In this document: piece by piece, positions 1 through 64,000 of the stretch
Numbering within the stretch: position 1 is the stretch's first letter
How the letters are laid out: each line of letters opens with the position of its first letter
Assembly (NCBI RefSeq): GCF_001747085.1
Contig: NZ_MDJD01000007.1
Span: forward strand, 496,001 to 560,000
Source of the DNA: Flavivirga aquatica
Lineage (GTDB): Bacteria > Bacteroidota > Bacteroidia > Flavobacteriales > Flavobacteriaceae
Direction: 5' to 3'
DNA length: 64,000 nucleotides
Program-made: the position numbers and the translations under genes
Notes under the pieces: model-generated
Database searches by the model: none
Told to the model about the DNA's origin: nothing
The model's input: the letters and a program-made list of their open reading frames with translations, nothing else

Positions 1-2584
1 CAGTAATATCATTAACAATATTTAAACTATTTTTAGCTGGAATTGGATATATTGAATACGTTTTTTCGATAACTTTAGAATCATCAATACCTAATAAAGA
101 ACCTACTCTTACTTTTTCTAATAACAATACATCATAAGGCTTCATAACATGAGTTGAATTTATAACTTTACCATCAAGAAGATTAATATAGTTTGATGAA
201 TCAGGTAATTTAATTTCCCTATCGTTTAAGCTTACATTAATTAATGAAATCACTTCTTTTCCACTAGCTGTGTTACCTTTAGAAGCAAATACACCAAAAG
301 CTTTTTTTGTTGTGCCTGGTAAAGTAATATTAACTGGTGGTGTTGGTAATACTAATTTAGCTCTTAATCTATTTATTAAACTATTAATATTAGCATCAAA
401 AAATATTGATTTATTAATAAAACTAATATCCCTCGACGCATCTGGTGTTCCTTTTTCATCTTTTCCAAAGTTCTCAACACCATTACCTATTCTACGAACT
501 TGTAGCATATCTACTGAAGGGTTATTTGCTTTATACGTAGCTAATGAATCAATAGTCGAATCAAGACTATATAATGTTGGTGGAATTATTATACTCTTAG
601 GTTTATATCCTAAAGAATTAATTTTACTAGGGGTTGTAAAACCAACTTTAACATTTAATAATTTTAAAGCTTCGTAAACATCGGACATTTGTCCAGCATA
701 CTCATAATCTTGTATAGCAGCTTCATTACTGTAATAAATTAATACATCACGTTCGGCAGGAATTAAAGAAGCCACAGTATTACTATGAGCATTAATTTCT
801 TTCATCGTTCTACCAAAAGTATCAAAAGATACTGCTTGATGTTGTGGTGAAAACATAATATTTCCATCACCTAATGCTTTCCCTTCTAAATCACCTTTAA
901 AAACAGGTCCATTTCTAGTCGTTCTATCTTCATGTTCTCTATACCACCACCAGCAATTAAGAACACTCATACCATTAGAGAATGCTAACCAAAGTGAAGA
1001 GCGTACATAACCTCGATCTAATCTAAAATTATCCCAAGCATTACTAGAAATAGCATGCCACTCAGAATCGAATGTAGGCTTGTTAGGGTGTAAAGATTTG
1101 GCAAAGTCAAGCATTATAGTTTGCTCTCTCCAATCCATAATATACCTGTTTAACCACTCTGAATATTTTCTATTATTACGTCCATGGGTTTCATTAGGCA
1201 CTACTTGAGCATCAAAGCCAATAACGTCTTGCATATCCATTAGAGTTTCAACATCTATACCTCCATCTCTTCTAGGATCTTCTACTTCTCTACCTAAAAT
1301 TTTTATAGAAATTTTGGCTGCCGCATGACTTTCTCTTGTAATTGTTTTTAAGTTCTTATGCCATCTATTTGACCTGTTCATATTAAAACGTAACCAATCG
1401 TACCAAATTGGCGTTCCTTGCCATACCTTTCTATCTAAAGGAATAGTGTATTCTGTCTTTAACTGATTAAAATTGGTAAAATTCTTATTCCCATTAAAAG
1501 AATTATATACTCTGTTTAATCTGTTAATATTCTTATATTCAGCTTTCAAATGTTCAACATACGCATTCATAGTATGATTTGATACACCTAGGCTCGCTTG
1601 AGGCTCTCCTTTAGCAATATTCCAATGGGGCTCATTAGATAAAACATAAATTAGAGGGCTTCCTGCTGCTGCTGCAACTATTCCTGGATTAAAAGTACTT
1701 ATCATACTTCTATTTAAGTTTGTTATCTCTGGATGATCAATATCATAATGCACAAAAGCCCTTGGATGATCTCCAATACCAGGATAGTCTGTCCTCATAT
1801 ACGCAGGGAGTTTTGTATGTGTATAATGAACCTGTGTAGGTGTTTGATTATTTGCTATCTGTTTAGATAAACTTCTTGCTCTAGCTCTAGCATAACTTGA
1901 TCTAGTTACACCTGGTCTTTCCGTATTTTGTGGTGAATTGAAAGTTTCTCCTAAATAACCATTTGTTTCCATTAAATCGGCCTCATCTGGCATAGACCAA
2001 AATGTACTTGGAAAAATAACATTACGTCCTTTAGTATAATAACTAGCGTCTTTAGCTAATCGAGGCTTTCCTGGTGCAGTAAAATCTAGTGTTTTTGATA
2101 ATATAATATTGCCATCCAACTGGTCTTGAATTTCTGCTATTGCAAAATCCAAAATATTAATGCAGTCATATAATTGTTGATATGGATGAAAAAGGGAATA
2201 ATCGGGAGCTCCAGAAATTCCTTCCAGTACTAACTGACTTTCAAAGTTTCGATTAAACCCTCTAAACGCATTACTAGTTTCGTATATCGTTTGTAAGCTT
2301 GCAGCTTTTTCTCTATCCTTAGTAGCATAAACAACAAATTCTCTAACGCTTACAATAGAACCTCTAGCATAACTAGATTCCAAATTTGCTGTTTCGGCTT
2401 CTGCAATTTTACTCTTTAATGTTTTTGTTTTTGTGTTAATCTCTGTTATTAAATTATCCCAAGCTGTTTGGTTTAATAATCCTTGGTAAAATTTTGTTTG
2501 CGAAAAAGTAGTAGAACTTACCAGTAGAAATACAAGTAAGAAATACCTTTTTTTTAATAACATTTTTGTAGGTTTTTTTTTCAT
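1..2584 (-). CDS. Secreted GH42-like glycoside hydrolase with T9SS sorting domain (3' end outside window)
   Basis: The minus-strand frame is open from an ATG at 2584 (second ATG at 2563) to the left edge, about 860 codons. Residues 8-26 form a signal peptide ending TTFSQ. The catalytic region has a clan GH-A pattern: SNEPHWN places a likely acid/base at Glu318, and DSEWH places a likely nucleophile at Glu508. The segment after about residue 590 (YYSNEAAIQDYEY and following) resembles the trimerisation domain of GH42 beta-galactosidases. The last visible residues, SIYPIPAKNSLNI, look like the start of a T9SS type A sorting domain, so the enzyme is probably exported and surface-attached or released. 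GH42 is my best family guess; GH50-type agarases share the clan. It is transcribed away from the phosphate block. Confidence 0.75.
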   Translation of the reverse strand, partial: MKKKPTKMLLKKRYFLLVFLLVSSTTFSQTKFYQGLLNQTAWDNLITEINTKTKTLKSKIAEAETANLESSYARGSIVSVREFVVYATKDREKAASLQTIYETSNAFRGFNRNFESQLVLEGISGAPDYSLFHPYQQLYDCINILDFAIAEIQDQLDGNIILSKTLDFTAPGKPRLAKDASYYTKGRNVIFPSTFWSMPDEADLMETNGYLGETFNSPQNTERPGVTRSSYARARARSLSKQIANNQTPTQVHYTHTKLPAYMRTDYPGIGDHPRAFVHYDIDHPEITNLNRSMISTFNPGIVAAAAGSPLIYVLSNEPHWNIAKGEPQASLGVSNHTMNAYVEHLKAEYKNINRLNRVYNSFNGNKNFTNFNQLKTEYTIPLDRKVWQGTPIWYDWLRFNMNRSNRWHKNLKTITRESHAAAKISIKILGREVEDPRRDGGIDVETLMDMQDVIGFDAQVVPNETHGRNNRKYSEWLNRYIMDWREQTIMLDFAKSLHPNKPTFDSEWHAISSNAWDNFRLDRGYVRSSLWLAFSNGMSVLNCWWWYREHEDRTTRNGPVFKGDLEGKALGDGNIMFSPQHQAVSFDTFGRTMKEINAHSNTVASLIPAERDVLIYYSNEAAIQDYEYAGQMSDVYEALKLLNVKVGFTTPSKINSLGYKPKSIIIPPTLYSLDSTIDSLATYKANNPSVDMLQVRRIGNGVENFGKDEKGTPDASRDISFINKSIFFDANINSLINRLRAKLVLPTPPVNITLPGTTKKAFGVFASKGNTASGKEVISLINVSLNDREIKLPDSSNYINLLDGKVINSTHVMKPYDVLLLEKVRVGSLLGIDDSKVIEKTYSIYPIPAKNSLNIVNDIT

Positions 2585-2980
2585 TTTAATAGATTTTTTA
2601 TAGATAAATGAGGGTTTTCTATTACAGATTTACAGTTTTAACGAACTACAAAAATTAGTTTTATCCATTACTCTAAAATTAATTATAGAAAGGTCAAAAA
2701 ACAATAATTCAACAACACAAGAATAAGTATTACCTTACTAAATAAATTATATGTAAGAATAAAAAATAACATATAAAAGAAAAACCCTCAAAAAATATAC
2801 GTTATAGATCCCTTAATTGGTTTATATTATGCTTTAAAATTTTAAGTTTAATATAACAAATATTCAGTTTTTAACACGCAACCTAATTATAATGAGCACT
2901 TTAAAACCATGTCCTTTTTTTTAAAATAATCCTATAAAAACTTATTTTATGAACAAAATAAGTAAAGTATAAACGAAAAA
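2585..2980. other. Intergenic region upstream of the GH42-like gene
   Basis: About 400 very AT-rich bases without a convincing ORF on either strand. It should hold the promoter of the minus-strand glycosidase, but I found no clear CAAAnnTA (minus-strand TAnnTTTG) element. The right end borders the transporter terminator. Confidence 0.5.
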
Positions 2981-3000
2981 AGCACCCAAAGTTGGGTGCT
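2981..3000 (-). terminator. Rho-independent terminator of the PiT gene
   Basis: Perfect stem AGCACCCA/TGGGTGCT with loop AAGT. An A-run lies on the left and TTTTC on the right, so it can act in both directions. It lies 29 bases past the stop of the minus-strand transporter gene. Confidence 0.8.
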
Positions 3001-3029
3001 TTTCTATTATATAAAAAGTTGTTAGTTAG

Positions 3030-5342
3030 CTACTCTTCTTCTGCTGATATTTTTGCAGGTTTTACTGAGCTATCATGTGCGCTATGATACTCCTCTAAAA
3101 GATTCATTGTTGCTGTTAATAAATCTTTTGTTTCTAATAAAATACCAAAATATAAAGTTGTATTTTTTGGACTAGACTCCTCTGTTCTAGTTCGTTCAAC
3201 TTGCTTCTGAATTTTCTCTGTAACTAAATTGAACACCTCATCTTTGTTATTTAATACCGCTCCAATTTGTTCAAATGATTTTGAATCAAAGGCAGCTTTA
3301 GTAGTACTAAACAGCCTGTCAAGAGCGTCTTCTACTTGTTTAAGTTCTTTAATTTGATTGAACTTTAATTTTTTATGATTGTTATTTACGTGTTTATGAC
3401 TTACTTTAGAAATATACTCTAACGATTGTGTCATATCCTGCAAATAGCCTAATATATTAATATAAAAATTACTCGCTCCAACACTTGATTCATCTAGGTT
3501 TTTTATAAAGTAAAAAATATTATCACGTAAATCTTCAACTTCATCAGATAACTTCACGATATTCTTTTTATTCTTTTTTAATAAGACTAAATCTTGTTTC
3601 GCTAAACCCGTTATAGTGTTAGAATAAATTTTATGACCTCGTTTCACAACGTTCACAATATTATTAGCACTCTCATGAATAACTCCTTGTACAGAACTAC
3701 TTTCTGCTTTAGTTAAGCTATCTTCATCTTTAGTTGTTGTAGATTTCTTTTTATGAGAAAGATAATTTCTTGTTAATAAAACCACAGTAAGTAACAATAA
3801 TACAGGTGTCATCACTGCTGGGTGCCAGTTAACTAAAAACACTACAACACCTGCTGCTATAAAAGCTCCTAATGCAGTACCAAACCATCCAGCAATAACA
3901 TTAAGTACTCCTGCAACTCTATAAACTGCACTTTCTGCTCCCCAAGCTCTATCTGCTAAAGATGTTCCCATGGCAACCATAAATGTTACATATGTTGTTG
4001 ATAAAGGTAATTTCATAGCTGTCGCTATAGATATTAATACTCCTGCTACCATTAAATTAACAGAAGCTCTAATCATATCAAATGCTGGCGCATCTATACT
4101 TTGATCTTTAGTTAATACAACTGTATCTACTTTTTGAAAACTTATGTCTATTTTAGCTTGCATTGCTTCTGGCATAACACCTCCTATATTATTAGACAAC
4201 CAAGTTGTTGCTTTTACTATACTTCTAGAAAGTAAATTCGGTTTAAATTTTTCATGTGTATCACCTTGCCTAGATAAGCTAAGTTCAGTTTCTGCAACTG
4301 TTTTAGCTTTTTTAGAAAACCATAGTGTTACAACCATTATAGCTCCTGCGATGAATAGTAAAAAAGGTTCTGCTGGCATTTTTTTATCCAATACCTCCAT
4401 AGTAAAGGTAGTGGGGTTTATTCCTGAACCTACCCAAGCTTCATATGAATGATATGCTGCCATAGGAACACCAATAAAGTTTACTAAATCATTTCCAGAA
4501 AATGCAAGAGCCAACCCAAATGTTCCAACAATAATAACAACAATAAGGATACTTTTTTGTGTCACTTTTTGAAAAGCATAAGAAAGTAATGTAAACATTA
4601 TAAAACCTCCTGCAATAATGAAAAGTTCATTACCAACTATTATACCCTTTAAATTTTTATAATAAGGCGTACCTTTAAGACCTTTCATAAATATAAAGTA
4701 AAGAATTGCTGTTAAAGCAATACCTCCAAAAATAGCTCCGAAATTTTTAATTTTATTTTCGTAATGAAATGTGAAAATTAAACGAGAAAACCATTGTACT
4801 ATGGCACCTACACTAAAAGCTATAACAACAGATAGTAATATTCCACTAATAATTTCTATGGCTTTTTTTGTATTTATATAATTTCCTAAATCTGCAAAAG
4901 TTTCAGCATCTGTAGCACTTATTTTAATTAGAGCCATTACTACTGCTGCTCCTAATAAATTAAAAACAATAGAAACTGTTGTAGATGTTGGTAAGCCAAT
5001 AGTATTAAAAAAGTCCAATAATAGGATATCCGTTATCATTACTGCCATGAATATGAGCATAATTTCATGAAAACTAAATTGAGCTGGAACAAAAATTCCT
5101 TTTCTAGCTACCTCCATTAAACCACTAGAATAGACAGCTCCTATAAAGATCCCTAAACTGGCAACAATCATAATTGTTTTCATTGATATCGCCTTAGACC
5201 CAATTGCTGAGTTTAAAAAGTTGATAGCATCATTACTAACGCCTACTACAATATCAGCAACAGCTAAAATTGTAATGGCTATGAGCATGTATAAATAAAT
5301 ATTATCCATAGTATTTAATTGTAAAAAGTTTGCAAATATCAT
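3030..5342 (-). CDS. Inorganic phosphate transporter, PiT family, with C-terminal PhoU/DUF47-like domain
   Basis: 770 residues. The N-terminal signature GVSNDAINFLNSAIGSKA is the PiT repeat (VGxNDxxN), followed by many hydrophobic helices to about residue 540. These include a second inverted-repeat region around LSTTYVTFMVAMGTSLADRAWG. After about residue 545 the protein becomes charged and helical (KRGHKIYSNTITGLAKQD onward), as in the PhoU-like/DUF47 tails fused to PiT proteins in Bacteroidota. The expected role is proton- or sodium-driven phosphate uptake across the inner membrane. An alternative start is Met12 (MDNIYLYML). It follows the porin gene by 38 bases on the same strand. A possible Pho box in that gap could drive it separately. 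Confidence 0.92.
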   Translation of the reverse strand: MIFANFLQLNTMDNIYLYMLIAITILAVADIVVGVSNDAINFLNSAIGSKAISMKTIMIVASLGIFIGAVYSSGLMEVARKGIFVPAQFSFHEIMLIFMAVMITDILLLDFFNTIGLPTSTTVSIVFNLLGAAVVMALIKISATDAETFADLGNYINTKKAIEIISGILLSVVIAFSVGAIVQWFSRLIFTFHYENKIKNFGAIFGGIALTAILYFIFMKGLKGTPYYKNLKGIIVGNELFIIAGGFIMFTLLSYAFQKVTQKSILIVVIIVGTFGLALAFSGNDLVNFIGVPMAAYHSYEAWVGSGINPTTFTMEVLDKKMPAEPFLLFIAGAIMVVTLWFSKKAKTVAETELSLSRQGDTHEKFKPNLLSRSIVKATTWLSNNIGGVMPEAMQAKIDISFQKVDTVVLTKDQSIDAPAFDMIRASVNLMVAGVLISIATAMKLPLSTTYVTFMVAMGTSLADRAWGAESAVYRVAGVLNVIAGWFGTALGAFIAAGVVVFLVNWHPAVMTPVLLLLTVVLLTRNYLSHKKKSTTTKDEDSLTKAESSSVQGVIHESANNIVNVVKRGHKIYSNTITGLAKQDLVLLKKNKKNIVKLSDEVEDLRDNIFYFIKNLDESSVGASNFYINILGYLQDMTQSLEYISKVSHKHVNNNHKKLKFNQIKELKQVEDALDRLFSTTKAAFDSKSFEQIGAVLNNKDEVFNLVTEKIQKQVERTRTEESSPKNTTLYFGILLETKDLLTATMNLLEEYHSAHDSSVKPAKISAEEE

Positions 5343-5358
5343 GACTATCGGGATATAA

Positions 5359-5376
5359 AGTGTTATCTAAATGTTA
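5359..5376 (-). promoter_or_regulatory. Candidate Pho box between porin and PiT genes
   Basis: Two copies of A(A/G)TGTTA at 5359 and 5370, exactly 11 bp apart; on the minus strand they read TAACACT and TAACATT. The 11-bp spacing is that of PhoB half-sites (TGTCAT repeats in enterobacteria), and the same heptamer recurs at two other sites around these phosphate genes. The assignment to PhoB is inference. Confidence 0.5.
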
Positions 5377-5380
5377 TGTT

Positions 5381-6595
5381 TTAAAAATGTATATCAAATT
5401 GTAACCTATACATCAATTCATTGTCACCGCCATCGACTTCCAAGTGACTAATATCTGTCTGAACTTTCAAACTATGCCCTACAATATATTTAGAAAGACC
5501 AAGTGTGTATTGACTTTCTAGGTTTTCACCAGTAATAGTCTTATCTAATTCAATACTTGTATAACGCGCAGAAACTTCCCAATCCTTCTTTAATAAATAT
5601 CCTGTTTGAATATTTAGTCCTTTACCGACTTCTACTACATCTCCAGTAAGTGTACCATCTGAGTTTTTAGCAAAAGGGTCTTTGGTATCTCTATCTGCGT
5701 ATTCAGCCATTAATGAAAATCCTTTGTATTTAAACATGGCATCTATAAATAATGTATTGATGTTAGTTTCATAAAAAAGTCCTTTAGGACCAGCATCGTC
5801 TGTACCATCAATATACATATAATTCCCTTGATTACTTCTGTTCTTTACAGCATTATTATTATGATCGTAACTTACTCCTAAAGCTAATTTAGGTGTTTTT
5901 TCCCTTTTTAAATCAGATCCTTTATAATCGCCTTTACTAGAAAAGTTTCCAAAAGGTAATAATTCAATACGTCCAGTGTATTGGTGGCCTCCTATGTTCC
6001 CTGTCGTTACATTCCTACCTTCTCCTTGTGCTAAAGAAAATATTTCTTTTACAACAAATTTGTCTGAAAGATTAAAATGATGTCTTAATTGAAAACCAAA
6101 ATCACGATCTATAGTAAATCTCTTATTTAATAAAGAGCGATCTACTTGTTGCAAGTTAGCAGAAGAAATAACACGTTCTCTATTTCCAGGAAGTTTTCCT
6201 TGACCAAACCATATTTCAAAGTTTTTATAAAAATTCCATTTTAATTGAGCATCTAAAATATATCTTGGTGCATTACTAGTAAAAGGTGAAGCTCCAGAAA
6301 GGTCTCTATTAGATAAACCTAATTCTATTTTATATTTCAACTTAGGGCTATAAGCATAACCATCAAATTTTAATCTAGCTCTTCTAGCAAAAAAACTAGC
6401 TTCGTTTTTACCAGCTTCTTCCCATGTAGATGTACCTAGAAGTTGCATTCTTAATCCCACTTTCATGGACCAAGAACTATCTTGTCCTATAATATTAAAA
6501 AGACCTTTCCCAAATTTAGTAGATTTAACTTCTTGTGCATTTAAAGTAGATAGCACAAACAAAGCCATCACTATTAGTGTGATTTTTAGTTTCAT
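5381..6595 (-). CDS. Phosphate-selective porin O/P family outer membrane protein
   Basis: 404 residues with a clear signal peptide (MKLKITLIVMALFVLSTLNA, then QEV). Mature-chain motifs typical of the OprP/OprO-like porins of Bacteroidota are visible: FFARRARLKFDGYAYSPK, the QLKWNFYKNFEIWFGQGK strand and RDFGFQLRH. The end is a beta-barrel strand terminating in aromatic residues (LQFDIHF). It should form an anion/phosphate channel in the outer membrane. It is the first gene of a two-gene minus-strand unit with the PiT transporter, which fits phosphate acquisition. Upstream lie a candidate Pho box, a terminator-like hairpin and a long inverted repeat, suggesting tight control. Confidence 0.88.
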   Translation of the reverse strand: MKLKITLIVMALFVLSTLNAQEVKSTKFGKGLFNIIGQDSSWSMKVGLRMQLLGTSTWEEAGKNEASFFARRARLKFDGYAYSPKLKYKIELGLSNRDLSGASPFTSNAPRYILDAQLKWNFYKNFEIWFGQGKLPGNRERVISSANLQQVDRSLLNKRFTIDRDFGFQLRHHFNLSDKFVVKEIFSLAQGEGRNVTTGNIGGHQYTGRIELLPFGNFSSKGDYKGSDLKREKTPKLALGVSYDHNNNAVKNRSNQGNYMYIDGTDDAGPKGLFYETNINTLFIDAMFKYKGFSLMAEYADRDTKDPFAKNSDGTLTGDVVEVGKGLNIQTGYLLKKDWEVSARYTSIELDKTITGENLESQYTLGLSKYIVGHSLKVQTDISHLEVDGGDNELMYRLQFDIHF

Positions 6596-6635
6596 TATGT
6601 ATTATTAGTTTTTGTCGCCGCTAATAACCAAAACC

Positions 6636-6663
6636 AATGTTAACTTAATGTTTCCTAATGATT
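6636..6663 (-). promoter_or_regulatory. Candidate Pho box upstream of the porin gene
   Basis: AATGTTA at 6636 and AATGTTT at 6647 are 11 bp apart, and a weaker AATGATT follows at 6657. On the minus strand this reads AACATTAAGTTAACATT. It lies about 40-65 bp before the porin start. Confidence 0.5.
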
Positions 6664-6680
6664 AATTTTAAAACAATAAA

Positions 6681-6705
6681 AGGCTGCCTTGGCCTTTGGC
6701 AGCCT
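6681..6705 (-). terminator. Terminator-like hairpin (possible attenuator) in the porin leader
   Basis: Stem AGGCTGCC/GGCAGCCT, with loop TTGGCCTTT as read on the plus strand. On the minus strand the stem is followed by TTTTATTGTTTT, the layout of an intrinsic terminator. No minus-strand gene ends here, so it either ends a short leader RNA or attenuates porin transcription. Confidence 0.5.
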
Positions 6706-6894
6706 CATTAGAAATCATGATAATGTAGTCGACAAAAACTAATAGATTATATGAAATACTAATTATTTGTCTTAAGACTCCGCAAAATTGAAGGATTAAC
6801 TTAATTTAAACGTAACCCTAATATTAAATAATTATTAACAACTAATATTAAATAACAACATGTAAATACTTAAAATTAAGATTGATACATTATT

Positions 6895-6934
6895 AATGTT
6901 AATTTAATGTTACGTAAAAGTTGTTTTAATGTTA
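6895..6934. promoter_or_regulatory. Candidate tandem Pho box upstream of the MORN-type gene
   Basis: AATGTTA occurs at 6895, 6906 and 6928, in steps of 11 and 22 bp. The skipped 11-bp slot at 6917 holds a degenerate AAAGTTG. Four in-phase half-sites on one DNA face suggest cooperative PhoB-like binding. The site overlaps the -33 region of the plus-strand promoter at 6921-6951. Confidence 0.55.
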
Positions 6935-6951
6935 TCTAATTCGTATATTTG
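6921..6951 (+). promoter_or_regulatory. Promoter of the MORN-type gene
   Basis: TTG at 6921-6923 and TATATTTG at 6944-6951 match the Bacteroidota -33/-7 consensus (TTG, about 20 bp, TAnnTTTG). Transcription would begin near 6958, just before the ATG at 6959, which supports using the downstream ATG at 6980. Confidence 0.6.
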
Positions 6952-6979
6952 AATTATAATGTTAAAAACCCCCATAATT

Positions 6980-7339
6980 ATGAAGAAATCAATTTTATTC
7001 ACTTTTGCCTTTTTAATTACTGTGGTATCTTTTGCTCAGCAAGAGAGAACTTTGAAATTTAATAAAGACACAAACTTAATAGATGTTGTTTATTATCATG
7101 ACAATGGTGCTGTAAGCCAAACAGGAGCTTACACAACAGATGGTAAACTACAAGGTGAGTGGTTAAGTTTTAACACAGAAGGTAAAAAAGTAATTTCTGC
7201 AAATTATGATAATGGTCAAAAAGTCGGCAAATGGTTTTATTGGAAAGAAACCACTCTTAAAGAAGTAGATTACAACTCTAATGCTATTGCAAGTGTAAAA
7301 GATTGGGAATTTAAAAACCCTATTGCTAGTAGTAACTAA
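6980..7339 (+). CDS. Secreted MORN-variant (YwqK-like) repeat protein
   Basis: About 119 residues from the ATG at 6980; an in-frame ATG at 6959 would add seven residues before the natural signal peptide MKKSILFTFAFLITVVSFAQ. The mature part carries two to three MORN-variant units: YYHDNGAVSQTGAYTTDGKLQGEW, DGKLQGEWLSFNTEGKK and YDNGQKVGKWFYW. This is the repeat type of proteins annotated as YwqK family antitoxins, though no toxin gene is nearby. The location is probably periplasm or cell surface. It is divergent from the porin operon and has Pho-like repeats over its promoter, so phosphate control is plausible. Its biochemical function is unknown. Confidence 0.7.
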   Translation: MKKSILFTFAFLITVVSFAQQERTLKFNKDTNLIDVVYYHDNGAVSQTGAYTTDGKLQGEWLSFNTEGKKVISANYDNGQKVGKWFYWKETTLKEVDYNSNAIASVKDWEFKNPIASSN

Positions 7340-7360
7340 TTAGAATACTTAATAAAAAAT

Positions 7361-7410
7361 AAAAACTCCAAGTATATGGCAGATTTATCTCTACATTTCT
7401 TGGAGTTTTT
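7361..7410 (+). terminator. Terminator after the MORN-type gene
   Basis: A 12-bp perfect stem (7361-7372 AAAAACTCCAAG with 7399-7410 CTTGGAGTTTTT) with a 26-base loop, then ATTTTATT. The A/T symmetry allows it to serve the convergent arsC transcript as well. Confidence 0.75.
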
Positions 7411-7431
7411 ATTTTATTAAAAAAACAGAAA

Positions 7432-7851
7432 TTAAAAACATTCTTCAACAAAGTCTCTAAAATAAATTTTAATTTCTTCTCTAGCTTTTAAGAATGCTGC
7501 ATGTTTTTCTTCATCTGTACCAACAACTTTAGATGGATCGAAAAAATTATGATGCAATCTTAAAGCATTTTTACTTGGAATGTACGGACAGTTTTCATTA
7601 GCATGATCGCAAACCGTAACAATATAGTCGAAATCTACAGTCGCATATTCGTCTACATGGTTTGAGGTATGGTGATCTATGTTAAGACCATCTTCCTTCA
7701 TAATAGCTAATGCTCCTGGATTTAAACCATGAGTTTCTATTCCTGCACTATATACTTTTGCTATTTTATTATCTAAAAAATGGTTTAAATACCCATGTGC
7801 CATTTGACTTCTACAGGAATTCCCTGTACATAATACTAATATGTTCTTCAT
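7432..7851 (-). CDS. arsC: Arsenate reductase / low-molecular-weight protein tyrosine phosphatase fold (ArsC)
   Basis: 139 residues. The P-loop CTGNSCRS (Cys8, Cys13-Arg14) near the N-terminus is the CX5R active site of the LMW-PTPase fold. VTVCDHANENCPYIP later in the chain supplies the extra cysteines typical of thioredoxin-coupled arsenate reductases. DGLNIDHHTSNHVDEY is the conserved middle section. It would reduce arsenate to arsenite in the cytoplasm. It is the last gene of a minus-strand set behind arsR and the DUF6428 gene, with a 160-base gap before it. The ars context favours arsenate reduction over general phosphatase activity. Confidence 0.85.
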   Translation of the reverse strand: MKNILVLCTGNSCRSQMAHGYLNHFLDNKIAKVYSAGIETHGLNPGALAIMKEDGLNIDHHTSNHVDEYATVDFDYIVTVCDHANENCPYIPSKNALRLHHNFFDPSKVVGTDEEKHAAFLKAREEIKIYFRDFVEECF

Positions 7852-8011
7852 TTGAAAATTTTATTTTCATTTCCTCAAAAGCGAAAATGTTATAAATTAA
7901 TTTTTATTCTAAATAGATTTATAGTTTCACAGAAATAATAAATTATTTGGTTAATGTAAAACTTAAATTATTAAACTAACAGATTCTATATTTCTAGTAA
8001 TAGAACACAAA

Positions 8012-8503
8012 CTAACAACAACCTCCTCCAGGAGTACATACTTCATTACTAGATGTTGTTTCTACAACTTCTGGAACACCGCAAAGTTCTTTGGCTTTAC
8101 AGTCTGTTTTTTCCACAGCTAATTTAACTATTAAGTTATTACCTCGTATTTCAAAATCGTTAACAAATAATTGAGCGGTATGGAAGTTAGTATTACTGTA
8201 TTCAAATTTAACCTCAGCATTGGATACATATGATTTCATTTTACCAACCTTATTTAAAATTCCTAACGCTTTATAGCTAGACATAAATTCCGTTTTACCC
8301 AATTCGCTTGGACTTTCCCAAAGTTGAATAACGGTTTCTTTCCAAGAATTTTCTTGCGCTCCACAATCAACTGAATCAATAGTAATATGTTTTACTTCAG
8401 TAATGTGATAATTGGCTCCAACTAATAAATTTGGTGCATATTCAAATAAAAGCGATTTGTCTTTATGTGCTTCTAATACATTAAATAGTTCTTGTGTTTT
8501 CAT
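8012..8503 (-). CDS. DUF6428 family protein linked to arsR
   Basis: 163 residues, cytoplasmic, with no signal peptide or membrane segment. The sequence (LFEYAPNLLVGANYHITEVK, SVDCGAQENSWKETVIQLWE, EKTDCKAKELCGVPE) matches the DUF6428 proteins that sit next to arsR in flavobacteria. The tail ends CTPGGGCC, and several further cysteines occur (SVDCG, TDCKAKELC). The molecule therefore has a thiol-rich surface that could bind arsenite or another soft metal. That role is inference, as I know of no biochemical description. It starts 33 bases after the arsR stop and is probably co-transcribed. Confidence 0.7.
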   Translation of the reverse strand: MKTQELFNVLEAHKDKSLLFEYAPNLLVGANYHITEVKHITIDSVDCGAQENSWKETVIQLWESPSELGKTEFMSSYKALGILNKVGKMKSYVSNAEVKFEYSNTNFHTAQLFVNDFEIRGNNLIVKLAVEKTDCKAKELCGVPEVVETTSSNEVCTPGGGCC

Positions 8504-8536
8504 CTCTTTTGTTTTATTTATTAAACTCTAGCAGCT

Positions 8537-8860
8537 CTAGCAGCAATTTGATTTTGTAGTATTAAAAAATGTATTTAATTGATTTTGGATAATACTCCAA
8601 CGCTCTACATTAATACAATAGCACATGCTTTTTCCTTCTACTTCTCCTTTTAATAAGCCAATACTTTTCAATTCTTTTAAGTGTTGAGATATTGTGGCTT
8701 GAGCTAAACCTATTTCTTCAACCAGATCATTACATATACATGTATTTTGTTTACTTATGTATTGTAGAATGGCTACACGAGCTGGATGTCCTAACACTTT
8801 AAAAAACTGTGCTAAATCATTTTGCTCTTCTGTAAACATTTGTGTTTTTGTTACTCCCAT
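8537..8860 (-). CDS. arsR: ArsR/SmtB family metalloregulatory repressor
   Basis: 107 residues with the winged helix-turn-helix LAQFFKVLGHPARVAILQYI ... LAQATISQHLKELKSIGLL. The recognition helix ATISQHLKEL is classical. Cysteines TCIC in the helix before the HTH resemble the ELCVCDL As(III)/metal site of ArsR, and an extra CC ends the protein (KSNCC). It should repress its own operon and release DNA on binding arsenite or a similar thiophilic ligand. It is the first gene of the minus-strand unit, and a 16-bp dyad lies 17 bases before its start codon. Confidence 0.88.
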   Translation of the reverse strand: MGVTKTQMFTEEQNDLAQFFKVLGHPARVAILQYISKQNTCICNDLVEEIGLAQATISQHLKELKSIGLLKGEVEGKSMCYCINVERWSIIQNQLNTFFNTTKSNCC

Positions 8861-8876
8861 ATTAACACATTTTAAT

Positions 8877-8892
8877 ATTGCAATATTACGAT
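8877..8892. promoter_or_regulatory. Putative ArsR operator
   Basis: ATTGCAATATTACGAT is a near-perfect 16-bp dyad (pattern ATYGYAATATTRCRAT) located 17-32 bp upstream of the arsR start codon, where ArsR-family repressors bind. Confidence 0.5.
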
Positions 8893-8943
8893 ATCAATGT
8901 TAAATAAAAAAGTCAAAACAGTATATTTTGACTTTATATAGAT

Positions 8944-9420
8944 TTATAACGATTTAAACCACTCTTGAAATTGAGTTCCTAGTAAAAATGCTGGTTTCTT
9001 CTCTCCACTTAAAGCACCAACTAAACTCATAATCCAAAGAACAAGTATTAATAACCAGCCAATAAGATTAACAAAAGGAATGAAACTAACAATCAAACCT
9101 AAAATCAAAAAACCTAACATTTGTCTAATATAAAAGGACCCTAATTCTGTTTTATCACTATTATTCATAATAAGTGCTATAATCCATCCTATAAAGGTGA
9201 AATGAGCAATTATGGCCACATTTTTACCATCACTTAAGACTTCTTTAGCATCTGCAACAAATTCTGAAGCAGCTTCTTTGGCTTCCCCTGCAAACTCTTT
9301 AGCTTTATCTGCTGCTTCATCTGCAAATTCCTCTGCTTTATCTGCTGCTTTTTTAGCTCCTTCTTTAGCGTCCCCTAACATATCGTTTAGGTCGTCACTT
9401 AAATTTTTTTCGTCAGACAT
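8944..9420 (-). CDS. Tic20/DUF4870-like membrane protein with amphipathic Ala/Lys/Glu-rich N-terminal helix
   Basis: 158 residues. Residues 15-65 are a highly charged helix built of Ala-Lys-Glu/Asp repeats (AKEGAKKAADKAEEFADEA and similar), like LEA or apolipoprotein amphipathic repeats. Residues 68-150 form three or four hydrophobic segments (NVAIIAHFTFIGWIIALIMN, MLGFLILGLIVSFIPF, LIGWLLILVLWIMSLVGAL). These are typical of the small DUF4870/Tic20-like family, ending with a short soluble tail. It is a probable inner-membrane protein of unknown function. The helix could lie along the membrane surface. It appears monocistronic between arsR and the TSUP permease gene. Confidence 0.65.
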   Translation of the reverse strand: MSDEKNLSDDLNDMLGDAKEGAKKAADKAEEFADEAADKAKEFAGEAKEAASEFVADAKEVLSDGKNVAIIAHFTFIGWIIALIMNNSDKTELGSFYIRQMLGFLILGLIVSFIPFVNLIGWLLILVLWIMSLVGALSGEKKPAFLLGTQFQEWFKSL

Positions 9421-9523
9421 ATTATATTATAGTTTTGATTAGATTATAAAATTAATAAAAATTAACTTATAACGACATGACTTTCAACACTTAATAATAT
9501 CACAAGCCCTATTAATTACAGAA

Positions 9524-10288
9524 TCACTTAATCAGCATGATTATACCTCCTAGTGCTGTTACTAATAAAATAAAGCGTCTGTAATTTACATTAGAGATTA
9601 ATTTAATTACTGAAACGCCAATAAAAAAACCTAAAAGGAGTACGGGAATTAGAATAGAGTTTAAATAAATTGTTTCTCTTGTTATTGTTTTCCAAACAAA
9701 AAAATGAAAAGGTAATTTGAAAATATTAATAATAAAAAACAACCATGCTACTGTACCTATAAACTCGTTTTTGGGTAAACGCGTTGCTAGAAAATAAATA
9801 TTTGCTATAGGTCCTGCTAAATTACCTATCATGGTTGTAAAGCCTGCAAAAAAACCTGCTACTAAAGAAAACAATTTATTTTTAGGAATGTCTGCTGATT
9901 TTTTATTTTCTGTATAAAACATTAATAATACAGAGACTATTATAATTACAGCCATCATTTTTTTGAAGATAATTGCAGAGATATCATTCCCTATCCAAAC
10001 TCCAACTAAAACACCAACTACCATCGAAGGCATTAGCTTTTTTATGTAAATCCACTGTGTATGTCTATTATAATAAAATACTGCCAAAATATCTGCTATA
10101 ATAAGCATAGGTAGCAAAATACCTGTAGATGCTTTTTCTCCAAAAACAAAGGCTAATATAATGACTATAATAATGCCTATTCCTTTGATTCCTGCTTTTG
10201 ATAAGCCTAGTAAAAAACCTGCAAAAGATATGGCTATCCAATGTATTGTTGATAGGTTATAAGACTGAAGTATTTCTATGTAATTCAA
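9524..10288 (-). CDS. TSUP (TauE/SafE) family permease
   Basis: 254 residues, almost entirely hydrophobic with about eight membrane helices. Family marks include GFLLGLSKAGIKGIGIIIV near the N-terminus and FFAGFTTMIGNLAGPIANIYFL at the start of the second half, the two half-repeats of TSUP permeases. Members export sulfite, sulfoacetate or related anions; the substrate cannot be read from sequence. It lies 29 bases after the VOC gene stop and may be the last gene of that unit. Proximity to the ars genes is noted, but there is no Acr3 or ArsB signature. Confidence 0.8.
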   Translation of the reverse strand: MNYIEILQSYNLSTIHWIAISFAGFLLGLSKAGIKGIGIIIVIILAFVFGEKASTGILLPMLIIADILAVFYYNRHTQWIYIKKLMPSMVVGVLVGVWIGNDISAIIFKKMMAVIIIVSVLLMFYTENKKSADIPKNKLFSLVAGFFAGFTTMIGNLAGPIANIYFLATRLPKNEFIGTVAWLFFIINIFKLPFHFFVWKTITRETIYLNSILIPVLLLGFFIGVSVIKLISNVNYRRFILLVTALGGIIMLIK

Positions 10289-10317
10289 TAAAGTTGGTCT
10301 TAATTTGTATATTATGG

Positions 10318-10704
10318 TTATAAAAAGGCACTATCTACGGGTTCCCAAAGCTCTACTTTGTTTCCATCGGGATCAAGAATCCAAGCGAATTTTCCATATT
10401 CATGTTCTTCGATTTCTCCAACAACAGTAACGCCTTCTTCTTTTAAAACCTTTAGTAATTCAAATAAATTTTCTACACGGTAGTTAAACATGAAGTCTTT
10501 CTTAGAGGGCTCATAGTATTTGGTGTCTTCTGCAAATGGACTCCATTGTGTTGAGCAGTCTTTACCATCTTTATCTTTCCACCAAAAGGTACATCCATAA
10601 TCATCAGTATTGAAACCTAAATGTTTTTTATACCAATCTTTTGATGCTTTTGGATCTTTTGTTTTAAAAAATATTCCTCCTATTCCTGTTACACGTTTTT
10701 TCAT
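10318..10704 (-). CDS. VOC (glyoxalase/bleomycin-resistance fold) protein
   Basis: About 128 residues from the ATG at 10704 (MKKRVTGIGGIFFKTKDPKAS). A longer in-frame start at 10749 would overlap the upstream gene by 35 bases and adds residues unlike the family. The body shows the two beta-alpha-beta-beta-beta modules: KASKDWYKKHLGFNTDDYG early, and FAWILDPDGNKVELWEP with a metal-type Glu at the end. It probably binds a metal and a small substrate; the reaction is unknown. It is in a tight minus-strand cluster with a DUF1801 protein and another VOC protein. Confidence 0.75.
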   Translation of the reverse strand: MKKRVTGIGGIFFKTKDPKASKDWYKKHLGFNTDDYGCTFWWKDKDGKDCSTQWSPFAEDTKYYEPSKKDFMFNYRVENLFELLKVLKEEGVTVVGEIEEHEYGKFAWILDPDGNKVELWEPVDSAFL

Positions 10705-10714
10705 TGAACCAATT

Positions 10715-11173
10715 TTATTTCTTATTAAGGGCTCCTTCATAAATATCAATCCATTCTTGTGTGCTTATTTTTGCTGTTAATTCTCCTATAAGTTCAAAAG
10801 GGATGTCATCCATTTTTTTAAATCTGATACAACTTTTTCCCATATCCAGTTTATACTTGCAGCGTTTAGCGTATTCTAATGTAAACCAATCTAGCAATTC
10901 TTTTTTAGAATACATTGCCATACTATAAACTGCTACAAAGTTTTTTTGAGATGCTAAATTCATGAACGGCAATGGTAACTTAGGGTCACAATGATAACCA
11001 CTTGGGTATACAGTGTGCGGTATAACATATCCCAACATACCATAACTCATAGTTTCTTCCATACCTTTTGGCAAGTTATCTAGAATTTGTTTTCTTAATT
11101 TTTTAATAGGTTCTTTTCTATCTTCTGGTAATTCGTCTAGATATTGCTTTGGCGATGCTGCTTTTGATTGCAT
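10715..11173 (-). CDS. DUF1801 domain protein
   Basis: 152 residues, cytoplasmic. The chain begins with SPKQYLDELPEDRKEPIKKLR and continues with MEETMSYGMLGYVIP, the DUF1801 (YdhG-like) pattern. It ends with KYKLDMGKSCIRFKKMDDIP. The fold is related to small iron-chaperone-like/frataxin-type proteins, but no function is established for this subgroup. The gene begins 29 bases after the stop of the VOC gene upstream and lies just ahead of the second VOC gene, so the three are likely one transcript. Confidence 0.75.
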   Translation of the reverse strand: MQSKAASPKQYLDELPEDRKEPIKKLRKQILDNLPKGMEETMSYGMLGYVIPHTVYPSGYHCDPKLPLPFMNLASQKNFVAVYSMAMYSKKELLDWFTLEYAKRCKYKLDMGKSCIRFKKMDDIPFELIGELTAKISTQEWIDIYEGALNKK

Positions 11174-11202
11174 ATTTATACTATTTACATTCTTAAGAAA
11201 GT

Positions 11203-11574
11203 TTATACATGTTGATCTATAAGGATGGTGTTTCCATCTGGGTCGACCAGAATAGAGTTAGCTGGACCTGATGTGTTTTCATCTGCTTCCTTTTCTAATT
11301 TAACTGCTTTACTTTTTAAATGTTTTTGTATATCTCTTACGTCTGTGAAAGTGTCTAATGTTTTGGCATTTTCATCCCAACCAGGATTGAAGGTTAAAAT
11401 ATTATTCTCAAACATACCTTGAAAAAGGCCTATTAATGCGTTTCCATTTTTCATGATGAGATAATTTTGTTTTATATCGCCTGCAAAAACTTTAAAACCA
11501 AGATTTTCATAAAACAGTTTTGATATATTAATGTCTTTAACGTTTAGGCTTACTGAAAAGGCTCCTAGTTCCAT
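11203..11574 (-). CDS. VOC family protein
   Basis: 123 residues with VOC-fold landmarks: FSVSLNVKDINISKLFYENLGFKVF in the first module, and SGPANSILVDPDGNTILIDQHV at the end. The usual final metal Glu is replaced by Asp (LIDQ). It is the first gene of a three-gene minus-strand cluster (VOC, DUF1801, VOC). It may be a small-molecule binding or resistance protein of the glyoxalase superfamily; the substrate cannot be inferred. Confidence 0.75.
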   Translation of the reverse strand: MELGAFSVSLNVKDINISKLFYENLGFKVFAGDIKQNYLIMKNGNALIGLFQGMFENNILTFNPGWDENAKTLDTFTDVRDIQKHLKSKAVKLEKEADENTSGPANSILVDPDGNTILIDQHV

Positions 11575-11790
11575 ACCTTATATTTTTAATTAAATTAAGT
11601 CAATTTGAGTCACAAATATCGTGAAAAATTGAGTTCTTACTAAAGTAAAGAAAACTAAGGGTTTAACCTAAAGCATTAATTTGAAACTTCTTATTATTAA
11701 ACAGAGACTTATTAGAGATAGATTATCAATGTCTTTATCATGCTCTAGGTTACCATTATATTTATACATATGGTAAGTAAAAACAGATGA

Positions 11791-12726
11791 TTAACTAAAC
11801 CTTATTTTTATCTTATCTACTATGGTTTGGGCTAGTTTTTCTTTACTTTCTATAGTCCATCCAGCTACATGGGGCGATAGTAACACGTTTTTAGAATTTA
11901 TTAGATATTGAAAAGCTTCTGGCATTTCTGTTGAGAATAAATTTTCAAACGATGCTTTTTCGTATTCTAAAACATCTAGTCCTGCTCCCAAAATTTTTTC
12001 TGATTTTAATGCTGATACTAAGTCTTTTGTGACTACACTTTTTCCTCTTGCTGTGTTTACAAACCAGAATGGTTTTTTAAATTGATTGATAAATGTTTTA
12101 TCAATAATATTCAATGTTAATGGTGTTTGTGGTGTGTGTAGACTCAATACGTCTACTTTTTCTTGAAATTCACTAAGTGTGACTTGTTTTGCATTGTTAT
12201 CGCCTTGGTTTTCTTTTATATCGTAACATAATACCTCAACATCGAAACCTCTTAGCTTCTTTGCAAATGCTTTACCCATATTTCCATAGCCTATAAGTCC
12301 TACGGTTTTACCATCTAGCTCAATACCTCTATTTTCTTCTCTTAACCATTTGCCTGATCGAACTTCGGCATCTGCTTTATTGAGTTTATTAAATAATGAT
12401 AATAGCATTCCTAAGGTATGTTCTCCTACGGCATTCCTGTTGCCTTCTGGTGCCGATATTAAATAGACTCCTTTTTCTTCTGCATAGTCGCAATCTATAT
12501 TTTCTACTCCTGCTCCTACGCGCCCAATAAATTTTAAGTTGCTTGCAGCGTCTAGGAATTGCTTGTCTATTGTGAATCGACTTCTTAAAACAATACCATC
12601 GTATTGACTAATTTTTGCTTCTATCTCTGTTTTTGAAGAGATATAATCTTCATGATTAGTATATCCTAAATCATTTAGTTGATTAATTAACAGATCGTGA
12701 TTGGTATCTAAGTGAAGTATTTTCAT
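11791..12726 (-). CDS. D-2-hydroxyacid dehydrogenase (phosphoglycerate dehydrogenase-like)
   Basis: 311 residues. The Rossmann motif is GLIGYGNMGKAF. The catalytic Arg is in NTARGKSVV and the catalytic His in LLSPHVAGWT, with a Glu between them in VLEYEKASF. The N-terminal half carries FIGRVGAGVENIDCDYAEEKG, typical of NAD-dependent D-isomer-specific dehydrogenases. At 311 residues it lacks the ACT domain of full SerA, so it resembles short phosphoglycerate or hydroxypyruvate dehydrogenases. It is cytoplasmic. The downstream 216 bases to the VOC gene hold nothing recognisable. Confidence 0.85.
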   Translation of the reverse strand: MKILHLDTNHDLLINQLNDLGYTNHEDYISSKTEIEAKISQYDGIVLRSRFTIDKQFLDAASNLKFIGRVGAGVENIDCDYAEEKGVYLISAPEGNRNAVGEHTLGMLLSLFNKLNKADAEVRSGKWLREENRGIELDGKTVGLIGYGNMGKAFAKKLRGFDVEVLCYDIKENQGDNNAKQVTLSEFQEKVDVLSLHTPQTPLTLNIIDKTFINQFKKPFWFVNTARGKSVVTKDLVSALKSEKILGAGLDVLEYEKASFENLFSTEMPEAFQYLINSKNVLLSPHVAGWTIESKEKLAQTIVDKIKIRFS

Positions 12727-12803
12727 AATATATTAAAAAGAAGCTTTGTCTATACTAAATGTGATATTTTTATTATTTAATTGGTATAAATTTATAAAGT
12801 TTT

Positions 12804-12877
12804 GCGTTAAGGATTGAACGGTTTGTTTGAGCTCCTCGCAGAGAGCGAGTAGTGAAAGCCCGACCCTTGGGTAACGC
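12804..12877. repeat. Structured intergenic repeat element after mgtE
   Basis: On the plus strand the element begins GCGTTAAGG and ends CCTTGGGTAACGC, so GCGTTA pairs with TAACGC. Inside are CTCGC/GCGAG and the sequence GAAAGCCCGACCC. It lies 5 bases beyond the mgtE stop. I recall closely similar GCGTTAAGG...CCCGACCCTTGGGTAACGCCC sequences in many flavobacterial intergenic regions, so this is probably a dispersed palindromic repeat. That recollection was not checked here. Confidence 0.55.
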
Positions 12878-12882
12878 CCAAA

Positions 12883-14253
12883 TTAAATGCCCAAAATCAT
12901 TTTAGCTATCCAGAAGTATAATAGGATTCCTAATATATCGTTACTGGTTGTTATAAATGGCCCTGTAGCTATGGCTGGATCTATACCGCGTTTGTCTAAA
13001 AATAAGGGTACAAAGGTTCCTATTAATCCTGCTATAATGATAACGGCTACTAATGATATGGAAATAGCTAGTGCTTTATCGAATGCTCCTGTGTATGCCC
13101 AAACGAATAAAAACAGAAAAATGGCTAGAATAACACCATTTAGGGCTGCTAATAGCATTTCTTTTAATAGTCTGCTATTTATACTGCCTTTTACATCGTT
13201 ATTTGCCAAACCTTGAACAATTATAGCACTAGATTGTACGCCTACATTTCCTGCCATGGCTGCTATTAATGGTGTAAAAAAGAATAGTACTGCATATTGA
13301 TTGAATGCTCCGTGAAAACCTTCCATTATTAAAAACGCACCAACACCTCCTACTAAACCTAGAAATAACCATGGTAATCGTGCTCGGGTAAGTTCTAGAA
13401 TACTATCGCCAGCTTCTACATCTTGAATAATACCTGCTGCTAATTGATAATCTTTATCGGCTTCTTCTTTAATAACGTCTACAATATCATCAATAGTTAT
13501 TCTACCTAATAGTTTTTCGTTTTTATCGACTACTGGGATGGCTTCTAAATCGTATTTTGCCATGATTTTTGCCACTTCTTCTACGTCTTCTTCTACGTTT
13601 ACAAAATCGACATTTGATATGTATATGTCGGCAATTTTCTGTTCGCTTTTAGCTACGATTAAATCTTTTAATGATAGACGCCCTATAAGTTTCTCTTCTT
13701 TATCAACAACATAAACAGAATGTACTCTTTTTACATCTTGAGCTTGTCCTCTTATTCTACGTAAACATCCTGCTACTGTCCATGTTTCATAAACTTTAAC
13801 GAGCTCTTTTGCCATGTGTCCTCCTGCCGAATCCTCGTCGTAAGCTAATAATTCTGTTATTTCTGCTTTATGGGATTCGTCTTCTATTTCTGAAATAACG
13901 GCTTGCTGACGTTCTTCTGGTAATTCTAAAATAATATCTGCCGCATCATCGGTATCTAGCTCGTCTATTTCTCCAGCTATTTCTTTGACTGATAAATTTT
14001 TCAATACTTTTTCCCGAATATCTTCATCGAGCTCTATTAAGATATCTGATGTCGTTTCGGAATCCAGTAATTTTATAACATAAACAGCTTGTTCTAGATT
14101 TAGTTCATCTAAAATTTCGGCTATATCTGCGTAATGAAACTCATTTAAGAGCGTTTGTAATGCTTTGTCGTTTTGTTCTTCTACAAAACGTTCTACTTGC
14201 TCTATAAGTTCTTCTGTAAGTTGAAATTGTATGTTTTCTTTTTCCTCTAACAA
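12883..14253 (-). CDS. mgtE: Magnesium transporter MgtE
   Basis: 456 residues in the order of the family: a helical MgtE N domain to about residue 135 (FHYADIAEILDELNLEQ, AADIILELPEERQQ); two CBS domains to about 265 (VHSVYVVDKEEKLIGRLSLKD, LEAIPVVDKNEKLLGRITIDD); and five membrane helices to the end. The pore signature GNVGVQSSAIIVQGLA and the final DPAIATGPFITTSNDILG are present. It is an inner-membrane Mg2+ channel gated by cytosolic Mg2+ through the N and CBS domains. It follows rsmA by 21 bases on the same strand. I see no M-box riboswitch upstream. Confidence 0.95.
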   Translation of the reverse strand: MLEEKENIQFQLTEELIEQVERFVEEQNDKALQTLLNEFHYADIAEILDELNLEQAVYVIKLLDSETTSDILIELDEDIREKVLKNLSVKEIAGEIDELDTDDAADIILELPEERQQAVISEIEDESHKAEITELLAYDEDSAGGHMAKELVKVYETWTVAGCLRRIRGQAQDVKRVHSVYVVDKEEKLIGRLSLKDLIVAKSEQKIADIYISNVDFVNVEEDVEEVAKIMAKYDLEAIPVVDKNEKLLGRITIDDIVDVIKEEADKDYQLAAGIIQDVEAGDSILELTRARLPWLFLGLVGGVGAFLIMEGFHGAFNQYAVLFFFTPLIAAMAGNVGVQSSAIIVQGLANNDVKGSINSRLLKEMLLAALNGVILAIFLFLFVWAYTGAFDKALAISISLVAVIIIAGLIGTFVPLFLDKRGIDPAIATGPFITTSNDILGILLYFWIAKMILGI

Positions 14254-14274
14254 ATTGAAAACTTTTAAAAGATT

Positions 14275-15072
14275 TTAAGCGTCTTTTTCAATCAATTCTG
14301 TGAGTTCAACAAAGGCTTGAACACTTAATTGTTCTGGACGTTTGCCAAAGATACTATTTGCTTTTAAATTATCTGACAAATTGAATGTTTTTAAACTGTT
14401 ACGAAGTGTTTTTCTTCGTTGCTGAAATGCTGTTTTTACGGTCTTGAAGAATAGCTTCTCATCACATGGTAGTGTATAATTTTTTTTTCTTGTTAGTCTT
14501 AACACTCCTGAATCTACTTTTGGAGGCGGATTAAATACACTTGGAGGCACTGTAAATAAGTATTCTGCATCATAAAACGCTTGTACTAAAACCGATAATA
14601 TACCATATACCTTACTGCCTTCTTTGGAACATATACGTTGCGCAACTTCTTTTTGAAACATCCCAGAGAATTCTGGGATTTGATGGCGCATCTCTAAAGT
14701 TTTAAAAACAATTTGAGTTGATATATTATATGGAAAGTTACCTATTATAGCAAAGGGTTCTTCGTTTAAAACTTCGTTTAAATTATACTTTAAAAAATCC
14801 TTTTCTATAATTCGTGGGGCTAGATTTAGATAGTTAGATTGTAGGTATTCTACAGATTCTGTATCTATTTCTACAACGTAGGTCGTTATATCTTTTTCAA
14901 GTAAGTATTTGGTAAGCACACCCATTCCTGGGCCAATTTCTAAAACATTTTTATAATCTTTTAATGCTAAGGTATCAGCTATTTTTTGAGCAATAGTTTC
15001 GTCATTTAAAAAATGCTGACCTAAATGCTTTTTTGCTTTTACTTGATGATTGTTATTGCGATTGTTTGCCAC
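14275..15072 (-). CDS. rsmA: 16S rRNA dimethyladenosine transferase RsmA/KsgA
   Basis: 265 residues. [11 protein letters not shown] opens the methyltransferase domain, [15 protein letters not shown] is the SAM-binding motif I, and GNFPYNIS is the NxPY catalytic motif for adenine N6 methylation. The C-terminal helical domain with [13 protein letters not shown] matches the family. It dimethylates two adjacent adenosines in the terminal loop of 16S rRNA during small-subunit maturation. It is encoded just upstream of mgtE and downstream of the DUF4286 gene. A CAAAAGTA element at 15095-15102 (TACTTTTG on the minus strand) may be its own -7 box. Confidence 0.96.
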
Positions 15073-15094
15073 GAATTCACGAATATTTTAAGTA

Positions 15095-15102
15095 CAAAAG
15101 TA
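15095..15102 (-). promoter_or_regulatory. Possible -7 element for rsmA
   Basis: CAAAAGTA reads TACTTTTG on the minus strand, matching TAnnTTTG, 23 bases before the rsmA start. No clear -33 TTG was found at the right distance. Confidence 0.35.
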
Positions 15103-15141
15103 AGCTATATAAATGGATTCCTGTTTATACAGGTAGATAAG

Positions 15142-15465
15142 CTATTTAAAGTTTACAGTATACTCGTCAATAATTTGAAGTTCTGTTCTAAATGCTAACA
15201 TTTTGTCTGCAAATTTTTTAAGTCCTTCTCTTTGCATTTTTTCGGCATCTTCTTTATAATAAGCATCTAGCGCTTCTCGTGAATATGATCTGTATTGGAT
15301 GGAGTAGGTTACACCTCCCATATCTTCTTCTACTAAAACTCTGGTTAATGTTGCCTTTTCAAATTTACCTGTTCCTAATACTTGCGGGATATGTTCTTTT
15401 ATCCATATTAACCATTCATCGTGAATGGACTCTTCTATGTTTACTGTGACGTTGTATATTATCAT
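15142..15465 (-). CDS. DUF4286 family protein
   Basis: 107 residues. MIIYNVTVNIEESIHDEWL, then GVTYSIQYRSYSREALDAYY, and a charged C-terminal helix match the small DUF4286 family found throughout Bacteroidota. The fold is probably ferredoxin-like (dimeric alpha/beta barrel type) and its role is unknown. It starts two bases after the end of the GNAT pseudogene and is followed by rsmA, so it likely belonged to one TPR-GNAT-DUF4286-rsmA-mgtE transcript. Confidence 0.85.
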   Translation of the reverse strand: MIIYNVTVNIEESIHDEWLIWIKEHIPQVLGTGKFEKATLTRVLVEEDMGGVTYSIQYRSYSREALDAYYKEDAEKMQREGLKKFADKMLAFRTELQIIDEYTVNFK

Positions 15466-15467
15466 AA

Positions 15468-15976
15468 CTATAAAGTTTTTGCAAATAACAAGAGTTCTTC
15501 ATCATCTTCAAAGGGTTTTATCATTTTTTCAAAAACTAATCCTAATTTTTCTAATAACTTTATAGAATTTTTATTGTCTAGCATTGTAATTGCGACTGTT
15601 TTTTAGGCTGAAATTATTTTTGGCTAACTCCATAATTTCTACCGAAGACTCAAAACCAAATCCTATACCTTCATATTCAGGAAGCATAGCAAACCCATTA
15701 TTGGCATCTTTTAATTGCTCTCTTTTTATAAGACTGCTAGAGCCTATTGGCTTATTATTTTTTTTCTTTTAATAACTGTTTATAAAATTCAAAACCATTG
15801 GTTTCATAACTTTTAAATAATCTTCTTTTATTCTTTCTTTAGCATCTTCAATAGTTTTAACCTTTCTATCACCTCTATATTTAAGCCAATTTGAAGAGTT
15901 TAATAGTTTAAAAAAATGGCGCATCATCAAGAGTGAACTCAGAAATAATGAGACGTTCTGTTTCTACTATTATCAT
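15468..15976 (-). pseudogene. Frameshifted GNAT (RimJ/RimL-type) N-acetyltransferase
   Basis: Translating the minus strand from the ATG at 15976 across frame changes gives a near-complete acetyltransferase. The pieces are IIVETERLIISEFTLDDAPFF, then KLLNSSNWLKYRGDRKVKTI, then SYETNGFEFYKQLL, NKPIGSSSLIKREQLKDAN, and LPEYEGIGFGFESSVEI. The last pieces are VAITMLDNKNSIKLLEKLGL and DDEELLLFAKTL. At least four single-base indels interrupt it, each in an A or T run: T7 after GCGCCA, A4 in TTTAAAAGTT, A8 in GAAAAAAAAT and A6 in CTAAAAAACA. No other reading frame here is coding. Every long neighbour is intact, so decay is more likely than sequencing error, but homopolymer miscalls must be excluded. 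Confidence 0.8.
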
Positions 15977-15982
15977 AATTAC

Positions 15983-17758
15983 TCAATTTATAGAATCGCC
16001 TCGCAATGCTCTATACCGTTTTCTAGCATCTACAAAATAAATACTATCTGCGTGATTAAAAATAATTTTCTCGTATAAATCTTTTGCCTTTTCGGGCTGA
16101 TTTAATTGCTTCTCATATATTTCGGCTAAATTAAAATAAGCATCGTCTATTAAAATACCGTCTCTATAATTGGCTATAATATTTTCATAATTTGCAGCTG
16201 CTTTTTGAAACTCTTTTTTCATTTCAAACAATTGCGCTTGTTTATATAGGGCTTGCGCCATTATAGGTTCGGTTTTATGATTATTTAATATTTTATCAAG
16301 AAGTGTAATAGCTTCGTCATTTCTATTTTGAAAACTTAATAAATCGGCTTTTGAATATAGTTTTAAAGCCGTTTGTAAGGAATCTTCGTATTTGTTATCT
16401 GAAATTAGCAATTTTAAATCTAAGGCATCATTTGCTATGAGTTGAGATGTTGATGCTTTTAATATTTTAAGCTGCGATTCTGCCCATTTAAAGTCACCTT
16501 TATAATAACTTGCTTTGGCAACTTTGTAACGTGCTTCTTGAGAAATTGTACTATTTTTTAAATTACGTTGAATTTGGGTATAATAAATTAAAGCTTTATT
16601 AAATTGTTCTTGCAACACTAAGATATCTCCCAATTCTAATTTTACTTCTGCTTTTTCTAATGTTATTAAAGGTAATTTTAATGTCTTCTCTAAAAACGCC
16701 GTAGCTTTACTAGTTTCATTCATAAAAAACGCTAAAAAATGCCCATAAGAGATTTGCAAATTCAAGGTTTGAATATTTATGCCATAAATTTCTAATAACT
16801 CTAAGTATTTATTATGTATTTCATCATAATTTCCTTTTGTACTTTCTTTAATTTCTAATTGAAGTAATTGATGATGTGCTTCTAATACAATCTCAGGATC
16901 TTGAGCTTTTTCAACAATATATGTGAATATTTCTTTTGCAATATCATTTTTATTTTCGTTTGCAGAAATTAACGCTAATTCTTCAATTCTATTTAAACTT
17001 TCTGGGTTTCTATTAAAAATAGCCTTTTCTTGAATAAATGCTTTTTTAAAGTCTTTTTGTTGTATAAATAACCAACTTAATAGCTCATTCCAAAGTAAAT
17101 TAGGTTCTTGCTGTATTTTTTTTAGTAAAATTCTTCGAAAAATAATATTGTTTTCGTTATCACTATTCTCACTTATAAAGTCGTTAATTGAGCGCTTAAC
17201 ACTGCTTACTGTTCTTGGACTAGAATCTGCAAAATTAACATAACTTTCAAACATTTTTTCAATATCTCCTTGCTCGCCATAAATTTGGGCCAACTGTAAG
17301 TTAAAATTAAAATCTGGCTTTAAAGCCATGGCCTTTTCATAACTAATAACAGCTTCTTTTAAAAGTGAATGATTTTGAAAACTTCTTGCGACAGAAAATA
17401 CATTTGTAGGTCTTATGTCTATACTCTCAATGGCTTTTTGATAATTAGAGTTTGCTTTTTCTAAATCATTTTTTAATTGATAATTATACCCTAATTCCAC
17501 TGTAAGGGCTGGATAATTAATACGCGACATAAGCTTTAGCAAAAATGCTTCAGCTTCTTGATATTGTTCTAATTCTTGATATACGCTTACTAATTGGTTT
17601 ATGTAATTTATATTTGAAGACGATTTAGCATGTAATCTTTTGTACTCGTGCAATGCTTTTTCGTATTCTCCTTTTTTAAAATACTCTTTAGCAAGAATAT
17701 CGTTTTGCGAAAACATATTCGCACTTAAAAAAAGTATTAAAATAAAAAGTAATCTCAT
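15983..17758 (-). CDS. Tetratricopeptide repeat protein with signal peptide
   Basis: 591 residues. A signal peptide (MRLLFILILFLSANMFSQ) is followed by TPR units from end to end. Clear ones are AKEYFKKGEYEKALHEYKRL at the start and ELGYNYQLKNDLEKANSNYQ next. Others are GDILVLQEQFNKALIYYTQI and, near the C-terminus, AYFNLAEIYEKQLNQPEKAKDLYEKII. It is periplasmic or surface-located and probably a protein-protein scaffold. It is the first gene of the minus-strand run containing the GNAT pseudogene, DUF4286, rsmA and mgtE. No enzymatic motif is visible. Confidence 0.85.
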   Translation of the reverse strand: MRLLFILILFLSANMFSQNDILAKEYFKKGEYEKALHEYKRLHAKSSSNINYINQLVSVYQELEQYQEAEAFLLKLMSRINYPALTVELGYNYQLKNDLEKANSNYQKAIESIDIRPTNVFSVARSFQNHSLLKEAVISYEKAMALKPDFNFNLQLAQIYGEQGDIEKMFESYVNFADSSPRTVSSVKRSINDFISENSDNENNIIFRRILLKKIQQEPNLLWNELLSWLFIQQKDFKKAFIQEKAIFNRNPESLNRIEELALISANENKNDIAKEIFTYIVEKAQDPEIVLEAHHQLLQLEIKESTKGNYDEIHNKYLELLEIYGINIQTLNLQISYGHFLAFFMNETSKATAFLEKTLKLPLITLEKAEVKLELGDILVLQEQFNKALIYYTQIQRNLKNSTISQEARYKVAKASYYKGDFKWAESQLKILKASTSQLIANDALDLKLLISDNKYEDSLQTALKLYSKADLLSFQNRNDEAITLLDKILNNHKTEPIMAQALYKQAQLFEMKKEFQKAAANYENIIANYRDGILIDDAYFNLAEIYEKQLNQPEKAKDLYEKIIFNHADSIYFVDARKRYRALRGDSIN

Positions 17759-17857
17759 CCTGTAAATATAATAAATGTAGTCTGTTGAGATTGTAGTAAT
17801 TTAAAATTTTTAAAAAAAGCAAATACTATTAATACTATACTGATAGTAAGCAAAATT

Positions 17858-17887
17858 AAAAAATGCCCGAACAAATATTCGGGCACT
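17858..17887 (-). terminator. Terminator of a short minus-strand transcript
   Basis: Stem TGCCCGAA/TTCGGGCA (17864-17871 with 17878-17885) and a 6-base loop. On the minus strand it is followed by TTTTTTAATTTT. It lies upstream of the TPR gene and would end the transcript carrying the 39-residue ORF at 18043-18162. Confidence 0.7.
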
Positions 17888-18042
17888 AACCAATCAAAAT
17901 AAATGTTTCATTAACTACCGTTAATTTAAAAAACGTTGTAACGCTGATTGGGGACAATCTTAAATCCCTACATTAATTAGGAAGGATTATTTCAAACAAT
18001 TATATATACTATAATCTAGGCTTTTATTAAAAAACAAAAGCC
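17888..18042 (-). other. Non-coding 3' region of the small transcript
   Basis: About 155 bases between the 39-residue ORF and the terminator, without a reading frame. Its right end has the hairpin AGGCTTTT...AAAAGCCT (18018-18042). On the minus strand, GTAGGGATTTAAGATTGTCCCC and CGTTACAACGTTTTTT follow. It could be a 3' UTR or a small RNA; nothing decisive is visible. Confidence 0.35.
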
Positions 18043-18162
18043 TTAGTCATTATTAATGGCTGTTACTATAGATTCAAAAATATCAAAATCTGAAAACAAT
18101 ACTTTACTTGCCATAAATATTAAGGCAAGTAAAAGCACAATGCGTTTAAAATTTTTCATCAT
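18043..18162 (-). CDS. 39-residue hydrophobic peptide
   Basis: Short ORF from the first of two adjacent ATGs (18162, 18159). It reads MMKNFKRIVLLLALIFMASK, then VLFSDFDIFESIVTAINND: a positively charged start, one hydrophobic stretch and an acidic tail. It looks like a single-pass membrane or secreted micropeptide. Support comes from its isolated position in a 590-base gap between the TPR gene and serS, and from a good terminator downstream at 17858-17887. There is no strong ribosome-binding site, as is normal in this phylum. No known family; it could be spurious. Confidence 0.4.
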   Translation of the reverse strand: MMKNFKRIVLLLALIFMASKVLFSDFDIFESIVTAINND

Positions 18163-18347
18163 TGGGGAGTTTGGTTAATTTGGTTAACGCTAACTTGACA
18201 AATAAATTTTTAAACTCAAAAGAAAAGAAAAGAAAATCGTTGAATAACGTATTTAACTTACACTTAGTCGATTAAAAAAAGTATCTTTTACCTTTTTGAA
18301 AAGTTTAACGCTCTTTTTAGTTTTCTTCTTTCGTATGTTGTATTCGC

Positions 18348-19619
18348 TTAATCTATAATATTAAATCCTGTATAAGGTTGTAATACTTTTGGAATTTCAA
18401 TACCATTTTCAGTCTGATAATTTTCTAAAATTCCTGCAAGTACCCTTGGTAAAGCTAAAGAGCTACCGTTAAGAGTATGTGCTAATTCATTTTTTCCTTC
18501 ACTATTTTTAAAACGTAATTTTAAGCGATTCGCTTGAAATGTTTCAAAATTAGATATCGAAGATATTTCCAACCATCTGTCTTGAGCAGTAGAAAAGACT
18601 TCAAAATCATATGTTAAGGCTGAAGCAAAAGAAGTATCTCCTCCACATAAACGCAAAATTCGATATGGTAGTTTTAGTTCTTTTAAAATATCTTTTACAT
18701 GGCTAACCATACCATCTAAAGCTTCATAAGATTTGCTAGGGTGTTCTACTCTAATAATTTCAACTTTATCAAATTGGTGTAATCTATTTAATCCTCTAAC
18801 ATGCGCACCATAACTACCTGCTTCTCTACGAAAACATGGTGTGTAACCTGTGATTCCTACTGGTAATTCACTTTCATTTAAAACAACATCTCTAAAAATA
18901 TTAGTTCCAGGAACCTCTGCTGTTGGTATTAAATATAAATTATCTTCGGTTATATGATACATTTGCCCTTCCTTATCTGGTAATTGCCCTGTACCTATTC
19001 CTGATGCTTCATTTACCATGTGTGGTAATTGATATTCTGTATAACCAGCACCCGTATTCTTATCTAAAAAGTAAGCGATTAATGCTCGTTGTAACCTAGC
19101 TCCCTTTCCTTTGTATACAGGAAATCCAGCTCCAGCAATTTTATTACCCAACTCAAAATCTATAATATCATATTTCTTAGCTAGTTCCCAATGCGGTAAT
19201 GCGCCTTCATGTAATACAGGTATATCCCCTTCTTTAAAAATTTCCTCATTATCTAATTCAGAATTACCACGTGGCACCACTTCATTAGGTATGTTTGGTA
19301 TTTTATAAAGTAATTCTTTTAATGCTTCAGACTTATTATTAAGTGCTTCTGTAAGTTCTTTTGAAACCTGTTTTAATTGGGTAGTTTTTTCTTTTAAAAG
19401 GTTTGCTTTTTGAGCTTCACCAGATTTGTACAAGTTTCCAATTTCTTTGGATAAGCTATTAGATTCTGCTAAAGTATTATCTAATTCTGTTTGGATTTGC
19501 CTTCTTTCTTCGTCAAAAACGATCACATCAGTAATCATTTGATTAGCATCGATGTTTCGTTTTGCCAAACGTTCAATTACTAAGGCTTTGTTCTCTCTTA
19601 TAAATGGAACTTGTAACAT
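18348..19619 (-). CDS. serS: Seryl-tRNA synthetase
   Basis: 423 residues. The N-terminal antiparallel coiled-coil tRNA-binding arm occupies about residues 30-105. The class II catalytic core shows motif 2 as PCFRREAGSYGAHVRGLNRLHQF and motif 3 as LNGSSLALPRVLAGILENYQ. TAEVPGTNIFRD and GDTSFASALTYDFEVF are the conserved serine/ATP-site segments. It is cytoplasmic and charges tRNA-Ser. It is monocistronic, with a TAAATTTG -7 element about 20 bases before its start. Confidence 0.97.
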   Translation of the reverse strand: MLQVPFIRENKALVIERLAKRNIDANQMITDVIVFDEERRQIQTELDNTLAESNSLSKEIGNLYKSGEAQKANLLKEKTTQLKQVSKELTEALNNKSEALKELLYKIPNIPNEVVPRGNSELDNEEIFKEGDIPVLHEGALPHWELAKKYDIIDFELGNKIAGAGFPVYKGKGARLQRALIAYFLDKNTGAGYTEYQLPHMVNEASGIGTGQLPDKEGQMYHITEDNLYLIPTAEVPGTNIFRDVVLNESELPVGITGYTPCFRREAGSYGAHVRGLNRLHQFDKVEIIRVEHPSKSYEALDGMVSHVKDILKELKLPYRILRLCGGDTSFASALTYDFEVFSTAQDRWLEISSISNFETFQANRLKLRFKNSEGKNELAHTLNGSSLALPRVLAGILENYQTENGIEIPKVLQPYTGFNIID

Positions 19620-19639
19620 ATTTTTAAAATTTTAAGGGA

Positions 19640-19647
19640 CAAATTTA
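19640..19647 (-). promoter_or_regulatory. -7 element of serS
   Basis: CAAATTTA reads TAAATTTG on the minus strand, a match to TAnnTTTG placed 21 bases upstream of the serS ATG. It lies just past the HTTM gene stop. No -33 TTG at proper spacing is evident. Confidence 0.4.
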
Positions 19648-19664
19648 ATGAATTGCCAATATAA

Positions 19665-20981
19665 TTACTCTTGTTTTGAAGGTAAAATCCAGCTTGTATG
19701 TTTAAATGTTTCCCATTTAACATCTGCTATATCTACTTCGGGGTCTATTAGTGTTTTGAATGGTTTTCCGTTAATACTTACTTTACAGTTTACATATACA
19801 GAAATATCATTACCATTATCTTTATATTTTTGTTTTAGGTATTGCGCAAATTGCCATATAACATCTGGTTTTGTACTTACAGATCGTTTTTGTTTAGCGC
19901 TTAAATAATCATTTAAATTAACAATAATACTTTTACCTGTCTCTTTATTTTTTACTGTGAATGTTGTTTGCCCTCTTTTAGACCTAAGCATCATTCGCCA
20001 TGACATTCTATGTCCTTCTTCTGTCCACAACACATTATCTTCAATAAAATGATGTCTTAATGGCAATCCTATTTGAATTAAAAAATAAATAAAAAACACA
20101 ATAATTAGTGGTGTTTTTAAATTAGGAACTATAACAGCATCTGCTTTATAAAACAATTTCTTTTTTAAAAACAATTCCTGAATAGTTTTTGGTTGAAAAA
20201 AGAATAATGCAAACGCCAATGATAAATAAGGGAATATTCCTATTTGAAAGATAATAGAATTGAATAAATGGAAAAAAACTGAAGACATAAAAGCATACTT
20301 CCTAGTGGGTTTATACAATAGAAAAGGTACAATTAAACCATCAAACAAAATACCCCCATAAGCTAATACATAATGCAACCATTTTTGTTGAAGCAATTCA
20401 CCAACAATAACATAGTTTTTTTTACCTCTCATTAGCAGTTCTATTACCGTAGTATCTAACCAATCTGGATATAATTTTGCTACCGAAGCATAAGTGTAAA
20501 CTATAAAAAGTTGAAATATAATAACCCCTCTACACCATTGAGGCATGGATATACTTTTTAAATTAGGATTTTGTTTTACATCGATAGATGCATATCTATG
20601 AGCTGGAAGAAATACCATAATACTACTTATAAGCATCAATAAGTAATAATGATTATTATAAGACGATTTTTGCATGAAATATGTTGCCGACCACATTAAA
20701 GTAAAGCTTATCATACTTAATCTATATTTATAACCAACCATAACAAAAAAGGCAAAAATACCCATAATTGCATAATAGAAATACATCCCATTACCAGGCA
20801 GTGGTTGCAACCATTCCAAACCAATAAAAGAGAATGTAAAATCGGAATCTACAAGAGTTTTTTTTACCCAACCTGTAAATATGGCTCCAACAGATTCTAA
20901 GAAGCAAAGAAATCCAAAAATAATTCTAAAAACTACTAAAGACGAATTGTCTATATGTTTAAATAACCAATTATTAATCAT
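19665..20981 (-). CDS. HTTM domain (vitamin K-dependent gamma-carboxylase-like) membrane protein
   Basis: 438 residues. DNSSLVVFRIIFGFLCFLESV opens the horizontally transferred transmembrane (HTTM) domain, with about eight helices to residue 310. YNNHYYLLMLISSIMVFLPAHRYASID is the typical loop near the proposed active region. The C-terminal 130 residues form a soluble part (RHHFIEDNVLWTEEGHRMSWRMML). Bacterial HTTM proteins are annotated as gamma-carboxylase-like, but their substrate in Bacteroidota is not established. It overlaps the end of ribF by 8 bases and is co-transcribed with it. Confidence 0.85.
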   Translation of the reverse strand: MINNWLFKHIDNSSLVVFRIIFGFLCFLESVGAIFTGWVKKTLVDSDFTFSFIGLEWLQPLPGNGMYFYYAIMGIFAFFVMVGYKYRLSMISFTLMWSATYFMQKSSYNNHYYLLMLISSIMVFLPAHRYASIDVKQNPNLKSISMPQWCRGVIIFQLFIVYTYASVAKLYPDWLDTTVIELLMRGKKNYVIVGELLQQKWLHYVLAYGGILFDGLIVPFLLYKPTRKYAFMSSVFFHLFNSIIFQIGIFPYLSLAFALFFFQPKTIQELFLKKKLFYKADAVIVPNLKTPLIIVFFIYFLIQIGLPLRHHFIEDNVLWTEEGHRMSWRMMLRSKRGQTTFTVKNKETGKSIIVNLNDYLSAKQKRSVSTKPDVIWQFAQYLKQKYKDNGNDISVYVNCKVSINGKPFKTLIDPEVDIADVKWETFKHTSWILPSKQE

Positions 20982-21909
20982 GATGTTTATCTATGTAACC
21001 TAATGCCGTTTTTTTATCTTTCGCTAATTGTATTTTTAAGTCTTCAATAGATTCAAATTTTTCTTCATCACGAATACGATCTAATAAATCTACTTGAATT
21101 TTTTCATTATAAATATCTTTATCAAAATCAAAGAAATGAACTTCTATCGTTTGTTTATTTCCATTAACTGTTGGATTCATTCCTATATTCATCATTCCGT
21201 AAATTGTAGCATCATTAATTATTGAACTCACAATATAAGATCCTTGCTTAGGAATTATTTTATAATCTTCTCCAAACTTAATATTTGCTGTTGGGAAATT
21301 TAATTGCCTTCCTATACCTTTTCCTCTTATAACAGTACCTGTTAGCATAAAATTATAGCCCAAATATGCATTTGCCTTATTTATATCTCCTTCACTTATG
21401 GCATTTCTAATTTTAGTAGAACTCACAGCAACATCATTAATGTCTTGAGCCGAAATTTCTTCAACTTCAAAACCATAAGTTTCCCCAAAAACTTTCAAAT
21501 CGTTTATATCTGCATTTCGGTTTCTCCCAAATCTATGGTCGTAACCAATAATTACTTTTTTTGCATTTAACTTATCAACTAGAAGTTCTTTAACAAAATC
21601 TTCTGCCGAAAGCCTTGAAAATTCCTTAGTAAATTTCTTAATAAGTAAGTAATCTAAGCCCAAAGCGTCTAAAATATTCTGACGTTCATCTATGGTATTA
21701 ATTAATTTAATATTAGATTCCTTTTGTAATACCATACGTGGATGTGGAAAAAAAGTAAGTATCACAGATCTTAAATTGTTCATTTTTCCCGTATCAATTA
21801 GGCGTTTAATTATTTTCTGATGTCCTATATGCACACCATCAAAAGTACCTATTGTAACTACAGATGGCTCAATAGATTTGTAAGTTTTTATGTATGTTAA
21901 TTTGCCCAT
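20974..21909 (-). CDS. ribF: Bifunctional riboflavin kinase / FAD synthetase
   Basis: 311 residues. The N-terminal nucleotidyltransferase domain has GTFDGVHIGHQKIIKRL (HxGH-type motif) and VIIGYDHRFGRNR, followed by SSTKIRNAISEGDINKA. The C-terminal riboflavin kinase domain has GIGRQLNFPTANIKFGEDY and MMNIGMNPTVNG. It phosphorylates riboflavin to FMN and adenylates FMN to FAD in the cytoplasm. It is the first gene of a two-gene unit with the HTTM gene and is divergent from the metallopeptidase genes. Confidence 0.96.
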   Translation of the reverse strand: MGKLTYIKTYKSIEPSVVTIGTFDGVHIGHQKIIKRLIDTGKMNNLRSVILTFFPHPRMVLQKESNIKLINTIDERQNILDALGLDYLLIKKFTKEFSRLSAEDFVKELLVDKLNAKKVIIGYDHRFGRNRNADINDLKVFGETYGFEVEEISAQDINDVAVSSTKIRNAISEGDINKANAYLGYNFMLTGTVIRGKGIGRQLNFPTANIKFGEDYKIIPKQGSYIVSSIINDATIYGMMNIGMNPTVNGNKQTIEVHFFDFDKDIYNEKIQVDLLDRIRDEEKFESIEDLKIQLAKDKKTALGYIDKHHD

Positions 21910-21957
21910 TTAACAGGTTAAATTACTTTTTAGTGGACTTTAAAAAATTAGATTTAC

Positions 21958-21965
21958 TATCTTTG
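21958..21965 (+). promoter_or_regulatory. -7 element of the first metallopeptidase gene
   Basis: TATCTTTG matches TAnnTTTG exactly, 33 bases upstream of the ATG at 21998. The -33 region is not obvious. Confidence 0.45.
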
Positions 21966-21997
21966 GCTCAATAACCTTGTCCTAAATATACTATATC

Positions 21998-24900
21998 ATG
22001 AAGACAAAGCTACATTATGTTTTATCAATAGCCATACTTTTGTCTGCATTTTCAAGTATTGCTCAAAATTCTACATGGAAAAAAGTTAAAAGTGCCAACG
22101 AAACTAAAAATTTATCCAAATTTAATTTAGACAAAAATAAGATTCATTTATTTGAATTAGATATGGTTTCTCTTAAAAAAAACACATCTTCGGCATCTTT
22201 AAGAGAATCTAAAAATAAAAAAGTAAATACTGTTATTTCTATCCCTGGAATTAACGGGGAAATGGAATCCTTCTCAATTTACGAAGTTTCTGTATTTGCT
22301 CCAGACTTAGCTGCCAAATATCCAAACATAAAATCTTATGTTGGTGTTAGCACAGACAATACTGGCACACGTTTACGAATGAGTGTATCCCCTCAAGGTG
22401 TACAAACTATGATTTCTTACATTGGTAAATCTACAGTATTTATGCAACCTATTACAAAAGGGTCTAATAAATATGTACTATATAATAAAGACGCAAGAAC
22501 ACCTTTAAGCAACAAATTTAAATGTAAAACTATCAATAAGTTAAATAAAACATTTAATAAAGCGGGTAAGACTTCTATAACAAATGAAGGTGGCGCAAAC
22601 GATAAAACCTTAAGAAAATTTAGACTAGCTATTTCAACAACTTCCGAATATACAGCTTACCATGACGATAAAAATCCCGCAAACGGCGATGCTGTCGCAG
22701 ATGCTTTGGCGGCTATAAATACAACTATAAGTAGAGTTAATGAAGTCTTTGAAACCGACATGGCAATTCGTTTCGAACTTGTTAATGCTACACAATTAAT
22801 ATATACTGATGCTAACACTGATCCTTATTCTAATGCTAACATTGGAACAGACGAAGCTAATCTAGATAATACTAATGGATGGAGCTTACAACTTCAAAAT
22901 ACTCTAACAAGTGTTATTGGAAACAGTGCTTATGATATAGGACACCTTTTTGGAGCTACAGGAGGCGGAGGAAATGCAGGATGTATAGGCTGTGTTTGTA
23001 TAGACGATGATCCTACAAACTCCCTTGACGTAAATAAAGGAAGTGGATTCACTTCTCCTTCAAGCGGAGGTCCAGAATCTGACACCTTTGATATTGACTT
23101 TGTTGCTCATGAAATTGGACATCAAATGGGAGCCAATCACACATGGGCATTTGATAGCGAAGGTACTGGCGTTAACTCTGAACCTGGTAGCGGATCAACC
23201 ATAATGGCATATGCTGGGCTTGAGCGACTCAATAATGTAGAACTCAATAGTGACGATTACTTTCATTATCATAGTATAAGACAAATACTAGATAATATAA
23301 ATACGACAAGCTGTCAAACTACCGAAGCTATTTCTAATAATCCACCTATTGCCAATGCAGGAAATGATTATAACATACCTAAAGGAACTGCTTATATTTT
23401 AAAAGGAGCAGCAACAGACGCAGATGGAGGAGATAATCTTACTTATTGCTGGGAACAAATAGACTATGGTATTACAGATTACCTAAATTTTGGTTCAGAT
23501 TTAGCTTCTGGCTCAACAAACAGATCGCTTCGTCCTTCTAATTCACCAAATAGATACATTCCTAGATTTAGCAGTGTATTAGCAGGGAAAACAACTCAAA
23601 AAAACCCTACTTTAACTAGTGATTGGGAAACTGTTTCTACTGTTGCAAGAAATTTAAATTGGGCACTAACTGTAAGAGATAGAACTACAGCATCTGCTTT
23701 GGGTGGGCAAACAAGTTATGATACCATGAGAATTACTGTTGAAGATGCAATTCCATTTACCGTCACCAATCCATTATCTTGGTCACAAAGTTCTGTACAA
23801 ACAATAACATGGGAAGTTGGATCTACAAATAATGCTACAATAAATTGTCAAAATGTAAATATTAAACTGTCTACAGATAGTGGATTAACATTTCCAATTA
23901 CTATAGCATCGAATACAGCTAATGATGGCTCTTTTGATTATACAGTTCCTGTAATTCCTAATACAACAACTGCTAGAATATTAATAGAAGCTGCAGACAA
24001 TATATTCTACGATGTATCTAACTTTGATTTCTCAATTTCAAATACTCCTGAATTTTTCTTAATAGAAGAAACATTAGAACCTATAACTTGTAAAGATGAT
24101 ACGGCTATTTTTCATTTCAATTACGCTACCGTGAACAGTTTTTCTGAAAATACTGTTTTTAGTGCTTCTGGAATTCCAACTGGAGCTATGGCTATATTCA
24201 CTCCTGCAAGCTTAAATACTGATGGAAGCGTTGTTATGACTATTAGTAATCTAAACACTGTTACTCAAGGTAATTACTCAATAACTATAACAGGAACATC
24301 TCCTTCTATTACAAAGATTAAGAATTTAGAATTACCTTTATTTAATACGCTCTGTCTTTCTGCTGGGACAACAGAGTTCAATACAGGAACAACATTAGTT
24401 AAGTTCAATACTATAAATAATGCTTCTACCAAGCCTTCTGGTTATTCCGACTATACAGCAATTGTTACTAACGTAAATAGAGATCGCATCTATAACTTAA
24501 GTGTTAATGTTAATACAGATGGAAATTTTACAACAGCAACTAAAGTATGGATAGATTGGAATCAAAACTGTAGTTTTAATGATCCTGGAGAGGAATATAA
24601 TTTAGGTGATGCTACACAGGTTACTAATGATCCTACCGACAGATCTCCTTTTACAATAACCATCCCTTCAAATGCTAATTTAGGTGAAACAATTATGAGG
24701 GTTACTACTAAATATAAGGATGATGGTTTACCTACTTCTTGTGATAATGGTTTTGATGGAGAGGTTGAAGATTACACACTAAATGTATTAACTAATTTAG
24801 ATGTAAAACCTTTTGGAATTACAAATTTATCAGTATTTCCTAACCCAAGCGAAGGAGGGGTGTTCAATATCAAACTTAGCAGCGCCTTATCAAGTGTTAT

Positions 24901-25069
24901 TAATATATCTGTTTTTGACTTAAGAGGACGTATTATTTATGAGCAAACATACCAAGATACAGGAGAGTTTAATGAAAAAATAACCCTTAATGGTATAAAA
25001 TCTGGTATGTATATCCTAAAAATAAATGATGGTATAAAAAAATCTCTTAAAAAGATTATAGTTAAATAA
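21998..25069 (+). CDS. Secreted reprolysin-like (M12B-type) zinc metallopeptidase with T9SS sorting domain, copy 1
   Basis: 1023 residues. Order: signal peptide (to about residue 23, SSIAQN); propeptide to about 190, with AAKYPNIKSYVGVSTDNTGTR; then the catalytic domain with HEIGHQMGANH (His371) and the Met-turn GSTIMAYAG. A middle region of Ig/FN3-like strands follows (VTNPLSWSQSSVQTITWEVG), then a GEVEDY domain (DGEVEDYTLNV, preceded by KVWIDWNQNCSFNDPGEEY). The protein ends in a T9SS type A sorting domain (NLSVFPNPSEGGVFNIKL to KIIVK). It should be exported through the outer membrane and cleaved or surface-attached, digesting extracellular protein. It is followed after 66 bases by a close paralogue. 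Confidence 0.92.
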   Translation: MKTKLHYVLSIAILLSAFSSIAQNSTWKKVKSANETKNLSKFNLDKNKIHLFELDMVSLKKNTSSASLRESKNKKVNTVISIPGINGEMESFSIYEVSVFAPDLAAKYPNIKSYVGVSTDNTGTRLRMSVSPQGVQTMISYIGKSTVFMQPITKGSNKYVLYNKDARTPLSNKFKCKTINKLNKTFNKAGKTSITNEGGANDKTLRKFRLAISTTSEYTAYHDDKNPANGDAVADALAAINTTISRVNEVFETDMAIRFELVNATQLIYTDANTDPYSNANIGTDEANLDNTNGWSLQLQNTLTSVIGNSAYDIGHLFGATGGGGNAGCIGCVCIDDDPTNSLDVNKGSGFTSPSSGGPESDTFDIDFVAHEIGHQMGANHTWAFDSEGTGVNSEPGSGSTIMAYAGLERLNNVELNSDDYFHYHSIRQILDNINTTSCQTTEAISNNPPIANAGNDYNIPKGTAYILKGAATDADGGDNLTYCWEQIDYGITDYLNFGSDLASGSTNRSLRPSNSPNRYIPRFSSVLAGKTTQKNPTLTSDWETVSTVARNLNWALTVRDRTTASALGGQTSYDTMRITVEDAIPFTVTNPLSWSQSSVQTITWEVGSTNNATINCQNVNIKLSTDSGLTFPITIASNTANDGSFDYTVPVIPNTTTARILIEAADNIFYDVSNFDFSISNTPEFFLIEETLEPITCKDDTAIFHFNYATVNSFSENTVFSASGIPTGAMAIFTPASLNTDGSVVMTISNLNTVTQGNYSITITGTSPSITKIKNLELPLFNTLCLSAGTTEFNTGTTLVKFNTINNASTKPSGYSDYTAIVTNVNRDRIYNLSVNVNTDGNFTTATKVWIDWNQNCSFNDPGEEYNLGDATQVTNDPTDRSPFTITIPSNANLGETIMRVTTKYKDDGLPTSCDNGFDGEVEDYTLNVLTNLDVKPFGITNLSVFPNPSEGGVFNIKLSSALSSVINISVFDLRGRIIYEQTYQDTGEFNEKITLNGIKSGMYILKINDGIKKSLKKIIVK

Positions 25070-25135
25070 TAATATTTAGTCCACGTATAATCAATTTCTT
25101 TTTTTTAATTTGCAGGCAACTAACAAATTAAAAAT

Positions 25136-28100
25136 ATGGAAACTCCACTTCGCCATGTATTAATGACGGCTATATTTTTGTGTACATTCATAACTATAGC
25201 CCAAAATCCTATATGGAAAAAAACGAAACGTATAGCCAATTCTAAGTCTTTAGATAAATTTCATTTAGATGAGAATAAAGTTCAAACATTTGAACTTAAT
25301 GTATCTTCTTTAAAACAAAATTTATCTTCAGCAACATCAAGAAGATCTCCTAATAAGAGCAAAAAAACAATCATTCAAATACCTCAAAGTAATGGCAAAA
25401 CACAATCTTTTGAAGTATATGAAGCTGCTGTCTTTTCTCCAGAACTCGCTGCTAAATATCCAAATATTAAATCCTATGTAGGCTATAGTACAGACCGTTT
25501 TGGAACAAGGTTAAGAATGAGCATATCCCCACAAGGCATTCAAGCTATGATTTCTAACACGGATAAGCCAACCCAATTTATACAGCCTACCTATAAAGGC
25601 TCTAACCAATATGTTTTATATGATAAAAATGCAAAACGCAAGCATCGAGACGATTTTAAATGCGGCACAACTCATAAATCAGATAGAGCCTCTAAAAAAC
25701 AACTAACTAGTAAAATCTTAATTAATGAAGGTGGTGCTAACGATCAAACTTTAAGAAAGTATAGAATAGCCGTATCAACTACTTCTGAATACACTGCTTA
25801 TCATGATGATGGAAATAACAGTAATGGCGATGCTATTGCCGATGCCTTAGCTGCAATAAATGCTACATTAACAAGAGTAAACCAAGTTTACGAAACCGAT
25901 ATGGCTATTACCTTCGAGCTTGTTGATGCAACACAGTTAATATATAACAACTCTTCAACAGACCCTTATTCACAAGGGTTTGATTTAAATGGTGAAGTAC
26001 AAGAGACTTTAACTAGTGTTTTAGGAAATGATGCTTATGACATTGGGCACTTATTTACACGTAGTGAAGCTATTTCTAGTGCTGGATGCATTGCTTGCGT
26101 ATGTGAGGATGACGAAAAGGATGGAGCTCCATACAAAGGTTCTGCTTTTACTGGGTCTGTTAATGGTATCCCAGAAGGTGATGCCTATGATATTAGTTAT
26201 GTTGCCCATGAAATAGGGCATCAAATGGGAGCAAATCATACAACAGGTGATAATTCTGAAGGTTACGGTGTTAATTCTGAACCAGGTAGTGGAAGCACGA
26301 TTATGGGATATGCAGGTGCAACAGGATCTGACGATATTCAATTAGAAAGCGATCCTTATTTTCATTACCATAGTATTAGACAAATTATGAACGTTGTTAC
26401 CAACCAAGCAACATGCTGGCAAACAAATAACCCTGGTAACATTACTAATAATCCTCCATTAGCAAACGCTGGTAACGACTATAACATTCCTGCAGGGACT
26501 GCTTATGTCTTAAAAGGCGCCGTAACAGACATTGATGGGACAGGAAACTTAACGTATTGCTGGGAACAAACCGATAGCTCAAGCAGAAGAGAAGTTTCGA
26601 ACTCAGATAATTTTGGTCCAACATTAGCTACGGCACCGATGAACAGGTCATTACCTCCTTCAAATTCACCAAACAGATACATTCCTAGATTTAGTAGTGT
26701 TTTAGCTGGTAATACCACTCAAACTAATCCAACTATTGGTAGCGACTGGGAAACTGTAGCTACAATTGCAAGAAGCTTGAATTGGGCATTAACCGTTAGA
26801 GACAGGGCGCCTGCTAACGCTACTGGCGGACAAAGTAGTTTCGATACTATGAAAATAACCGTAGAAAACACCGTTCCTTTTACTGTGACTAATCCTGTAT
26901 CATGGGGGCAAGGCTCTAATCAAACCATAGAATGGCATGTAGGACAAACAACTAATAGCTCCATTAATTGCCAAAATGTAAACATCAAATTATCCACAGA
27001 TGGAGGTGCTACATTTTCAACTACCATTGCAAGCAATACACCTAATGATGGTTCTTATAGTTACACAGTTCCTGCTATTCCTGATACATCTTCAGCAAGA
27101 CTATTAATAGAAGCAGCTGATAATATTTTTTATGATGTCTCAGATTTTAATTTTTCTATTAGCAATGCCCCTAGTTTTTTTGTAAACCAAACAAATGTTA
27201 CTAACGTTGCTTGTTCAACCACATCAGCAACCTATTCTTTCAATTTCACAACGGATAATGGTTTTTCAGAAAATACAGTATTTAGCGTTTCTGGAATACC
27301 AACAGGTAGCTCTGCAGTATTTAACCCAACGAGTATGTCTAGCTCAGGATCATTCACTATGACTATAGACAATATTGATGCTCATGGTTTATACGATCTT
27401 GTTGTAAGTGGCACATCAACTTCTGTTACTAAAAACTTCCCTACTGAATTATCAATTTTTAAACATTGTGCCTCTTCTGGAGATAACGATTCTGATTTTA
27501 AAACAGCTACAACATTAGTTCAATTTAACACAATTAATAATCCATCTGGTAAATTAGGTGGATATACAAGTTATCATAAAATTTCCACAAATGTAAACCA
27601 AGGTAATTCATATGATTTAAATGTACATGCCAATACAGATGGCCCTTATGATGCTGAAGTCTATGCATGGATCGACTGGAATAAAGATTGTGATTTCGAT
27701 GATCCAGGTGAATTTTATGATTTAGGCTTAGCAAATAACACACCCAATGGTCCTCCTGCTAGTGCACCACTATCAATAACAATTCCAGAAGAGTCAGCCT
27801 TAGGTGCTACTGTAATGAGAATAGGTACAGGAGCTTATTATGGTGATGACAATCACATATTTGCTTGTGATGATACAGACGCTGACGGAGAATGGGAAGA
27901 CTACACTATTAATATTAAAGAATCTTTATCAACCGAATCTTTTGAATTTAATAACTTTAATGTCTCTCCTAACCCTAATAAAGGGACATTTACAGTGAAG
28001 TTAAATGACGCTTCGAGCAAAATTAATCTTGAAGTATTTGATATAAGAGGCCGTATTATTTATAAAAATACATATCAAAAATCTGCAAACTTTAATGAAG

Positions 28101-28192
28101 AGATTAAACTAAATAATGTTACTTCTGGTTTATATTTATTAAAGGTTAGCGATGACTCAAGAACATCAACTAGAAAAATTATTATTAAATAA
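25136..28192 (+). CDS. Secreted reprolysin-like zinc metallopeptidase with T9SS sorting domain, copy 2
   Basis: 1018 residues, collinear with the preceding gene. It has a signal peptide (CTFITIAQN), the propeptide segment AAKYPNIKSYVGYSTDRFGTR, and catalytic HEIGHQMGANH at His358 with Met-turn GSTIMGYAG. The same Ig/FN3-like middle follows, then a GEVEDY-type domain whose core reads GEWEDYTINI, and a T9SS tail (NVSPNPNKGTFTVKL to KIIIK). Identity to copy 1 is high in the catalytic and sorting regions and lower in the propeptide and prodomain junction. This is a tandem duplication with likely shift in substrate range (inference). It is followed by a terminator at 28231-28267. Confidence 0.92.
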   Translation: METPLRHVLMTAIFLCTFITIAQNPIWKKTKRIANSKSLDKFHLDENKVQTFELNVSSLKQNLSSATSRRSPNKSKKTIIQIPQSNGKTQSFEVYEAAVFSPELAAKYPNIKSYVGYSTDRFGTRLRMSISPQGIQAMISNTDKPTQFIQPTYKGSNQYVLYDKNAKRKHRDDFKCGTTHKSDRASKKQLTSKILINEGGANDQTLRKYRIAVSTTSEYTAYHDDGNNSNGDAIADALAAINATLTRVNQVYETDMAITFELVDATQLIYNNSSTDPYSQGFDLNGEVQETLTSVLGNDAYDIGHLFTRSEAISSAGCIACVCEDDEKDGAPYKGSAFTGSVNGIPEGDAYDISYVAHEIGHQMGANHTTGDNSEGYGVNSEPGSGSTIMGYAGATGSDDIQLESDPYFHYHSIRQIMNVVTNQATCWQTNNPGNITNNPPLANAGNDYNIPAGTAYVLKGAVTDIDGTGNLTYCWEQTDSSSRREVSNSDNFGPTLATAPMNRSLPPSNSPNRYIPRFSSVLAGNTTQTNPTIGSDWETVATIARSLNWALTVRDRAPANATGGQSSFDTMKITVENTVPFTVTNPVSWGQGSNQTIEWHVGQTTNSSINCQNVNIKLSTDGGATFSTTIASNTPNDGSYSYTVPAIPDTSSARLLIEAADNIFYDVSDFNFSISNAPSFFVNQTNVTNVACSTTSATYSFNFTTDNGFSENTVFSVSGIPTGSSAVFNPTSMSSSGSFTMTIDNIDAHGLYDLVVSGTSTSVTKNFPTELSIFKHCASSGDNDSDFKTATTLVQFNTINNPSGKLGGYTSYHKISTNVNQGNSYDLNVHANTDGPYDAEVYAWIDWNKDCDFDDPGEFYDLGLANNTPNGPPASAPLSITIPEESALGATVMRIGTGAYYGDDNHIFACDDTDADGEWEDYTINIKESLSTESFEFNNFNVSPNPNKGTFTVKLNDASSKINLEVFDIRGRIIYKNTYQKSANFNEEIKLNNVTSGLYLLKVSDDSRTSTRKIIIK

Positions 28193-28230
28193 TACCAATT
28201 ATAAATTAAGTAGAAATACTCAAAATATTA

Positions 28231-28267
28231 AAAAGCTGTTCTAATATTATTTTAGGGCAGCTTTTTT
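28231..28267 (+). terminator. Terminator after the metallopeptidase pair
   Basis: Imperfect stem AAAAGCTGTTCTAA with TTAGGGCAGCTTTT, loop around ATATTATT, then a TTTTTT run. It lies 38 bases past the stop of copy 2. Confidence 0.7.
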
Positions 28268-28448
28268 ATTCAGCACCAAAAAAAACATAAAAATATCAAG
28301 TTCAATAGGTTTCTTTTTCAGTTATATTTCAACATGAAATACTAAGAATATAAATAATACCAATTTAAACACATTCATTTTCTCAATAAATTTACTTACT
28401 ATTGTCAGTTTAATAAAAGTAAGTCTTATAATAACGTAATCACTTCAA

Positions 28449-28946
28449 ATGAAACCAGCTCTTATAATCATCGATATGCAAAAGGCTTTTTTTAAAGGTC
28501 GTTGTAAAACATCTATGAAAACTGCCTCCTCTGTTATTAACGATGCTATTTCTTATTTTAAACAACAAAACCTACCTATTATATGGGTACAGGATGTTAA
28601 CAAAAAAGAGGGTGCTATTCCTGGGACAGAAGGCTTTGAACTTATTGATTGCTTAAATTCCAATGAAATTAAACATACTATACATAAACAAAACTTAGAT
28701 TGTTTTACCAATACCAACTGTGTAGATATATTAAATCAGCAGGGTATCAACACTGTTATCATTTCTGGTTTTTGTGCAGATTACTGCGTGTTATCCTCGT
28801 ATAAAGGTGCTCTAAAAAATGGTTTTACGGCAGCTATTCTTAAACAAGGTATTGCAGCAGGATCTCAAGAAGATATTAACGAAGTGGTAATAAATAATGA
28901 CACCGTATCTATTTCTTTTCTAAAAAAAATAGTTGAAGGAATTTAA
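28449..28946 (+). CDS. Isochorismatase-like cysteine hydrolase
   Basis: 165 residues. The triad of the family is visible: Asp9 in ALIIIDMQKAFF, a Lys in the NKKEGAIPGTEGFELID region, and the catalytic Cys in VIISGFCADYCVLSSYKGAL, preceded by a cis-peptide-type segment. The length fits small nicotinamidase-related hydrolases. The substrate is unknown; an amide or related carbamoyl compound is expected. It is cytoplasmic. It is convergent with pth, whose stop lies 37 bases away. Confidence 0.85.
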   Translation: MKPALIIIDMQKAFFKGRCKTSMKTASSVINDAISYFKQQNLPIIWVQDVNKKEGAIPGTEGFELIDCLNSNEIKHTIHKQNLDCFTNTNCVDILNQQGINTVIISGFCADYCVLSSYKGALKNGFTAAILKQGIAAGSQEDINEVVINNDTVSISFLKKIVEGI

Positions 28947-28982
28947 AATAACAGATCAACCTTATATTAATACAAAAAGCTT

Positions 28983-29549
28983 TTATTTACCATTAAACTC
29001 GTTCATTGTATTATTCATACCTGCTAATCCAAAAGATTTAATAAGTGCTACGGATTTATCTAGACGTTCTATTAGATTCTTGTTTTCTTCTTCTGTCCAC
29101 TCTCCTAAAACATATTCTACTTGTCTTCCTTTAGTAAAAGCATCACTTATTCCAAATCTAAATCGATTATATTTAGTGGTATTCAATTTATCTTGAATAT
29201 CCTTTAAACCATTATGACCTCCATCACTTCCTTTTATCTTAACTCGTATACTCCCAAAAGGTAAATTTAAATCATCAGTAATAACCAATACATTTTCTAA
29301 AGGAACCTTCTCTTTAGTAAGCCAATACAAAACAGCTTTTCCGCTTAAATTCATATAGGTATTAGGCTTGAGTAGTATAAATGTTCTCCCTTTTAATTTA
29401 TAGGTTGTAATATCTCCTAATTTTTGAGTCTCAAAAGTTAAACTTTCTTCTTTTGCTAAATAATCTAAAATCTTAAACCCTATATTATGACGTGTTTCAG
29501 CATACTTCTCGCCAATATTCCCTAAACCAACTATTAAATATTTCTTCAT
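28983..29549 (-). CDS. pth: Peptidyl-tRNA hydrolase
   Basis: 188 residues. KYLIVGLGNIGEKYAETRHNIGFKIL carries the catalytic His and substrate Asn. KPNTYMNLSGKAV and VITDDLNLPFGSIRVK with the active-site Asp follow, then GSDGGHNGLKDI. It releases tRNA from prematurely dissociated peptidyl-tRNA in the cytoplasm. It lies downstream of the L25 gene on the same strand, separated by that gene's terminator. Confidence 0.96.
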   Translation of the reverse strand: MKKYLIVGLGNIGEKYAETRHNIGFKILDYLAKEESLTFETQKLGDITTYKLKGRTFILLKPNTYMNLSGKAVLYWLTKEKVPLENVLVITDDLNLPFGSIRVKIKGSDGGHNGLKDIQDKLNTTKYNRFRFGISDAFTKGRQVEYVLGEWTEEENKNLIERLDKSVALIKSFGLAGMNNTMNEFNGK

Positions 29550-29621
29550 AGGATCCTTTTCTTCAACATCGTTTTTTTCTTAAACAAATAATTTAACTAT
29601 AAAATTTATTTCTGTAAAAAT

Positions 29622-29656
29622 AAAAAAGCATCCTGAATAATACAGAATGCTTTTTA
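29622..29656 (-). terminator. Terminator of the L25 gene
   Basis: AAAAAAGCATcCTG / CAGaATGCTTTTT stem with loop AATAATA. A-run and T-run on opposite sides allow bidirectional function. It sits between the L25 stop and the pth start. Confidence 0.75.
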
Positions 29657-29675
29657 TATTTAATAAGAATATGTT

Positions 29676-30299
29676 CTATTCTTGAGTAGCCTCAGCTGCA
29701 GGTGCTTCTGCTCCTTCTACTGTTTCTTCTTCATCTTCTTCATCTAGAACAGCTGTTCTAGATGTTCTAACTTGACAAACTACTGTATTATCTGAATGTA
29801 AGAACGTGTAGTTTTCACTTGGTAAATCTCCAACAGCAACTTTACCTCCAATTTTTAATGGCGTAATATCTATTTCTATAAAATCAGGTAAATTAGCAGG
29901 AAGTGCTTTAATACGTAATTTTCTGTTATTTTTTCTTAAAACCCCACCGTTTTTAACACCTTTGGAGTTACCTACAAGATTAACAGGTATATTTAAAGCG
30001 ATTTCTTTATCTTCAAATAATTGATAGAAATCTATGTGTAATATTTTATCTGTTACTGGGTGAAATTGAATATCTTGAAGTACTGCATTTAAAGTTTCTC
30101 CATTATCTAAATTAATCACAACTGTATGCGCATTAGGCGTGTATACTAGTTTAGAAAAAGCTAATTCTGGTGCTGAAAAATGCACTGGCTTATCTCCTCC
30201 GTATAATACGCAAGGAACCTGACCAGCATTACGTAAGGCTTTTGTTGCTTTTTTACCTACGCTTTCTCTTTGAGATCCGTTAATTGTAATTGATTTCAT
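29676..30299 (-). CDS. rplY: Ribosomal protein bL25 (CTC/general stress form)
   Basis: 207 residues. [21 protein letters not shown] starts the 5S-rRNA-binding L25 domain, and [21 protein letters not shown] is the conserved core. A second beta-rich TL5/CTC domain follows ([21 protein letters not shown]). The C-terminal tail is acidic and Ala-rich ([21 protein letters not shown] region). It binds 5S rRNA in the large subunit. It is immediately downstream of prs on the same strand, an arrangement also common outside this phylum. Confidence 0.95.
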
Positions 30300-30359
30300 T
30301 TTTGTTTATATATATTTAATTAATATTCTTTGTTTTTGTTTCTCTTAAAAAAGAGCAAC

Positions 30360-31301
30360 TTACATTACAAATGTAGAACTAATAGATTTATTGTTATGGA
30401 CATTATCCATAACCTGTGCAAATAAATCTGCACAGCCCAAAACTCTAATTTTATCACTTTTTTGAGATAAAGGAATTGAGTCTGTTACTATTAATTCTTC
30501 TAATTTTGAGTTTTCTAATTTTTCATAAGCATTCCCAGATAATATAGGGTGTGTACAAATAGCCCTTACACTTAATGCACCACGTTCCATCATTAAATCT
30601 GCTGCTTTTGTTAAAGTTCCAGCAGTATCAACCATATCATCAACCAATACTACATTTTTACCTGTAACATCACCAATAAGTTCCATATGTGAAATTACAT
30701 TCGCTTTAGCACGTTGCTTATAACAAATTACTACATCACTTTTTAATGCTTTAGAATATGCATAGGCTCTTTTAGATCCCCCCATATCTGGAGAAGCAAT
30801 CGTTAAATTATCTAAATTTAAACTTCTTAAATATGGCAAGAATATAGTAGATGCAAATAGGTGATCTACTGGTTTTTCAAAAAAGCCTTGAATTTGGTCT
30901 GCATGCAAATCCATCGTTATAATACGAGTTGCTCCTGCTGCCTCTAACATTTTAGCCACTAATTTTGCAGCTATTGGTACTCTTGGTTTATCTTTTCTAT
31001 CTTGTCTAGCCCAACCAAAATATGGCAATACAGCTGTAATATGTCTTGCTGAAGCACGTTTTGCTGCATCAATCATTAACAGCATCTCCATTAAATTTTC
31101 TGGACCAGGGTTGGTTGAACCAATAATAAAAATTCGTGTTCCTCTTATAGATTCTTCATATGAAGGTTGGAATTCACCATCGCTATAAGTTGAAGTAATT
31201 ACATTACCTAATTCTGCTCCAAATGCTTTAGCAATTTTTTCACCAAGAATTTCACTCTGCGTACATGCAAAAATTTTAGCTTCAGGAATAACGTTTGGCA
31301 T
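30360..31301 (-). CDS. prs: Ribose-phosphate pyrophosphokinase
   Basis: 313 residues. TYSDGEFQPSYEESIRG and STNPGPENLMEMLLMIDAAKRASA form the early conserved block. YFGWARQDRKDKPR is the ATP/flexible-loop motif and MDLHADQIQGFF the divalent-metal segment. VVLVDDMVDTAGTLTKAAD is the PRPP-binding loop. It makes PRPP from ribose 5-phosphate and ATP for nucleotide, His and Trp synthesis. A TAAATTTG element lies 54-61 bases before the start. It is divergent from the tRNA-Leu gene. Confidence 0.97.
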   Translation of the reverse strand: MPNVIPEAKIFACTQSEILGEKIAKAFGAELGNVITSTYSDGEFQPSYEESIRGTRIFIIGSTNPGPENLMEMLLMIDAAKRASARHITAVLPYFGWARQDRKDKPRVPIAAKLVAKMLEAAGATRIITMDLHADQIQGFFEKPVDHLFASTIFLPYLRSLNLDNLTIASPDMGGSKRAYAYSKALKSDVVICYKQRAKANVISHMELIGDVTGKNVVLVDDMVDTAGTLTKAADLMMERGALSVRAICTHPILSGNAYEKLENSKLEELIVTDSIPLSQKSDKIRVLGCADLFAQVMDNVHNNKSISSTFVM

Positions 31302-31354
31302 AGTTAACTTATTGTTTTAGAGTGCGCAAGCACCACGTGATTTTTAACAAGGTG

Positions 31355-31362
31355 CAAATTTA
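31355..31362 (-). promoter_or_regulatory. -7 element of prs
   Basis: CAAATTTA reads TAAATTTG on the minus strand, a TAnnTTTG match 54 bases upstream of the prs start. The -33 element is unclear. Confidence 0.4.
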
Positions 31363-31402
31363 TGCATTTATTTTAACCTAAAAAGTATATTGACTAGTAT
31401 TT

Positions 31403-31435
31403 TTGCGATTATTATAGAAAAAATATATATTTTTG
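31403..31435 (+). promoter_or_regulatory. Promoter of tRNA-Leu
   Basis: TTG at 31403-31405 and TATTTTTG at 31428-31435 are separated by 22 bases, in the range of the Bacteroidota -33/-7 pair. The tRNA 5' end is 14 bases further on. Confidence 0.5.
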
Positions 31436-31448
31436 CTGCTCACTATAT

Positions 31449-31530
31449 GCTCAAGTGGCGGAATTGGTAGACGCGCTGGATTCAAAATCCAGTTCTTTCG
31501 GGAGTGTGGGTTCGATTCCCACCTTGAGTA
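31449..31530 (+). tRNA. tRNA-Leu (anticodon CAA)
   Basis: Class II cloverleaf. Acceptor GCTCAAG pairs with CTTGAGT (one G-U). The D arm has GGCGGAATTGGTAGACGC. The anticodon stem CTGGA/TCCAG encloses loop TTCAAAA, giving anticodon CAA for UUG codons. A long variable arm follows, then the T arm GTGGGTTCGATTCCCAC. Discriminator A; CCA is not encoded. A terminator begins 3 bases later. Confidence 0.96.
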
Positions 31531-31532
31531 CT

Positions 31533-31566
31533 AAAGGCTTTAACATTTCTGTTAAAGCCTTTTTTA
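31533..31566 (+). terminator. Terminator of tRNA-Leu
   Basis: AAAGGCTTTAACA / TGTTAAAGCCTTT stem with a TTTC loop, then a T-run. Nearly the same stem is used by the terminator at 58944-58981. Confidence 0.9.
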
Positions 31567-31877
31567 TTTGTTCCCGTTTTAGAAAAAAATATATAGCATT
31601 ACTATCTTTAGTTATAAGACTACTTATTTATAGTAATTGTTTTTAAATAAGTAATTAAAAATTGCAGCAGATTTTAAGCATCAATCTAAATTCTAATAAA
31701 ATTGATTGAATAATATCTAAATTCACAAAAAAAGTATAAGTACATCCTTAAAAGAAAGCTTAATTTAACCTAAAATTAATCCTATATTTATATAAATAAG
31801 AGACACCAAATAAAAGGCAACAAATTATATATTGCATTTTTTGATATTCTCCTTTTAAAACAAAAAAACCAACACGA
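31567..31877. other. Intergenic region without recognisable content
   Basis: About 310 AT-rich bases between the tRNA terminator and the broken SMP-30 gene. No ORF, repeat or clear TAnnTTTG promoter stands out. Confidence 0.5.
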
Positions 31878-32756
31878 TTGATTACATGTGAATTAGAATA
31901 CAAAACCTACTCCAAATTAGGAGAAGGAGCCTTTTGGAATTACAAAACCCAAGAACTTTACTGGATAGATATAGAAAATAAAAAACTTCATATTTACAAA
32001 CCAAAGACTAAGATTAATAAATCTCTAGAAACATCATCTAGAATAGGAACTGTTGTACCTATAGATAATGAAAGCGCCATTATTGCTCTTGAAAACGGCA
32101 TTTATATTATAGATACAAATTCTGGCAAAACAATATTGTTTTCAGAAATTGAAAACACAATAACTACCAATAGGTTTAATGATGGAAAATACGATCCTCT
32201 AGGAAATCTATGGGTTAGCTCAATGAGTTTAAAAAACAAAAAACACCAAGCCTATTTATATAAAGTAAATAAAAATGGAAAAGCCCACAAAATGCTTTAC
32301 AACATAACCACATCTAACGGTATTGTCTGGACAAAAAACAAAACAACCATGTATTATATTGACACCCCTACAAATAAAATGATAGCTTACAGTTATAATA
32401 TTGAAAATGCCACAATTTCAAATAAAAGAATTGCAGTCGAAATACCAAAAAAATTAGGATTTCCTGATGGCATGCAATTGATGAAAATAACACACTTTGG
32501 GTAGGTATGTGGAACAACAAAGCTGTTATTAATTTCAATCCTATTACAGGAAAACTCATTTCTAAAATTAACATCCCCGTTTTAAACGTTACATCTTGTG
32601 CTTTTGGAGAAATACACTTAGGCACTCTTTTTACAACAACAGCAAAACAAGGCAATGACTAATAAAGAATTAAAAAAAACCCCGTTACCTGTCTCTATAT
32701 TTAAAATTATGCCTGGCCTTAAAGACGTAGAGAATACTTTTTTCAAAATTAAATAA
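31878..32756 (+). pseudogene. SMP-30/gluconolactonase/LRE family gene with two frameshifts
   Basis: Frame 1 runs from a TTG at 31878 to 32504: the six-bladed propeller start YSKLGEGAFWNYKTQELYWID, then SRIGTVVPID and NRFNDGKYDPLGNLWVSSM. A missing base near GATGGCATGCAATTG (about 32466-32480) shifts the frame. The next frame continues AIDENNTLWVGMWNNKAV and NIPVLNVTSCAFGEI to a stop after KQGND. A second shift at about 32653 leads to MTNKELKKTPLPVSIFKI and ends at 32756. All blades of a ~290-residue protein are therefore present but in three frames. Family members hydrolyse sugar lactones. It lies 22 bases ahead of the sugar symporter and was probably its operon partner. Confidence 0.8.
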
Positions 32757-32778
32757 CTTATAAACATAAAAAACAAAT

Positions 32779-34389
32779 ATGTCTAACACTAACAAACTCT
32801 CAATTAAAGAAAAAATAGGATACGCATTAGGAGATGGCGCCGCAAATATTGCCTGGAGAGGTGTAGCTACATTTTTATTCATTTTCTACACAGATATTTT
32901 TGGACTAAACCCTGCAACAGTTGGTTTATTATTTTTAGTAGCTAGATTTAGCGATGGCATTAGCGATATTTTAATGGGAATTATTAGCGATAGAACCAAA
33001 TCTAAATATGGAAAATTTAGGCCTTGGATTTTATGGACGGCAATTCCTTTAGGCGCTATTTTATCTCTATTATTTACCAGTCCAGATCTTAATTCTACAG
33101 GTAAAATTATATACGCCTACTGCACTTATATTTTATTCACACTTATTTACACAGCTAACAACATCCCTTACGGAGCATTAATGGCTGTTATGACTGGAGA
33201 CGACAAAGAGCGCACAAGCTTAGGATCGTATAGAATGGTTGGTGCTTTTGCTGGTGGCATGTTAGTACAAGGTGCCTTGCTCTTTTTAGTGGCTTATTTT
33301 GGAAATGTAAACCCTACAGTTATAGTCGATAAATTAGCTGATGAAAAATTTATAGTAGAAGTATCTACTCCTTCTGATGTTGCAAATGCTAATATTAAAA
33401 CCATTAATGGCATTGCTCTTTTTTCATGGAGTGGAGATATGAATATTAATTCGCAAGACAATACACCAACGCATGGAAAAAGTTTCTCTATAGAATCTAA
33501 TAAAAAATATAGATTTATTGTTACTGGTGAAAAAAATATTACCGCCAATGATATTTCAATTATAGATCAAAAACAAGGCTACAGCAACTCAATGTATTTA
33601 TTATCTGCTTTTTTAGCTTTATTCATGTTCGTTACATTTTACTCGACAAAGGAAAGGATTACTCCTCCTAAAAGCCAAAAAAGTAATTTAACGAAAGACC
33701 TAAAAGATTTAATAGCCAATAAGCCTTGGCTAGTTTTACTTGCTGTAGGTTTATTATTTAACATATACAACTCTATTAAACAAGGTATTGTTATTATTTA
33801 TTTTACACACTATTTAAACAATCAACTTCTGGCAGCCAGTTTTTTAGTTGGACTAATGCTAGCTTCAATTGCAGGGGCTATGATAACCGCTCCACTTGGA
33901 AAAAAACTAGGTAAACGTAAATTATTTATTTATGCTTTAATTTTTTCTGGATTAGTAAATGCTTTACTTGTTTTTTGTAGACCTAATGATGTAGAAGCTA
34001 TTTTTACAATTGGTATCATTTCTGAATTTTCCGCAGCTATTTTTCCAACATTATTTTTCGCAATGCTAGGTGATGCGGCTGATTATTCAGAATTTAAAAA
34101 CGAAAGAAGAGCTACTGGACTTATATATTCTGCTGGGTCTTTTGCCACAAAATTTGGAGGAGGAATTGCAGGAGCCATAATAGGTTTTGTTCTAGCAGCA
34201 TTTAACTACAATGGTCAAGATTCTGCATCTATAAGCGGAGCTATTCCTGGAATTATTATGTTAATGAGCTGGATACCAACAATTATCACCTGCATTGCTG
34301 CATTTTTAATGATACTATATCCATTAAACCAAAAAAAATTAGACGAGATTACATTAGAATTGAATACTAGAAGAAAAGAAAACACTTAA
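32779..34389 (+). CDS. GPH-family (glycoside-pentoside-hexuronide) cation symporter with periplasmic insertion
   Basis: 536 residues, about 12 membrane helices. GPH marks: YALGDGAANIAWRGVATFLFIFYTD, RFSDGISDILMGIISDRT followed by KSKYGKFRPWIL (the cation/sugar Asp pair and conserved loop), and GDAADYSEFKNERRATGLIYS in the second half. Residues about 175-267 (from NVNPTVIVDKLADEKF to KQGYSNSMY) form a polar, beta-rich insertion. It lies between helices corresponding to TM5 and TM6 of MelB, facing the periplasm. The protein should import a sugar or glycoside with Na+ or H+. It is paired with the decayed SMP-30 gene and ends near a bidirectional terminator. Confidence 0.88.
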   Translation: MSNTNKLSIKEKIGYALGDGAANIAWRGVATFLFIFYTDIFGLNPATVGLLFLVARFSDGISDILMGIISDRTKSKYGKFRPWILWTAIPLGAILSLLFTSPDLNSTGKIIYAYCTYILFTLIYTANNIPYGALMAVMTGDDKERTSLGSYRMVGAFAGGMLVQGALLFLVAYFGNVNPTVIVDKLADEKFIVEVSTPSDVANANIKTINGIALFSWSGDMNINSQDNTPTHGKSFSIESNKKYRFIVTGEKNITANDISIIDQKQGYSNSMYLLSAFLALFMFVTFYSTKERITPPKSQKSNLTKDLKDLIANKPWLVLLAVGLLFNIYNSIKQGIVIIYFTHYLNNQLLAASFLVGLMLASIAGAMITAPLGKKLGKRKLFIYALIFSGLVNALLVFCRPNDVEAIFTIGIISEFSAAIFPTLFFAMLGDAADYSEFKNERRATGLIYSAGSFATKFGGGIAGAIIGFVLAAFNYNGQDSASISGAIPGIIMLMSWIPTIITCIAAFLMILYPLNQKKLDEITLELNTRRKENT

Positions 34390-34666
34390 CTAGATCGTTT
34401 TTATAATAGAACTCATTTAAGGTTTTCTAATTAACTATAAAACACTGTTTTCACTTCAGAAAAAATAAATGAATTATAAAAAGCATTAATGACTTGACAA
34501 GTTTTCAAATTATTATGCTTCTTTTTTATTTTAATAATACTTAAACACTATACAAAATTACCCTAAATAGTCTCTCTATAAAGTAAGCTTCAAATAAATT
34601 TCATAAAATAAAGAACAATTTTTGTAACCATTTACAAAACCCTAAATTGGTTACACAAAAAAAAGA

Positions 34667-34689
34667 GCTGATAACATATTGCTATCAGC
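34667..34689. terminator. Bidirectional terminator between symporter and GH3 genes
   Basis: GCTGATA/TATCAGC stem with a 9-base loop. CTTTTTTC follows on the plus side and CTCTTTTTTTT on the minus side. It serves the convergent symporter and beta-glucosidase transcripts. The rest of the 330-base gap holds only a weaker GTAACCA/TGGTTAC dyad at 34624-34654. Confidence 0.8.
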
Positions 34690-34721
34690 CTTTTTTCAAA
34701 AAAACATCCCAAAAAAACCAA

Positions 34722-37028
34722 CTATTCTTTTATTTCAAAACTTGTATTTAAATCTGTATACGAACTCCCTCCAACAAATATTTCAAAATCTCCAGCCTCA
34801 ATAGTAAACGTTCCATTATTATCATAAAACCCTAAAGCATCTTTATCTAATTTAAACACAACTGTTTTAGATGCACCAGCCTCAAGCTCTATTAACTCAA
34901 ACCCCTTTAACTCTTTTACTGGTCTTGTTGTGCTAGCAACCAAATCCCGTATATATAGCTGAACAACTTCTTTACCATATAAATCTCCAGTATTCTTAAC
35001 ATCTACAGATATAATAACATCTTCATTTACATGAAACACTTTTTTATTAAGACTTAAGTTCTCATACGCAAATGTTGTATAACTCAAACCATGACCAAAC
35101 GGATATAAAGGTGTACTTTCCACATCACTGTAATGCGACCAAAAAACTAAATTTGGATTTTCTTTATCTGATGTTGGTCTACCTGTATTTTTATAATTAT
35201 AGTATATTGGAATTTGTCCTATATTTCTTGGGAAAGTCATTGGCAGTTTTCCACTAGGGTTATAATCCCCATAAAGTACTTGAGCTATAGCATTTCCTGC
35301 CTGAGTACCTAATTGCCATGCTTCAACAATTGCAGGTACATGCTCGTCTGCCCAATTAATAGTTAAAGGTCTACCATTATTAAGAACCAAAACTATTTTT
35401 TTATTCACCTTATAAACCTCTTCTAGTAATTCTTGTTGAATTTTAGACAAATCTATTTCTGTCCTACTTCTAGCCTCTCCACTTTGAAAACCATGCTCTC
35501 CCAAAACCATAACAACAACATCTGCCTTTTTCGCTTCCTCTATAGCTTCTTTAAATTCACTTCTATCGGTAGTATTTATTTTTATTTCATTTATAAAACG
35601 AGTCTCTCCTACAGACACATCAGCTCCTTTTTTATAGACTAAGTTATTCCCTTTATAATTTTGCATACCTTCTAAAACAGAAACACCTGTACTATCTTTT
35701 GAAGCAATTCTCCAACTTCCTAATGGACTATTTTTCTCATTAGCTAAAGCTCCAATTAAAGCAATATTTTGACCTTTCTTTTTAAGAGGAAGAAGTTTAT
35801 TTTCATTTTTAAGTAATACAATCGATTTTTTAGCAACATCTAAAACAGCATCATGATGTTTTTGACAATTTATCACTTCTTTTTCACGAGCCTCATTACA
35901 ATATTTATATGGATCTTCAAATAACCCCAACTCATACTTAACGGTTAAAATTCTGCGAACAGCATCATCTATAATAGTTTCATCTACGACTCCTTCTTTA
36001 ACAAGCCCCTCCAATTCTGCAATATATATATGTGATTCCATATCCATATCTGAACCTGCAAGAACCGCCATTTTAGCAGCATCTTTATTACCCTTAGCGT
36101 AACCCCAAACAACTAATTCTTTTATAGAAGCCCAATCTGAAACAACAAAGCCTTTAAAACCCCATTTTCCTTTTAAAATATCTCTCTGTAAATAGGCGTT
36201 TCCTGTTGCTGGTACACCATCCAATTCATTAAAAGCATTCATTAAAGTTTTTACATCTGCATCTACAGCTGCCTTAAAAGGAGGTAATACAATATTATGC
36301 AATGTTGACCGCCCAATATCTACAGTATTATATTCTTTTCCCGCTTCCGAAAAGCCATAGGCTGCAAAATGTTTAGCACAAGCTGCTATCGTATTTACCG
36401 CAGATAAATCATCTCCTTGAAACCCTTTAACTCGAGCTACTGCTATTTTACTTCCCAAAAACGGATCTTCTCCCGCACCCTCCATAACACGTCCCCAACG
36501 AGGATCTCTAGAAATATCAACCATTGGTGCAAATGTCCAATTTATTCCAGATGCTGACGCCTCAGCTGCTGCAACTTGAGCAGATTTCTCAATCGCTTTT
36601 AAATCCCAACTAGCAGCTTCAGCTAAAGGAATAGGGCTTAATGTTTTATATCCATGTATAACGTCGAAACCTATTATTAAAGGAATTCCTAATCTAGACT
36701 CTTCTACCACAATTTTTTGAACAGCTCTAACAGCCTCCACTCCTCTTACAGATAGCATAGAACCAACAAGCCCATTTTTTAAGTGTTCATACTTTTCTTC
36801 GGCATCACCGCCATCAGGAACAGGTCCAGTTGCATCCCAGAACCCATTATATTGATTCATTTGACCAATCTTTTCTTTTATAGTCATTTTCCCTAAAAGA
36901 AAATCAACCTTTTCACTTACATCTTTTACATTTAAAGAAACTTTATTACTCTCTGCGTGCTGGGTATTACATGTCATAAATGTTGTAATTACAATTGTGT
37001 AAATAATATGTTTAACCTTATTACTCAT
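34722..37028 (-). CDS. Glycoside hydrolase family 3 beta-glucosidase (BglX-like), exported
   Basis: About 768 residues from the ATG at 37028 (MSNKVKHIIYTIVITTFMTC), which gives the natural signal sequence; an ATG at 37058 would add ten residues. The Cys in TTFMTCNTQ may be lipidated, but the lipobox is weak. The (alpha/beta)8 domain includes IPLIIGFDVIHGYKT and WTFAPMVDISRDPRWGRVMEGAGEDP. The nucleophile Asp is in GFVVSDWASIKE (residue 298 of this start). The alpha/beta sandwich domain follows, then a fibronectin III-like domain (GKEVVQLYIRD onward). It removes terminal beta-linked glucose or xylose from oligosaccharides in the periplasm. It is encoded downstream of the AraC regulator. Confidence 0.94.
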   Translation of the reverse strand: MSNKVKHIIYTIVITTFMTCNTQHAESNKVSLNVKDVSEKVDFLLGKMTIKEKIGQMNQYNGFWDATGPVPDGGDAEEKYEHLKNGLVGSMLSVRGVEAVRAVQKIVVEESRLGIPLIIGFDVIHGYKTLSPIPLAEAASWDLKAIEKSAQVAAAEASASGINWTFAPMVDISRDPRWGRVMEGAGEDPFLGSKIAVARVKGFQGDDLSAVNTIAACAKHFAAYGFSEAGKEYNTVDIGRSTLHNIVLPPFKAAVDADVKTLMNAFNELDGVPATGNAYLQRDILKGKWGFKGFVVSDWASIKELVVWGYAKGNKDAAKMAVLAGSDMDMESHIYIAELEGLVKEGVVDETIIDDAVRRILTVKYELGLFEDPYKYCNEAREKEVINCQKHHDAVLDVAKKSIVLLKNENKLLPLKKKGQNIALIGALANEKNSPLGSWRIASKDSTGVSVLEGMQNYKGNNLVYKKGADVSVGETRFINEIKINTTDRSEFKEAIEEAKKADVVVMVLGEHGFQSGEARSRTEIDLSKIQQELLEEVYKVNKKIVLVLNNGRPLTINWADEHVPAIVEAWQLGTQAGNAIAQVLYGDYNPSGKLPMTFPRNIGQIPIYYNYKNTGRPTSDKENPNLVFWSHYSDVESTPLYPFGHGLSYTTFAYENLSLNKKVFHVNEDVIISVDVKNTGDLYGKEVVQLYIRDLVASTTRPVKELKGFELIELEAGASKTVVFKLDKDALGFYDNNGTFTIEAGDFEIFVGGSSYTDLNTSFEIKE

Positions 37029-37058
37029 AATAACTATTTTATTTATCATCAAAATCAC

Positions 37059-37469
37059 TGTTTTTCAACAAATTACAAACTTATTAAAAACAAACCATTA
37101 AGTATTTTTAATACAATTTTATTTAAAAGCAATACAATATTATCATTTAACAATACTATTTAATCAAATGAATTTTATTAATAAAAATATTGTTTTACAA
37201 AAAAAATGTCTTGTAAAAATTCATTAAAAACTCTGTATAGTTCTATATTCATTATTATTTTGTGATTTCAAAAAAAACTAAAACAATTTTTATCAGATCT
37301 ATAAAGGACAAAAATATATCTAACAAGACACATTTAATTATCTTATACGATCAAATAATGATATTATTTTAACTATTACATAATATCAAAAAATATTGTT
37401 TAATGAAAAATTTTTTTACAAAGAAGATTATTTATTCTTACTTACGACTTATTTTTTGTATCATTTCAT
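37059..37469. other. Intergenic region between GH3 and araC-type genes
   Basis: About 410 extremely AT-rich bases. CAAAAATA at 37309-37316 reads TATTTTTG on the minus strand and may be a -7 element for the GH3 gene, though without a -33 partner. This would leave a leader of about 270 bases. No ORF is convincing. Confidence 0.35.
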
Positions 37470-38345
37470 CTACAAAACTCTTTTTATACAACCATTAAAT
37501 TCGGCTCTAAATTCACTAGGAGTAGCATTTTTTTCTTTTTTGAATATTCTATTAAAGTTTGCTATATTATTAAATCCACACTTAAAACTTATTTCAGCAA
37601 CACTCAAATCTGTTTCCAAAAGCATCTTACTAGCTTGACTAATACGAGTCGTATTTACATAAACTACAAACGTTTTTCCTGTACGTTTTTTTATAAATCT
37701 ATTAAAAGACACAGGGCTCATATTCACCAGTTCAGATATTTCTTTTAATGATATTTTTTTATCGAAATTATTCTGGATATACTCATAAACTTTTTTAATT
37801 TTCGAACTATTCTCAAAATTCCTTTTCTGAGAGAATGTTGTTGACAACATTCTCTGATTTCTAGAATTAGCCAAATCATATAATATAGAAATAAACTCTA
37901 AGTAATAATCTATACCATCTATTTTAGTAAGGTTTATAAGCCTTGGAACCATTTCCATAGAAACTTTTTCGGAAAACAAAATACCATATGTAGATTTATC
38001 AAACATGTCTTTTATAGGCTTAAATATATTTCTTGCTAACATTTTTTCCCCTAAAAGATCATGATTTATATGTATTGTTATTTCATGTATTTTTTTTGAT
38101 TCACACTTATGCAACTCCCAACCATGTATTAAATTTGATCCAACAAAAACCAATTCAATATCACCAATCTCCTCAATATTGTCTCCTACAATTCTCCTCA
38201 CCCCTTTACCATTTTGGATAAAATTCAACTCGTACTCTGGATGAAAATGAATCGGAAAATCAAAATCATCTTTAACCCTATCAAACACAAGAAAACTATC
38301 TTCAGGTGTTAATTGTGTGATTTCTCTATGAATATTATCTAACAT
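37470..38345 (-). CDS. AraC-family transcriptional regulator with cupin sensor domain
   Basis: 291 residues. The N-terminal cupin (DFPIHFHPEYELNFIQNGKG, GDIELVFVGSNLIHGWE) is the sugar-sensing part. The C-terminal double HTH has KKISLKEISELVNMSPVSFNRFIKKRTG and the second motif VAEISFKCGFNNIANFNRIFKK. It is cytoplasmic and probably activates the divergent susC-susD genes and perhaps the GH3 gene in response to an imported sugar. The use of AraC instead of a hybrid two-component system or anti-sigma pair is typical of loci for simple sugars and oligosaccharides. Confidence 0.9.
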   Translation of the reverse strand: MLDNIHREITQLTPEDSFLVFDRVKDDFDFPIHFHPEYELNFIQNGKGVRRIVGDNIEEIGDIELVFVGSNLIHGWELHKCESKKIHEITIHINHDLLGEKMLARNIFKPIKDMFDKSTYGILFSEKVSMEMVPRLINLTKIDGIDYYLEFISILYDLANSRNQRMLSTTFSQKRNFENSSKIKKVYEYIQNNFDKKISLKEISELVNMSPVSFNRFIKKRTGKTFVVYVNTTRISQASKMLLETDLSVAEISFKCGFNNIANFNRIFKKEKNATPSEFRAEFNGCIKRVL

Positions 38346-38425
38346 ACATGTTGTTTTTATGATATTGTGAAAAATATATATTAATAATTGATGAAATTAT
38401 ATTATATATATGATAATTATGCTGT

Positions 38426-38433
38426 TAGATTTG
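38426..38433 (+). promoter_or_regulatory. Possible -7 element of susC
   Basis: TAGATTTG matches TAnnTTTG, 126 bases before the susC-like ATG. No -33 TTG is correctly spaced, which fits activator dependence on the divergently encoded AraC protein. Confidence 0.4.
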
Positions 38434-38558
38434 TATCTACAACAAACAATAACTAATTATTAAATAATATAAAATTATATTATTTTTTTGAAACAAACTT
38501 ATTTTTTTAATAAAACTATTGAAGATTTCTTTTTTAATAGACTAATTATTAACACCTT

Positions 38559-41500
38559 ATGAAACAAAAATTATTTAAAAAATTACTCTTCTTAGTAGTT
38601 TTTATTACAAGCATATTCACGTATGCACAAAATGTAACTGGTACTATTTCTGATGAAAATGGTCCATTAACTGGAGCGAATGTAATAGTTAAAGGCTCCA
38701 CTACAGGAGCTACAGCAGACTTTGATGGTAAATACAGTCTTACAAATGTAAGCTCTAATGCTATATTAGTTTTTAGCTATATAGGATACAAAACACAAGA
38801 GGTACTAGTTGGCAACCAAACAAAAATTGACGTAACACTAACAGAAGACGCCAGTCAACTAAATGAAATTGTAGTTGTCGGCTACGGTAAAACATCAAGA
38901 CGCTTAGTAACTGGAGCAATATCTTCTGTAAAATCGGAGGACATTAACAGAACCCCTGTAATTTCGGCAGATCAAGCCTTACAAGGTCAAGCTCCTGGTG
39001 TAACAGTACTTAATTCTGGTTCTCCAGGAACATCTCCACAAGTACAAATACGTGGTTTAGGAACTTTTGGCAACAGCAAACCTTTATATGTTATTGATGG
39101 CATAGTTTCAGGTGGGCTAAACGAAATTAACCCTAACGACATTGAAACCATGGACGTTTTAAAAGATGCTTCTACCGCTGCTATTTATGGTTCAAGAGCA
39201 TCTAATGGTGTAGTAATTATAACAACAAAAAAAGGGAGATCTGGAAAAACCAAAATTACTCTAGATTCTTATTTATCATCTCAAATGGTACCTAAAAAAT
39301 TAGACTTATTAGATTCTAATCAATTTAGACAGTTTGCAGATGAAACTTTTGGTTTACCTAACCGATATACTGTAGATCCGGCATCTACACAATTAAATAC
39401 AGACTGGCAAGATGAAGTATTTCAATCTGCAATATTACACAATACTAATTTAGGTTTATCTGGAGGTTCTGATACCGCAATTTTCAATATGTCTTTAGGC
39501 TACATTGACCAAGAAGGTATTATTATCAATACAGGATTTAACAGAACAGCACTTAGATTAAATAGTGAATTTAAAATAGGTAGTAAATTTAAAATAGGAG
39601 AAACATTATCTATAGCAGATTCTGAAATGAAAAATGAAGAAGAAAATGGAGACAGAACCCTATTAGAACACACCATAAAATCACTACCTTACACTCCGGT
39701 TTACAACGCTAACAACCCAGGTGGTTTTGGAGGAACTGATACCACACTAGATAATGGCTCTGATGCAGAAAACCCTGTAAGACTACAGACCATAAGCAAT
39801 AACACCACAGATATAATCAAAATATTAGGTTCTTTATATGCTTCTTACGAAATTACAAATGAACTTGATTATAAGTTTCAATATGGTTTCGAAAGAGCCA
39901 ACACATCAAAAAACATCCATCGCCCTTCTTTTGACGAAGGCATAAATGAGCGTACTGCTGCAGAACTAGATCAAACCGCAAGCGTTTTCAATTCAAACAC
40001 CTACACCAATTCACTTACATACTCTAAAACACTTAACGAAGCACATAACTTAGATTTATTAGCTGTAATTGAAAAATTCGAAACAACAAATAGATCTAAC
40101 CGTTCTCAAGCAGCAAACCCACTAACAAATGAAGTCGAAATTATTCAAGGAGATGCACAGGTTACTAACACTTTAAACGAATACGGATTAATTTCTTATG
40201 TTGGTAGACTTAATTATAATTACAACAAAAAATACTTAATCTCGGCATCGATTCGTAGAGACGGAACCTCTCGTTTTGGAAATGGTAAAAAATGGGCTAA
40301 TTTCCCAGCCGTATCTTTAGGATGGGTTTTAAGCGAAGAAAGCTTCCTTAATAATTCCAACACCATTAGCAACTTAAAACTTAGAGGTTCTTGGGGTGTA
40401 ACTGGTAATGATGGATCTGTAGAATACGCTTTCCAATCTGGACTAATTGGCACTTACAACTATTCAGGTTTTAATAACAACGTTGGTGTTTCTAATTTCG
40501 GAAGTCCAAACCCAGACCTCAAATGGGAAGAAGCAACTATGACCAATATTGGTCTAGATTTAGGGCTTTTTAATAACTCACTTAACATATCTTTTGAATA
40601 CTATAATAATGACGTAGAAGACCTTATTGTTCCAATACCTAATATATCATCCGAAGGTTTAGGCGAGTTATTCACACAACGTAATGGAGCTTCAAGTAAT
40701 ACAAAAGGTTTTGAGTTAAATATTGGATACAATCACAACAATGGAAAATATTTTAACTGGTCTGCAAATTTAAATTTAGGAACAGCTAAAAATAAAGCTA
40801 CAAGATTAAGTGATGATTTATCATTTTTTGAAAGCTCAATTTTTGAAGGTGAAAACATATCAAGAGTAACAGCTGGCGAAACTTTATTTTATTTTTATGG
40901 ATACGAAACAGATGGTATATTCCAAATAGGAGATGACACTAGTAACCAGCCCAATGCTGCTCCTGGTGATATTCGTTTTGTTGATCAGAATGTCGACGGC
41001 AAGATTGACAGTAAGGATAATGTAAAAATTGGCGACCCATTTCCAGACTTCACTTACGGCCTAAACCTCTCTGCAAACTATAAAAACTTTGATGCTACAT
41101 TATTCCTTAATGGCGTCTCTGGAAACGATATATACAATACAAATCTATACGATTTAGAAGGCATGACCCGCTTATTTAACGCTGGAACTACTGTTTTAGA
41201 TAGATGGACGCCAACTAATACAAACACTTCTATACCAAGATACACAGCAGACCATTCGGATAATGTAAACCGCTCAGATCGTTTTGTAGAGAATGGGGCA
41301 TACGCCAAACTTAGAAACTTAACATTAGGCTACAGCTTAACAGATAACACACTATCGTCTTTTGCAAATGGAATGTTATCTAAATTTAGAGTATATGTAA
41401 CAGGACAAAACCTATTTACAATTACAGATTATTCTGGATACGACCCTGAAGTTGGAGGAAGCACAACAGTAACTCCTGGACAACAATCTTCAGCAGCTGG

Positions 41501-41570
41501 TGTTGGTATAGATAGAGGTCAATACCCACAACCTAGATCTTTTATTCTTGGCGTGCAATTAGCATTTTAA
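38559..41570 (+). CDS. SusC/RagA family TonB-linked outer membrane transporter
   Basis: 1003 residues. A signal peptide ends at TYAQ. A carboxypeptidase-regulatory-like domain follows at about 25-105 (VTGTISDENGPLTGANVIVKG, TGATADFDGKYSL). The plug domain is LNEIVVVGYGKTSRRLVTGAI, DQALQGQAPGVTVLNSGSPG, LYVIDGIVSGG and KDASTAAIYGSRASNGVVII. A 22-strand-type barrel follows to FILGVQLAF, the aromatic end needed for BAM assembly. It imports oligosaccharides across the outer membrane with its SusD lid, driven by TonB. It is followed after 18 bases by susD. Confidence 0.95.
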   Translation: MKQKLFKKLLFLVVFITSIFTYAQNVTGTISDENGPLTGANVIVKGSTTGATADFDGKYSLTNVSSNAILVFSYIGYKTQEVLVGNQTKIDVTLTEDASQLNEIVVVGYGKTSRRLVTGAISSVKSEDINRTPVISADQALQGQAPGVTVLNSGSPGTSPQVQIRGLGTFGNSKPLYVIDGIVSGGLNEINPNDIETMDVLKDASTAAIYGSRASNGVVIITTKKGRSGKTKITLDSYLSSQMVPKKLDLLDSNQFRQFADETFGLPNRYTVDPASTQLNTDWQDEVFQSAILHNTNLGLSGGSDTAIFNMSLGYIDQEGIIINTGFNRTALRLNSEFKIGSKFKIGETLSIADSEMKNEEENGDRTLLEHTIKSLPYTPVYNANNPGGFGGTDTTLDNGSDAENPVRLQTISNNTTDIIKILGSLYASYEITNELDYKFQYGFERANTSKNIHRPSFDEGINERTAAELDQTASVFNSNTYTNSLTYSKTLNEAHNLDLLAVIEKFETTNRSNRSQAANPLTNEVEIIQGDAQVTNTLNEYGLISYVGRLNYNYNKKYLISASIRRDGTSRFGNGKKWANFPAVSLGWVLSEESFLNNSNTISNLKLRGSWGVTGNDGSVEYAFQSGLIGTYNYSGFNNNVGVSNFGSPNPDLKWEEATMTNIGLDLGLFNNSLNISFEYYNNDVEDLIVPIPNISSEGLGELFTQRNGASSNTKGFELNIGYNHNNGKYFNWSANLNLGTAKNKATRLSDDLSFFESSIFEGENISRVTAGETLFYFYGYETDGIFQIGDDTSNQPNAAPGDIRFVDQNVDGKIDSKDNVKIGDPFPDFTYGLNLSANYKNFDATLFLNGVSGNDIYNTNLYDLEGMTRLFNAGTTVLDRWTPTNTNTSIPRYTADHSDNVNRSDRFVENGAYAKLRNLTLGYSLTDNTLSSFANGMLSKFRVYVTGQNLFTITDYSGYDPEVGGSTTVTPGQQSSAAGVGIDRGQYPQPRSFILGVQLAF

Positions 41571-41588
41571 TATAGTAATCTAAAAAAT

Positions 41589-43004
41589 ATGAAAAAATTT
41601 AAAACCTTTTTTGCTGGTATTATTGCAATAACTGGGATATTAATTTCCTGCAATGAATCAGATATAGAATTAAGTAATCCAAATCAATTACCACTTGAAA
41701 CATTTTTCAAGTCAAGCGTAGAACTAGAATCTGCGGTAACCGCAGGCTACGCATACCTTCAAGACGTTGGAAACTATGGCAGATATCAGTTTTATATTAA
41801 CGATAATATTGCTGGTGAAAACTATGCTGCAGGAAATTTAGAAGCAGACAAAGTACAAATGATAAACCTACAAGTAGATGAAGCTAACAATGGAAACAAC
41901 CAATATTGGCAACATAATTATCAAGGTATTGGAAGATGTAATTTTGTAATAGAAAATGAAGTTAACTTTAAAAATATATCTGCATCAGAAATCTCAGCCA
42001 GATTAGGGGAAGTTCGTTTTTTAAGAGCGTTGTATTATTTCAATTTAGTTACTAAATATGGAGAAATCCCTTTAGTTCTTGATTTAAAAACTGTACCAGG
42101 CGGCAGACCAAAATCCTCTATATCTAAAATTTATGAAGCTATCGTTACAGATTTAGAATTCGCTACAACAAACCTACCAACAAAAGAAAACCAAGAAGTA
42201 GGTAGAGCCACGTCTGGAGCAGCATGGGCATTACTTGGCAAAGTACAATTACAAAATAATAATGCAGCTGCAGCAAAAACGGCTTTAGCAAATGTAACAG
42301 GCTACGGCTTAGCAGATAATTACAGAGATAATTTTACTGTAGAAGGAGAACACAATAATGAATCTGTTTTCGAAGTTCATTATGATGAATCATCGGGCGA
42401 TGGTGACTCTTGGAATCAAGACGGAAGAGGCAACTCAGAAACATCCTTTAGAGCCCAAGAATACTCTGGATGGTATAATGTAAAACCAAGCCAAGCTTTA
42501 TTAGATGAATTTGAAAATGGAGACTCCCGTTATGCAGACTCTTTTTATTCAATAGACGCTAGCGATAATGGAACAATGACCAATACATACAATAATGGAG
42601 AACTTACTTTTATTTCTGGAGGCATAGGACCAGACGATAACCCTGCTTGGAGAAAATACCAAAACTTAGACAATAGAGAAAGTGAAACAATAAACAGTGG
42701 TATTAACGCAAGAGTTATTCGCTATGCAGATGTTTTACTAATGAAAGCTGAAGCAGAAATACGCTCTGGCGGATCTGAATCTATTGCCTTGGGATACATA
42801 AACGAAGTTCGTGCTAGACCATCTGTTTCCCTACCACCTGTAGTAGCAGTAGGAACATCAGCAATTTTAGATGCCATTAAACACGAAAGATGGGTGGAGC
42901 TAGCTGGTGAACAATCTCGATATTTAGACTTACAAAGATTTGACAATTTTAGCTACTTAATGCCTATTCCTAATATTGAATTACAAGGAAATACAAATTT
43001 ATAA
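41589..43004 (+). CDS. SusD/RagB family surface glycan-binding lipoprotein
   Basis: 471 residues with a lipoprotein signal (FKTFFAGIIAITGILISCNES). SusD landmarks are NQLPLETFFKSSVELESAVTAGY, then IGRCNFVIENE, GEVRFLRALYYFNLVTKYGEIPLV (TPR-like helix pair), and RYADVLLMKAEAEIR. IKHERWVELAGEQSRYLDLQRF and the final MPIPNIELQGN are also present. It caps the SusC channel and binds the incoming glycan. The partner susC is 18 bases upstream. A strong hairpin follows its stop codon. Confidence 0.95.
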   Translation: MKKFKTFFAGIIAITGILISCNESDIELSNPNQLPLETFFKSSVELESAVTAGYAYLQDVGNYGRYQFYINDNIAGENYAAGNLEADKVQMINLQVDEANNGNNQYWQHNYQGIGRCNFVIENEVNFKNISASEISARLGEVRFLRALYYFNLVTKYGEIPLVLDLKTVPGGRPKSSISKIYEAIVTDLEFATTNLPTKENQEVGRATSGAAWALLGKVQLQNNNAAAAKTALANVTGYGLADNYRDNFTVEGEHNNESVFEVHYDESSGDGDSWNQDGRGNSETSFRAQEYSGWYNVKPSQALLDEFENGDSRYADSFYSIDASDNGTMTNTYNNGELTFISGGIGPDDNPAWRKYQNLDNRESETINSGINARVIRYADVLLMKAEAEIRSGGSESIALGYINEVRARPSVSLPPVVAVGTSAILDAIKHERWVELAGEQSRYLDLQRFDNFSYLMPIPNIELQGNTNL

Positions 43005-43039
43005 CCCCCCATAGTTTAGTTTTTTATTATTTGAATTTG

Positions 43040-43074
43040 ATAATCCTACATAGCAACTTACTATGTAGGATTAT
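43040..43074 (+). other. 14-bp perfect hairpin between susD and the first FG-GAP lipoprotein gene
   Basis: ATAATCCTACATAG / CTATGTAGGATTAT with loop CAACTTA. No uninterrupted T-run follows (TTATATATTTG). It could be a leaky terminator or an mRNA 3' stabiliser that lets susC-susD be made in excess of the downstream genes. Confidence 0.65.
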
Positions 43075-43109
43075 TTATATATTTGTTTATCTTCAATAAA
43101 ATTTGTTCC

Positions 43110-46100
43110 ATGAAATTATTTAAATTCCTTTTCTTATTAATTTTCATTATTTCTTGCTCAAAAAGTACTAGTAATGTCAAGAAAAAGCAATTTACATTAC
43201 TAGATTCTAATCACTCAAAAATTGAATTCACTAATACACTAACGGAGTCCGACAGCTTAAATTATTTCAACTACCCATATATATATATGGGAGGCGGAAT
43301 TACCGTTGGCGATTTTAATAATGACAACTTACAGGATCTCTATTTTACAGGTAACATGGTGCAAAACGCACTATATTTAAATAAAGGTCATTTAATTTTT
43401 GAAGACGTTACAGAAAAAGCTAATGCAGGATTAGGTAATGACTGGTTTTTGGGAGCAACAACTGTAGATATTAATAACGATGGCTGGTTAGACATTTATT
43501 TAAGTGTATCGGGGAAAAATGAACATTGTCCAAATAAGCTTTTGGTAAATCAGGGGCTAAACGCAAATGGCTATATAACCTTTAAAGAGGAAGCTAATAA
43601 ATATGGTATTGCAGATAAAGGACACAGTACACAGAGTACTTTTTTTGACTATGACAATGATGGCGATTTAGATTTATATGTCGCCAACTACCCCATAACC
43701 CCCTTTAAAACAAGTCCATATATTTTTAAAAACCATGTTCGTCATGCGTTACCTCAACACTCCAACCATTTATATAAAAATAATGGAGACAATACGTTTA
43801 CAGACATTACCAAAGCATCGGGCTTACAATCATACAGTCTATCTTTAAGTGCAACTATAAGCGATTTAAATAATGATGGATTTAAAGATATTTACGTTAG
43901 TAACGATTTTGCCAGCGCAGATTTTTGCTATATAAATAACGGCGATGGCACATTTAAAAACACACTAGAGCAGTCTGTAAAACATACCGCTTTATATGGT
44001 ATGGGTACAGACATTGCCGATTTTAATAACGATGGCTTTCTAGATATTTTTCAAGCAGACATGGATGCCTCTACGAACAAACGCTCCAAAGCAAATATGG
44101 CTAGTATGAACCCTCAAGTATTTTGGGACACATACAATTCTGGACTTTACTATCAATATATGCATAACTGCCTACAATTAAATACTGGCATTTTAAATGA
44201 TGATAAAAGTCCACTATTTAATAACATATCTAGAATTTCAAACACCTCCAGTACAGACTGGAGTTGGGGACCTATTTTTGCAGATTTAGACAATGATGGC
44301 TGGAAAGATTTATATGTTTCCAATGGGACACGAAGAGAAATTAATAATACCGATTTTTTTAATGCTATTAAAAAAACTAAGAACCCTTTTGGTAAAAATA
44401 AAAAAACTGATGGTCTACAAAATGCTTTAAAAATGCCCTCTGAAAAAACAGATAATTTTGTTTTTAAAAATTCTAAAGATTTAACTTTCGAAAAAATAAA
44501 TAAAGAATGGGGGTTACAGTATGATGGTTTTTCTAACGGCGTAGCTTATGCCGATTTAGACAATGATGGAGATCTGGAAATTATATTAAACAATATTGAC
44601 GACAAGGCAGTTATCTTCGAAAACAATAATAGTCATAACTATAATTATTTAGCTATTCAATTCCATGGCGAAAAATTAAATGTAAAAGGTATAGGTACCA
44701 AATGCACTATCATTTCAAATGGAAAAAAACAATTTCAAGAGTTAAGTTTAGAACACGGTTATATTTCTTCTATGGCACCAATACTCCATTTTGGACTAGG
44801 AAAAGAAACTACAATTGATACCCTACACATTAAATGGCCTAATGGAAAAACTCAAATACAAACCAACCTCTCCGTAAATAAAAAAATAACTGTAAATTAT
44901 TCTAATGCCATTTTTACTGAAACGAATAAAACACCACACTCCAATAAAATTTTCAACTCAAAAAACATAGCTTTAGATTCATTATTTAAACACAAAGAAA
45001 ATCCATATAACGACTATAAAAAGGAAATTCTATTACCGCACAAAACATCTACTTTTGGTCCATATCTTTCTGTTGGAGATTTAAATAATGATGGATTAGA
45101 CGATTTATATATAGGTGGCGCTTCCAAACAAACTGGCGGATTATTTTATCAAAATAAAAAAGGATTATTTGACAAAAAAGAATTTCCCCTAAAAGAAAAT
45201 AGCATCCAGGAAGATATGGGTTCATTAATGTTTGATGCCGACAATGATAATGATCTAGACTTATATGTAGTTAGTGGCGGCAATGAGTTTGAGCCAAACT
45301 CTAAACTACTTCAAGACAGACTTTACATAAATGATGGTCATGGGAATTTATCTTTATCTAAAAATGCCTTACCAGAGATGCTTACCAGTGGATCTAGAGT
45401 TTATAGTTTTGATTTCGATAAAGATGGAGATCTAGATCTTTTAGTTTGTGGCAGACTCATCCCTGGTAACTACCCTGCTCCTGCAAAAACATATCTTTTA
45501 GAGAATGTAAGTACCACTACTACTGTTAAATTTCTTGACGTTACACAAAACTTAATTCCTGAGTTTGATAAGCTTGGTTTAACCACTGCTGTTAGTCTTG
45601 AGGACATAAACAATGATGGATGGCAAGATATTATTGCCGTTGGAGAATGGATGCCTATACGTGTGTTTAACAACAATCAAGGCGAAGGATTTACAGAAAA
45701 CTCCAATCATTTGGGCTTAGAAAAAACAACAGGGTGGTGGTTTAGTATTGCTAGCGGTGATTTTGACAAAGATGGAGATATAGATTTTATAGCAGGAAAC
45801 CTAGGCTTAAACTACAAATATAAGTCTCATGAAGATGAAACTTTTGATATTTATTTCAACGATTTCGACAACAATAACAAAAAAGACATTGTTTTAAGCT
45901 ATTATAACGAAGGAAAAAAATACCCTGTTCGCGGGCGTTCATGCTCATCATCACAAATAAGCAATATTAAAAACAAGTTTAAAACCTATAATGAATTTGC
46001 CGAAGCTACTTTGGTAGATGTTTACGGTGAAGAAGAGCTAGAAAACGCTTTGCACTATCAAGTAAATACTTTTGCAACAACCTACATCGAAAATAAAGGC

Positions 46101-46439
46101 GACACATTTGTTTTACACAAACTCCCTAATGAAATTCAATTATCAAGCATTAATCAAATTTTAGTTAAAGACTTCAATAATGATGGAAATCTTGATTTTG
46201 TTGCCTCTGGAAATTTATATGGTTCGGAAATCGAAACGCCAAGAAACGATGCTGGTACTGGACTATTTTTAGCAGGAAATGGTAAAGGAAAATTTAAACC
46301 ATTATCAATTTCTAAAAGTGGTTTTTATACTCCAAAAGACGTTAAAGACTTAGCCTTAATTACCGTAGGCAAAAAACAAATGATTATAGCTTCAAATAAC
46401 AATGATTTTTTAAAATTTATTGAAGTTAAAGCAAATTAA
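43110..46439 (+). CDS. FG-GAP/VCBS repeat lipoprotein with ASPIC/UnbV domain, copy 1
   Basis: About 1109 residues from the ATG at 43110, which gives the lipoprotein signal MKLFKFLFLLIFIISC; the ATG at 43083 would precede it with nine extra residues. FG-GAP beta-propeller repeats carry Ca2+-type loops (VGDFNNDNLQDLYF, VDINNDGWLDIYL, DYDNDGDLDLYVAN, ADLDNDGDLEIIL). A central ASPIC/UnbV domain (GIGTKCTIISNGKKQFQEL, SMAPILHFGLGKETTIDTLHI) is followed by a second propeller half. It is probably anchored on the outer surface. Such proteins often accompany susC-susD in Flavobacteriaceae and are thought to bind glycan or protein; no enzymatic role is shown. Confidence 0.88.
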   Translation: MKLFKFLFLLIFIISCSKSTSNVKKKQFTLLDSNHSKIEFTNTLTESDSLNYFNYPYIYMGGGITVGDFNNDNLQDLYFTGNMVQNALYLNKGHLIFEDVTEKANAGLGNDWFLGATTVDINNDGWLDIYLSVSGKNEHCPNKLLVNQGLNANGYITFKEEANKYGIADKGHSTQSTFFDYDNDGDLDLYVANYPITPFKTSPYIFKNHVRHALPQHSNHLYKNNGDNTFTDITKASGLQSYSLSLSATISDLNNDGFKDIYVSNDFASADFCYINNGDGTFKNTLEQSVKHTALYGMGTDIADFNNDGFLDIFQADMDASTNKRSKANMASMNPQVFWDTYNSGLYYQYMHNCLQLNTGILNDDKSPLFNNISRISNTSSTDWSWGPIFADLDNDGWKDLYVSNGTRREINNTDFFNAIKKTKNPFGKNKKTDGLQNALKMPSEKTDNFVFKNSKDLTFEKINKEWGLQYDGFSNGVAYADLDNDGDLEIILNNIDDKAVIFENNNSHNYNYLAIQFHGEKLNVKGIGTKCTIISNGKKQFQELSLEHGYISSMAPILHFGLGKETTIDTLHIKWPNGKTQIQTNLSVNKKITVNYSNAIFTETNKTPHSNKIFNSKNIALDSLFKHKENPYNDYKKEILLPHKTSTFGPYLSVGDLNNDGLDDLYIGGASKQTGGLFYQNKKGLFDKKEFPLKENSIQEDMGSLMFDADNDNDLDLYVVSGGNEFEPNSKLLQDRLYINDGHGNLSLSKNALPEMLTSGSRVYSFDFDKDGDLDLLVCGRLIPGNYPAPAKTYLLENVSTTTTVKFLDVTQNLIPEFDKLGLTTAVSLEDINNDGWQDIIAVGEWMPIRVFNNNQGEGFTENSNHLGLEKTTGWWFSIASGDFDKDGDIDFIAGNLGLNYKYKSHEDETFDIYFNDFDNNNKKDIVLSYYNEGKKYPVRGRSCSSSQISNIKNKFKTYNEFAEATLVDVYGEEELENALHYQVNTFATTYIENKGDTFVLHKLPNEIQLSSINQILVKDFNNDGNLDFVASGNLYGSEIETPRNDAGTGLFLAGNGKGKFKPLSISKSGFYTPKDVKDLALITVGKKQMIIASNNNDFLKFIEVKAN

Positions 46440-46453
46440 GATTCTTCATAACT

Positions 46454-49400
46454 ATGTCTCAAAATAAAATCACTTCTATATATTTATACTGCTCTCTTTT
46501 TAGTTTGTTACTAATTTTAAATTGCAAAAAAGAGCAAAAAGAAGAAGCAAAAACTAGTGTTAAAAAAGAGACTTTATTTCAAAGTTTACCTGCCAACCAA
46601 ACAGGCATTTCATTTAGCAATGAAATAAAGGAAGACCCAAAAAACTTTTTTATAGTATACAATTATGCTTACAATGGGGGTGGCGTTGCTATAGGTGATA
46701 TTAATAACGACGGACTATCGGACATCTTTTTTACAGGAAATCAAGTCGACAACAAACTGTATTTAAACAAGGGAAATTTTCAATTTGAAGACATTACAAA
46801 TATCGCTGGCGTTACAGGAGGAACAGGCTGGGATAACGGCGTAGTTATGGTCGACATTAATGGAGATAAATTACTAGATATTTATGTATGTCGAGGCGGA
46901 TGGCATGATACAGATCTAGAACGCACTAACCTTCTTTACATAAATAATGGAGATAACACCTTTACAGAACAAGCTCAAGCCTACAATATCAATGATAACG
47001 GATATTCTATGATGGCTTCGTTTTTCGATATGGATAATGATAACGATCTGGATATGTATCTTATAAATCGTCCCAAACGCTTTTTTCTATCGAACGATGC
47101 TATTTCAAAAGGAAAGGAAGAACAAAGCCCATTACACAGAGATAAGCTTTATGAAAACGTAAATGGTGTTTTTAAAGACATTGGAATAACTTCTGGAATA
47201 AATCAAACCTATGCCTATGGTTTAGGACTATCCACTTCAGACTTAAATCATGATGGGTTTAGTGATATTTATGTTGCTAACGATTATTTTGAAAGTGATT
47301 ATTTCTTCCAAAACAAAGGCAATAAAACCTTTTCTCAAAACATACAATCCATGACCAATCATGTAGCATTCTATGGTATGGGAGTAGATGTTGTCGATTT
47401 TAATAACGATGGATTTGAAGATTTAGTAGAACTCGACATGACACCATCAGACCACGTTCGTGCCAAAACAACCATGGCAACTATGAATGTAGATGCTTAT
47501 AATCGTATTTTAAATCAAGGAAACCATTACCAATACATGCACAATATGCTCCAAATTAATAACGGCAATGGTTTTTTTAGTGAAATCAGTCAGTTTGCAG
47601 GTATAGACAAAACCGATTGGAGTTGGTCGTGTCTAGGAAGCGATTTCGATAATGATGGTTTACGAGATTTATTTGTTTCTAACGGATTTAGACGTGATAT
47701 TTTCGATAAAGATGCGACCAATAAATTTTTAAAATATGTCGATTCTAAAGAAAAGAAACAACGTTCTAAAAGTGAAAATGTTAACCATATTGTCAACCTT
47801 TTTAATGAAAACAAAATCTCTAACTATATTTATAAAAATGATGGCGATTTAAAATTTTCAAATCAAGTAAAAAACTGGGGATTGGAAACCATTAGCTTTT
47901 CTAATGGTGCTGCTGTAGGCGACCTAGATAACGATGGCGATTTAGACTTAGTAGTTAACAATATAAATGATGCTGCATTTGTATATAAAAATAACTCAGA
48001 AAAATCGGGAAATAGTTTTATAAAAGTAAAACTTCAAGGCCCTAAAAACAACTCTTTAGGTTTAGGTGCCAAAATCACAGTATATACAAATAAAGGCATT
48101 CAATATCACGAATTAAAAAATGTTCGTGGTTACCTATCATCTGTAGATCCTATTGCTCATTTTGGTTTAGGAAAATCGAATACTGTCGATTCTATAAAAG
48201 TTATTTGGCCAGACAAAAAAACAAACCTCATAACTCACGTTAATAACAATACGACTCAAACTATTGACTATAAAAAGGCCAATATTATAAAAGCTAAAAA
48301 AACCAAGCTAACCAGACCTATTTTTAAAAATATCACTAAAACAGCATTTTCAGGAAAGCCTTTTTTACATCAAGAAAACGAATACAACGATTTTAAAAAT
48401 CAAATATTATTACCTCATAAACTATCTACAGAAGGTCCTTGTATTGAAGTTGGAGATATTAATAATGATGGTTATGAAGATTTTTTTATTGGAGGATCCA
48501 CAGGACAAAGTGGAGCTATCTACATTCAAAAAGCAAATTACAAGTTCATAAAAACATCGCAACCCAATTTATTAAAAGATAAAATACATGAAGATACTGC
48601 TGCATCTTTTTTTGACGCTAATGGTGATGGATTTTTAGATTTATATGTGGTTAGTGGTGGCAATGAGTTTTTAGAAAATGCGATACAATATCAAGACAGA
48701 TTATACTTAAACAATGGAAAAGGATCGTTTATTAAATCGAATAACCTACCTCAAATCAATTCAAGTGGAGGCTGTGTCACTCCTTTAGATTTTGATAATG
48801 ATGGCGACTTAGATTTATTTATTGGAGGACGCTTAGTTCCAAACCAGTACCCAAGTGCTCCTAAAAGTTATTTGTTAAAAAATGACTCTGGTATTTTTAC
48901 CAATGTGACCTCTCAATTCGCTAAAAACCTACAAAACATAGGCATGATTACAGCTGCAACATGGCAAGACATAAATGGCGATTCAAAAAACGAATTATTA
49001 ATTGTTGGTGAATGGATGGCTATACATGTATTCCAATTAGAAAAAGGTTTATTTAAAAAGCTTGAAATGCCTAGTTTAAATAAAACCAATGGTTGGTGGA
49101 ATACTATTGAAGCAAGTGACATCGATCTAGATGGAGATATCGATTTTGTTCTAGGTAATTTAGGCGAGAATTATAAATTTAAAGCAAGCGAAGAAAAACC
49201 ATTTTATGTATTCTCTTCAGATTATGATAAAAATGGCACAAACGATATTTTTCTTGCCAAAAATTATAAAAATAAGATTGTACCTATCCGCGGAAAAGAA
49301 TGTTCCACAGAACAATTACCTGACTTATCTAAAAAATTCCCAACCTATAGTGAATTTGCAAATGCCGATTTAGGCACTATCTTGGATGATAAAAATTTAA

Positions 49401-49801
49401 CATCACAAAAACACGAAGTCTGTATGTTTCAATCCGTAGTTTTAATTAATAATAACGGGATTTTAGAGATTAAAAAACTTCCTAGTCAAGCGCAATACTC
49501 AACAGTTCAAGCAGTAATTCTAGACGACTTCACTAAAGATGGGAAACAAGATATTCTACTTGCTGGAAATAAATTTAATGTAGAAATAGAAACCACCAGA
49601 GCAGATGCATCTATAGGCGTGTTCTTAAAGCAAGAAAGCAACTTTAAATTCAATTCCATACCACCAAATGCAAGTGGTATATTTTTACCTAACAATGTAA
49701 AAACACTTAAATCTATTAAGCTAGGTAAACTTTCAAACAGTGTTAAAGGTATTATAGTAGGTGTGAATAATGGTGGGCTGGTGTTGTTGGAGAGGGAGTA
49801 G
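46454..49801 (+). CDS. FG-GAP/VCBS repeat lipoprotein with ASPIC/UnbV domain, copy 2
   Basis: 1115 residues, collinear paralogue of the preceding protein, starting 15 bases after it. The lipoprotein signal ends LLILNCKKE. It has repeats such as IGDINNDGLSDIFFTGN, VDINGDKLLDIYVCRGGW, DNDNDLDMYLINRP and VGDLDNDGDLDLVVNNIND. The UnbV domain reads GLGAKITVYTNKGIQYHELK and SVDPIAHFGLGKSNTVDSI. The second propeller set includes DFDNDGDLDLFIGGRLVPNQYP. It is likely surface-exposed with Ca2+-stabilised loops and co-expressed with copy 1. The pair may form a heteromeric accessory to the SusCD importer (inference). Confidence 0.88.
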   Translation: MSQNKITSIYLYCSLFSLLLILNCKKEQKEEAKTSVKKETLFQSLPANQTGISFSNEIKEDPKNFFIVYNYAYNGGGVAIGDINNDGLSDIFFTGNQVDNKLYLNKGNFQFEDITNIAGVTGGTGWDNGVVMVDINGDKLLDIYVCRGGWHDTDLERTNLLYINNGDNTFTEQAQAYNINDNGYSMMASFFDMDNDNDLDMYLINRPKRFFLSNDAISKGKEEQSPLHRDKLYENVNGVFKDIGITSGINQTYAYGLGLSTSDLNHDGFSDIYVANDYFESDYFFQNKGNKTFSQNIQSMTNHVAFYGMGVDVVDFNNDGFEDLVELDMTPSDHVRAKTTMATMNVDAYNRILNQGNHYQYMHNMLQINNGNGFFSEISQFAGIDKTDWSWSCLGSDFDNDGLRDLFVSNGFRRDIFDKDATNKFLKYVDSKEKKQRSKSENVNHIVNLFNENKISNYIYKNDGDLKFSNQVKNWGLETISFSNGAAVGDLDNDGDLDLVVNNINDAAFVYKNNSEKSGNSFIKVKLQGPKNNSLGLGAKITVYTNKGIQYHELKNVRGYLSSVDPIAHFGLGKSNTVDSIKVIWPDKKTNLITHVNNNTTQTIDYKKANIIKAKKTKLTRPIFKNITKTAFSGKPFLHQENEYNDFKNQILLPHKLSTEGPCIEVGDINNDGYEDFFIGGSTGQSGAIYIQKANYKFIKTSQPNLLKDKIHEDTAASFFDANGDGFLDLYVVSGGNEFLENAIQYQDRLYLNNGKGSFIKSNNLPQINSSGGCVTPLDFDNDGDLDLFIGGRLVPNQYPSAPKSYLLKNDSGIFTNVTSQFAKNLQNIGMITAATWQDINGDSKNELLIVGEWMAIHVFQLEKGLFKKLEMPSLNKTNGWWNTIEASDIDLDGDIDFVLGNLGENYKFKASEEKPFYVFSSDYDKNGTNDIFLAKNYKNKIVPIRGKECSTEQLPDLSKKFPTYSEFANADLGTILDDKNLTSQKHEVCMFQSVVLINNNGILEIKKLPSQAQYSTVQAVILDDFTKDGKQDILLAGNKFNVEIETTRADASIGVFLKQESNFKFNSIPPNASGIFLPNNVKTLKSIKLGKLSNSVKGIIVGVNNGGLVLLERE

Positions 49802-49817
49802 AATTTCTAAATATTCT

Positions 49818-50507
49818 TCAATAATCTTTACAAATATATTTTCGTATCATATATCTAGTTATTGGATTTAAGCTCTTGCCTGTCTCTGGATGAAGTCCAT
49901 ATGCAGAAAAAAACTGCAATTCTTTCTTAACATTTTTCCCATACCACACCATAGGTCTCCCTTGTAAATCAAAAAACGCTGTATTACAATCAGCCTTTAT
50001 TCTTAAAAGCTTAAGACGACTTTCATCGTACAGCATAAGCACTCCTGAATCATACTTTTCTTTATCAAATCCTACTTTAATATAATGATCTTCTTTCCAC
50101 ATCATCCATCGCTCCTCCTCAACAGAATTAATTACAAACAAAACAAGAACAGAAATCCCAACTACCGAAACTGATATAATATTCTTTTTAAATAAATTAA
50201 AGCGCTTCTTTATTTTAGATGTATTTCTAGATACAAAGTCTTCATAATCATTATACCCTAAATATTTACATAATCCAATAACAACTTTAAACTGTTTTAT
50301 ATTAATATCCTCAAGCTTATTAGCTAGTTTTTCAGCTTCTTTTTTGTAATCACGAAAACTTCTTTCCCCCAAACTAAAACCTTCTTTTTCAGATATATAT
50401 TCCGAAAGGTCTTCTGCTATAGCAACTACCGACGGTGATTTTTCCCCTCTTTTTTCTCTTTGATTTTTAGCTTTAACAAAAGCTTCAATAATTAGTTCCT
50501 TATACAT
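49818..50507 (-). CDS. Unknown single-pass membrane protein
   Basis: 229 residues. Residues 1-105 are charged and helical (MYKELIIEAFVKAKNQREKR, FSLGERSFRDYKKEAEKLAN, VVIGLCKYLGYNDYEDFVSR). One membrane helix lies at about 113-127 (IISVSVVGISVLVLFVIN). An extracytoplasmic part of about 100 residues follows (WKEDHYIKVGFDKEKYDSGVL to IRKYICKDY). I recognise no family. The N-terminal part resembles a cytoplasmic DNA-binding or regulatory helical bundle, so a membrane-bound sensor is possible. It is convergent with the second FG-GAP gene and divergent from the two-component genes. Confidence 0.65.
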   Translation of the reverse strand: MYKELIIEAFVKAKNQREKRGEKSPSVVAIAEDLSEYISEKEGFSLGERSFRDYKKEAEKLANKLEDINIKQFKVVIGLCKYLGYNDYEDFVSRNTSKIKKRFNLFKKNIISVSVVGISVLVLFVINSVEEERWMMWKEDHYIKVGFDKEKYDSGVLMLYDESRLKLLRIKADCNTAFFDLQGRPMVWYGKNVKKELQFFSAYGLHPETGKSLNPITRYMIRKYICKDY

Positions 50508-50553
50508 TAAACGGTTGGTTTTATGTGGTTTAAATTTAATTATTTTTTTGGAA

Positions 50554-50561
50554 TAAATTTG
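50554..50561 (+). promoter_or_regulatory. Possible -7 element of the long leader / two-component unit
   Basis: TAAATTTG matches TAnnTTTG. If used, transcription begins near 50568 and leaves a leader of about 310 bases before the first ORF at 50878. No correctly spaced -33 TTG was found. Confidence 0.35.
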
Positions 50562-50642
50562 GAAATAGTATTCCTAAACCTTTCCATAACACTTCCTATC
50601 CTTTTCCACCAATTTCTTTCAAATCTCATTTTATTTGCTTCA

Positions 50643-50856
50643 GAATTAATAACGGTCTTACTTGTAATAAGACTTACGGCTTTTAATTCTAAACAAGAAT
50701 AGCAGAGTAAAGTTTATAATTTCTGGGAAGTGATCATACTTCTTTACTTCTGCCTTTCACACTTCCCAAAAAAACGAGAAAGGCGCCTTCTCACTTTTAG
50801 CACCATGCTAAAGCAATAGAGCATCCGAGAAAAACTCGGACAGCCAAACTATTGCT
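50643..50856 (+). ncRNA. Highly structured leader or small RNA upstream of the two-component genes
   Basis: Five stems in about 215 bases. (1) AGAATTAA/TTAATTCT encloses GTCTTA/TAAGAC (about 50641-50692). (2) TGGGAAGTG 50724-50732 pairs with CACTTCCCA 50760-50768. (3) GAGAAaGGCGCCtTCTC. (4) TTTAGC/GCTAAA around ACCAT. (5) AGCAATAG 50812-50819 pairs with CTATTGCT 50849-50856, enclosing TCCGAG/CTCGGA. No ORF runs through it. It may be a cis-regulatory leader of the 50-residue lipoprotein and kinase genes or a separate RNA. It matches no riboswitch I know. Confidence 0.5.
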
Positions 50857-50877
50857 CAATTTTAAAAATTATATAAA

Positions 50878-51030
50878 ATGAAGAAAATAACTTTAATAAT
50901 ACTTACGGTTTTCCTTAATGTTGGACTTTTTTCTTGTTCACCTGAAACTGTTACAGAAAATAATAATCCACAAGAACAACTATGTTGTGATGAAGAAGGA
51001 CCTATTATCCCTCCTCCAACTAAGGATTAA
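50878..51030 (+). CDS. 50-residue lipoprotein
   Basis: MKKITLIILTVFLNVGLFSC is a lipoprotein signal with lipobox LFSC. It is followed by only about 30 mature residues: SPETVTENNNPQEQLCCDEE, then GPIIPPPTKD. The mature peptide is acidic with an adjacent Cys pair and a proline-rich end. It lies 35 bases ahead of the sensor kinase gene on the same strand and behind the folded leader. It could be a ligand or signalling partner for the kinase's periplasmic TPR region (inference). No family is recognised. Confidence 0.6.
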   Translation: MKKITLIILTVFLNVGLFSCSPETVTENNNPQEQLCCDEEGPIIPPPTKD

Positions 51031-51065
51031 TTGCTTAATAAAAAGTTAGTTATTACATTAGAGGA

Positions 51066-52745
51066 ATGAAACCATTAAAAACTTCATTCCTCTTTTTTTT
51101 AATTATTTACCTTTCAACAATATCCTGCAATTTTTTGCATTCTCAGAAAGCAATTGATAGCTCGCTATATTATTATAATTTCATTCTAAAACCTAGAAAT
51201 CACAACGATCTCACCAATGCATATGTTTTCTTTGAAAAACACAAAAACCAAAGTCTAATTAAAAAAGACACTTTAAAGATCATACTTAATTTAAGATACA
51301 TTGCAGTAATACAAAACAAATTAGGGGCATTATATGATAGTGAAAACTCAATAGTGACTGCTATGAGTTATTTAGATAACATAAAAGGAGTAGACACTCT
51401 AATAGAACCAAGAATTGGTATTTACAATCAATTAGGAATGATTTACAGACAATTTGAAGATTATGATAAATCTTTAGAATACTACAATAAGGTTCTAGAA
51501 ATAACAAAAGACCCAAATAATATAGCTCAAATCAATAATAATAAAGCTAATGTTTTTAAATACCAAAGAAATTACACACAAGCAATTAATGAATTTCAAA
51601 AAGCTTTTTCATTCTACACCAAACAAGGCAATATCATTAAAGCAGCGAGAGCCCTAGACAATATTGGAATTGTCCAATCTAAAACCCAAAACCCTGACGC
51701 TCTAACAAATCTTGAAAGAGCTTTAAGTATGAGAAAAAACGCAAACCATACTTCTGGAATTTTCACTAGTTACCTCCATATCTCTGAATATTATAAAGAT
51801 GAAAAAAATAACGAAAAAGCTCTTTTTTATGCAAAAAAGGCTTTAAAAATAGCGAATTTCACAAAAAACATAAAACACAAAGAAAATGCCCTATCAATGT
51901 TACTTAATCTAAAAAATGATAAAAACATAATAGAATATAAAACAATAGAAGATAGCTTAAAAAAAGCTAAACAAATTCAAGAAAATAAATATGCAGCTAT
52001 TAAATATAATGTAAAAGAAAAGGAAAAAATAATTAATGAAAGAGAGTTAATGTTAAAGTCTACTGAACTTGAAAAGGAAAAAGAAACAAAACTAAAATTA
52101 GTTTATTTATTCATAGGACTTTCTATTTTATTAATGTCATTTTTCCTAATTCTAATCTTAAAGTCAAAACACAAAAAAGACAAAATCCAACAAGTTTACA
52201 ATACCGAAACACGCATTTCTAAAAAGGTTCATGATGAAGTCTCTAACGACATGTATCATCTACTCACAAAACTACAAAGCAATCCTAATATACAAGAAAA
52301 CATTTTAGACGACATAAGTGACATTTATATAAGAACCCGAGATATATCTAAAGAAAATAGCATTATTGAAGTTAAAGAAGATTATGGCGATCTATTAAAA
52401 GATCTACTAATAAGCTTTAAAAATGATAAGGTAAACATTCTTACCAAAAATATATCTAAAATAGATTGGGATGCAGTTGAAGACATAAAAAAAACAACAC
52501 TTTACAGAGTACTTCAAGAATTAATGATTAATATGAAAAAACACAGTAGGGCATCATTAGTCGTATTAAACTTCAATCAAGAACGCCATAAAATAACCAT
52601 TAATTATAATGATAATGGTATTGGAGCAGCTATTAAAAAAGGAACAGGTATACATAATGTGGAAAACCGTATGCAATCTATTAACGGAACCATTATTTTT
52701 GAAACAGAAATTAACAAAGGGTTTAAAGCAAAAATAACAGTATAA
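51066..52745 (+). CDS. TPR-containing sensor histidine kinase
   Basis: 559 residues. Signal peptide to about residue 28. Periplasmic TPR repeats follow to about 290 (GIYNQLGMIYRQFEDYDKSLEYYNKVLE, ARALDNIGIVQSKTQNPDAL, EKALFYAKKALKIANF). A charged coiled coil precedes one membrane helix (LVYLFIGLSILLMSFFLILIL, about 343-363). The kinase core has phosphoacceptor His389 in KKVHDEVSNDMYHLLTKL. HATPase boxes are LYRVLQELMINMKKHSRAS (N box) and INYNDNGIGAAIKKGTGIHNVENRM (G boxes). It is a HisKA_3/NarX-like architecture common in Flavobacteriia. The response regulator gene starts 3 bases later. Confidence 0.9.
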   Translation: MKPLKTSFLFFLIIYLSTISCNFLHSQKAIDSSLYYYNFILKPRNHNDLTNAYVFFEKHKNQSLIKKDTLKIILNLRYIAVIQNKLGALYDSENSIVTAMSYLDNIKGVDTLIEPRIGIYNQLGMIYRQFEDYDKSLEYYNKVLEITKDPNNIAQINNNKANVFKYQRNYTQAINEFQKAFSFYTKQGNIIKAARALDNIGIVQSKTQNPDALTNLERALSMRKNANHTSGIFTSYLHISEYYKDEKNNEKALFYAKKALKIANFTKNIKHKENALSMLLNLKNDKNIIEYKTIEDSLKKAKQIQENKYAAIKYNVKEKEKIINERELMLKSTELEKEKETKLKLVYLFIGLSILLMSFFLILILKSKHKKDKIQQVYNTETRISKKVHDEVSNDMYHLLTKLQSNPNIQENILDDISDIYIRTRDISKENSIIEVKEDYGDLLKDLLISFKNDKVNILTKNISKIDWDAVEDIKKTTLYRVLQELMINMKKHSRASLVVLNFNQERHKITINYNDNGIGAAIKKGTGIHNVENRMQSINGTIIFETEINKGFKAKITV

Positions 52746-52747
52746 AT

Positions 52748-53413
52748 ATGTTTAAAAAGGTTTTAATAGTTGATGATCATGACGATATTAATAATGGTGT
52801 TTTAAATATTCTAAATACTTTTAATATTGAAACGATACAAAACGCACAGTACTGTGATGATGCACATTTAAAAGTTAAAAAAGCAGTTTTTGACGGTCAA
52901 AATTTTGATTTATTAATCACCGATTTATCCTTTAAAAAAGACCACCGTGAGTGCAAAATTTCTTCCGGAGAAGAACTTATTGCTACATTAAAAATTGAAT
53001 ATCCAGAATTACCAATCATCGTATATTCTATGAATAGCCTCTTGCAAAAAGTAAGAACGTTAATTAATAAACACCACATTAATGCATATGTATGTAAAGA
53101 CCGTAAAGGCTCTTTAGAACTATCTCAAGCCATAGAGGCTGTATACAATAAAAAACTATTTTTATCTCCTCAGGTAAAAAATGCTTTAAGCTCAAAATCA
53201 GATTCAGAAATTGATGATTACGATATTGAACTTATAAAACAACTTTCCCTAGGTTTGTCTCAAACTGAAATTAGTAAACATTTTGAGCAACATCACATTA
53301 CTCCAAGCAGCTTAAGTTCTGTAGAAAAACGGCTCAACAAACTCAAAGACCTATTTAAAGCAAATAACGCCATACACTTAGTTTCTATAATTAAAGACTT
53401 AGGATTGCTTTAA
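52748..53413 (+). CDS. Response regulator with HTH output domain
   Basis: 221 residues. The receiver domain has acidic pocket VLIVDDHDDIN, phosphoacceptor Asp59 in FDLLITDLSFKK, the Thr/Ser position in PELPIIVYSMNS, and Lys in INAYVCKDRKG. The C-terminal part (LIKQLSLGLSQTEISKHFEQ, then SSLSSVEKRLNKLKDLFK) resembles a LuxR/NarL-type HTH but with a longer linker before the second helix. It is the cognate partner of the TPR kinase. The target genes may include the downstream accessory cluster (inference). It is followed by a terminator at 53458-53490. Confidence 0.88.
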   Translation: MFKKVLIVDDHDDINNGVLNILNTFNIETIQNAQYCDDAHLKVKKAVFDGQNFDLLITDLSFKKDHRECKISSGEELIATLKIEYPELPIIVYSMNSLLQKVRTLINKHHINAYVCKDRKGSLELSQAIEAVYNKKLFLSPQVKNALSSKSDSEIDDYDIELIKQLSLGLSQTEISKHFEQHHITPSSLSSVEKRLNKLKDLFKANNAIHLVSIIKDLGLL

Positions 53414-53457
53414 GTTTTTCTTCTTTATAGATTTTCATAAAAAAATAGAATTTAATC

Positions 53458-53490
53458 AGCACGTCTTTTTTTAAAAGCGTGCTTTTTGTT
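53458..53490 (+). terminator. Terminator of the two-component unit
   Basis: AGCACG / CGTGCT stem (53458-53463 with 53478-53483), a T/A-rich loop, then TTTTGTTTTT. Confidence 0.65.
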
Positions 53491-53494
53491 TTTA

Positions 53495-53575
53495 GAGCAT
53501 GCGGGTTACCGTAAGGTAATCGTCTATAATGATTTTAGGTTTGTGGGATTATTAATCTTTAAAATTTATAAAATG
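53495..53575 (+). repeat. Repeated leader module, copy A (before the DUF1508 gene)
   Basis: GAGCATGCGGGTTACCGTAA and following, then TAGGTTT and CTTTAAAATTTA, ending at the ATG at 53573. It aligns with the sequence before the next gene (53778-53857). GAGC is 78 bases from the ATG here and 77 there; CCGTAAGG and CTTTAAAATTTA are identical in both and similarly placed. TTACC-GTAA-GGTAA can form a tight tetraloop hairpin. Confidence 0.55.
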
Positions 53576-53755
53576 GGTTATCCAAAATTTATTATTAAGA
53601 AAAGTAGTAACGACAAATACTATTTCAACCTTCATGCTACAAATGCTAAAATTATTGCAACAAGTGAAATGTATGAATCTAAAGATGGTTGCAAAAATGG
53701 AATTGAATCGGTAAAAACTAATGCTCCGATCGCAGAAATAGACGACCAATCTTAA
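53573..53755 (+). CDS. DUF1508 (YegP-like) protein
   Basis: 60 residues from the ATG at 53573 (MGYPKFIIKKSSNDKYYFNL). The frame is open further upstream but lacks family similarity. NLHATNAKIIATSEMYESKD and CKNGIESVKTNAP form the beta-beta-alpha unit of DUF1508, as found singly or doubled in YegP. It is cytoplasmic and small, of unknown role. It is first in the accessory run and is separated from the GIY-YIG-like gene by a terminator-like hairpin within the second copy of the leader module. Confidence 0.85.
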   Translation: MGYPKFIIKKSSNDKYYFNLHATNAKIIATSEMYESKDGCKNGIESVKTNAPIAEIDDQS

Positions 53756-53777
53756 TAGTAATTTAAATTAATTCTCT

Positions 53778-53857
53778 GAGCCTTGCGGAATCCCGTAAGG
53801 CTTTGTTTTTTAATAGGTTTAAGTTTGAATTGTTAAACTTTAAAATTTAAAAATATG
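53778..53857 (+). repeat. Repeated leader module, copy B (before the GIY-YIG-like gene)
   Basis: GAGCCTTGCGGAATCCCGTA and following, TAGGTTT, and CTTTAAAATTTA at 53838-53849, ending at the ATG at 53855. It shares order and spacing with copy A at 53495-53575. Confidence 0.55.
53779..53812 (+). terminator. Terminator after the DUF1508 gene
   Basis: AGCCTTGCGG / CCGTAAGGCT stem (one G-U) with loop AATC, then TTGTTTTTT. It is the copy B version of the repeated module and probably separates the two transcripts or attenuates read-through. Confidence 0.7.
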
Positions 53858-54172
53858 CCAAAAGTATCACTTCAAGGATGCTCAGGAAAGACTTATAGCT
53901 TTGATATTTATTCAATAGAAACAGCTTTTAACACATTGGGAGCAATTTATTTTATTAGTAAACGACAAGATAAGACACATACTAGAATTTACTTAGGAAT
54001 CACTGAAGATCTATCTACAAGATTTAATAACCATCACAAACAAGATTGTTTTGATAAACATAATGCAAATTGTATCTCTGTTCATCTAAGTTCTTCAAAA
54101 GAAGAAAGAGAAACTATTGAAAAGGACATTTTATGTAATTATGACTTCTCTTGTAATGAAACAAACAACTAA
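53855..54172 (+). CDS. GIY-YIG-like nuclease-fold protein
   Basis: 105 residues. GAIYFISKRQDKTHTRIYLGI followed by TEDLSTRFNNHHKQDCF corresponds to the GIY...YIG core, with the first GIY replaced by AIY, YLG for YIG, and the helix Arg (STRF) conserved. KEERETIEKDILCNY supplies the late Glu-containing helix of the fold. The N-terminal SLQGCSGKTYSFDIYSI is specific to this subgroup. It is cytoplasmic and may cut DNA or RNA, or be a catalytically altered relative. It begins a tightly packed set of genes continuing to 57927. Confidence 0.75.
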   Translation: MPKVSLQGCSGKTYSFDIYSIETAFNTLGAIYFISKRQDKTHTRIYLGITEDLSTRFNNHHKQDCFDKHNANCISVHLSSSKEERETIEKDILCNYDFSCNETNN

Positions 54173-54176
54173 CATC

Positions 54177-54413
54177 ATGGAATATAAAGTCATACCATTC
54201 GTAGCATCAATTGACTCTAAAAAAGGGAACTCTACACATGTTGCCAATCAACTCGAAGAAATAATTAAACACCATTCAAATCAAGGATGGAACTACATTA
54301 GATTAGAAAGTGTTTCAACATTTGTTCAACCGAACGCAGGCTGTTTTGGTATTGGAGCTAAACCAGGGTATACTACCTCTAGACAAATGATCGTATTCAA
54401 TAAACAACCATGA
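54177..54413 (+). CDS. DUF4177-like protein
   Basis: 78 residues from the ATG at 54177 (MEYKVIPFVASID). Longer in-frame starts overlap the upstream gene and look unnatural. EYKVIPFVAS, then VANQLEEIIKHHSNQGWNYI and a beta hairpin with the glycine-rich GCFGIGAKPG, match the small DUF4177 fold (beta-alpha-beta-beta). It is cytoplasmic. Its role is unknown; such proteins are commonly found near phage or mobile loci. It is 4 bases after the GIY-YIG-like gene and overlaps the next start by 4 bases. Confidence 0.75.
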   Translation: MEYKVIPFVASIDSKKGNSTHVANQLEEIIKHHSNQGWNYIRLESVSTFVQPNAGCFGIGAKPGYTTSRQMIVFNKQP

Positions 54414-54685
54414 AACATTTACTTATTATTATAATTAAACTTTACTGGAAATTCATACCAGAATCCAAACGAAGAAAGTGTTTGTTCAAAAAATCATGTT
54501 CTAATTACGTGTACGAAGTAACAGAATCCAAAGGATTATTACATGGACTAAAAGCATTAAAAATCAGAATTAATAATTGTCATCCAAATTATAATTTGAT
54601 TGAAGTTCATGGAGAAAAACTTTTAATAACAAACTCTAATAATATTTTTAAACAAAGTGAAATTAGTGAAACTATACTAAATTAA
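54410..54685 (+). CDS. YidD-like (membrane insertion efficiency factor-type) protein
   Basis: 91 residues. LLIIIIKLYWKFIPESKRRKCLF, then KKSCSNYVYEVTESKGLLHGLKALK and NNCHPNYN, follow the YidD pattern (R/K-C-x-F-xx-SCS-x-Y ... GLxxGLxxxxxR..xCHP). Normal YidD is a short inner-face membrane protein encoded next to rnpA and yidC. This copy sits in an accessory operon and lacks the usual SPLxGP segment, so it is probably a paralogue with a specialised partner. Its ATG overlaps the upstream stop by 4 bases. Confidence 0.75.
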   Translation: MKHLLIIIIKLYWKFIPESKRRKCLFKKSCSNYVYEVTESKGLLHGLKALKIRINNCHPNYNLIEVHGEKLLITNSNNIFKQSEISETILN

Positions 54686-54691
54686 AAAACC

Positions 54692-54934
54692 ATGAAAAAA
54701 CCAACTCTAATTTTTACGCTTCTAATCTGTTTTATATACTTAATTTCTTGTGATTCAGAAGAAACCCCAAGTTCAGATTCAGAAACCATTAATTCTGAGA
54801 ATACGTCAAGCACTGAATGGAGATGCGGAACCCATAACGGAAAATCTTTATGGACAGGCCCTAAAGGTGGCTGCTATTACTACAACAGTAATAATAATAA
54901 AACCTATGTAGATCGATCCGAATGTAATTGTTAA
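54692..54934 (+). CDS. Lipoprotein with GPKGGCYYYNSNNNKTYVDRS motif
   Basis: 80 residues. The signal MKKPTLIFTLLICFIYLISC gives a lipidated Cys, followed by a Ser/Glu-rich linker (DSEETPSSDSETINSENTSS). A compact C-terminal motif, CGTHNGKSLWTGPKGGCYYY and then NSNNNKTYVDRSECNC, has four cysteines. The GPxGGxYYxNxxGNKxYV motif is a short module that appears in varied phage, viral and bacterial proteins. It may be a small binding domain held by disulfides at the cell surface. Function unknown. Confidence 0.65.
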   Translation: MKKPTLIFTLLICFIYLISCDSEETPSSDSETINSENTSSTEWRCGTHNGKSLWTGPKGGCYYYNSNNNKTYVDRSECNC

Positions 54935-54944
54935 TTATTTTACG

Positions 54945-55193
54945 ATGGGTTTTAAATTTCAAAAACGAATTAAATTAGGTAAAAACATTGGCATAAACAT
55001 TAGTAAATCTGGTGTTACTCCAAGCTATAGATCTAAAAAAGGCTCCATAAGCACCAAAGGTTATTCAATTAAAACTGGAATCTCTGGACTAACTTATAGA
55101 AAAGGGTTTTCTAAATCTAAAAACAATGGTTGTTTAGTTATTTTAATGGTCTTTTTAATATTAGGAAGCTTAACAATTATAGCACAACTATAA
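54945..55193 (+). CDS. DUF4236 membrane protein
   Basis: 82 residues. MGFKFQKRIKLGKNIGINIS, then KSGVTPSYRSKKGSIST and GISGLTYRK, are the DUF4236 signature (GxxxNxSKSGxxxS). A C-terminal membrane helix follows (GCLVILMVFLILGSLTIIA). The N-terminal domain is small, basic and beta-rich, likely on the cytoplasmic face. No function is established for DUF4236, which is widespread in accessory regions. It is followed one base later by a 55-residue ORF with a similar basic-then-hydrophobic plan. Confidence 0.85.
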   Translation: MGFKFQKRIKLGKNIGINISKSGVTPSYRSKKGSISTKGYSIKTGISGLTYRKGFSKSKNNGCLVILMVFLILGSLTIIAQL

Positions 55194-55194
55194 T

Positions 55195-55362
55195 ATGAGG
55201 TATAGAAAAGGGTATTACAAAAAAAATGGAGCCTATGTACAAGGGCACTACACTAAATCCAGAAGTAAATCTTATTTAAACAAGAAAAGAAAAGGGTGCA
55301 CTAGTACAATTCTAATACTATTCACCTTAATTATTACAACATATTTAATTAATCAATTATGA
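55195..55362 (+). CDS. 55-residue basic membrane peptide
   Basis: MRYRKGYYKKNGAYVQGHYT, then KSRSKSYLNKKRKGC and a hydrophobic helix STILILFTLIITTYLI. The first part (YYKKNGAYVQGHYTKSR) resembles the short G-x-Y-V-x-G-H-x-R/K tail motifs of small structural proteins. It starts 1 base after the DUF4236 stop, and its TGA overlaps the next ATG (ATGA), which supports real translation in the operon. Tail-in-membrane topology with a basic cytoplasmic head is likely. Confidence 0.7.
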   Translation: MRYRKGYYKKNGAYVQGHYTKSRSKSYLNKKRKGCTSTILILFTLIITTYLINQL

Positions 55363-55751
55363 TATCAACCGAACTAAAAAGTCATTTTCTAAGATTATAC
55401 CTAATGGCATTTTCTGATGATAATTTTGATGTTTTAGAAATGCAAATGCTTTATAAGTTTGCTGAAGAGCGAGGTGTAAACAAAGAACAATTGAACACTA
55501 TATTATTGCAGCCTTCTCATGAAACATTTATTCCTGAAGACCTAGATAAAAAAATAGAGTACCTATATGATCTCGCTATTATGATTTGGGCAGACAATAT
55601 AGTCACTGATGACGAAAAAACAGCGCTCAAAAAATACGCTTTAAAATTTGGGTTTTTGGAAGAAAATATTGGTGAATTAACTCAATTTCTATTGAAACAT
55701 GCCAAAAACAATCTTCCCAAAGAAGACTTAATTAAACTTATAAACGAATAG
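55359..55751 (+). CDS. TerB-like protein
   Basis: 130 residues, all helical. It carries LMAFSDDNFDVLEMQMLYKF and, in the second half, AIMIWADNIVTDDEKTALKKYALKFG. These are the paired acidic helix-turn units (D-x-x-x-x-x-E and D-x-x-x-D-x-E) of the TerB/DjlA-type fold. TerB proteins bind metal and occur in tellurite-resistance and related envelope stress systems. Here it overlaps the preceding ORF by 4 bases and is 2 bases ahead of a coiled-coil membrane protein gene, so the proteins probably form a complex. Confidence 0.75.
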   Translation: MISTELKSHFLRLYLMAFSDDNFDVLEMQMLYKFAEERGVNKEQLNTILLQPSHETFIPEDLDKKIEYLYDLAIMIWADNIVTDDEKTALKKYALKFGFLEENIGELTQFLLKHAKNNLPKEDLIKLINE

Positions 55752-55753
55752 CT

Positions 55754-57016
55754 ATGAGTCCTTTAAAAAAAATATTTGCACTAAAAAACAAAGAACCTCA
55801 AAAAATTGATACTGATCAAAAAGAAGACATTAAAAAAATAAAGCTAACCTTTTTTGAAAGTGGATACGGTTCTTCTAAACAAGCAGAAGGAAATGATATT
55901 GTTTTTAAAGCTTGTTTAGAAGATGTCTATATGGATTATAAAGGCAAATGTAGAGAAGATGAGAACTTACAAAAGGAATTAAAATCACCCTACGTTGAAG
56001 AAAAAGGAAAGCACGAAACAGAGCTTAAAAAAAGGAAAACGGCTCTGGGTTTATTAGAAGAATCCATTAGTAATTTGGAAGAAAAGATTGTGCTATTTAA
56101 AAATGACATGGTTGAAGTAAAAAGGGAACCAGAAAAATACGGTCTTGAAGTTGATAAAAAACCAAAAGCGCAGTTTTATTTAGGATTAACAGTATTAATA
56201 CCAATAACCTTTTATTTATTGGTTTTCTATATGTCTGCTTCTTTTTCCGCTTTTTTCAAAAATTTTGATTCAGAAGAATTAACCTCAGCTATATTTGATG
56301 GTAATGCTCTTAAAAAAGCTATAGATGGTGGTTGGCTAGAAGGTATATTTATAGCAACTATACCATTTGCTTTTATGGGTTTAGGCTATTTAGTACATAT
56401 GTTTCAAAAACATAAAGATTGGATCTCCTATATTAAAATAACTATATTATTTATAGTGACTTTTATTTTTGATGCTATTCTTGCTTATCAAATAGAAAAG
56501 AAAATTTATGAAATTCAAAAAACCCCAGATTCTCTTCCTTTCGATATAGGAATTGCATTCTCTTCAGTTGAATTTTGGGGAATCATTTTCGCTGGCTTTA
56601 TTGTTTATATTATCTGGGGGTTAGTTTTTGATTTCATAATGAAGGAATATGACAACTTTGATAAAATAAAGTCATTTATTAGAACCAAGAGAGAAGATGT
56701 TGAAAATTGCGAAATCAATATATCTAAGATTATACAAAAGCTTAATCCTATTAAAGAAGAAATATCTGGAATCGAAGGAAAAATAAATGACCTTCAACGG
56801 ACTATTGACGGATTTGTATTTTCAAACAAACATTACTTAACCTATCACTCAGAATATGTTAAAGGCTGGTTTTTGGCTATTACAGATAATTTTGAAGCCT
56901 TAAAACGTCGTGACGAATTACTTTCTAAATGTGTTGAAATTGAAAAAAGTCATTTGATAAAACACCATATAAACAATGAAGATTATGAAGGAAGATTATA
57001 TAAACTTATAAACTAA
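55754..57016 (+). CDS. Coiled-coil, four-helix membrane protein of unknown function
   Basis: 420 residues. A long charged coiled coil occupies residues about 20-135 (KRKTALGLLEESISNLEEKI). Four membrane helices follow: about 142-160 (YLGLTVLIPITFYLLVFYMS), 200-222 (IFIATIPFAFMGLGYLVHMF), 229-250 (IKITILFIVTFIFDAILAY) and 275-298 (FWGIIFAGFIVYIIWGLVFDF). A second coiled coil covers 305-355, then a soluble tail. There is no ATP-binding site or transporter motif. The symmetric coil-membrane-coil plan suggests an oligomeric membrane scaffold. It is flanked by TerB-like and VWA-like genes at 2 and 5 bases. Confidence 0.7.
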   Translation: MSPLKKIFALKNKEPQKIDTDQKEDIKKIKLTFFESGYGSSKQAEGNDIVFKACLEDVYMDYKGKCREDENLQKELKSPYVEEKGKHETELKKRKTALGLLEESISNLEEKIVLFKNDMVEVKREPEKYGLEVDKKPKAQFYLGLTVLIPITFYLLVFYMSASFSAFFKNFDSEELTSAIFDGNALKKAIDGGWLEGIFIATIPFAFMGLGYLVHMFQKHKDWISYIKITILFIVTFIFDAILAYQIEKKIYEIQKTPDSLPFDIGIAFSSVEFWGIIFAGFIVYIIWGLVFDFIMKEYDNFDKIKSFIRTKREDVENCEINISKIIQKLNPIKEEISGIEGKINDLQRTIDGFVFSNKHYLTYHSEYVKGWFLAITDNFEALKRRDELLSKCVEIEKSHLIKHHINNEDYEGRLYKLIN

Positions 57017-57021
57017 TAACC

Positions 57022-57927
57022 ATGAAAAGTAGATTTATAATTATAGCAATTTTGTTTCTAGTAGCTTGTAAAGACGATAAGCAAAAAGCACCTACTCAAA
57101 TAGATTCAAAAAATATTGAAACAATTAAATTATCCTCAAAAAAGCCCGATTTAAACATTAGTATCTTATTAGATCTTTCTGATAGAATTAATCCAAAAAA
57201 ATATCCAAATCCAACAATGGAATATTTTGAAAGAGATTTAGGTTATATCAACTCTATTGCAAAAAGTTTTGAATTACACATAAGAAGCAAAAGAACCAAT
57301 AAAATTAACGACCATATTCATCTATATATCGATCCAGAACCTTCTGATAGTAACTTAAACGAAAAGATAGAACTTTTAGATATGACATTTACAAAGAACA
57401 ATGCTAAAAGAGAATATATAATGCAAACATCTGTACTATATGATAGTATTTCAAGATTAATCTATAAATCTGCAATCAATGACAATAACTATATTGGATC
57501 CGATTTATGGAGTTTTTTTAAAACTAATGTCGAAGATTTTTGTATTGAAAAAAATCACCGTAATATATTAGTAATATTAACCGATGGCTATTTATACCAT
57601 AAAGACTCTAAATTGAGAGAAAAAAATCAAACATCCTATTTAAGACCTCAAGATATTAAAAATTTCAAATTAAATACTTCAAATTGGAAAACAACAATAG
57701 AAACTAAAAACTATGGTTTTATAAGCACTAAAGATAGTTTACAAGATTTAGAAGTACTCATTTTAGGTATTAATCCAAACCCTAAAAATCCATATGAACA
57801 AGATGTTATTCTTCAATACTGGAAAAATTGGTTAAACAGTATGAAAATAAAAAACTTTCAAATTAAAACTGCCATTTTACCTGCTAATATGGATAAAATT
57901 ATTAAAGATTATATTCTAAAAAAATAG
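57022..57927 (+). CDS. VWA-like lipoprotein
   Basis: 301 residues. The lipoprotein signal is MKSRFIIIAILFLVAC. A Rossmann-like domain begins LNISILLDLSDRINPKKYPN, with DLSDR in the position of the VWA MIDAS DxSxS (second Ser replaced by Arg). It continues to NILVILTDGYLYHKDS, the TDG/LTDG strand of VWA domains. DLEVLILGINPNPKNP follows near the C-terminus. It is expected on the periplasmic side of a membrane as a protein-binding module. Taken with the TerB-like gene, it recalls the TerB/VWA combinations of Ter stress systems. The MIDAS variation means metal binding is uncertain. Confidence 0.7.
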   Translation: MKSRFIIIAILFLVACKDDKQKAPTQIDSKNIETIKLSSKKPDLNISILLDLSDRINPKKYPNPTMEYFERDLGYINSIAKSFELHIRSKRTNKINDHIHLYIDPEPSDSNLNEKIELLDMTFTKNNAKREYIMQTSVLYDSISRLIYKSAINDNNYIGSDLWSFFKTNVEDFCIEKNHRNILVILTDGYLYHKDSKLREKNQTSYLRPQDIKNFKLNTSNWKTTIETKNYGFISTKDSLQDLEVLILGINPNPKNPYEQDVILQYWKNWLNSMKIKNFQIKTAILPANMDKIIKDYILKK

Positions 57928-57984
57928 CATTATTCTAATGTCTAATTAAAGTTTATCTTTATAACAATCAATACCCCTTATCAA

Positions 57985-58464
57985 TTGAAAAAAGTATTTT
58001 TTATTATGCTCCTATTTTTACCTTCTTTGTCTTTTTCTCAAAAAATCATTACAGGCAAAGTAGTTTCTATAATTGATGGTGACACGTTTAAACTCTTAAC
58101 TCAAGACTCTACATTAATTAGAGTTCGACTAGCTAATATTGATTGTCCTGAAAAAAAACAACCTTTCTCCAAAAAAGCAAAACAATTTGTATCTGATGCT
58201 GTTTTTAATAAAATAGTAACGCTAAATGTGTTAAAAAAAGACAGATACAGACGCTATATTGCAAATGTTATTTACAATAATTCCCTAAATTTAAATCAAG
58301 AACTCTTAAAACAGGGGCTTGCATGGCATTATATTAAGTATTCAAAAGACAAATACTTACAAGACTTAGAAGACCTATCAAAATTGGCAAAAAGAGGTTT
58401 ATGGCAAGATAAAAATGCCATATCCCCTTGGGAATGGCGAGCTCGTAAAAAAACAAAAAAATAA
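57985..58464 (+). CDS. Secreted staphylococcal nuclease-like (SNase) protein
   Basis: 159 residues from a TTG start, which provides the signal peptide KKVFFIMLLFLPSLSFSQ; the first downstream ATG (58006) would truncate it. The SNase OB fold has GKVVSIIDGDTFKLL, with active-site Asp in DGDT and Arg in LIRVRLANIDCPE. The second active-site residues fall in KKDRYRRYIANVIY (Arg). LLKQGLAWHYIKYS and SPWEWRARKK end the domain. The expected product is a Ca2+-dependent nuclease in the periplasm or medium. It lies 57 bases after the VWA-like gene and 3 bases ahead of the next gene. Confidence 0.88.
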   Translation: MKKVFFIMLLFLPSLSFSQKIITGKVVSIIDGDTFKLLTQDSTLIRVRLANIDCPEKKQPFSKKAKQFVSDAVFNKIVTLNVLKKDRYRRYIANVIYNNSLNLNQELLKQGLAWHYIKYSKDKYLQDLEDLSKLAKRGLWQDKNAISPWEWRARKKTKK

Positions 58465-58467
58465 AGA

Positions 58468-58839
58468 ATGTATAGAATAATTCTTTTTATAATATCTGTA
58501 GCATTTTCCTTTAATATTGCGGCACAAACGGTTTACACCACTAAAACAGGAGAAAAGTATCATAAAAGCAATTGTAGATACTTGAAATACTCAAAAAAAG
58601 AATTAACTATAGAAAAAGCAGTTTCGTTTGGATATCAAGCATGTTCCATTTGTAAACCTGTTACAAAAAACAAAACAGCTTCTACAAAATCAAAGCTATT
58701 ACTTCACTCTAAGCTAACAATACCTAATACTAAAACAAAAAAAAATGTTACTTCTCAATGTACAGGAAAAACAAAATCTGGCTCAAGATGTAAACGCAAA
58801 ACAAAAAATGCCAATACGAAATGTTATCAACATCAATAA
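58468..58839 (+). CDS. Secreted Cys-rich protein: Ada-type metal-binding module plus QCTGKTKSGSRCKRK tail
   Basis: 123 residues. A signal peptide (RIILFIISVAFSFNIAAQ) is followed by TVYTTKTGEKYHKSNCRYLKYSKKELTIEKAVSFGYQACSICKP. The H...C...C-x-x-C pattern is the Ada-like or 'YHxxxCxxL' zinc-binding module often seen with SNase domains. A basic linker leads to a second motif, QCTGKTKSGSRCKRKTKNAN and then CYQH (DUF5763-type, Cys/His-rich). Both modules could bind Zn and nucleic acid. It is probably translated with the SNase gene (3-base gap) and may target the nuclease to DNA (inference). Confidence 0.8.
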   Translation: MYRIILFIISVAFSFNIAAQTVYTTKTGEKYHKSNCRYLKYSKKELTIEKAVSFGYQACSICKPVTKNKTASTKSKLLLHSKLTIPNTKTKKNVTSQCTGKTKSGSRCKRKTKNANTKCYQHQ

Positions 58840-58943
58840 TTTCAAATTATAAATGATATGGCACAAAACTACAACTCAAAAAAACTTTAAAGAAAGCTAA
58901 TATTATGTTTAACCTAATTTAATATTAACCTTTTATTAGCCAC

Positions 58944-58981
58944 AAAAAAAGGCTTTAACAAAAATGTTAAAGCCTTTTTTT
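58944..58981. terminator. Bidirectional terminator between the accessory run and the FGE-like gene
   Basis: A-run, GGCTTTAACA / TGTTAAAGCC stem with loop AAAA, then T-run. It is symmetric, so it serves both convergent transcripts. Confidence 0.85.
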
Positions 58982-59000
58982 TATTTTATATTTCTATAAC

Positions 59001-60137
59001 TTACTTTACCAACATCTTAGGTGTTGCAACTGTTCTAAAACCAATATGCTCTGCCGAAGAATCTAAACTTGTCCCCATTCTTGAAGAAATTCTATAACTA
59101 GCACAATAAGAATCACTACATAAAAAAGAACCTCCTTTTATTACTTTTTCCTCTAAATAAGGATTACTTGGGTTGTATGGTTTTTCTGGTCCTTGCGGAT
59201 TTATTGCCGATTTATTGCCAGCTGCAAGATCTTTATAATAGTTTACATTATACCAATCTGATGTATACTCCCAAACATTTCCAGCCATATCGTAAAGCCC
59301 AAAACCATTTGGTGGATATGTTTTTACAGGGGCAGTACGTTCAAAACCATCTTCCAATGTATTACTAACAGGAAATTCACCTTCCCAACTATTTACCATC
59401 TTAGAAAGATGCGATCTATCGTCTCCCCATAAATACGTCGTTCCATTTTTATTTCCTCTGGCTGCATACTCCCATTCAGCCTCAGTAGGCAAACGCTTTC
59501 CTGCCCATTTACAATAAGCTTGAGCATCTTGAAAACTAACATGTACTACTGGGTAGCTCTCTTTGCCTTCGATATTACTTTCTGGTCCACTAGGGTGCCT
59601 CCAATTTACACCAATAGACCACCTCCACCATTGTGAGAAATCGTATAAATTAGCAAGTGAAGACTTTGATTTTTTAAACAATAAAGATCCTGGTTGCATA
59701 ATACTATCGTGAGGTTTTGGTGTACCTTCTGGAAGTTGTTTTTTCATTTCTTCCCAGTCAATTTCTCGTTCTGCAATAGTAACGTATCCTGTTTCTTTTA
59801 CAAATTTTGCAAACTCAGCATTAGTAACTTCATGTATATCCATAAAAAAACCATCTACAGTAACAGGGTGTTGCGGTTTCTCATGCTTCATTGCCATTTG
59901 ATCTTGAGGAACCGCTCCCTGCATAAAAGATCCTGCAGGAATCCATAACATACCATTTGGAGGGTTAGCAATCATTTTGTCTAGAGCTTCTTGAGAAATT
60001 TTCACATCTACTACTTCTTGTTTAGCAATAACCTCTTTATTTTCATCGTTTGCATTTTTTGTTTCAGATGCTTGTTTACAACTTAACACCATTGAAAACA
60101 CAATAACTACAAAACTTATACGCTTTATATTCTTCAT
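59001..60137 (-). CDS. Formylglycine-generating enzyme (SUMF1/FGE) family lipoprotein
   Basis: About 378 residues from the ATG at 60137, which gives lipoprotein signal MKNIKRISFVVIVFSMVLSC; the frame is open to 60191. The FGE-sulfatase domain begins MLWIPAGSFMQG and FFMDIHEVTNAEFAKFVKETGY. It continues through RLPTEAEWEYAARGNKNG and FGLYDMAGNVWEYTSDWY. The two catalytic cysteines (340 and 345) are in GGSFLCSDSYCASYR, spaced as in authentic FGE, and GFRTVA closes it. It should convert a sulfatase active-site Cys to formylglycine in the periplasm. The lipid anchor and lack of a sulfatase gene in the window are notable. Confidence 0.85.
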   Translation of the reverse strand: MKNIKRISFVVIVFSMVLSCKQASETKNANDENKEVIAKQEVVDVKISQEALDKMIANPPNGMLWIPAGSFMQGAVPQDQMAMKHEKPQHPVTVDGFFMDIHEVTNAEFAKFVKETGYVTIAEREIDWEEMKKQLPEGTPKPHDSIMQPGSLLFKKSKSSLANLYDFSQWWRWSIGVNWRHPSGPESNIEGKESYPVVHVSFQDAQAYCKWAGKRLPTEAEWEYAARGNKNGTTYLWGDDRSHLSKMVNSWEGEFPVSNTLEDGFERTAPVKTYPPNGFGLYDMAGNVWEYTSDWYNVNYYKDLAAGNKSAINPQGPEKPYNPSNPYLEEKVIKGGSFLCSDSYCASYRISSRMGTSLDSSAEHIGFRTVATPKMLVK

Positions 60138-60252
60138 TAATATTATATATTTTTTTTTACAAAAGTATTTATTAATTACTTTAAAACCCATTTATTCAAT
60201 TTTAAAGTTTTTTACATATTTTTATTCAATTTTCTATACCTTAGGTTTTAAC

Positions 60253-60260
60253 TACCTTTG
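60253..60260 (+). promoter_or_regulatory. -7 element of yicC
   Basis: TACCTTTG matches TAnnTTTG, 22 bases upstream of the yicC ATG. The -33 element is weak. Confidence 0.45.
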
Positions 60261-60281
60261 CACAACTAAACACAAGAGTCT

Positions 60282-61139
60282 ATGATATATTCAATGACAG
60301 GTTACGGAAAATCTGTTTTGCAATTGCCAACTAAAAAAATAACAATAGAACTAAAATCTTTAAATAGTAAGAATTTAGATTTAAACACAAGAATGCCGTC
60401 TATTTACAGAGAAAAAGAACTCACTGTAAGGAAACTTCTTGCCAACAAGCTTACACGTGGAAAAATAGACTTCTCTATTTATGTGGAAGCAACTGCAGAA
60501 GACTCATCGACACAAATAAACACGCCTGTTGTAAAACAGTATATGGAGCAATTAAAAAATGTGGTAAATGGCGATGACATTGAACTTCTTAAAATGGCTG
60601 TTCGTTTCCCTGATGCAACAAATACTGTACGCGAAGAAATTGACAACAACGAATGGAAGGCTATTGAACAAGAAATTAATACAGCTGTAAACGATTTAAT
60701 TAACCATAGATTAGACGAAGGCAAAGTACTTGAACAAGATTTCAACAAGCGTATTATTGCTATCGAAGCATTGCTTAACCAAGTTATAACGATGGATCCT
60801 GAACGTGTTAAAGGAGTTCGCGAACGTTTATTAAAAGGCGTTGAAGAATTAAGAGAAAAATACGACGAAAACAGGTTTGAGCAAGAACTTGTATACTATA
60901 TTGAAAAATTTGATATTACCGAAGAAAAGGTGCGTCTAAAAAACCATTTAAACTACTTTACAGAATCTATAAACTCAAAAGATTCTAACGGAAAAAAATT
61001 AGGCTTCATTGGTCAAGAAATGGGAAGAGAGATAAACACCATTGGCTCTAAAAGTAATTATGCTCCTATGCAACAATTAGTAGTTCAAATGAAAGATGAA
61101 TTAGAAAAGATTAAAGAGCAATTATTGAATGTTCTTTAA
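60282..61139 (+). CDS. yicC: YicC family endoribonuclease-like protein
   Basis: 285 residues. MIYSMTGYGKSVLQ, then ELKSLNSKNLDLNTRMPS, open the YicC N-terminal domain. LIGQEMGREINTIGSKSN (here FIGQEMGREINTIGSKSNY) is the conserved C-terminal DUF1732 motif, carrying the Glu residues of the proposed active site. YicC proteins act as RNases affecting small-RNA stability in enterobacteria. It is first of a three-gene set with gmk and nadD, the usual order in Bacteroidota. Confidence 0.93.
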   Translation: MIYSMTGYGKSVLQLPTKKITIELKSLNSKNLDLNTRMPSIYREKELTVRKLLANKLTRGKIDFSIYVEATAEDSSTQINTPVVKQYMEQLKNVVNGDDIELLKMAVRFPDATNTVREEIDNNEWKAIEQEINTAVNDLINHRLDEGKVLEQDFNKRIIAIEALLNQVITMDPERVKGVRERLLKGVEELREKYDENRFEQELVYYIEKFDITEEKVRLKNHLNYFTESINSKDSNGKKLGFIGQEMGREINTIGSKSNYAPMQQLVVQMKDELEKIKEQLLNVL

Positions 61140-61179
61140 TTAACCCTCTAAATAAACCAAAATTAGTTTTCAATAAAGT

Positions 61180-61767
61180 ATGAATAAAAATAGTAAACAA
61201 GGTAAACTCATCGTTTTTTCAGCGCCATCTGGATCTGGAAAAACTACCATTGTAAGACATTTGCTAGGTATAGACAATTTAAACTTAGAATTCTCAATAT
61301 CTGCAGCATCAAGGACAAAACGAGGCACAGAAGTAGACGGAAAAGATTATTATTTCTTATCTGCCGATGAATTCAAAAATAAAATTAAAAACAGTGAGTT
61401 TTTAGAATGGGAAGAAGTCTATCGTGATAATTTTTATGGGACTTTAAAAACTGAAGTTGAGCGTATTTGGGCTAAAGGAAAAAATGTAATTTTTGACATA
61501 GATGTTTCTGGTGGTTTACGTATAAAAAGAAAATTCCCAGATCAAACTTTAGCTGTTTTTGTAAAACCTCCTAGTGTGGATGAATTAAAAATTCGTTTAA
61601 AAAAACGCAAAACTGAAAGTGAAGACAAAATTAATATGCGTGTTGCAAAAGCTTCTGCAGAATTAGCTACAGCGCCTTTATTTGATGTTATCGTTATAAA
61701 TGATGAATTAGACAAAGCATTAGTCGAAGCCGAAAAACTTGTTAGTAATTTTGTAAATTCTATATAG
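61180..61767 (+). CDS. gmk: Guanylate kinase
   Basis: 195 residues. P-loop is VFSAPSGSGKTTIVRHLL. FSISAASRTKRGTEVDGKDYYF is the GMP-binding region, with EWEEVYRDNFYGT following. FDIDVSGGLRIKRKFPDQ and VFVKPPSVDELKIRLKKR complete the core. It phosphorylates GMP to GDP in the cytoplasm. It ends 6 bases before nadD. Confidence 0.97.
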   Translation: MNKNSKQGKLIVFSAPSGSGKTTIVRHLLGIDNLNLEFSISAASRTKRGTEVDGKDYYFLSADEFKNKIKNSEFLEWEEVYRDNFYGTLKTEVERIWAKGKNVIFDIDVSGGLRIKRKFPDQTLAVFVKPPSVDELKIRLKKRKTESEDKINMRVAKASAELATAPLFDVIVINDELDKALVEAEKLVSNFVNSI

Positions 61768-61773
61768 CGACTA

Positions 61774-62352
61774 ATGAAAATAGGTTTATATTTTGGTTCT
61801 TTTAATCCCATACACATTGGACATTTAGTTATTGCCAATCATATTGCAGAACATAGTGATTTAGATCAAGTGTGGTTTGTTGTAACACCTCATAGTCCTT
61901 TTAAAAAGAAAAGTACCTTATTAGACAATTACCAACGATTAGAAATGGTGCATCTTGCCACCAAAGATTATATTAAATTAGAACCTAGCAATATTGAGTT
62001 CAACCTACCTCAACCTAATTACACCATAAACACCTTAGTTTATTTACAAGAAAAATATCCAAAAAATGAATTTGCTTTAATTATGGGTGGGGATAATTTA
62101 AAAGGGTTCCATAAATGGAAAAATTATGAACTCATTCTTGAAAACCATCATATTTACGTATATCCTAGAGTTTCAAAAAACAAAATAGAAACACAATTTG
62201 AGGAGCACAAAAAAATACATACTATAGATGCCCCAATCATGGAATTATCTTCCACATTTATTCGTAAAAGCATTAAAACAGGAAAAAACGTTAAGCCTAT
62301 GTTACCTCAAAATGTATGGGAGTATATAGATGAAATGAATTTTTACAAATAA
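61774..62352 (+). CDS. nadD: Nicotinate-nucleotide adenylyltransferase
   Basis: 192 residues. IGLYFGSFNPIHIGHLVIAN carries the (H/T)xGH nucleotidyltransferase motif. VTPHSPFKKKSTLLDNYQRL is the substrate-binding loop, IMGGDNLKGFHKWKNY the central motif, and SSTFIRKSIKTG the ISSTxIR signature. It makes deamido-NAD from nicotinate mononucleotide and ATP. It is the last gene of the yicC-gmk-nadD set, followed by a terminator. Confidence 0.96.
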   Translation: MKIGLYFGSFNPIHIGHLVIANHIAEHSDLDQVWFVVTPHSPFKKKSTLLDNYQRLEMVHLATKDYIKLEPSNIEFNLPQPNYTINTLVYLQEKYPKNEFALIMGGDNLKGFHKWKNYELILENHHIYVYPRVSKNKIETQFEEHKKIHTIDAPIMELSSTFIRKSIKTGKNVKPMLPQNVWEYIDEMNFYK

Positions 62353-62398
62353 GTTTTTTTCAGCTTTAATACCAATTTAACTATAAAACACAATTAAA

Positions 62399-62427
62399 AA
62401 AAGCCAACTCTATTCAAGTTGGCTTTT
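62399..62427 (+). terminator. Terminator after nadD
   Basis: AAAAGCCAACT / AGTTGGCTTTT stem with loop CTATTCA, 46 bases past the nadD stop. Confidence 0.8.
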
Positions 62428-62528
62428 ATAGAACAGAATGAACTATTTAATTAAGTTCTAGTCTTGAGGGGATTTGAATTTCAAATAAACACTTCATAGT
62501 AATATTGTTTATAAAACAATAACCTGGA

Positions 62529-62669
62529 TTAAAATTCAACTTCTATATCTATTATTGGTTCACCTAGTTTCTTATTAAGAGCTCTTTATTTTTTTACCGC
62601 TTGTAAAATGTAATCTTTAGATCTTTTTCCTTTTTCAAATATTTTAGTCCACGCATCTTTTAAATTCAT
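62529..62669 (-). pseudogene. Small ORF interrupted by an in-frame TAA
   Basis: From the ATG at 62669 the frame reads MNLKDAWTKIFEKGKRSKDY, then ILQAVKK, then TAA (62586-62588). The same frame continues RALNKKLGEPIIDIEVEF to a second TAA at 62529. The two parts together would be a 46-residue basic-then-acidic protein. The stop could be an AAA-to-TAA change in a decaying gene, or the 27-residue ORF could be the real product. It is the only coding-like sequence in the 530-base gap between nadD and the next lipoprotein gene. Confidence 0.3.
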
Positions 62670-62882
62670 TGTTATGTCTTTAATATAAAGGTTAATATTG
62701 ATACCTACATATAAGACACCAAGACATTTAATACGTCACATTTCCTTTCAAAATTAATCAAAAAAAGAAACCGATTAAAACTTAACACTTTAAACGGTTT
62801 CTTAACTAAATAACCAACCAAAATTCTTAGTGTCATTTAACTTAATTAGTTAAACTAACCTCACTTTATTTTATTCTCTAGA

Positions 62883-63818
62883 TTAAACCCTAGTACGCTC
62901 TCTTGGGTTATCTACTTTATTTTTTCTGTGCTTACGCTTTTTATTTCTTGAATTAGGTGCTTTTGCTTTTTTATCACCATTCTTTAAAAACTGTATATAC
63001 TCTCTTCCTATAAATCTATAAACTGTTTCAGAAGTTGGGTGATACAACTCTATCTCTCCATCATTAATAACGGTTAATTCAAAATGTTCATTGCTAAAAA
63101 AATCATAATCTAATGTTAAAATTTTTAAGTTCTCATTTCCATTTACATCGTTCACACCATAAACACCTGTATAATCCCATATTAAATTATTGATTACTGT
63201 CCCATTAACATCTTGTGAACTTCTAAATGTAGCATCATTACCTCCAGCTATAAATTGTAAATAGTTTTCATTATCAAATTCATTTATAGCACCAAATTCA
63301 CTAGTATATGTTTTTTCCCAAGCTTCATATTCCTGTAAGAAGTAATGTATATTATCATAAAACACAAAATCATAATCAAAATTACTACGCTGATACCCCT
63401 CTAAAAAATAAGACGTATCATTATTAGGATTATATAATTCAATAGTATTACTATCTATTTGAAAAACATCAAAAGTTTCAAAACCATCAATATCATGTTG
63501 AATATCCAAAACCATATCATAAACTTCATACTCACCAACATCAATACCAAAACCACCACCATTATCACCAATACCAACAATATTATTGTTTGCATGCAAT
63601 ACACCATTTCTAAACGATAAAGTAAATGCTCTTTGTAAAAACGCAGTTTCCCCAAAACCTTTAGTTGCATTAATATCTACATACCAAATCTCATTTGAAC
63701 CTAATAATTGATTTAACGAAATTGATGGTTCTTCATCTATATGATTCACTTCCGTATAACATGATGTAAATAATGTTGTTATTAATGTAAAGCTTAATAT
63801 TAATTTCAGAGTCTTCAT
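62883..63818 (-). CDS. Acidic lipoprotein of unknown function
   Basis: About 311 residues from MKTLKLILSFTLITTLFTSC (ATG 63818; another ATG two codons earlier). The mature part consists of two similar beta-rich halves, each ending with a phrase of the form IELYNPNNDTSYFLEGYQR / IELYHPTSETVYRFIGREY. This suggests an internal duplication of a lipocalin-like strand set. LLGSNEIWYVDINATKGFGE starts the first half. The C-terminal 35 residues are very basic (KKAKAPNSRNKKRKHRKNK). Its location is outer membrane or surface, and no family function is known. It is divergent from gpsA. Confidence 0.7.
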   Translation of the reverse strand: MKTLKLILSFTLITTLFTSCYTEVNHIDEEPSISLNQLLGSNEIWYVDINATKGFGETAFLQRAFTLSFRNGVLHANNNIVGIGDNGGGFGIDVGEYEVYDMVLDIQHDIDGFETFDVFQIDSNTIELYNPNNDTSYFLEGYQRSNFDYDFVFYDNIHYFLQEYEAWEKTYTSEFGAINEFDNENYLQFIAGGNDATFRSSQDVNGTVINNLIWDYTGVYGVNDVNGNENLKILTLDYDFFSNEHFELTVINDGEIELYHPTSETVYRFIGREYIQFLKNGDKKAKAPNSRNKKRKHRKNKVDNPRERTRV

Positions 63819-63919
63819 AATCAAATATTTTAGGGTTCGTTATTATTGAAGATTCAAAACACGTGCCAAAAAAGACATCATCAATATTTTGTTGATATAG
63901 CATTGATTAATATTTTATG

Positions 63920-63927
63920 TATTTTTG
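63920..63927 (+). promoter_or_regulatory. -7 element of gpsA
   Basis: TATTTTTG matches TAnnTTTG, 24 bases before the ATG at 63951. No -33 TTG was found at the preferred distance. Confidence 0.45.
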
Positions 63928-63950
63928 AAGCATCAAATGTTTTAACATCT

Positions 63951-64000
63951 ATGGATAAACCTTTAAAATACGCGGTTTTTGGAGCAGGAAGTTGGGCTAC
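63951..64000 (+). CDS. gpsA: Glycerol-3-phosphate dehydrogenase, N-terminal fragment (continues past window)
   Basis: Only 16 codons are visible: MDKPLKYAVFGAGSWAT. GAGSWAT is the GxGxxGxA-type NAD(P) Rossmann motif (GAGSWGTA) at the N-terminus of GpsA. The enzyme makes sn-glycerol 3-phosphate for phospholipids. The rest lies beyond the right edge. Confidence 0.75.
   Translation, partial: MDKPLKYAVFGAGSWA

What the first reader, a model, noticed from the sequence alone, without database searches (positions are those of the whole stretch)
53573..58839. Dense accessory operon of twelve mostly uncharacterised small genes next to a TPR two-component system
Seen in sequence: from the GIY-YIG-like gene to the VWA-like lipoprotein, nine genes are packed with gaps of -4 to +10 bases, followed by a secreted SNase and an Ada-type Cys protein. 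Known families are DUF1508, GIY-YIG, DUF4177, YidD, DUF4236, TerB, VWA and SNase, but I know of no described system with this set. At least six products have membrane or lipoprotein signals, and two have nuclease folds. Inference: this is a single functional island, perhaps an envelope stress response or anti-mobile-element system controlled by the adjacent kinase/regulator.
Basis: partly seen in the sequence, partly recalled or inferred. Interest (0 to 1): 0.75.

Follow-up and report, generated by a model that had tools for sequence, protein, structure and literature searches.

The report
RNA-led two-component cassette with swappable cargo
The twelve-gene cluster is the cargo end of a bacterial cassette: a structured RNA absent from the RNA-family library searched, a tiny lipoprotein and a sensor kinase-regulator pair sit in front of exchangeable envelope, nuclease and defence-type genes in many flavobacteria.

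Summary
In detail: twelve genes at the stated places, nine packed with gaps of -4 to +10. Three, a TerB-like protein, a 420-residue coiled-coil membrane protein and a VWA-fold lipoprotein, are a fixed unit (adjacent in 86 of 86 distinct loci found with the 420-residue protein). The others are exchangeable (50 presence patterns of 12 families in 70 loci). The RNA model gave 83 hits in 397 family genomes, 79 beside the divergent gene; the other four are also followed by a lipoprotein-family and a kinase-family hit. The module also heads other cargo: tubulin-like, kinase/VWA-like/DUF4407, Hsp70/AAA-kinase, small nuclease genes, or nothing recognised. Type I restriction genes lie nearby far above background. 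Best reading: a signal-driven, RNA-containing control cassette for interchangeable envelope or anti-invader genes. RNA and module are well supported; trigger, RNA mechanism and defence role are inferred.

The parts
49818..50507 (-). HTH229: divergent membrane protein (N-terminal domain, one TM segment, C-terminal domain with GLHPxTGKTLKPIT); no consistent Pfam or PDB match. 'HTH' is only my working label; no HTH was shown.
50570..50607 (+). Four TTTCC-like boxes 11 bp apart (ATTCC, TTTCC, CTTCC, TTTCC): probable regulator sites; the three-box pattern occurs once in the genome
50630..50637 (+). TTTATTTG, resembling the Bacteroidota -7 box (motif recalled); TTTG at least 90% conserved in 64 aligned leaders
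50642..50690 (+). Leader RNA, P1 hairpin
50694..50864 (+). Leader RNA, core matched by model R1: P2 50695-50712/50742-50759; pseudoknot P3 50725-50731/50761-50767; P4 50776-50792; P5 inner stem 50824-50829/50835-50840
50878..51030 (+). sLip50: 50-residue lipoprotein, tail CCDEEGPIIPPP
51066..52745 (+). Histidine kinase with N-terminal TPR repeats and a TM segment
52748..53413 (+). Response regulator
53458..53488 (+). Terminator-like hairpin with T tract after the response regulator (by eye)
53573..53755 (+). DUF1508 small protein (cargo)
53778..53803 (+). Terminator-like hairpin with T tract
53855..54172 (+). GIY-YIG-like small nuclease (cargo, just under the Pfam cut-off)
54177..54413 (+). 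DUF4177-like (cargo, below cut-off)
54410..54685 (+). YidD (cargo)
54692..54934 (+). 80-residue lipoprotein (cargo)
54945..55193 (+). DUF4236 with C-terminal TM (cargo)
55195..55362 (+). 55-residue protein with C-terminal TM (cargo)
55359..55751 (+). TerB-like cytoplasmic protein (core triad)
55754..57016 (+). CC420: coiled-coil membrane protein with four hydrophobic helices (core triad)
57022..57927 (+). VWA-fold lipoprotein with DLSDR..TDG motif (core triad)
57985..58464 (+). Exported staphylococcal-nuclease homologue (cargo)
58468..58839 (+). Exported Cys-rich protein (cargo)
58944..58981 (.). Terminator-like hairpin with A and T tracts at the right end of the island

Best explanation
The locus is a signal-responsive cassette. 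A regulatory module (HTH229, TTTCC boxes, structured leader RNA, small lipoprotein sLip50, TPR histidine kinase, response regulator) sits in front of exchangeable effector genes. In this genome the effectors are the TerB-CC420-VWA unit, predicted to form a cytoplasm-inner membrane-periplasm complex, plus envelope and nuclease proteins. SHOWN: the RNA element is conserved and covaries, with a pseudoknot; the module and the triad are each recurrent; the module is found with several different cargoes and near type I RM genes more often than background. INFERRED: envelope damage or an invader alters sLip50 or the periplasmic TPR domain; the kinase phosphorylates the regulator; the regulator binds the four phased boxes and drives the leader promoter; the leader RNA gates sLip50 output, in cis just before its start codon or as a separate RNA; downstream cargo is raised by read-through or by its own promoters; exported nucleases and the trans-envelope complex then block incoming DNA or repair the envelope.
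For: Triad adjacent in 86 of 86 distinct core loci, median gaps 3 and 5. HTH229 loci: of 76, sLip50 follows in 70, HK in 64, HK and RR in 62; the triad lies downstream in 20 of the 60 that were not picked for lacking it. RNA: P2 arms pair with their own partner at -22.0 versus -10.6 kcal/mol with swapped partners (87 of 106 leaders); G-T 83 versus A-C 28 isolated mismatches, p 1.7e-7, pointing to RNA read toward sLip50; 32 of 37 pairs with changes on both sides (26.0 in shuffles, reached by 1 of 500) and 456 such cells versus 144 (0 of 500), P3 97.5% paired although it was not in the model. RNA hits: 111 in held loci besides the window's own, 110 beside a divergent HTH229, 103 directly before a recognised sLip50; 83 in 397 family genomes, 79 within 1.5 kb of an HTH229 match; the other four all have an sLip50-family hit (one weak, E 2e-4) and a kinase-family hit next, three with a close regulator. 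TTTCC spacing of 11 bp in 72 intervals; the three-box pattern occurs once in 4.64 Mb, at this promoter. Type I RM: HsdM in 12 of 76 HTH229 loci, expected 0.36, and in 11 of 86 core loci, expected 0.50.
Against: No expression, binding or phage data. PADLOC matches are weak except SNase. The Pfam HATPase match of the kinase is below its cut-off. The strict three-box site is found only at the leader, so direct control of cargo by the regulator is unproven; terminator-like sites stand after RR and DUF1508. Many HTH229 modules have no obvious defence cargo, for example L135, L137, L140. Nearby RM genes show association only, and related loci are not fully independent. Of 97 genomes with an HTH229 match copied from the list, 24 gave no RNA hit under strict filters.
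Confidence: 0.55

Rival explanations
1. An envelope-stress cassette with no anti-invader role: sLip50 and the TPR kinase sense damage, and cargo (YidD, small membrane proteins, VWA complex, ion channel, SH3 proteins) repairs the envelope. RM neighbours are there only because both sit in variable regions of the chromosome.
For: Many cargo families are exported or membrane proteins. A sensor lipoprotein with a kinase is like known envelope-stress pathways (recalled: RcsF, NlpE).
Against: Nuclease-type cargo is frequent: exported EEP family in 30, SNase in 28 and HSDR_N in 21 of 86 loci. HsdM near HTH229 is about 30-fold over background.
Confidence: 0.25
2. The RNA is a stand-alone trans-acting small RNA; its nearness to sLip50 is only shared promoter geography.
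For: Stable fold (z -3.94). Another flavobacterial sRNA, Rfp18, is required for precise protease expression (PMC9723704, passages read). P4 is a short hairpin, followed by 4 or more T in 22 of 76 leaders versus 7 of 87 control windows.
Against: No robust terminator before sLip50 in most leaders. The RNA is directly followed by sLip50 in 103 of 111 hits and in the four hits without HTH229.
Confidence: 0.3
3. The region is a Ter-type (tellurite/metal) stress system regulated by a TCS, with the RNA as an incidental leader.
For: TerB-like and VWA proteins recall the Ter systems (recalled).
Against: TerB is below the Pfam cut-off; no TerC or TerD family among Pfam hits of the 15 proteins tested; no CC420 behind 40 of the 60 HTH229 modules not picked for lacking it.
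Confidence: 0.1
4. The covarying element works as DNA (cruciform or recombination site that helps swap cargo).
For: Cargo content varies strongly between loci.
Against: G-T over A-C asymmetry 83:28, fixed position just after a promoter-like box, and one model hit per matching source apart from L083 with two, so no second copy flanking the cargo.
Confidence: 0.05

Closest known systems
Ter-dependent stress-response systems (TerB, TerY/VWA; recalled)
   Same: TerB-like and VWA proteins together, membrane association
   Different: TerB below the Pfam cut-off; VWA is a lipoprotein; CC420 membrane partner without a known family; RNA/TCS module in front
vWA/GTPase conflict systems (PMC7159879, passages read)
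   Same: vWA, tubulin and HSP70 proteins as core parts; some alternative cargo here is tubulin-like (below cut-off) or Hsp70
   Different: No MoxR-type AAA domain among the island's Pfam hits; the word TerB does not occur in that paper's main text
Shared regulators of different defence systems, such as BrxR/CapW (recalled)
   Same: One regulator type in front of different defence or conflict cargo
   Different: Here a two-component pair plus lipoprotein plus structured RNA, not a single WYL protein
Rfp18 sRNA of Flavobacterium (PMC9723704, passages read)
   Same: Structured flavobacterial RNA
   Different: Described as an sRNA required for precise protease expression; no link to HTH229 or a lipoprotein in the passages read.
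RcsF/NlpE lipoprotein envelope sensing (recalled)
   Same: Small lipoprotein beside a sensor kinase pathway
   Different: sLip50 is about 50 residues with an acidic, often poly-proline tail; no structured RNA is known to me there

Membership tests
VWA domain | VWA fold | tested here: met
   Model pLDDT 89.7, pTM 0.85; Z about 13, rmsd about 3, 171-179 aligned residues to Rpn10 vWA, TFIIH and 4fx5 VWA
VWA domain | Curated Pfam VWA model over cut-off | tested here: not met
   No VWA model matched at E 0.1
TerB family | Pfam TerB over cut-off | tested here: not met
   20.5 bits against 24.4
Ter system | TerC/TerD-type partners in the same island | tested here: not met
   None among Pfam hits of the 15 island proteins tested
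Two-component system | Receiver domain in the regulator | tested here: met
   Response_reg 34.7 against 30.2 bits
Two-component system | Histidine kinase ATPase domain over cut-off | tested here: inconclusive
   HATPase_c 17.0 against 26.4 bits; phospho-acceptor His region seen only by eye
GIY-YIG nuclease | Pfam GIY-YIG over cut-off | tested here: inconclusive
   22.4 against 22.6 bits
Rfam RNA families | Gathering score of any of 4227 families in the leader | tested here: not met
   Only tRNA-Leu in the window; only matches far below gathering scores in 50500-51070
Riboswitch | Ligand-dependent change of expression | not testable with these tools
   Needs in-line probing or reporter assays
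Intrinsic-terminator attenuator | Conserved hairpin plus T run inside the leader | tested here: inconclusive
   P4 hairpin in 76 of 87 leaders, T run of 4 or more in 22 of 76
DUF4407 | Profile match of CC420 to a DUF4407 protein | tested here: not met
   hhalign probability 0.6% against the L110 DUF4407 protein
MoxR-vWA conflict system | MoxR AAA+ ATPase with vWA | tested here: not met
   No AAA domain among the island's Pfam hits
Known anti-phage systems | Strong PADLOC matches for a complete system | tested here: not met
   Ten proteins scanned; only weak single-gene matches, SNase best at 1.1e-9

The most novel reading that the evidence does not exclude
A new class of bacterial control system: a pseudoknotted leader RNA, a tiny lipoprotein and a TPR kinase-regulator pair form a portable sensing cassette that is plugged in front of different anti-invader or envelope-conflict effector sets across Flavobacteriia, with the RNA itself as the switch that links envelope signal to release of the cargo.
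Probability: 0.35. Interest if true: 0.92.

Novelty: new variant of a known kind. Interest (0 to 1): 0.8.

Why it matters
It gives a structured RNA family with strong covariation that is not in Rfam 15, tied to one gene neighbourhood, and a testable handle on how Bacteroidota might switch conflict or stress genes on. It also shows that a set of unexplained small genes (DUF1508, DUF4177, DUF4236, YidD paralogues, SNase, Cys-rich exported proteins) occur as exchangeable cargo behind one control cassette, and that TerB-CC420-VWA is a constant unit worth studying as a possible trans-envelope complex.

Tried and rejected
CC420 as a DUF4407 relative: rejected. CC420 in the PDB by sequence or fold: no match at E 0.001; the model is moderate (pLDDT 77, pTM 0.48), so a known fold is not excluded. 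CC420 in phages and viral contigs: none; one weak plasmid match in Runella, 24%. HTH229 in Pfam or PDB: nothing consistent (53 members scanned, no family matched by more than one). A second pseudoknot inside P1: own -1.78 versus swapped -1.05, foreign partners as good in 44% on average, so inconclusive. P5 by a crude segmentation: own -3.56 versus swapped -3.04 (79 leaders), weak; P5 support comes from the aligned counts. RNAalifold on a plain MAFFT alignment found only P3 and part of P5, because P2 was misaligned. P4 as attenuator: weak. Rfam: none. Literature: searches listed nothing that by title or abstract start describes this gene set or RNA; most subscription papers are not held, and apart from passages of two papers only listings were seen.

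Corrected on recheck: the SNase cluster (45 loci) had merged SNase with another small exported Cys-rich family, and the DUF4236 cluster had merged DUF4236 with the 55-residue protein and others. Counts in this report use the clean profiles. The 64 arrangements in 68 loci rest on the looser clusters and automated ORF calls and are an upper figure; the clean figure is 50 presence patterns of 12 families in 70 loci. Labels 'SNase', 'D4236' and 'AdaC' in the maps were rechecked: 11 of 11, 13 of 19 and 9 of 11 stand.

Selections and dropped rows: L009 and L010 are the same contigs as L033 and L064 and were dropped from the 86. One search kept the best 80 of 245 confirmed loci, so the core set leans toward close relatives and was found with CC420 itself. 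Of the 76 HTH229 loci, 16 (L106-L121) were picked because their genomes gave no CC420 hit; the other 60 were taken from the stronger hits. 19 of 106 leaders could not be segmented. A8 used 40 and A9 17 of the 87 segmented leaders, chosen for easy alignment, so A9 leans toward one subtype; A10 was fitted to the model for all helices but P3. One search was given 81 sources, 13 of them repeated; L138 was left out by oversight (its genome has a hit). Some named and unnamed loci come from the same genomes. The HTH229 list was capped and I copied its stronger part. The HsdM background is 91 matches with E under 1e-50, counted by eye, over 290 Mb (rounded genome sizes). Not every HTH229 locus had 15 kb downstream. 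RNA hits without a recognised sLip50: 8 of 111, one of which (L186) was then shown to have one. In the leader-length count 79 of 132 distances fall in 330-395; several starts are miscalled.
Full report
What was claimed and whether it is there. The twelve genes are at the stated coordinates. Nine are packed with gaps from -4 to +10. Pfam places DUF1508, YidD, DUF4236 and SNase above cut-off; GIY-YIG, DUF4177 and TerB fall below; CC420 and the VWA-like protein have no credible family (NCBIfam and PHROGs). The window is G000:C7:496001-560000; most close relatives drawn belong to the same family, and the named near matches are Flavobacteriaceae.

The core triad. CC420 was found in 8 of 99 relatives, a patchy distribution. 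A scan of named genomes gave 245 confirmed loci, of which the best 80 were fetched. In 86 distinct loci TerB-like, CC420 and VWA are adjacent on one strand in all 86, with median gaps of 3 and 5 bases. The VWA protein has a lipoprotein signal, a conserved DLSDR...TDG pattern, a confident model (pLDDT 89.7, pTM 0.85) and a VWA fold (Z about 13 to Rpn10 vWA, TFIIH and a bacterial VWA). CC420 is modelled with long coils around four hydrophobic helices, at moderate confidence and with no PDB match at E 0.001. From sequence I infer TerB in the cytoplasm, CC420 in the inner membrane and VWA in the periplasm.

The cargo. The other genes come from a shared pool. By clean profiles or clusters, of 86 loci: DUF4236 43, the 55-residue protein 31, DUF1508 30, exported EEP nuclease 30, SNase 28, Cys-rich exported protein 27, HSDR_N 21, YidD 21, DUF6804 21, DUF4177 19, 80-residue lipoprotein 14, GIY-YIG-like 2 (Pfam names of clusters). 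Seventy loci with HK or RR show 50 different presence patterns of these 12 families; a looser count of ordered arrangements gave 64 in 68. So the twelve genes are not one fixed system.

The regulatory module. Upstream in the window lies an ordered block: HTH229 (divergent), sLip50, TPR kinase, response regulator. HK and RR were each found in 69 and HTH229 in 67 of 86 core loci (70, 68 and 69 by profile), with some loci truncated. HTH229 was then used as bait: 23 of 99 relatives have it, against 8 with CC420; by profile 148 of 397 family genomes match at E 0.001, roughly a hundred hits strongly. I mapped 76 HTH229 loci: sLip50 follows in 70, HK in 64, HK and RR in 62. The triad lies downstream in 20, all among the 60 that had not been picked for lacking CC420. 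Other cargo includes a tubulin-like gene with a lipoprotein (L107, L109, L151, L152; tubulin below the Pfam cut-off in L109; a VWA-like motif in the lipoprotein is by eye), a VWA-like protein (below cut-off) with kinases and DUF4407 (L110), Hsp70 with an AAA/kinase protein (L114), HSDR_N, SNase and small genes only (L106), or nothing recognised. HTH229 has no known family. sLip50 is a 50-60 residue lipoprotein; of 121 distinct copies 103 show a lipobox by pattern, 61 a CCG/CCD and 74 a run of four prolines (some starts are miscalled).

The RNA. The distance from HTH229 to sLip50 has a median of 351 bases (132 pairs, 79 within 330-395). In 87 of 106 leaders that could be segmented, the two arms of P2 bind each other at a mean -22.0 kcal/mol against -10.6 for partners swapped between loci; P3 gives -11.0 against -8.3; P5 by the same crude cut gives only -3.6 against -3.0. 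Isolated mismatches in P2 are G-T 83 times and A-C 28 times (p 1.7e-7), which points to RNA on the sLip50 strand. On A9 (17 sequences) 27 of 37 pairs have changes on both sides against 13.1 in shuffles. On A10 (63 distinct) it is 32 of 37 pairs and 456 cells, against 26.0 and 144, with every slid control far lower; P3, left out of the model, is 97.5% paired with 4 of 7 pairs compensated. P1 also passes the swap test (-10.6 against -5.9, 76 leaders). The window leader folds at -53.2 kcal/mol, z -3.94. Rfam has nothing that fits.

Prediction test. The covariance model R1, built from 17 leaders, was run on 99 and 397 whole genomes. In 397 genomes it gave 83 hits in 74 genomes; 79 lie within 1.5 kb of an HTH229 match. 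The four that do not, one of them in the window's own genome about 192 kb away, were opened: all four have a hit to the sLip50 family directly downstream (one weak, E 2e-4) and a kinase-family hit behind it, and three have a close regulator. The model contained no information on these genes. The reverse is weaker: 24 of 97 genomes with a copied HTH229 match gave no RNA hit under strict filters.

Promoter. TTTCC boxes upstream of the leader are spaced 11 bp in 72 intervals. The three-box pattern occurs once in the 4.64 Mb genome, at 50581-50607, and a fourth, one-mismatch box precedes it. A TTTATTTG box follows. This fits an activator site and start of the leader, but it is inferred. Terminator-like sites after RR (by eye), after DUF1508 and at 58944-58981 (two found, 2.3 expected in shuffles, so weak as a statistic) argue against one transcript for all.

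Defence association. HsdM lies within 15 kb downstream in 12 of 76 HTH229 loci (one a 161-residue piece, one on the other strand), expected 0.36 from 91 strong HsdM matches in 290 Mb of 99 genomes. In core loci HsdM is in 11 of 86, expected 0.50, and Cas9 in 6 of 86, expected 0.14 from 26 of 99 relatives with Cas9 over cut-off. Related loci are not fully independent; five of the six Cas9 loci come from three genera. PADLOC shows no known system. The association supports, but does not show, an anti-invader role.

Verdict. The finding is real, but its meaning changes: it is the cargo end of an RNA-led, two-component cassette. Existence of the triad, the module and the RNA: well supported. Function: open.

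Noticed in passing
L186 6281-9304 (G000:C7, about 192 kb from the window's copy): A second leader RNA with its own sLip50, TPR kinase and regulator but no recognised HTH229 in the same genome; found by the RNA model alone.
   Followed up: yes
L188, L189, L190: Three further RNA-sLip50-kinase loci where the divergent gene is a different protein (193, 209 and 755 residues) instead of HTH229.
   Followed up: partly
L107, L109, L151, L152: Same module in front of a lipoprotein, a membrane protein, a tubulin-like protein and a large protein; in L107 the kinase and regulator lie on the other side of HTH229.
   Followed up: partly
L052, L080, L138, L147, L165: HTH229, RNA and sLip50 directly in front of cargo with no kinase or regulator between them, so the kinase pair can be lost or sit elsewhere.
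   Followed up: partly
window 50776-50864 and relatives: The 5' arm of P5 (GTTGCT) could pair either with a nearby AGCAAC or with the distal CAGCAACAC in several leaders: a possible two-state switch, seen by eye, not tested.
   Followed up: no
L048, L056, L074, L078: Triad copies in MAG contigs labelled Bacillota, Oligoflexales, Campbellbacteria and Chlorobiota; may be binning errors or transfer.
   Followed up: no
L031, L030, L034 and others (cluster c9): An exported endonuclease/exonuclease/phosphatase-family nuclease is often near the island's right end, mostly on the opposite strand (31 cluster members, 7 on the same strand).
   Followed up: partly
L043, L045, L051, L093 and others: A second small exported Cys-rich family (YHYxxNCRGL motif, 70-99 residues) beside SNase, merged with it by mistake and separated.
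   Followed up: partly
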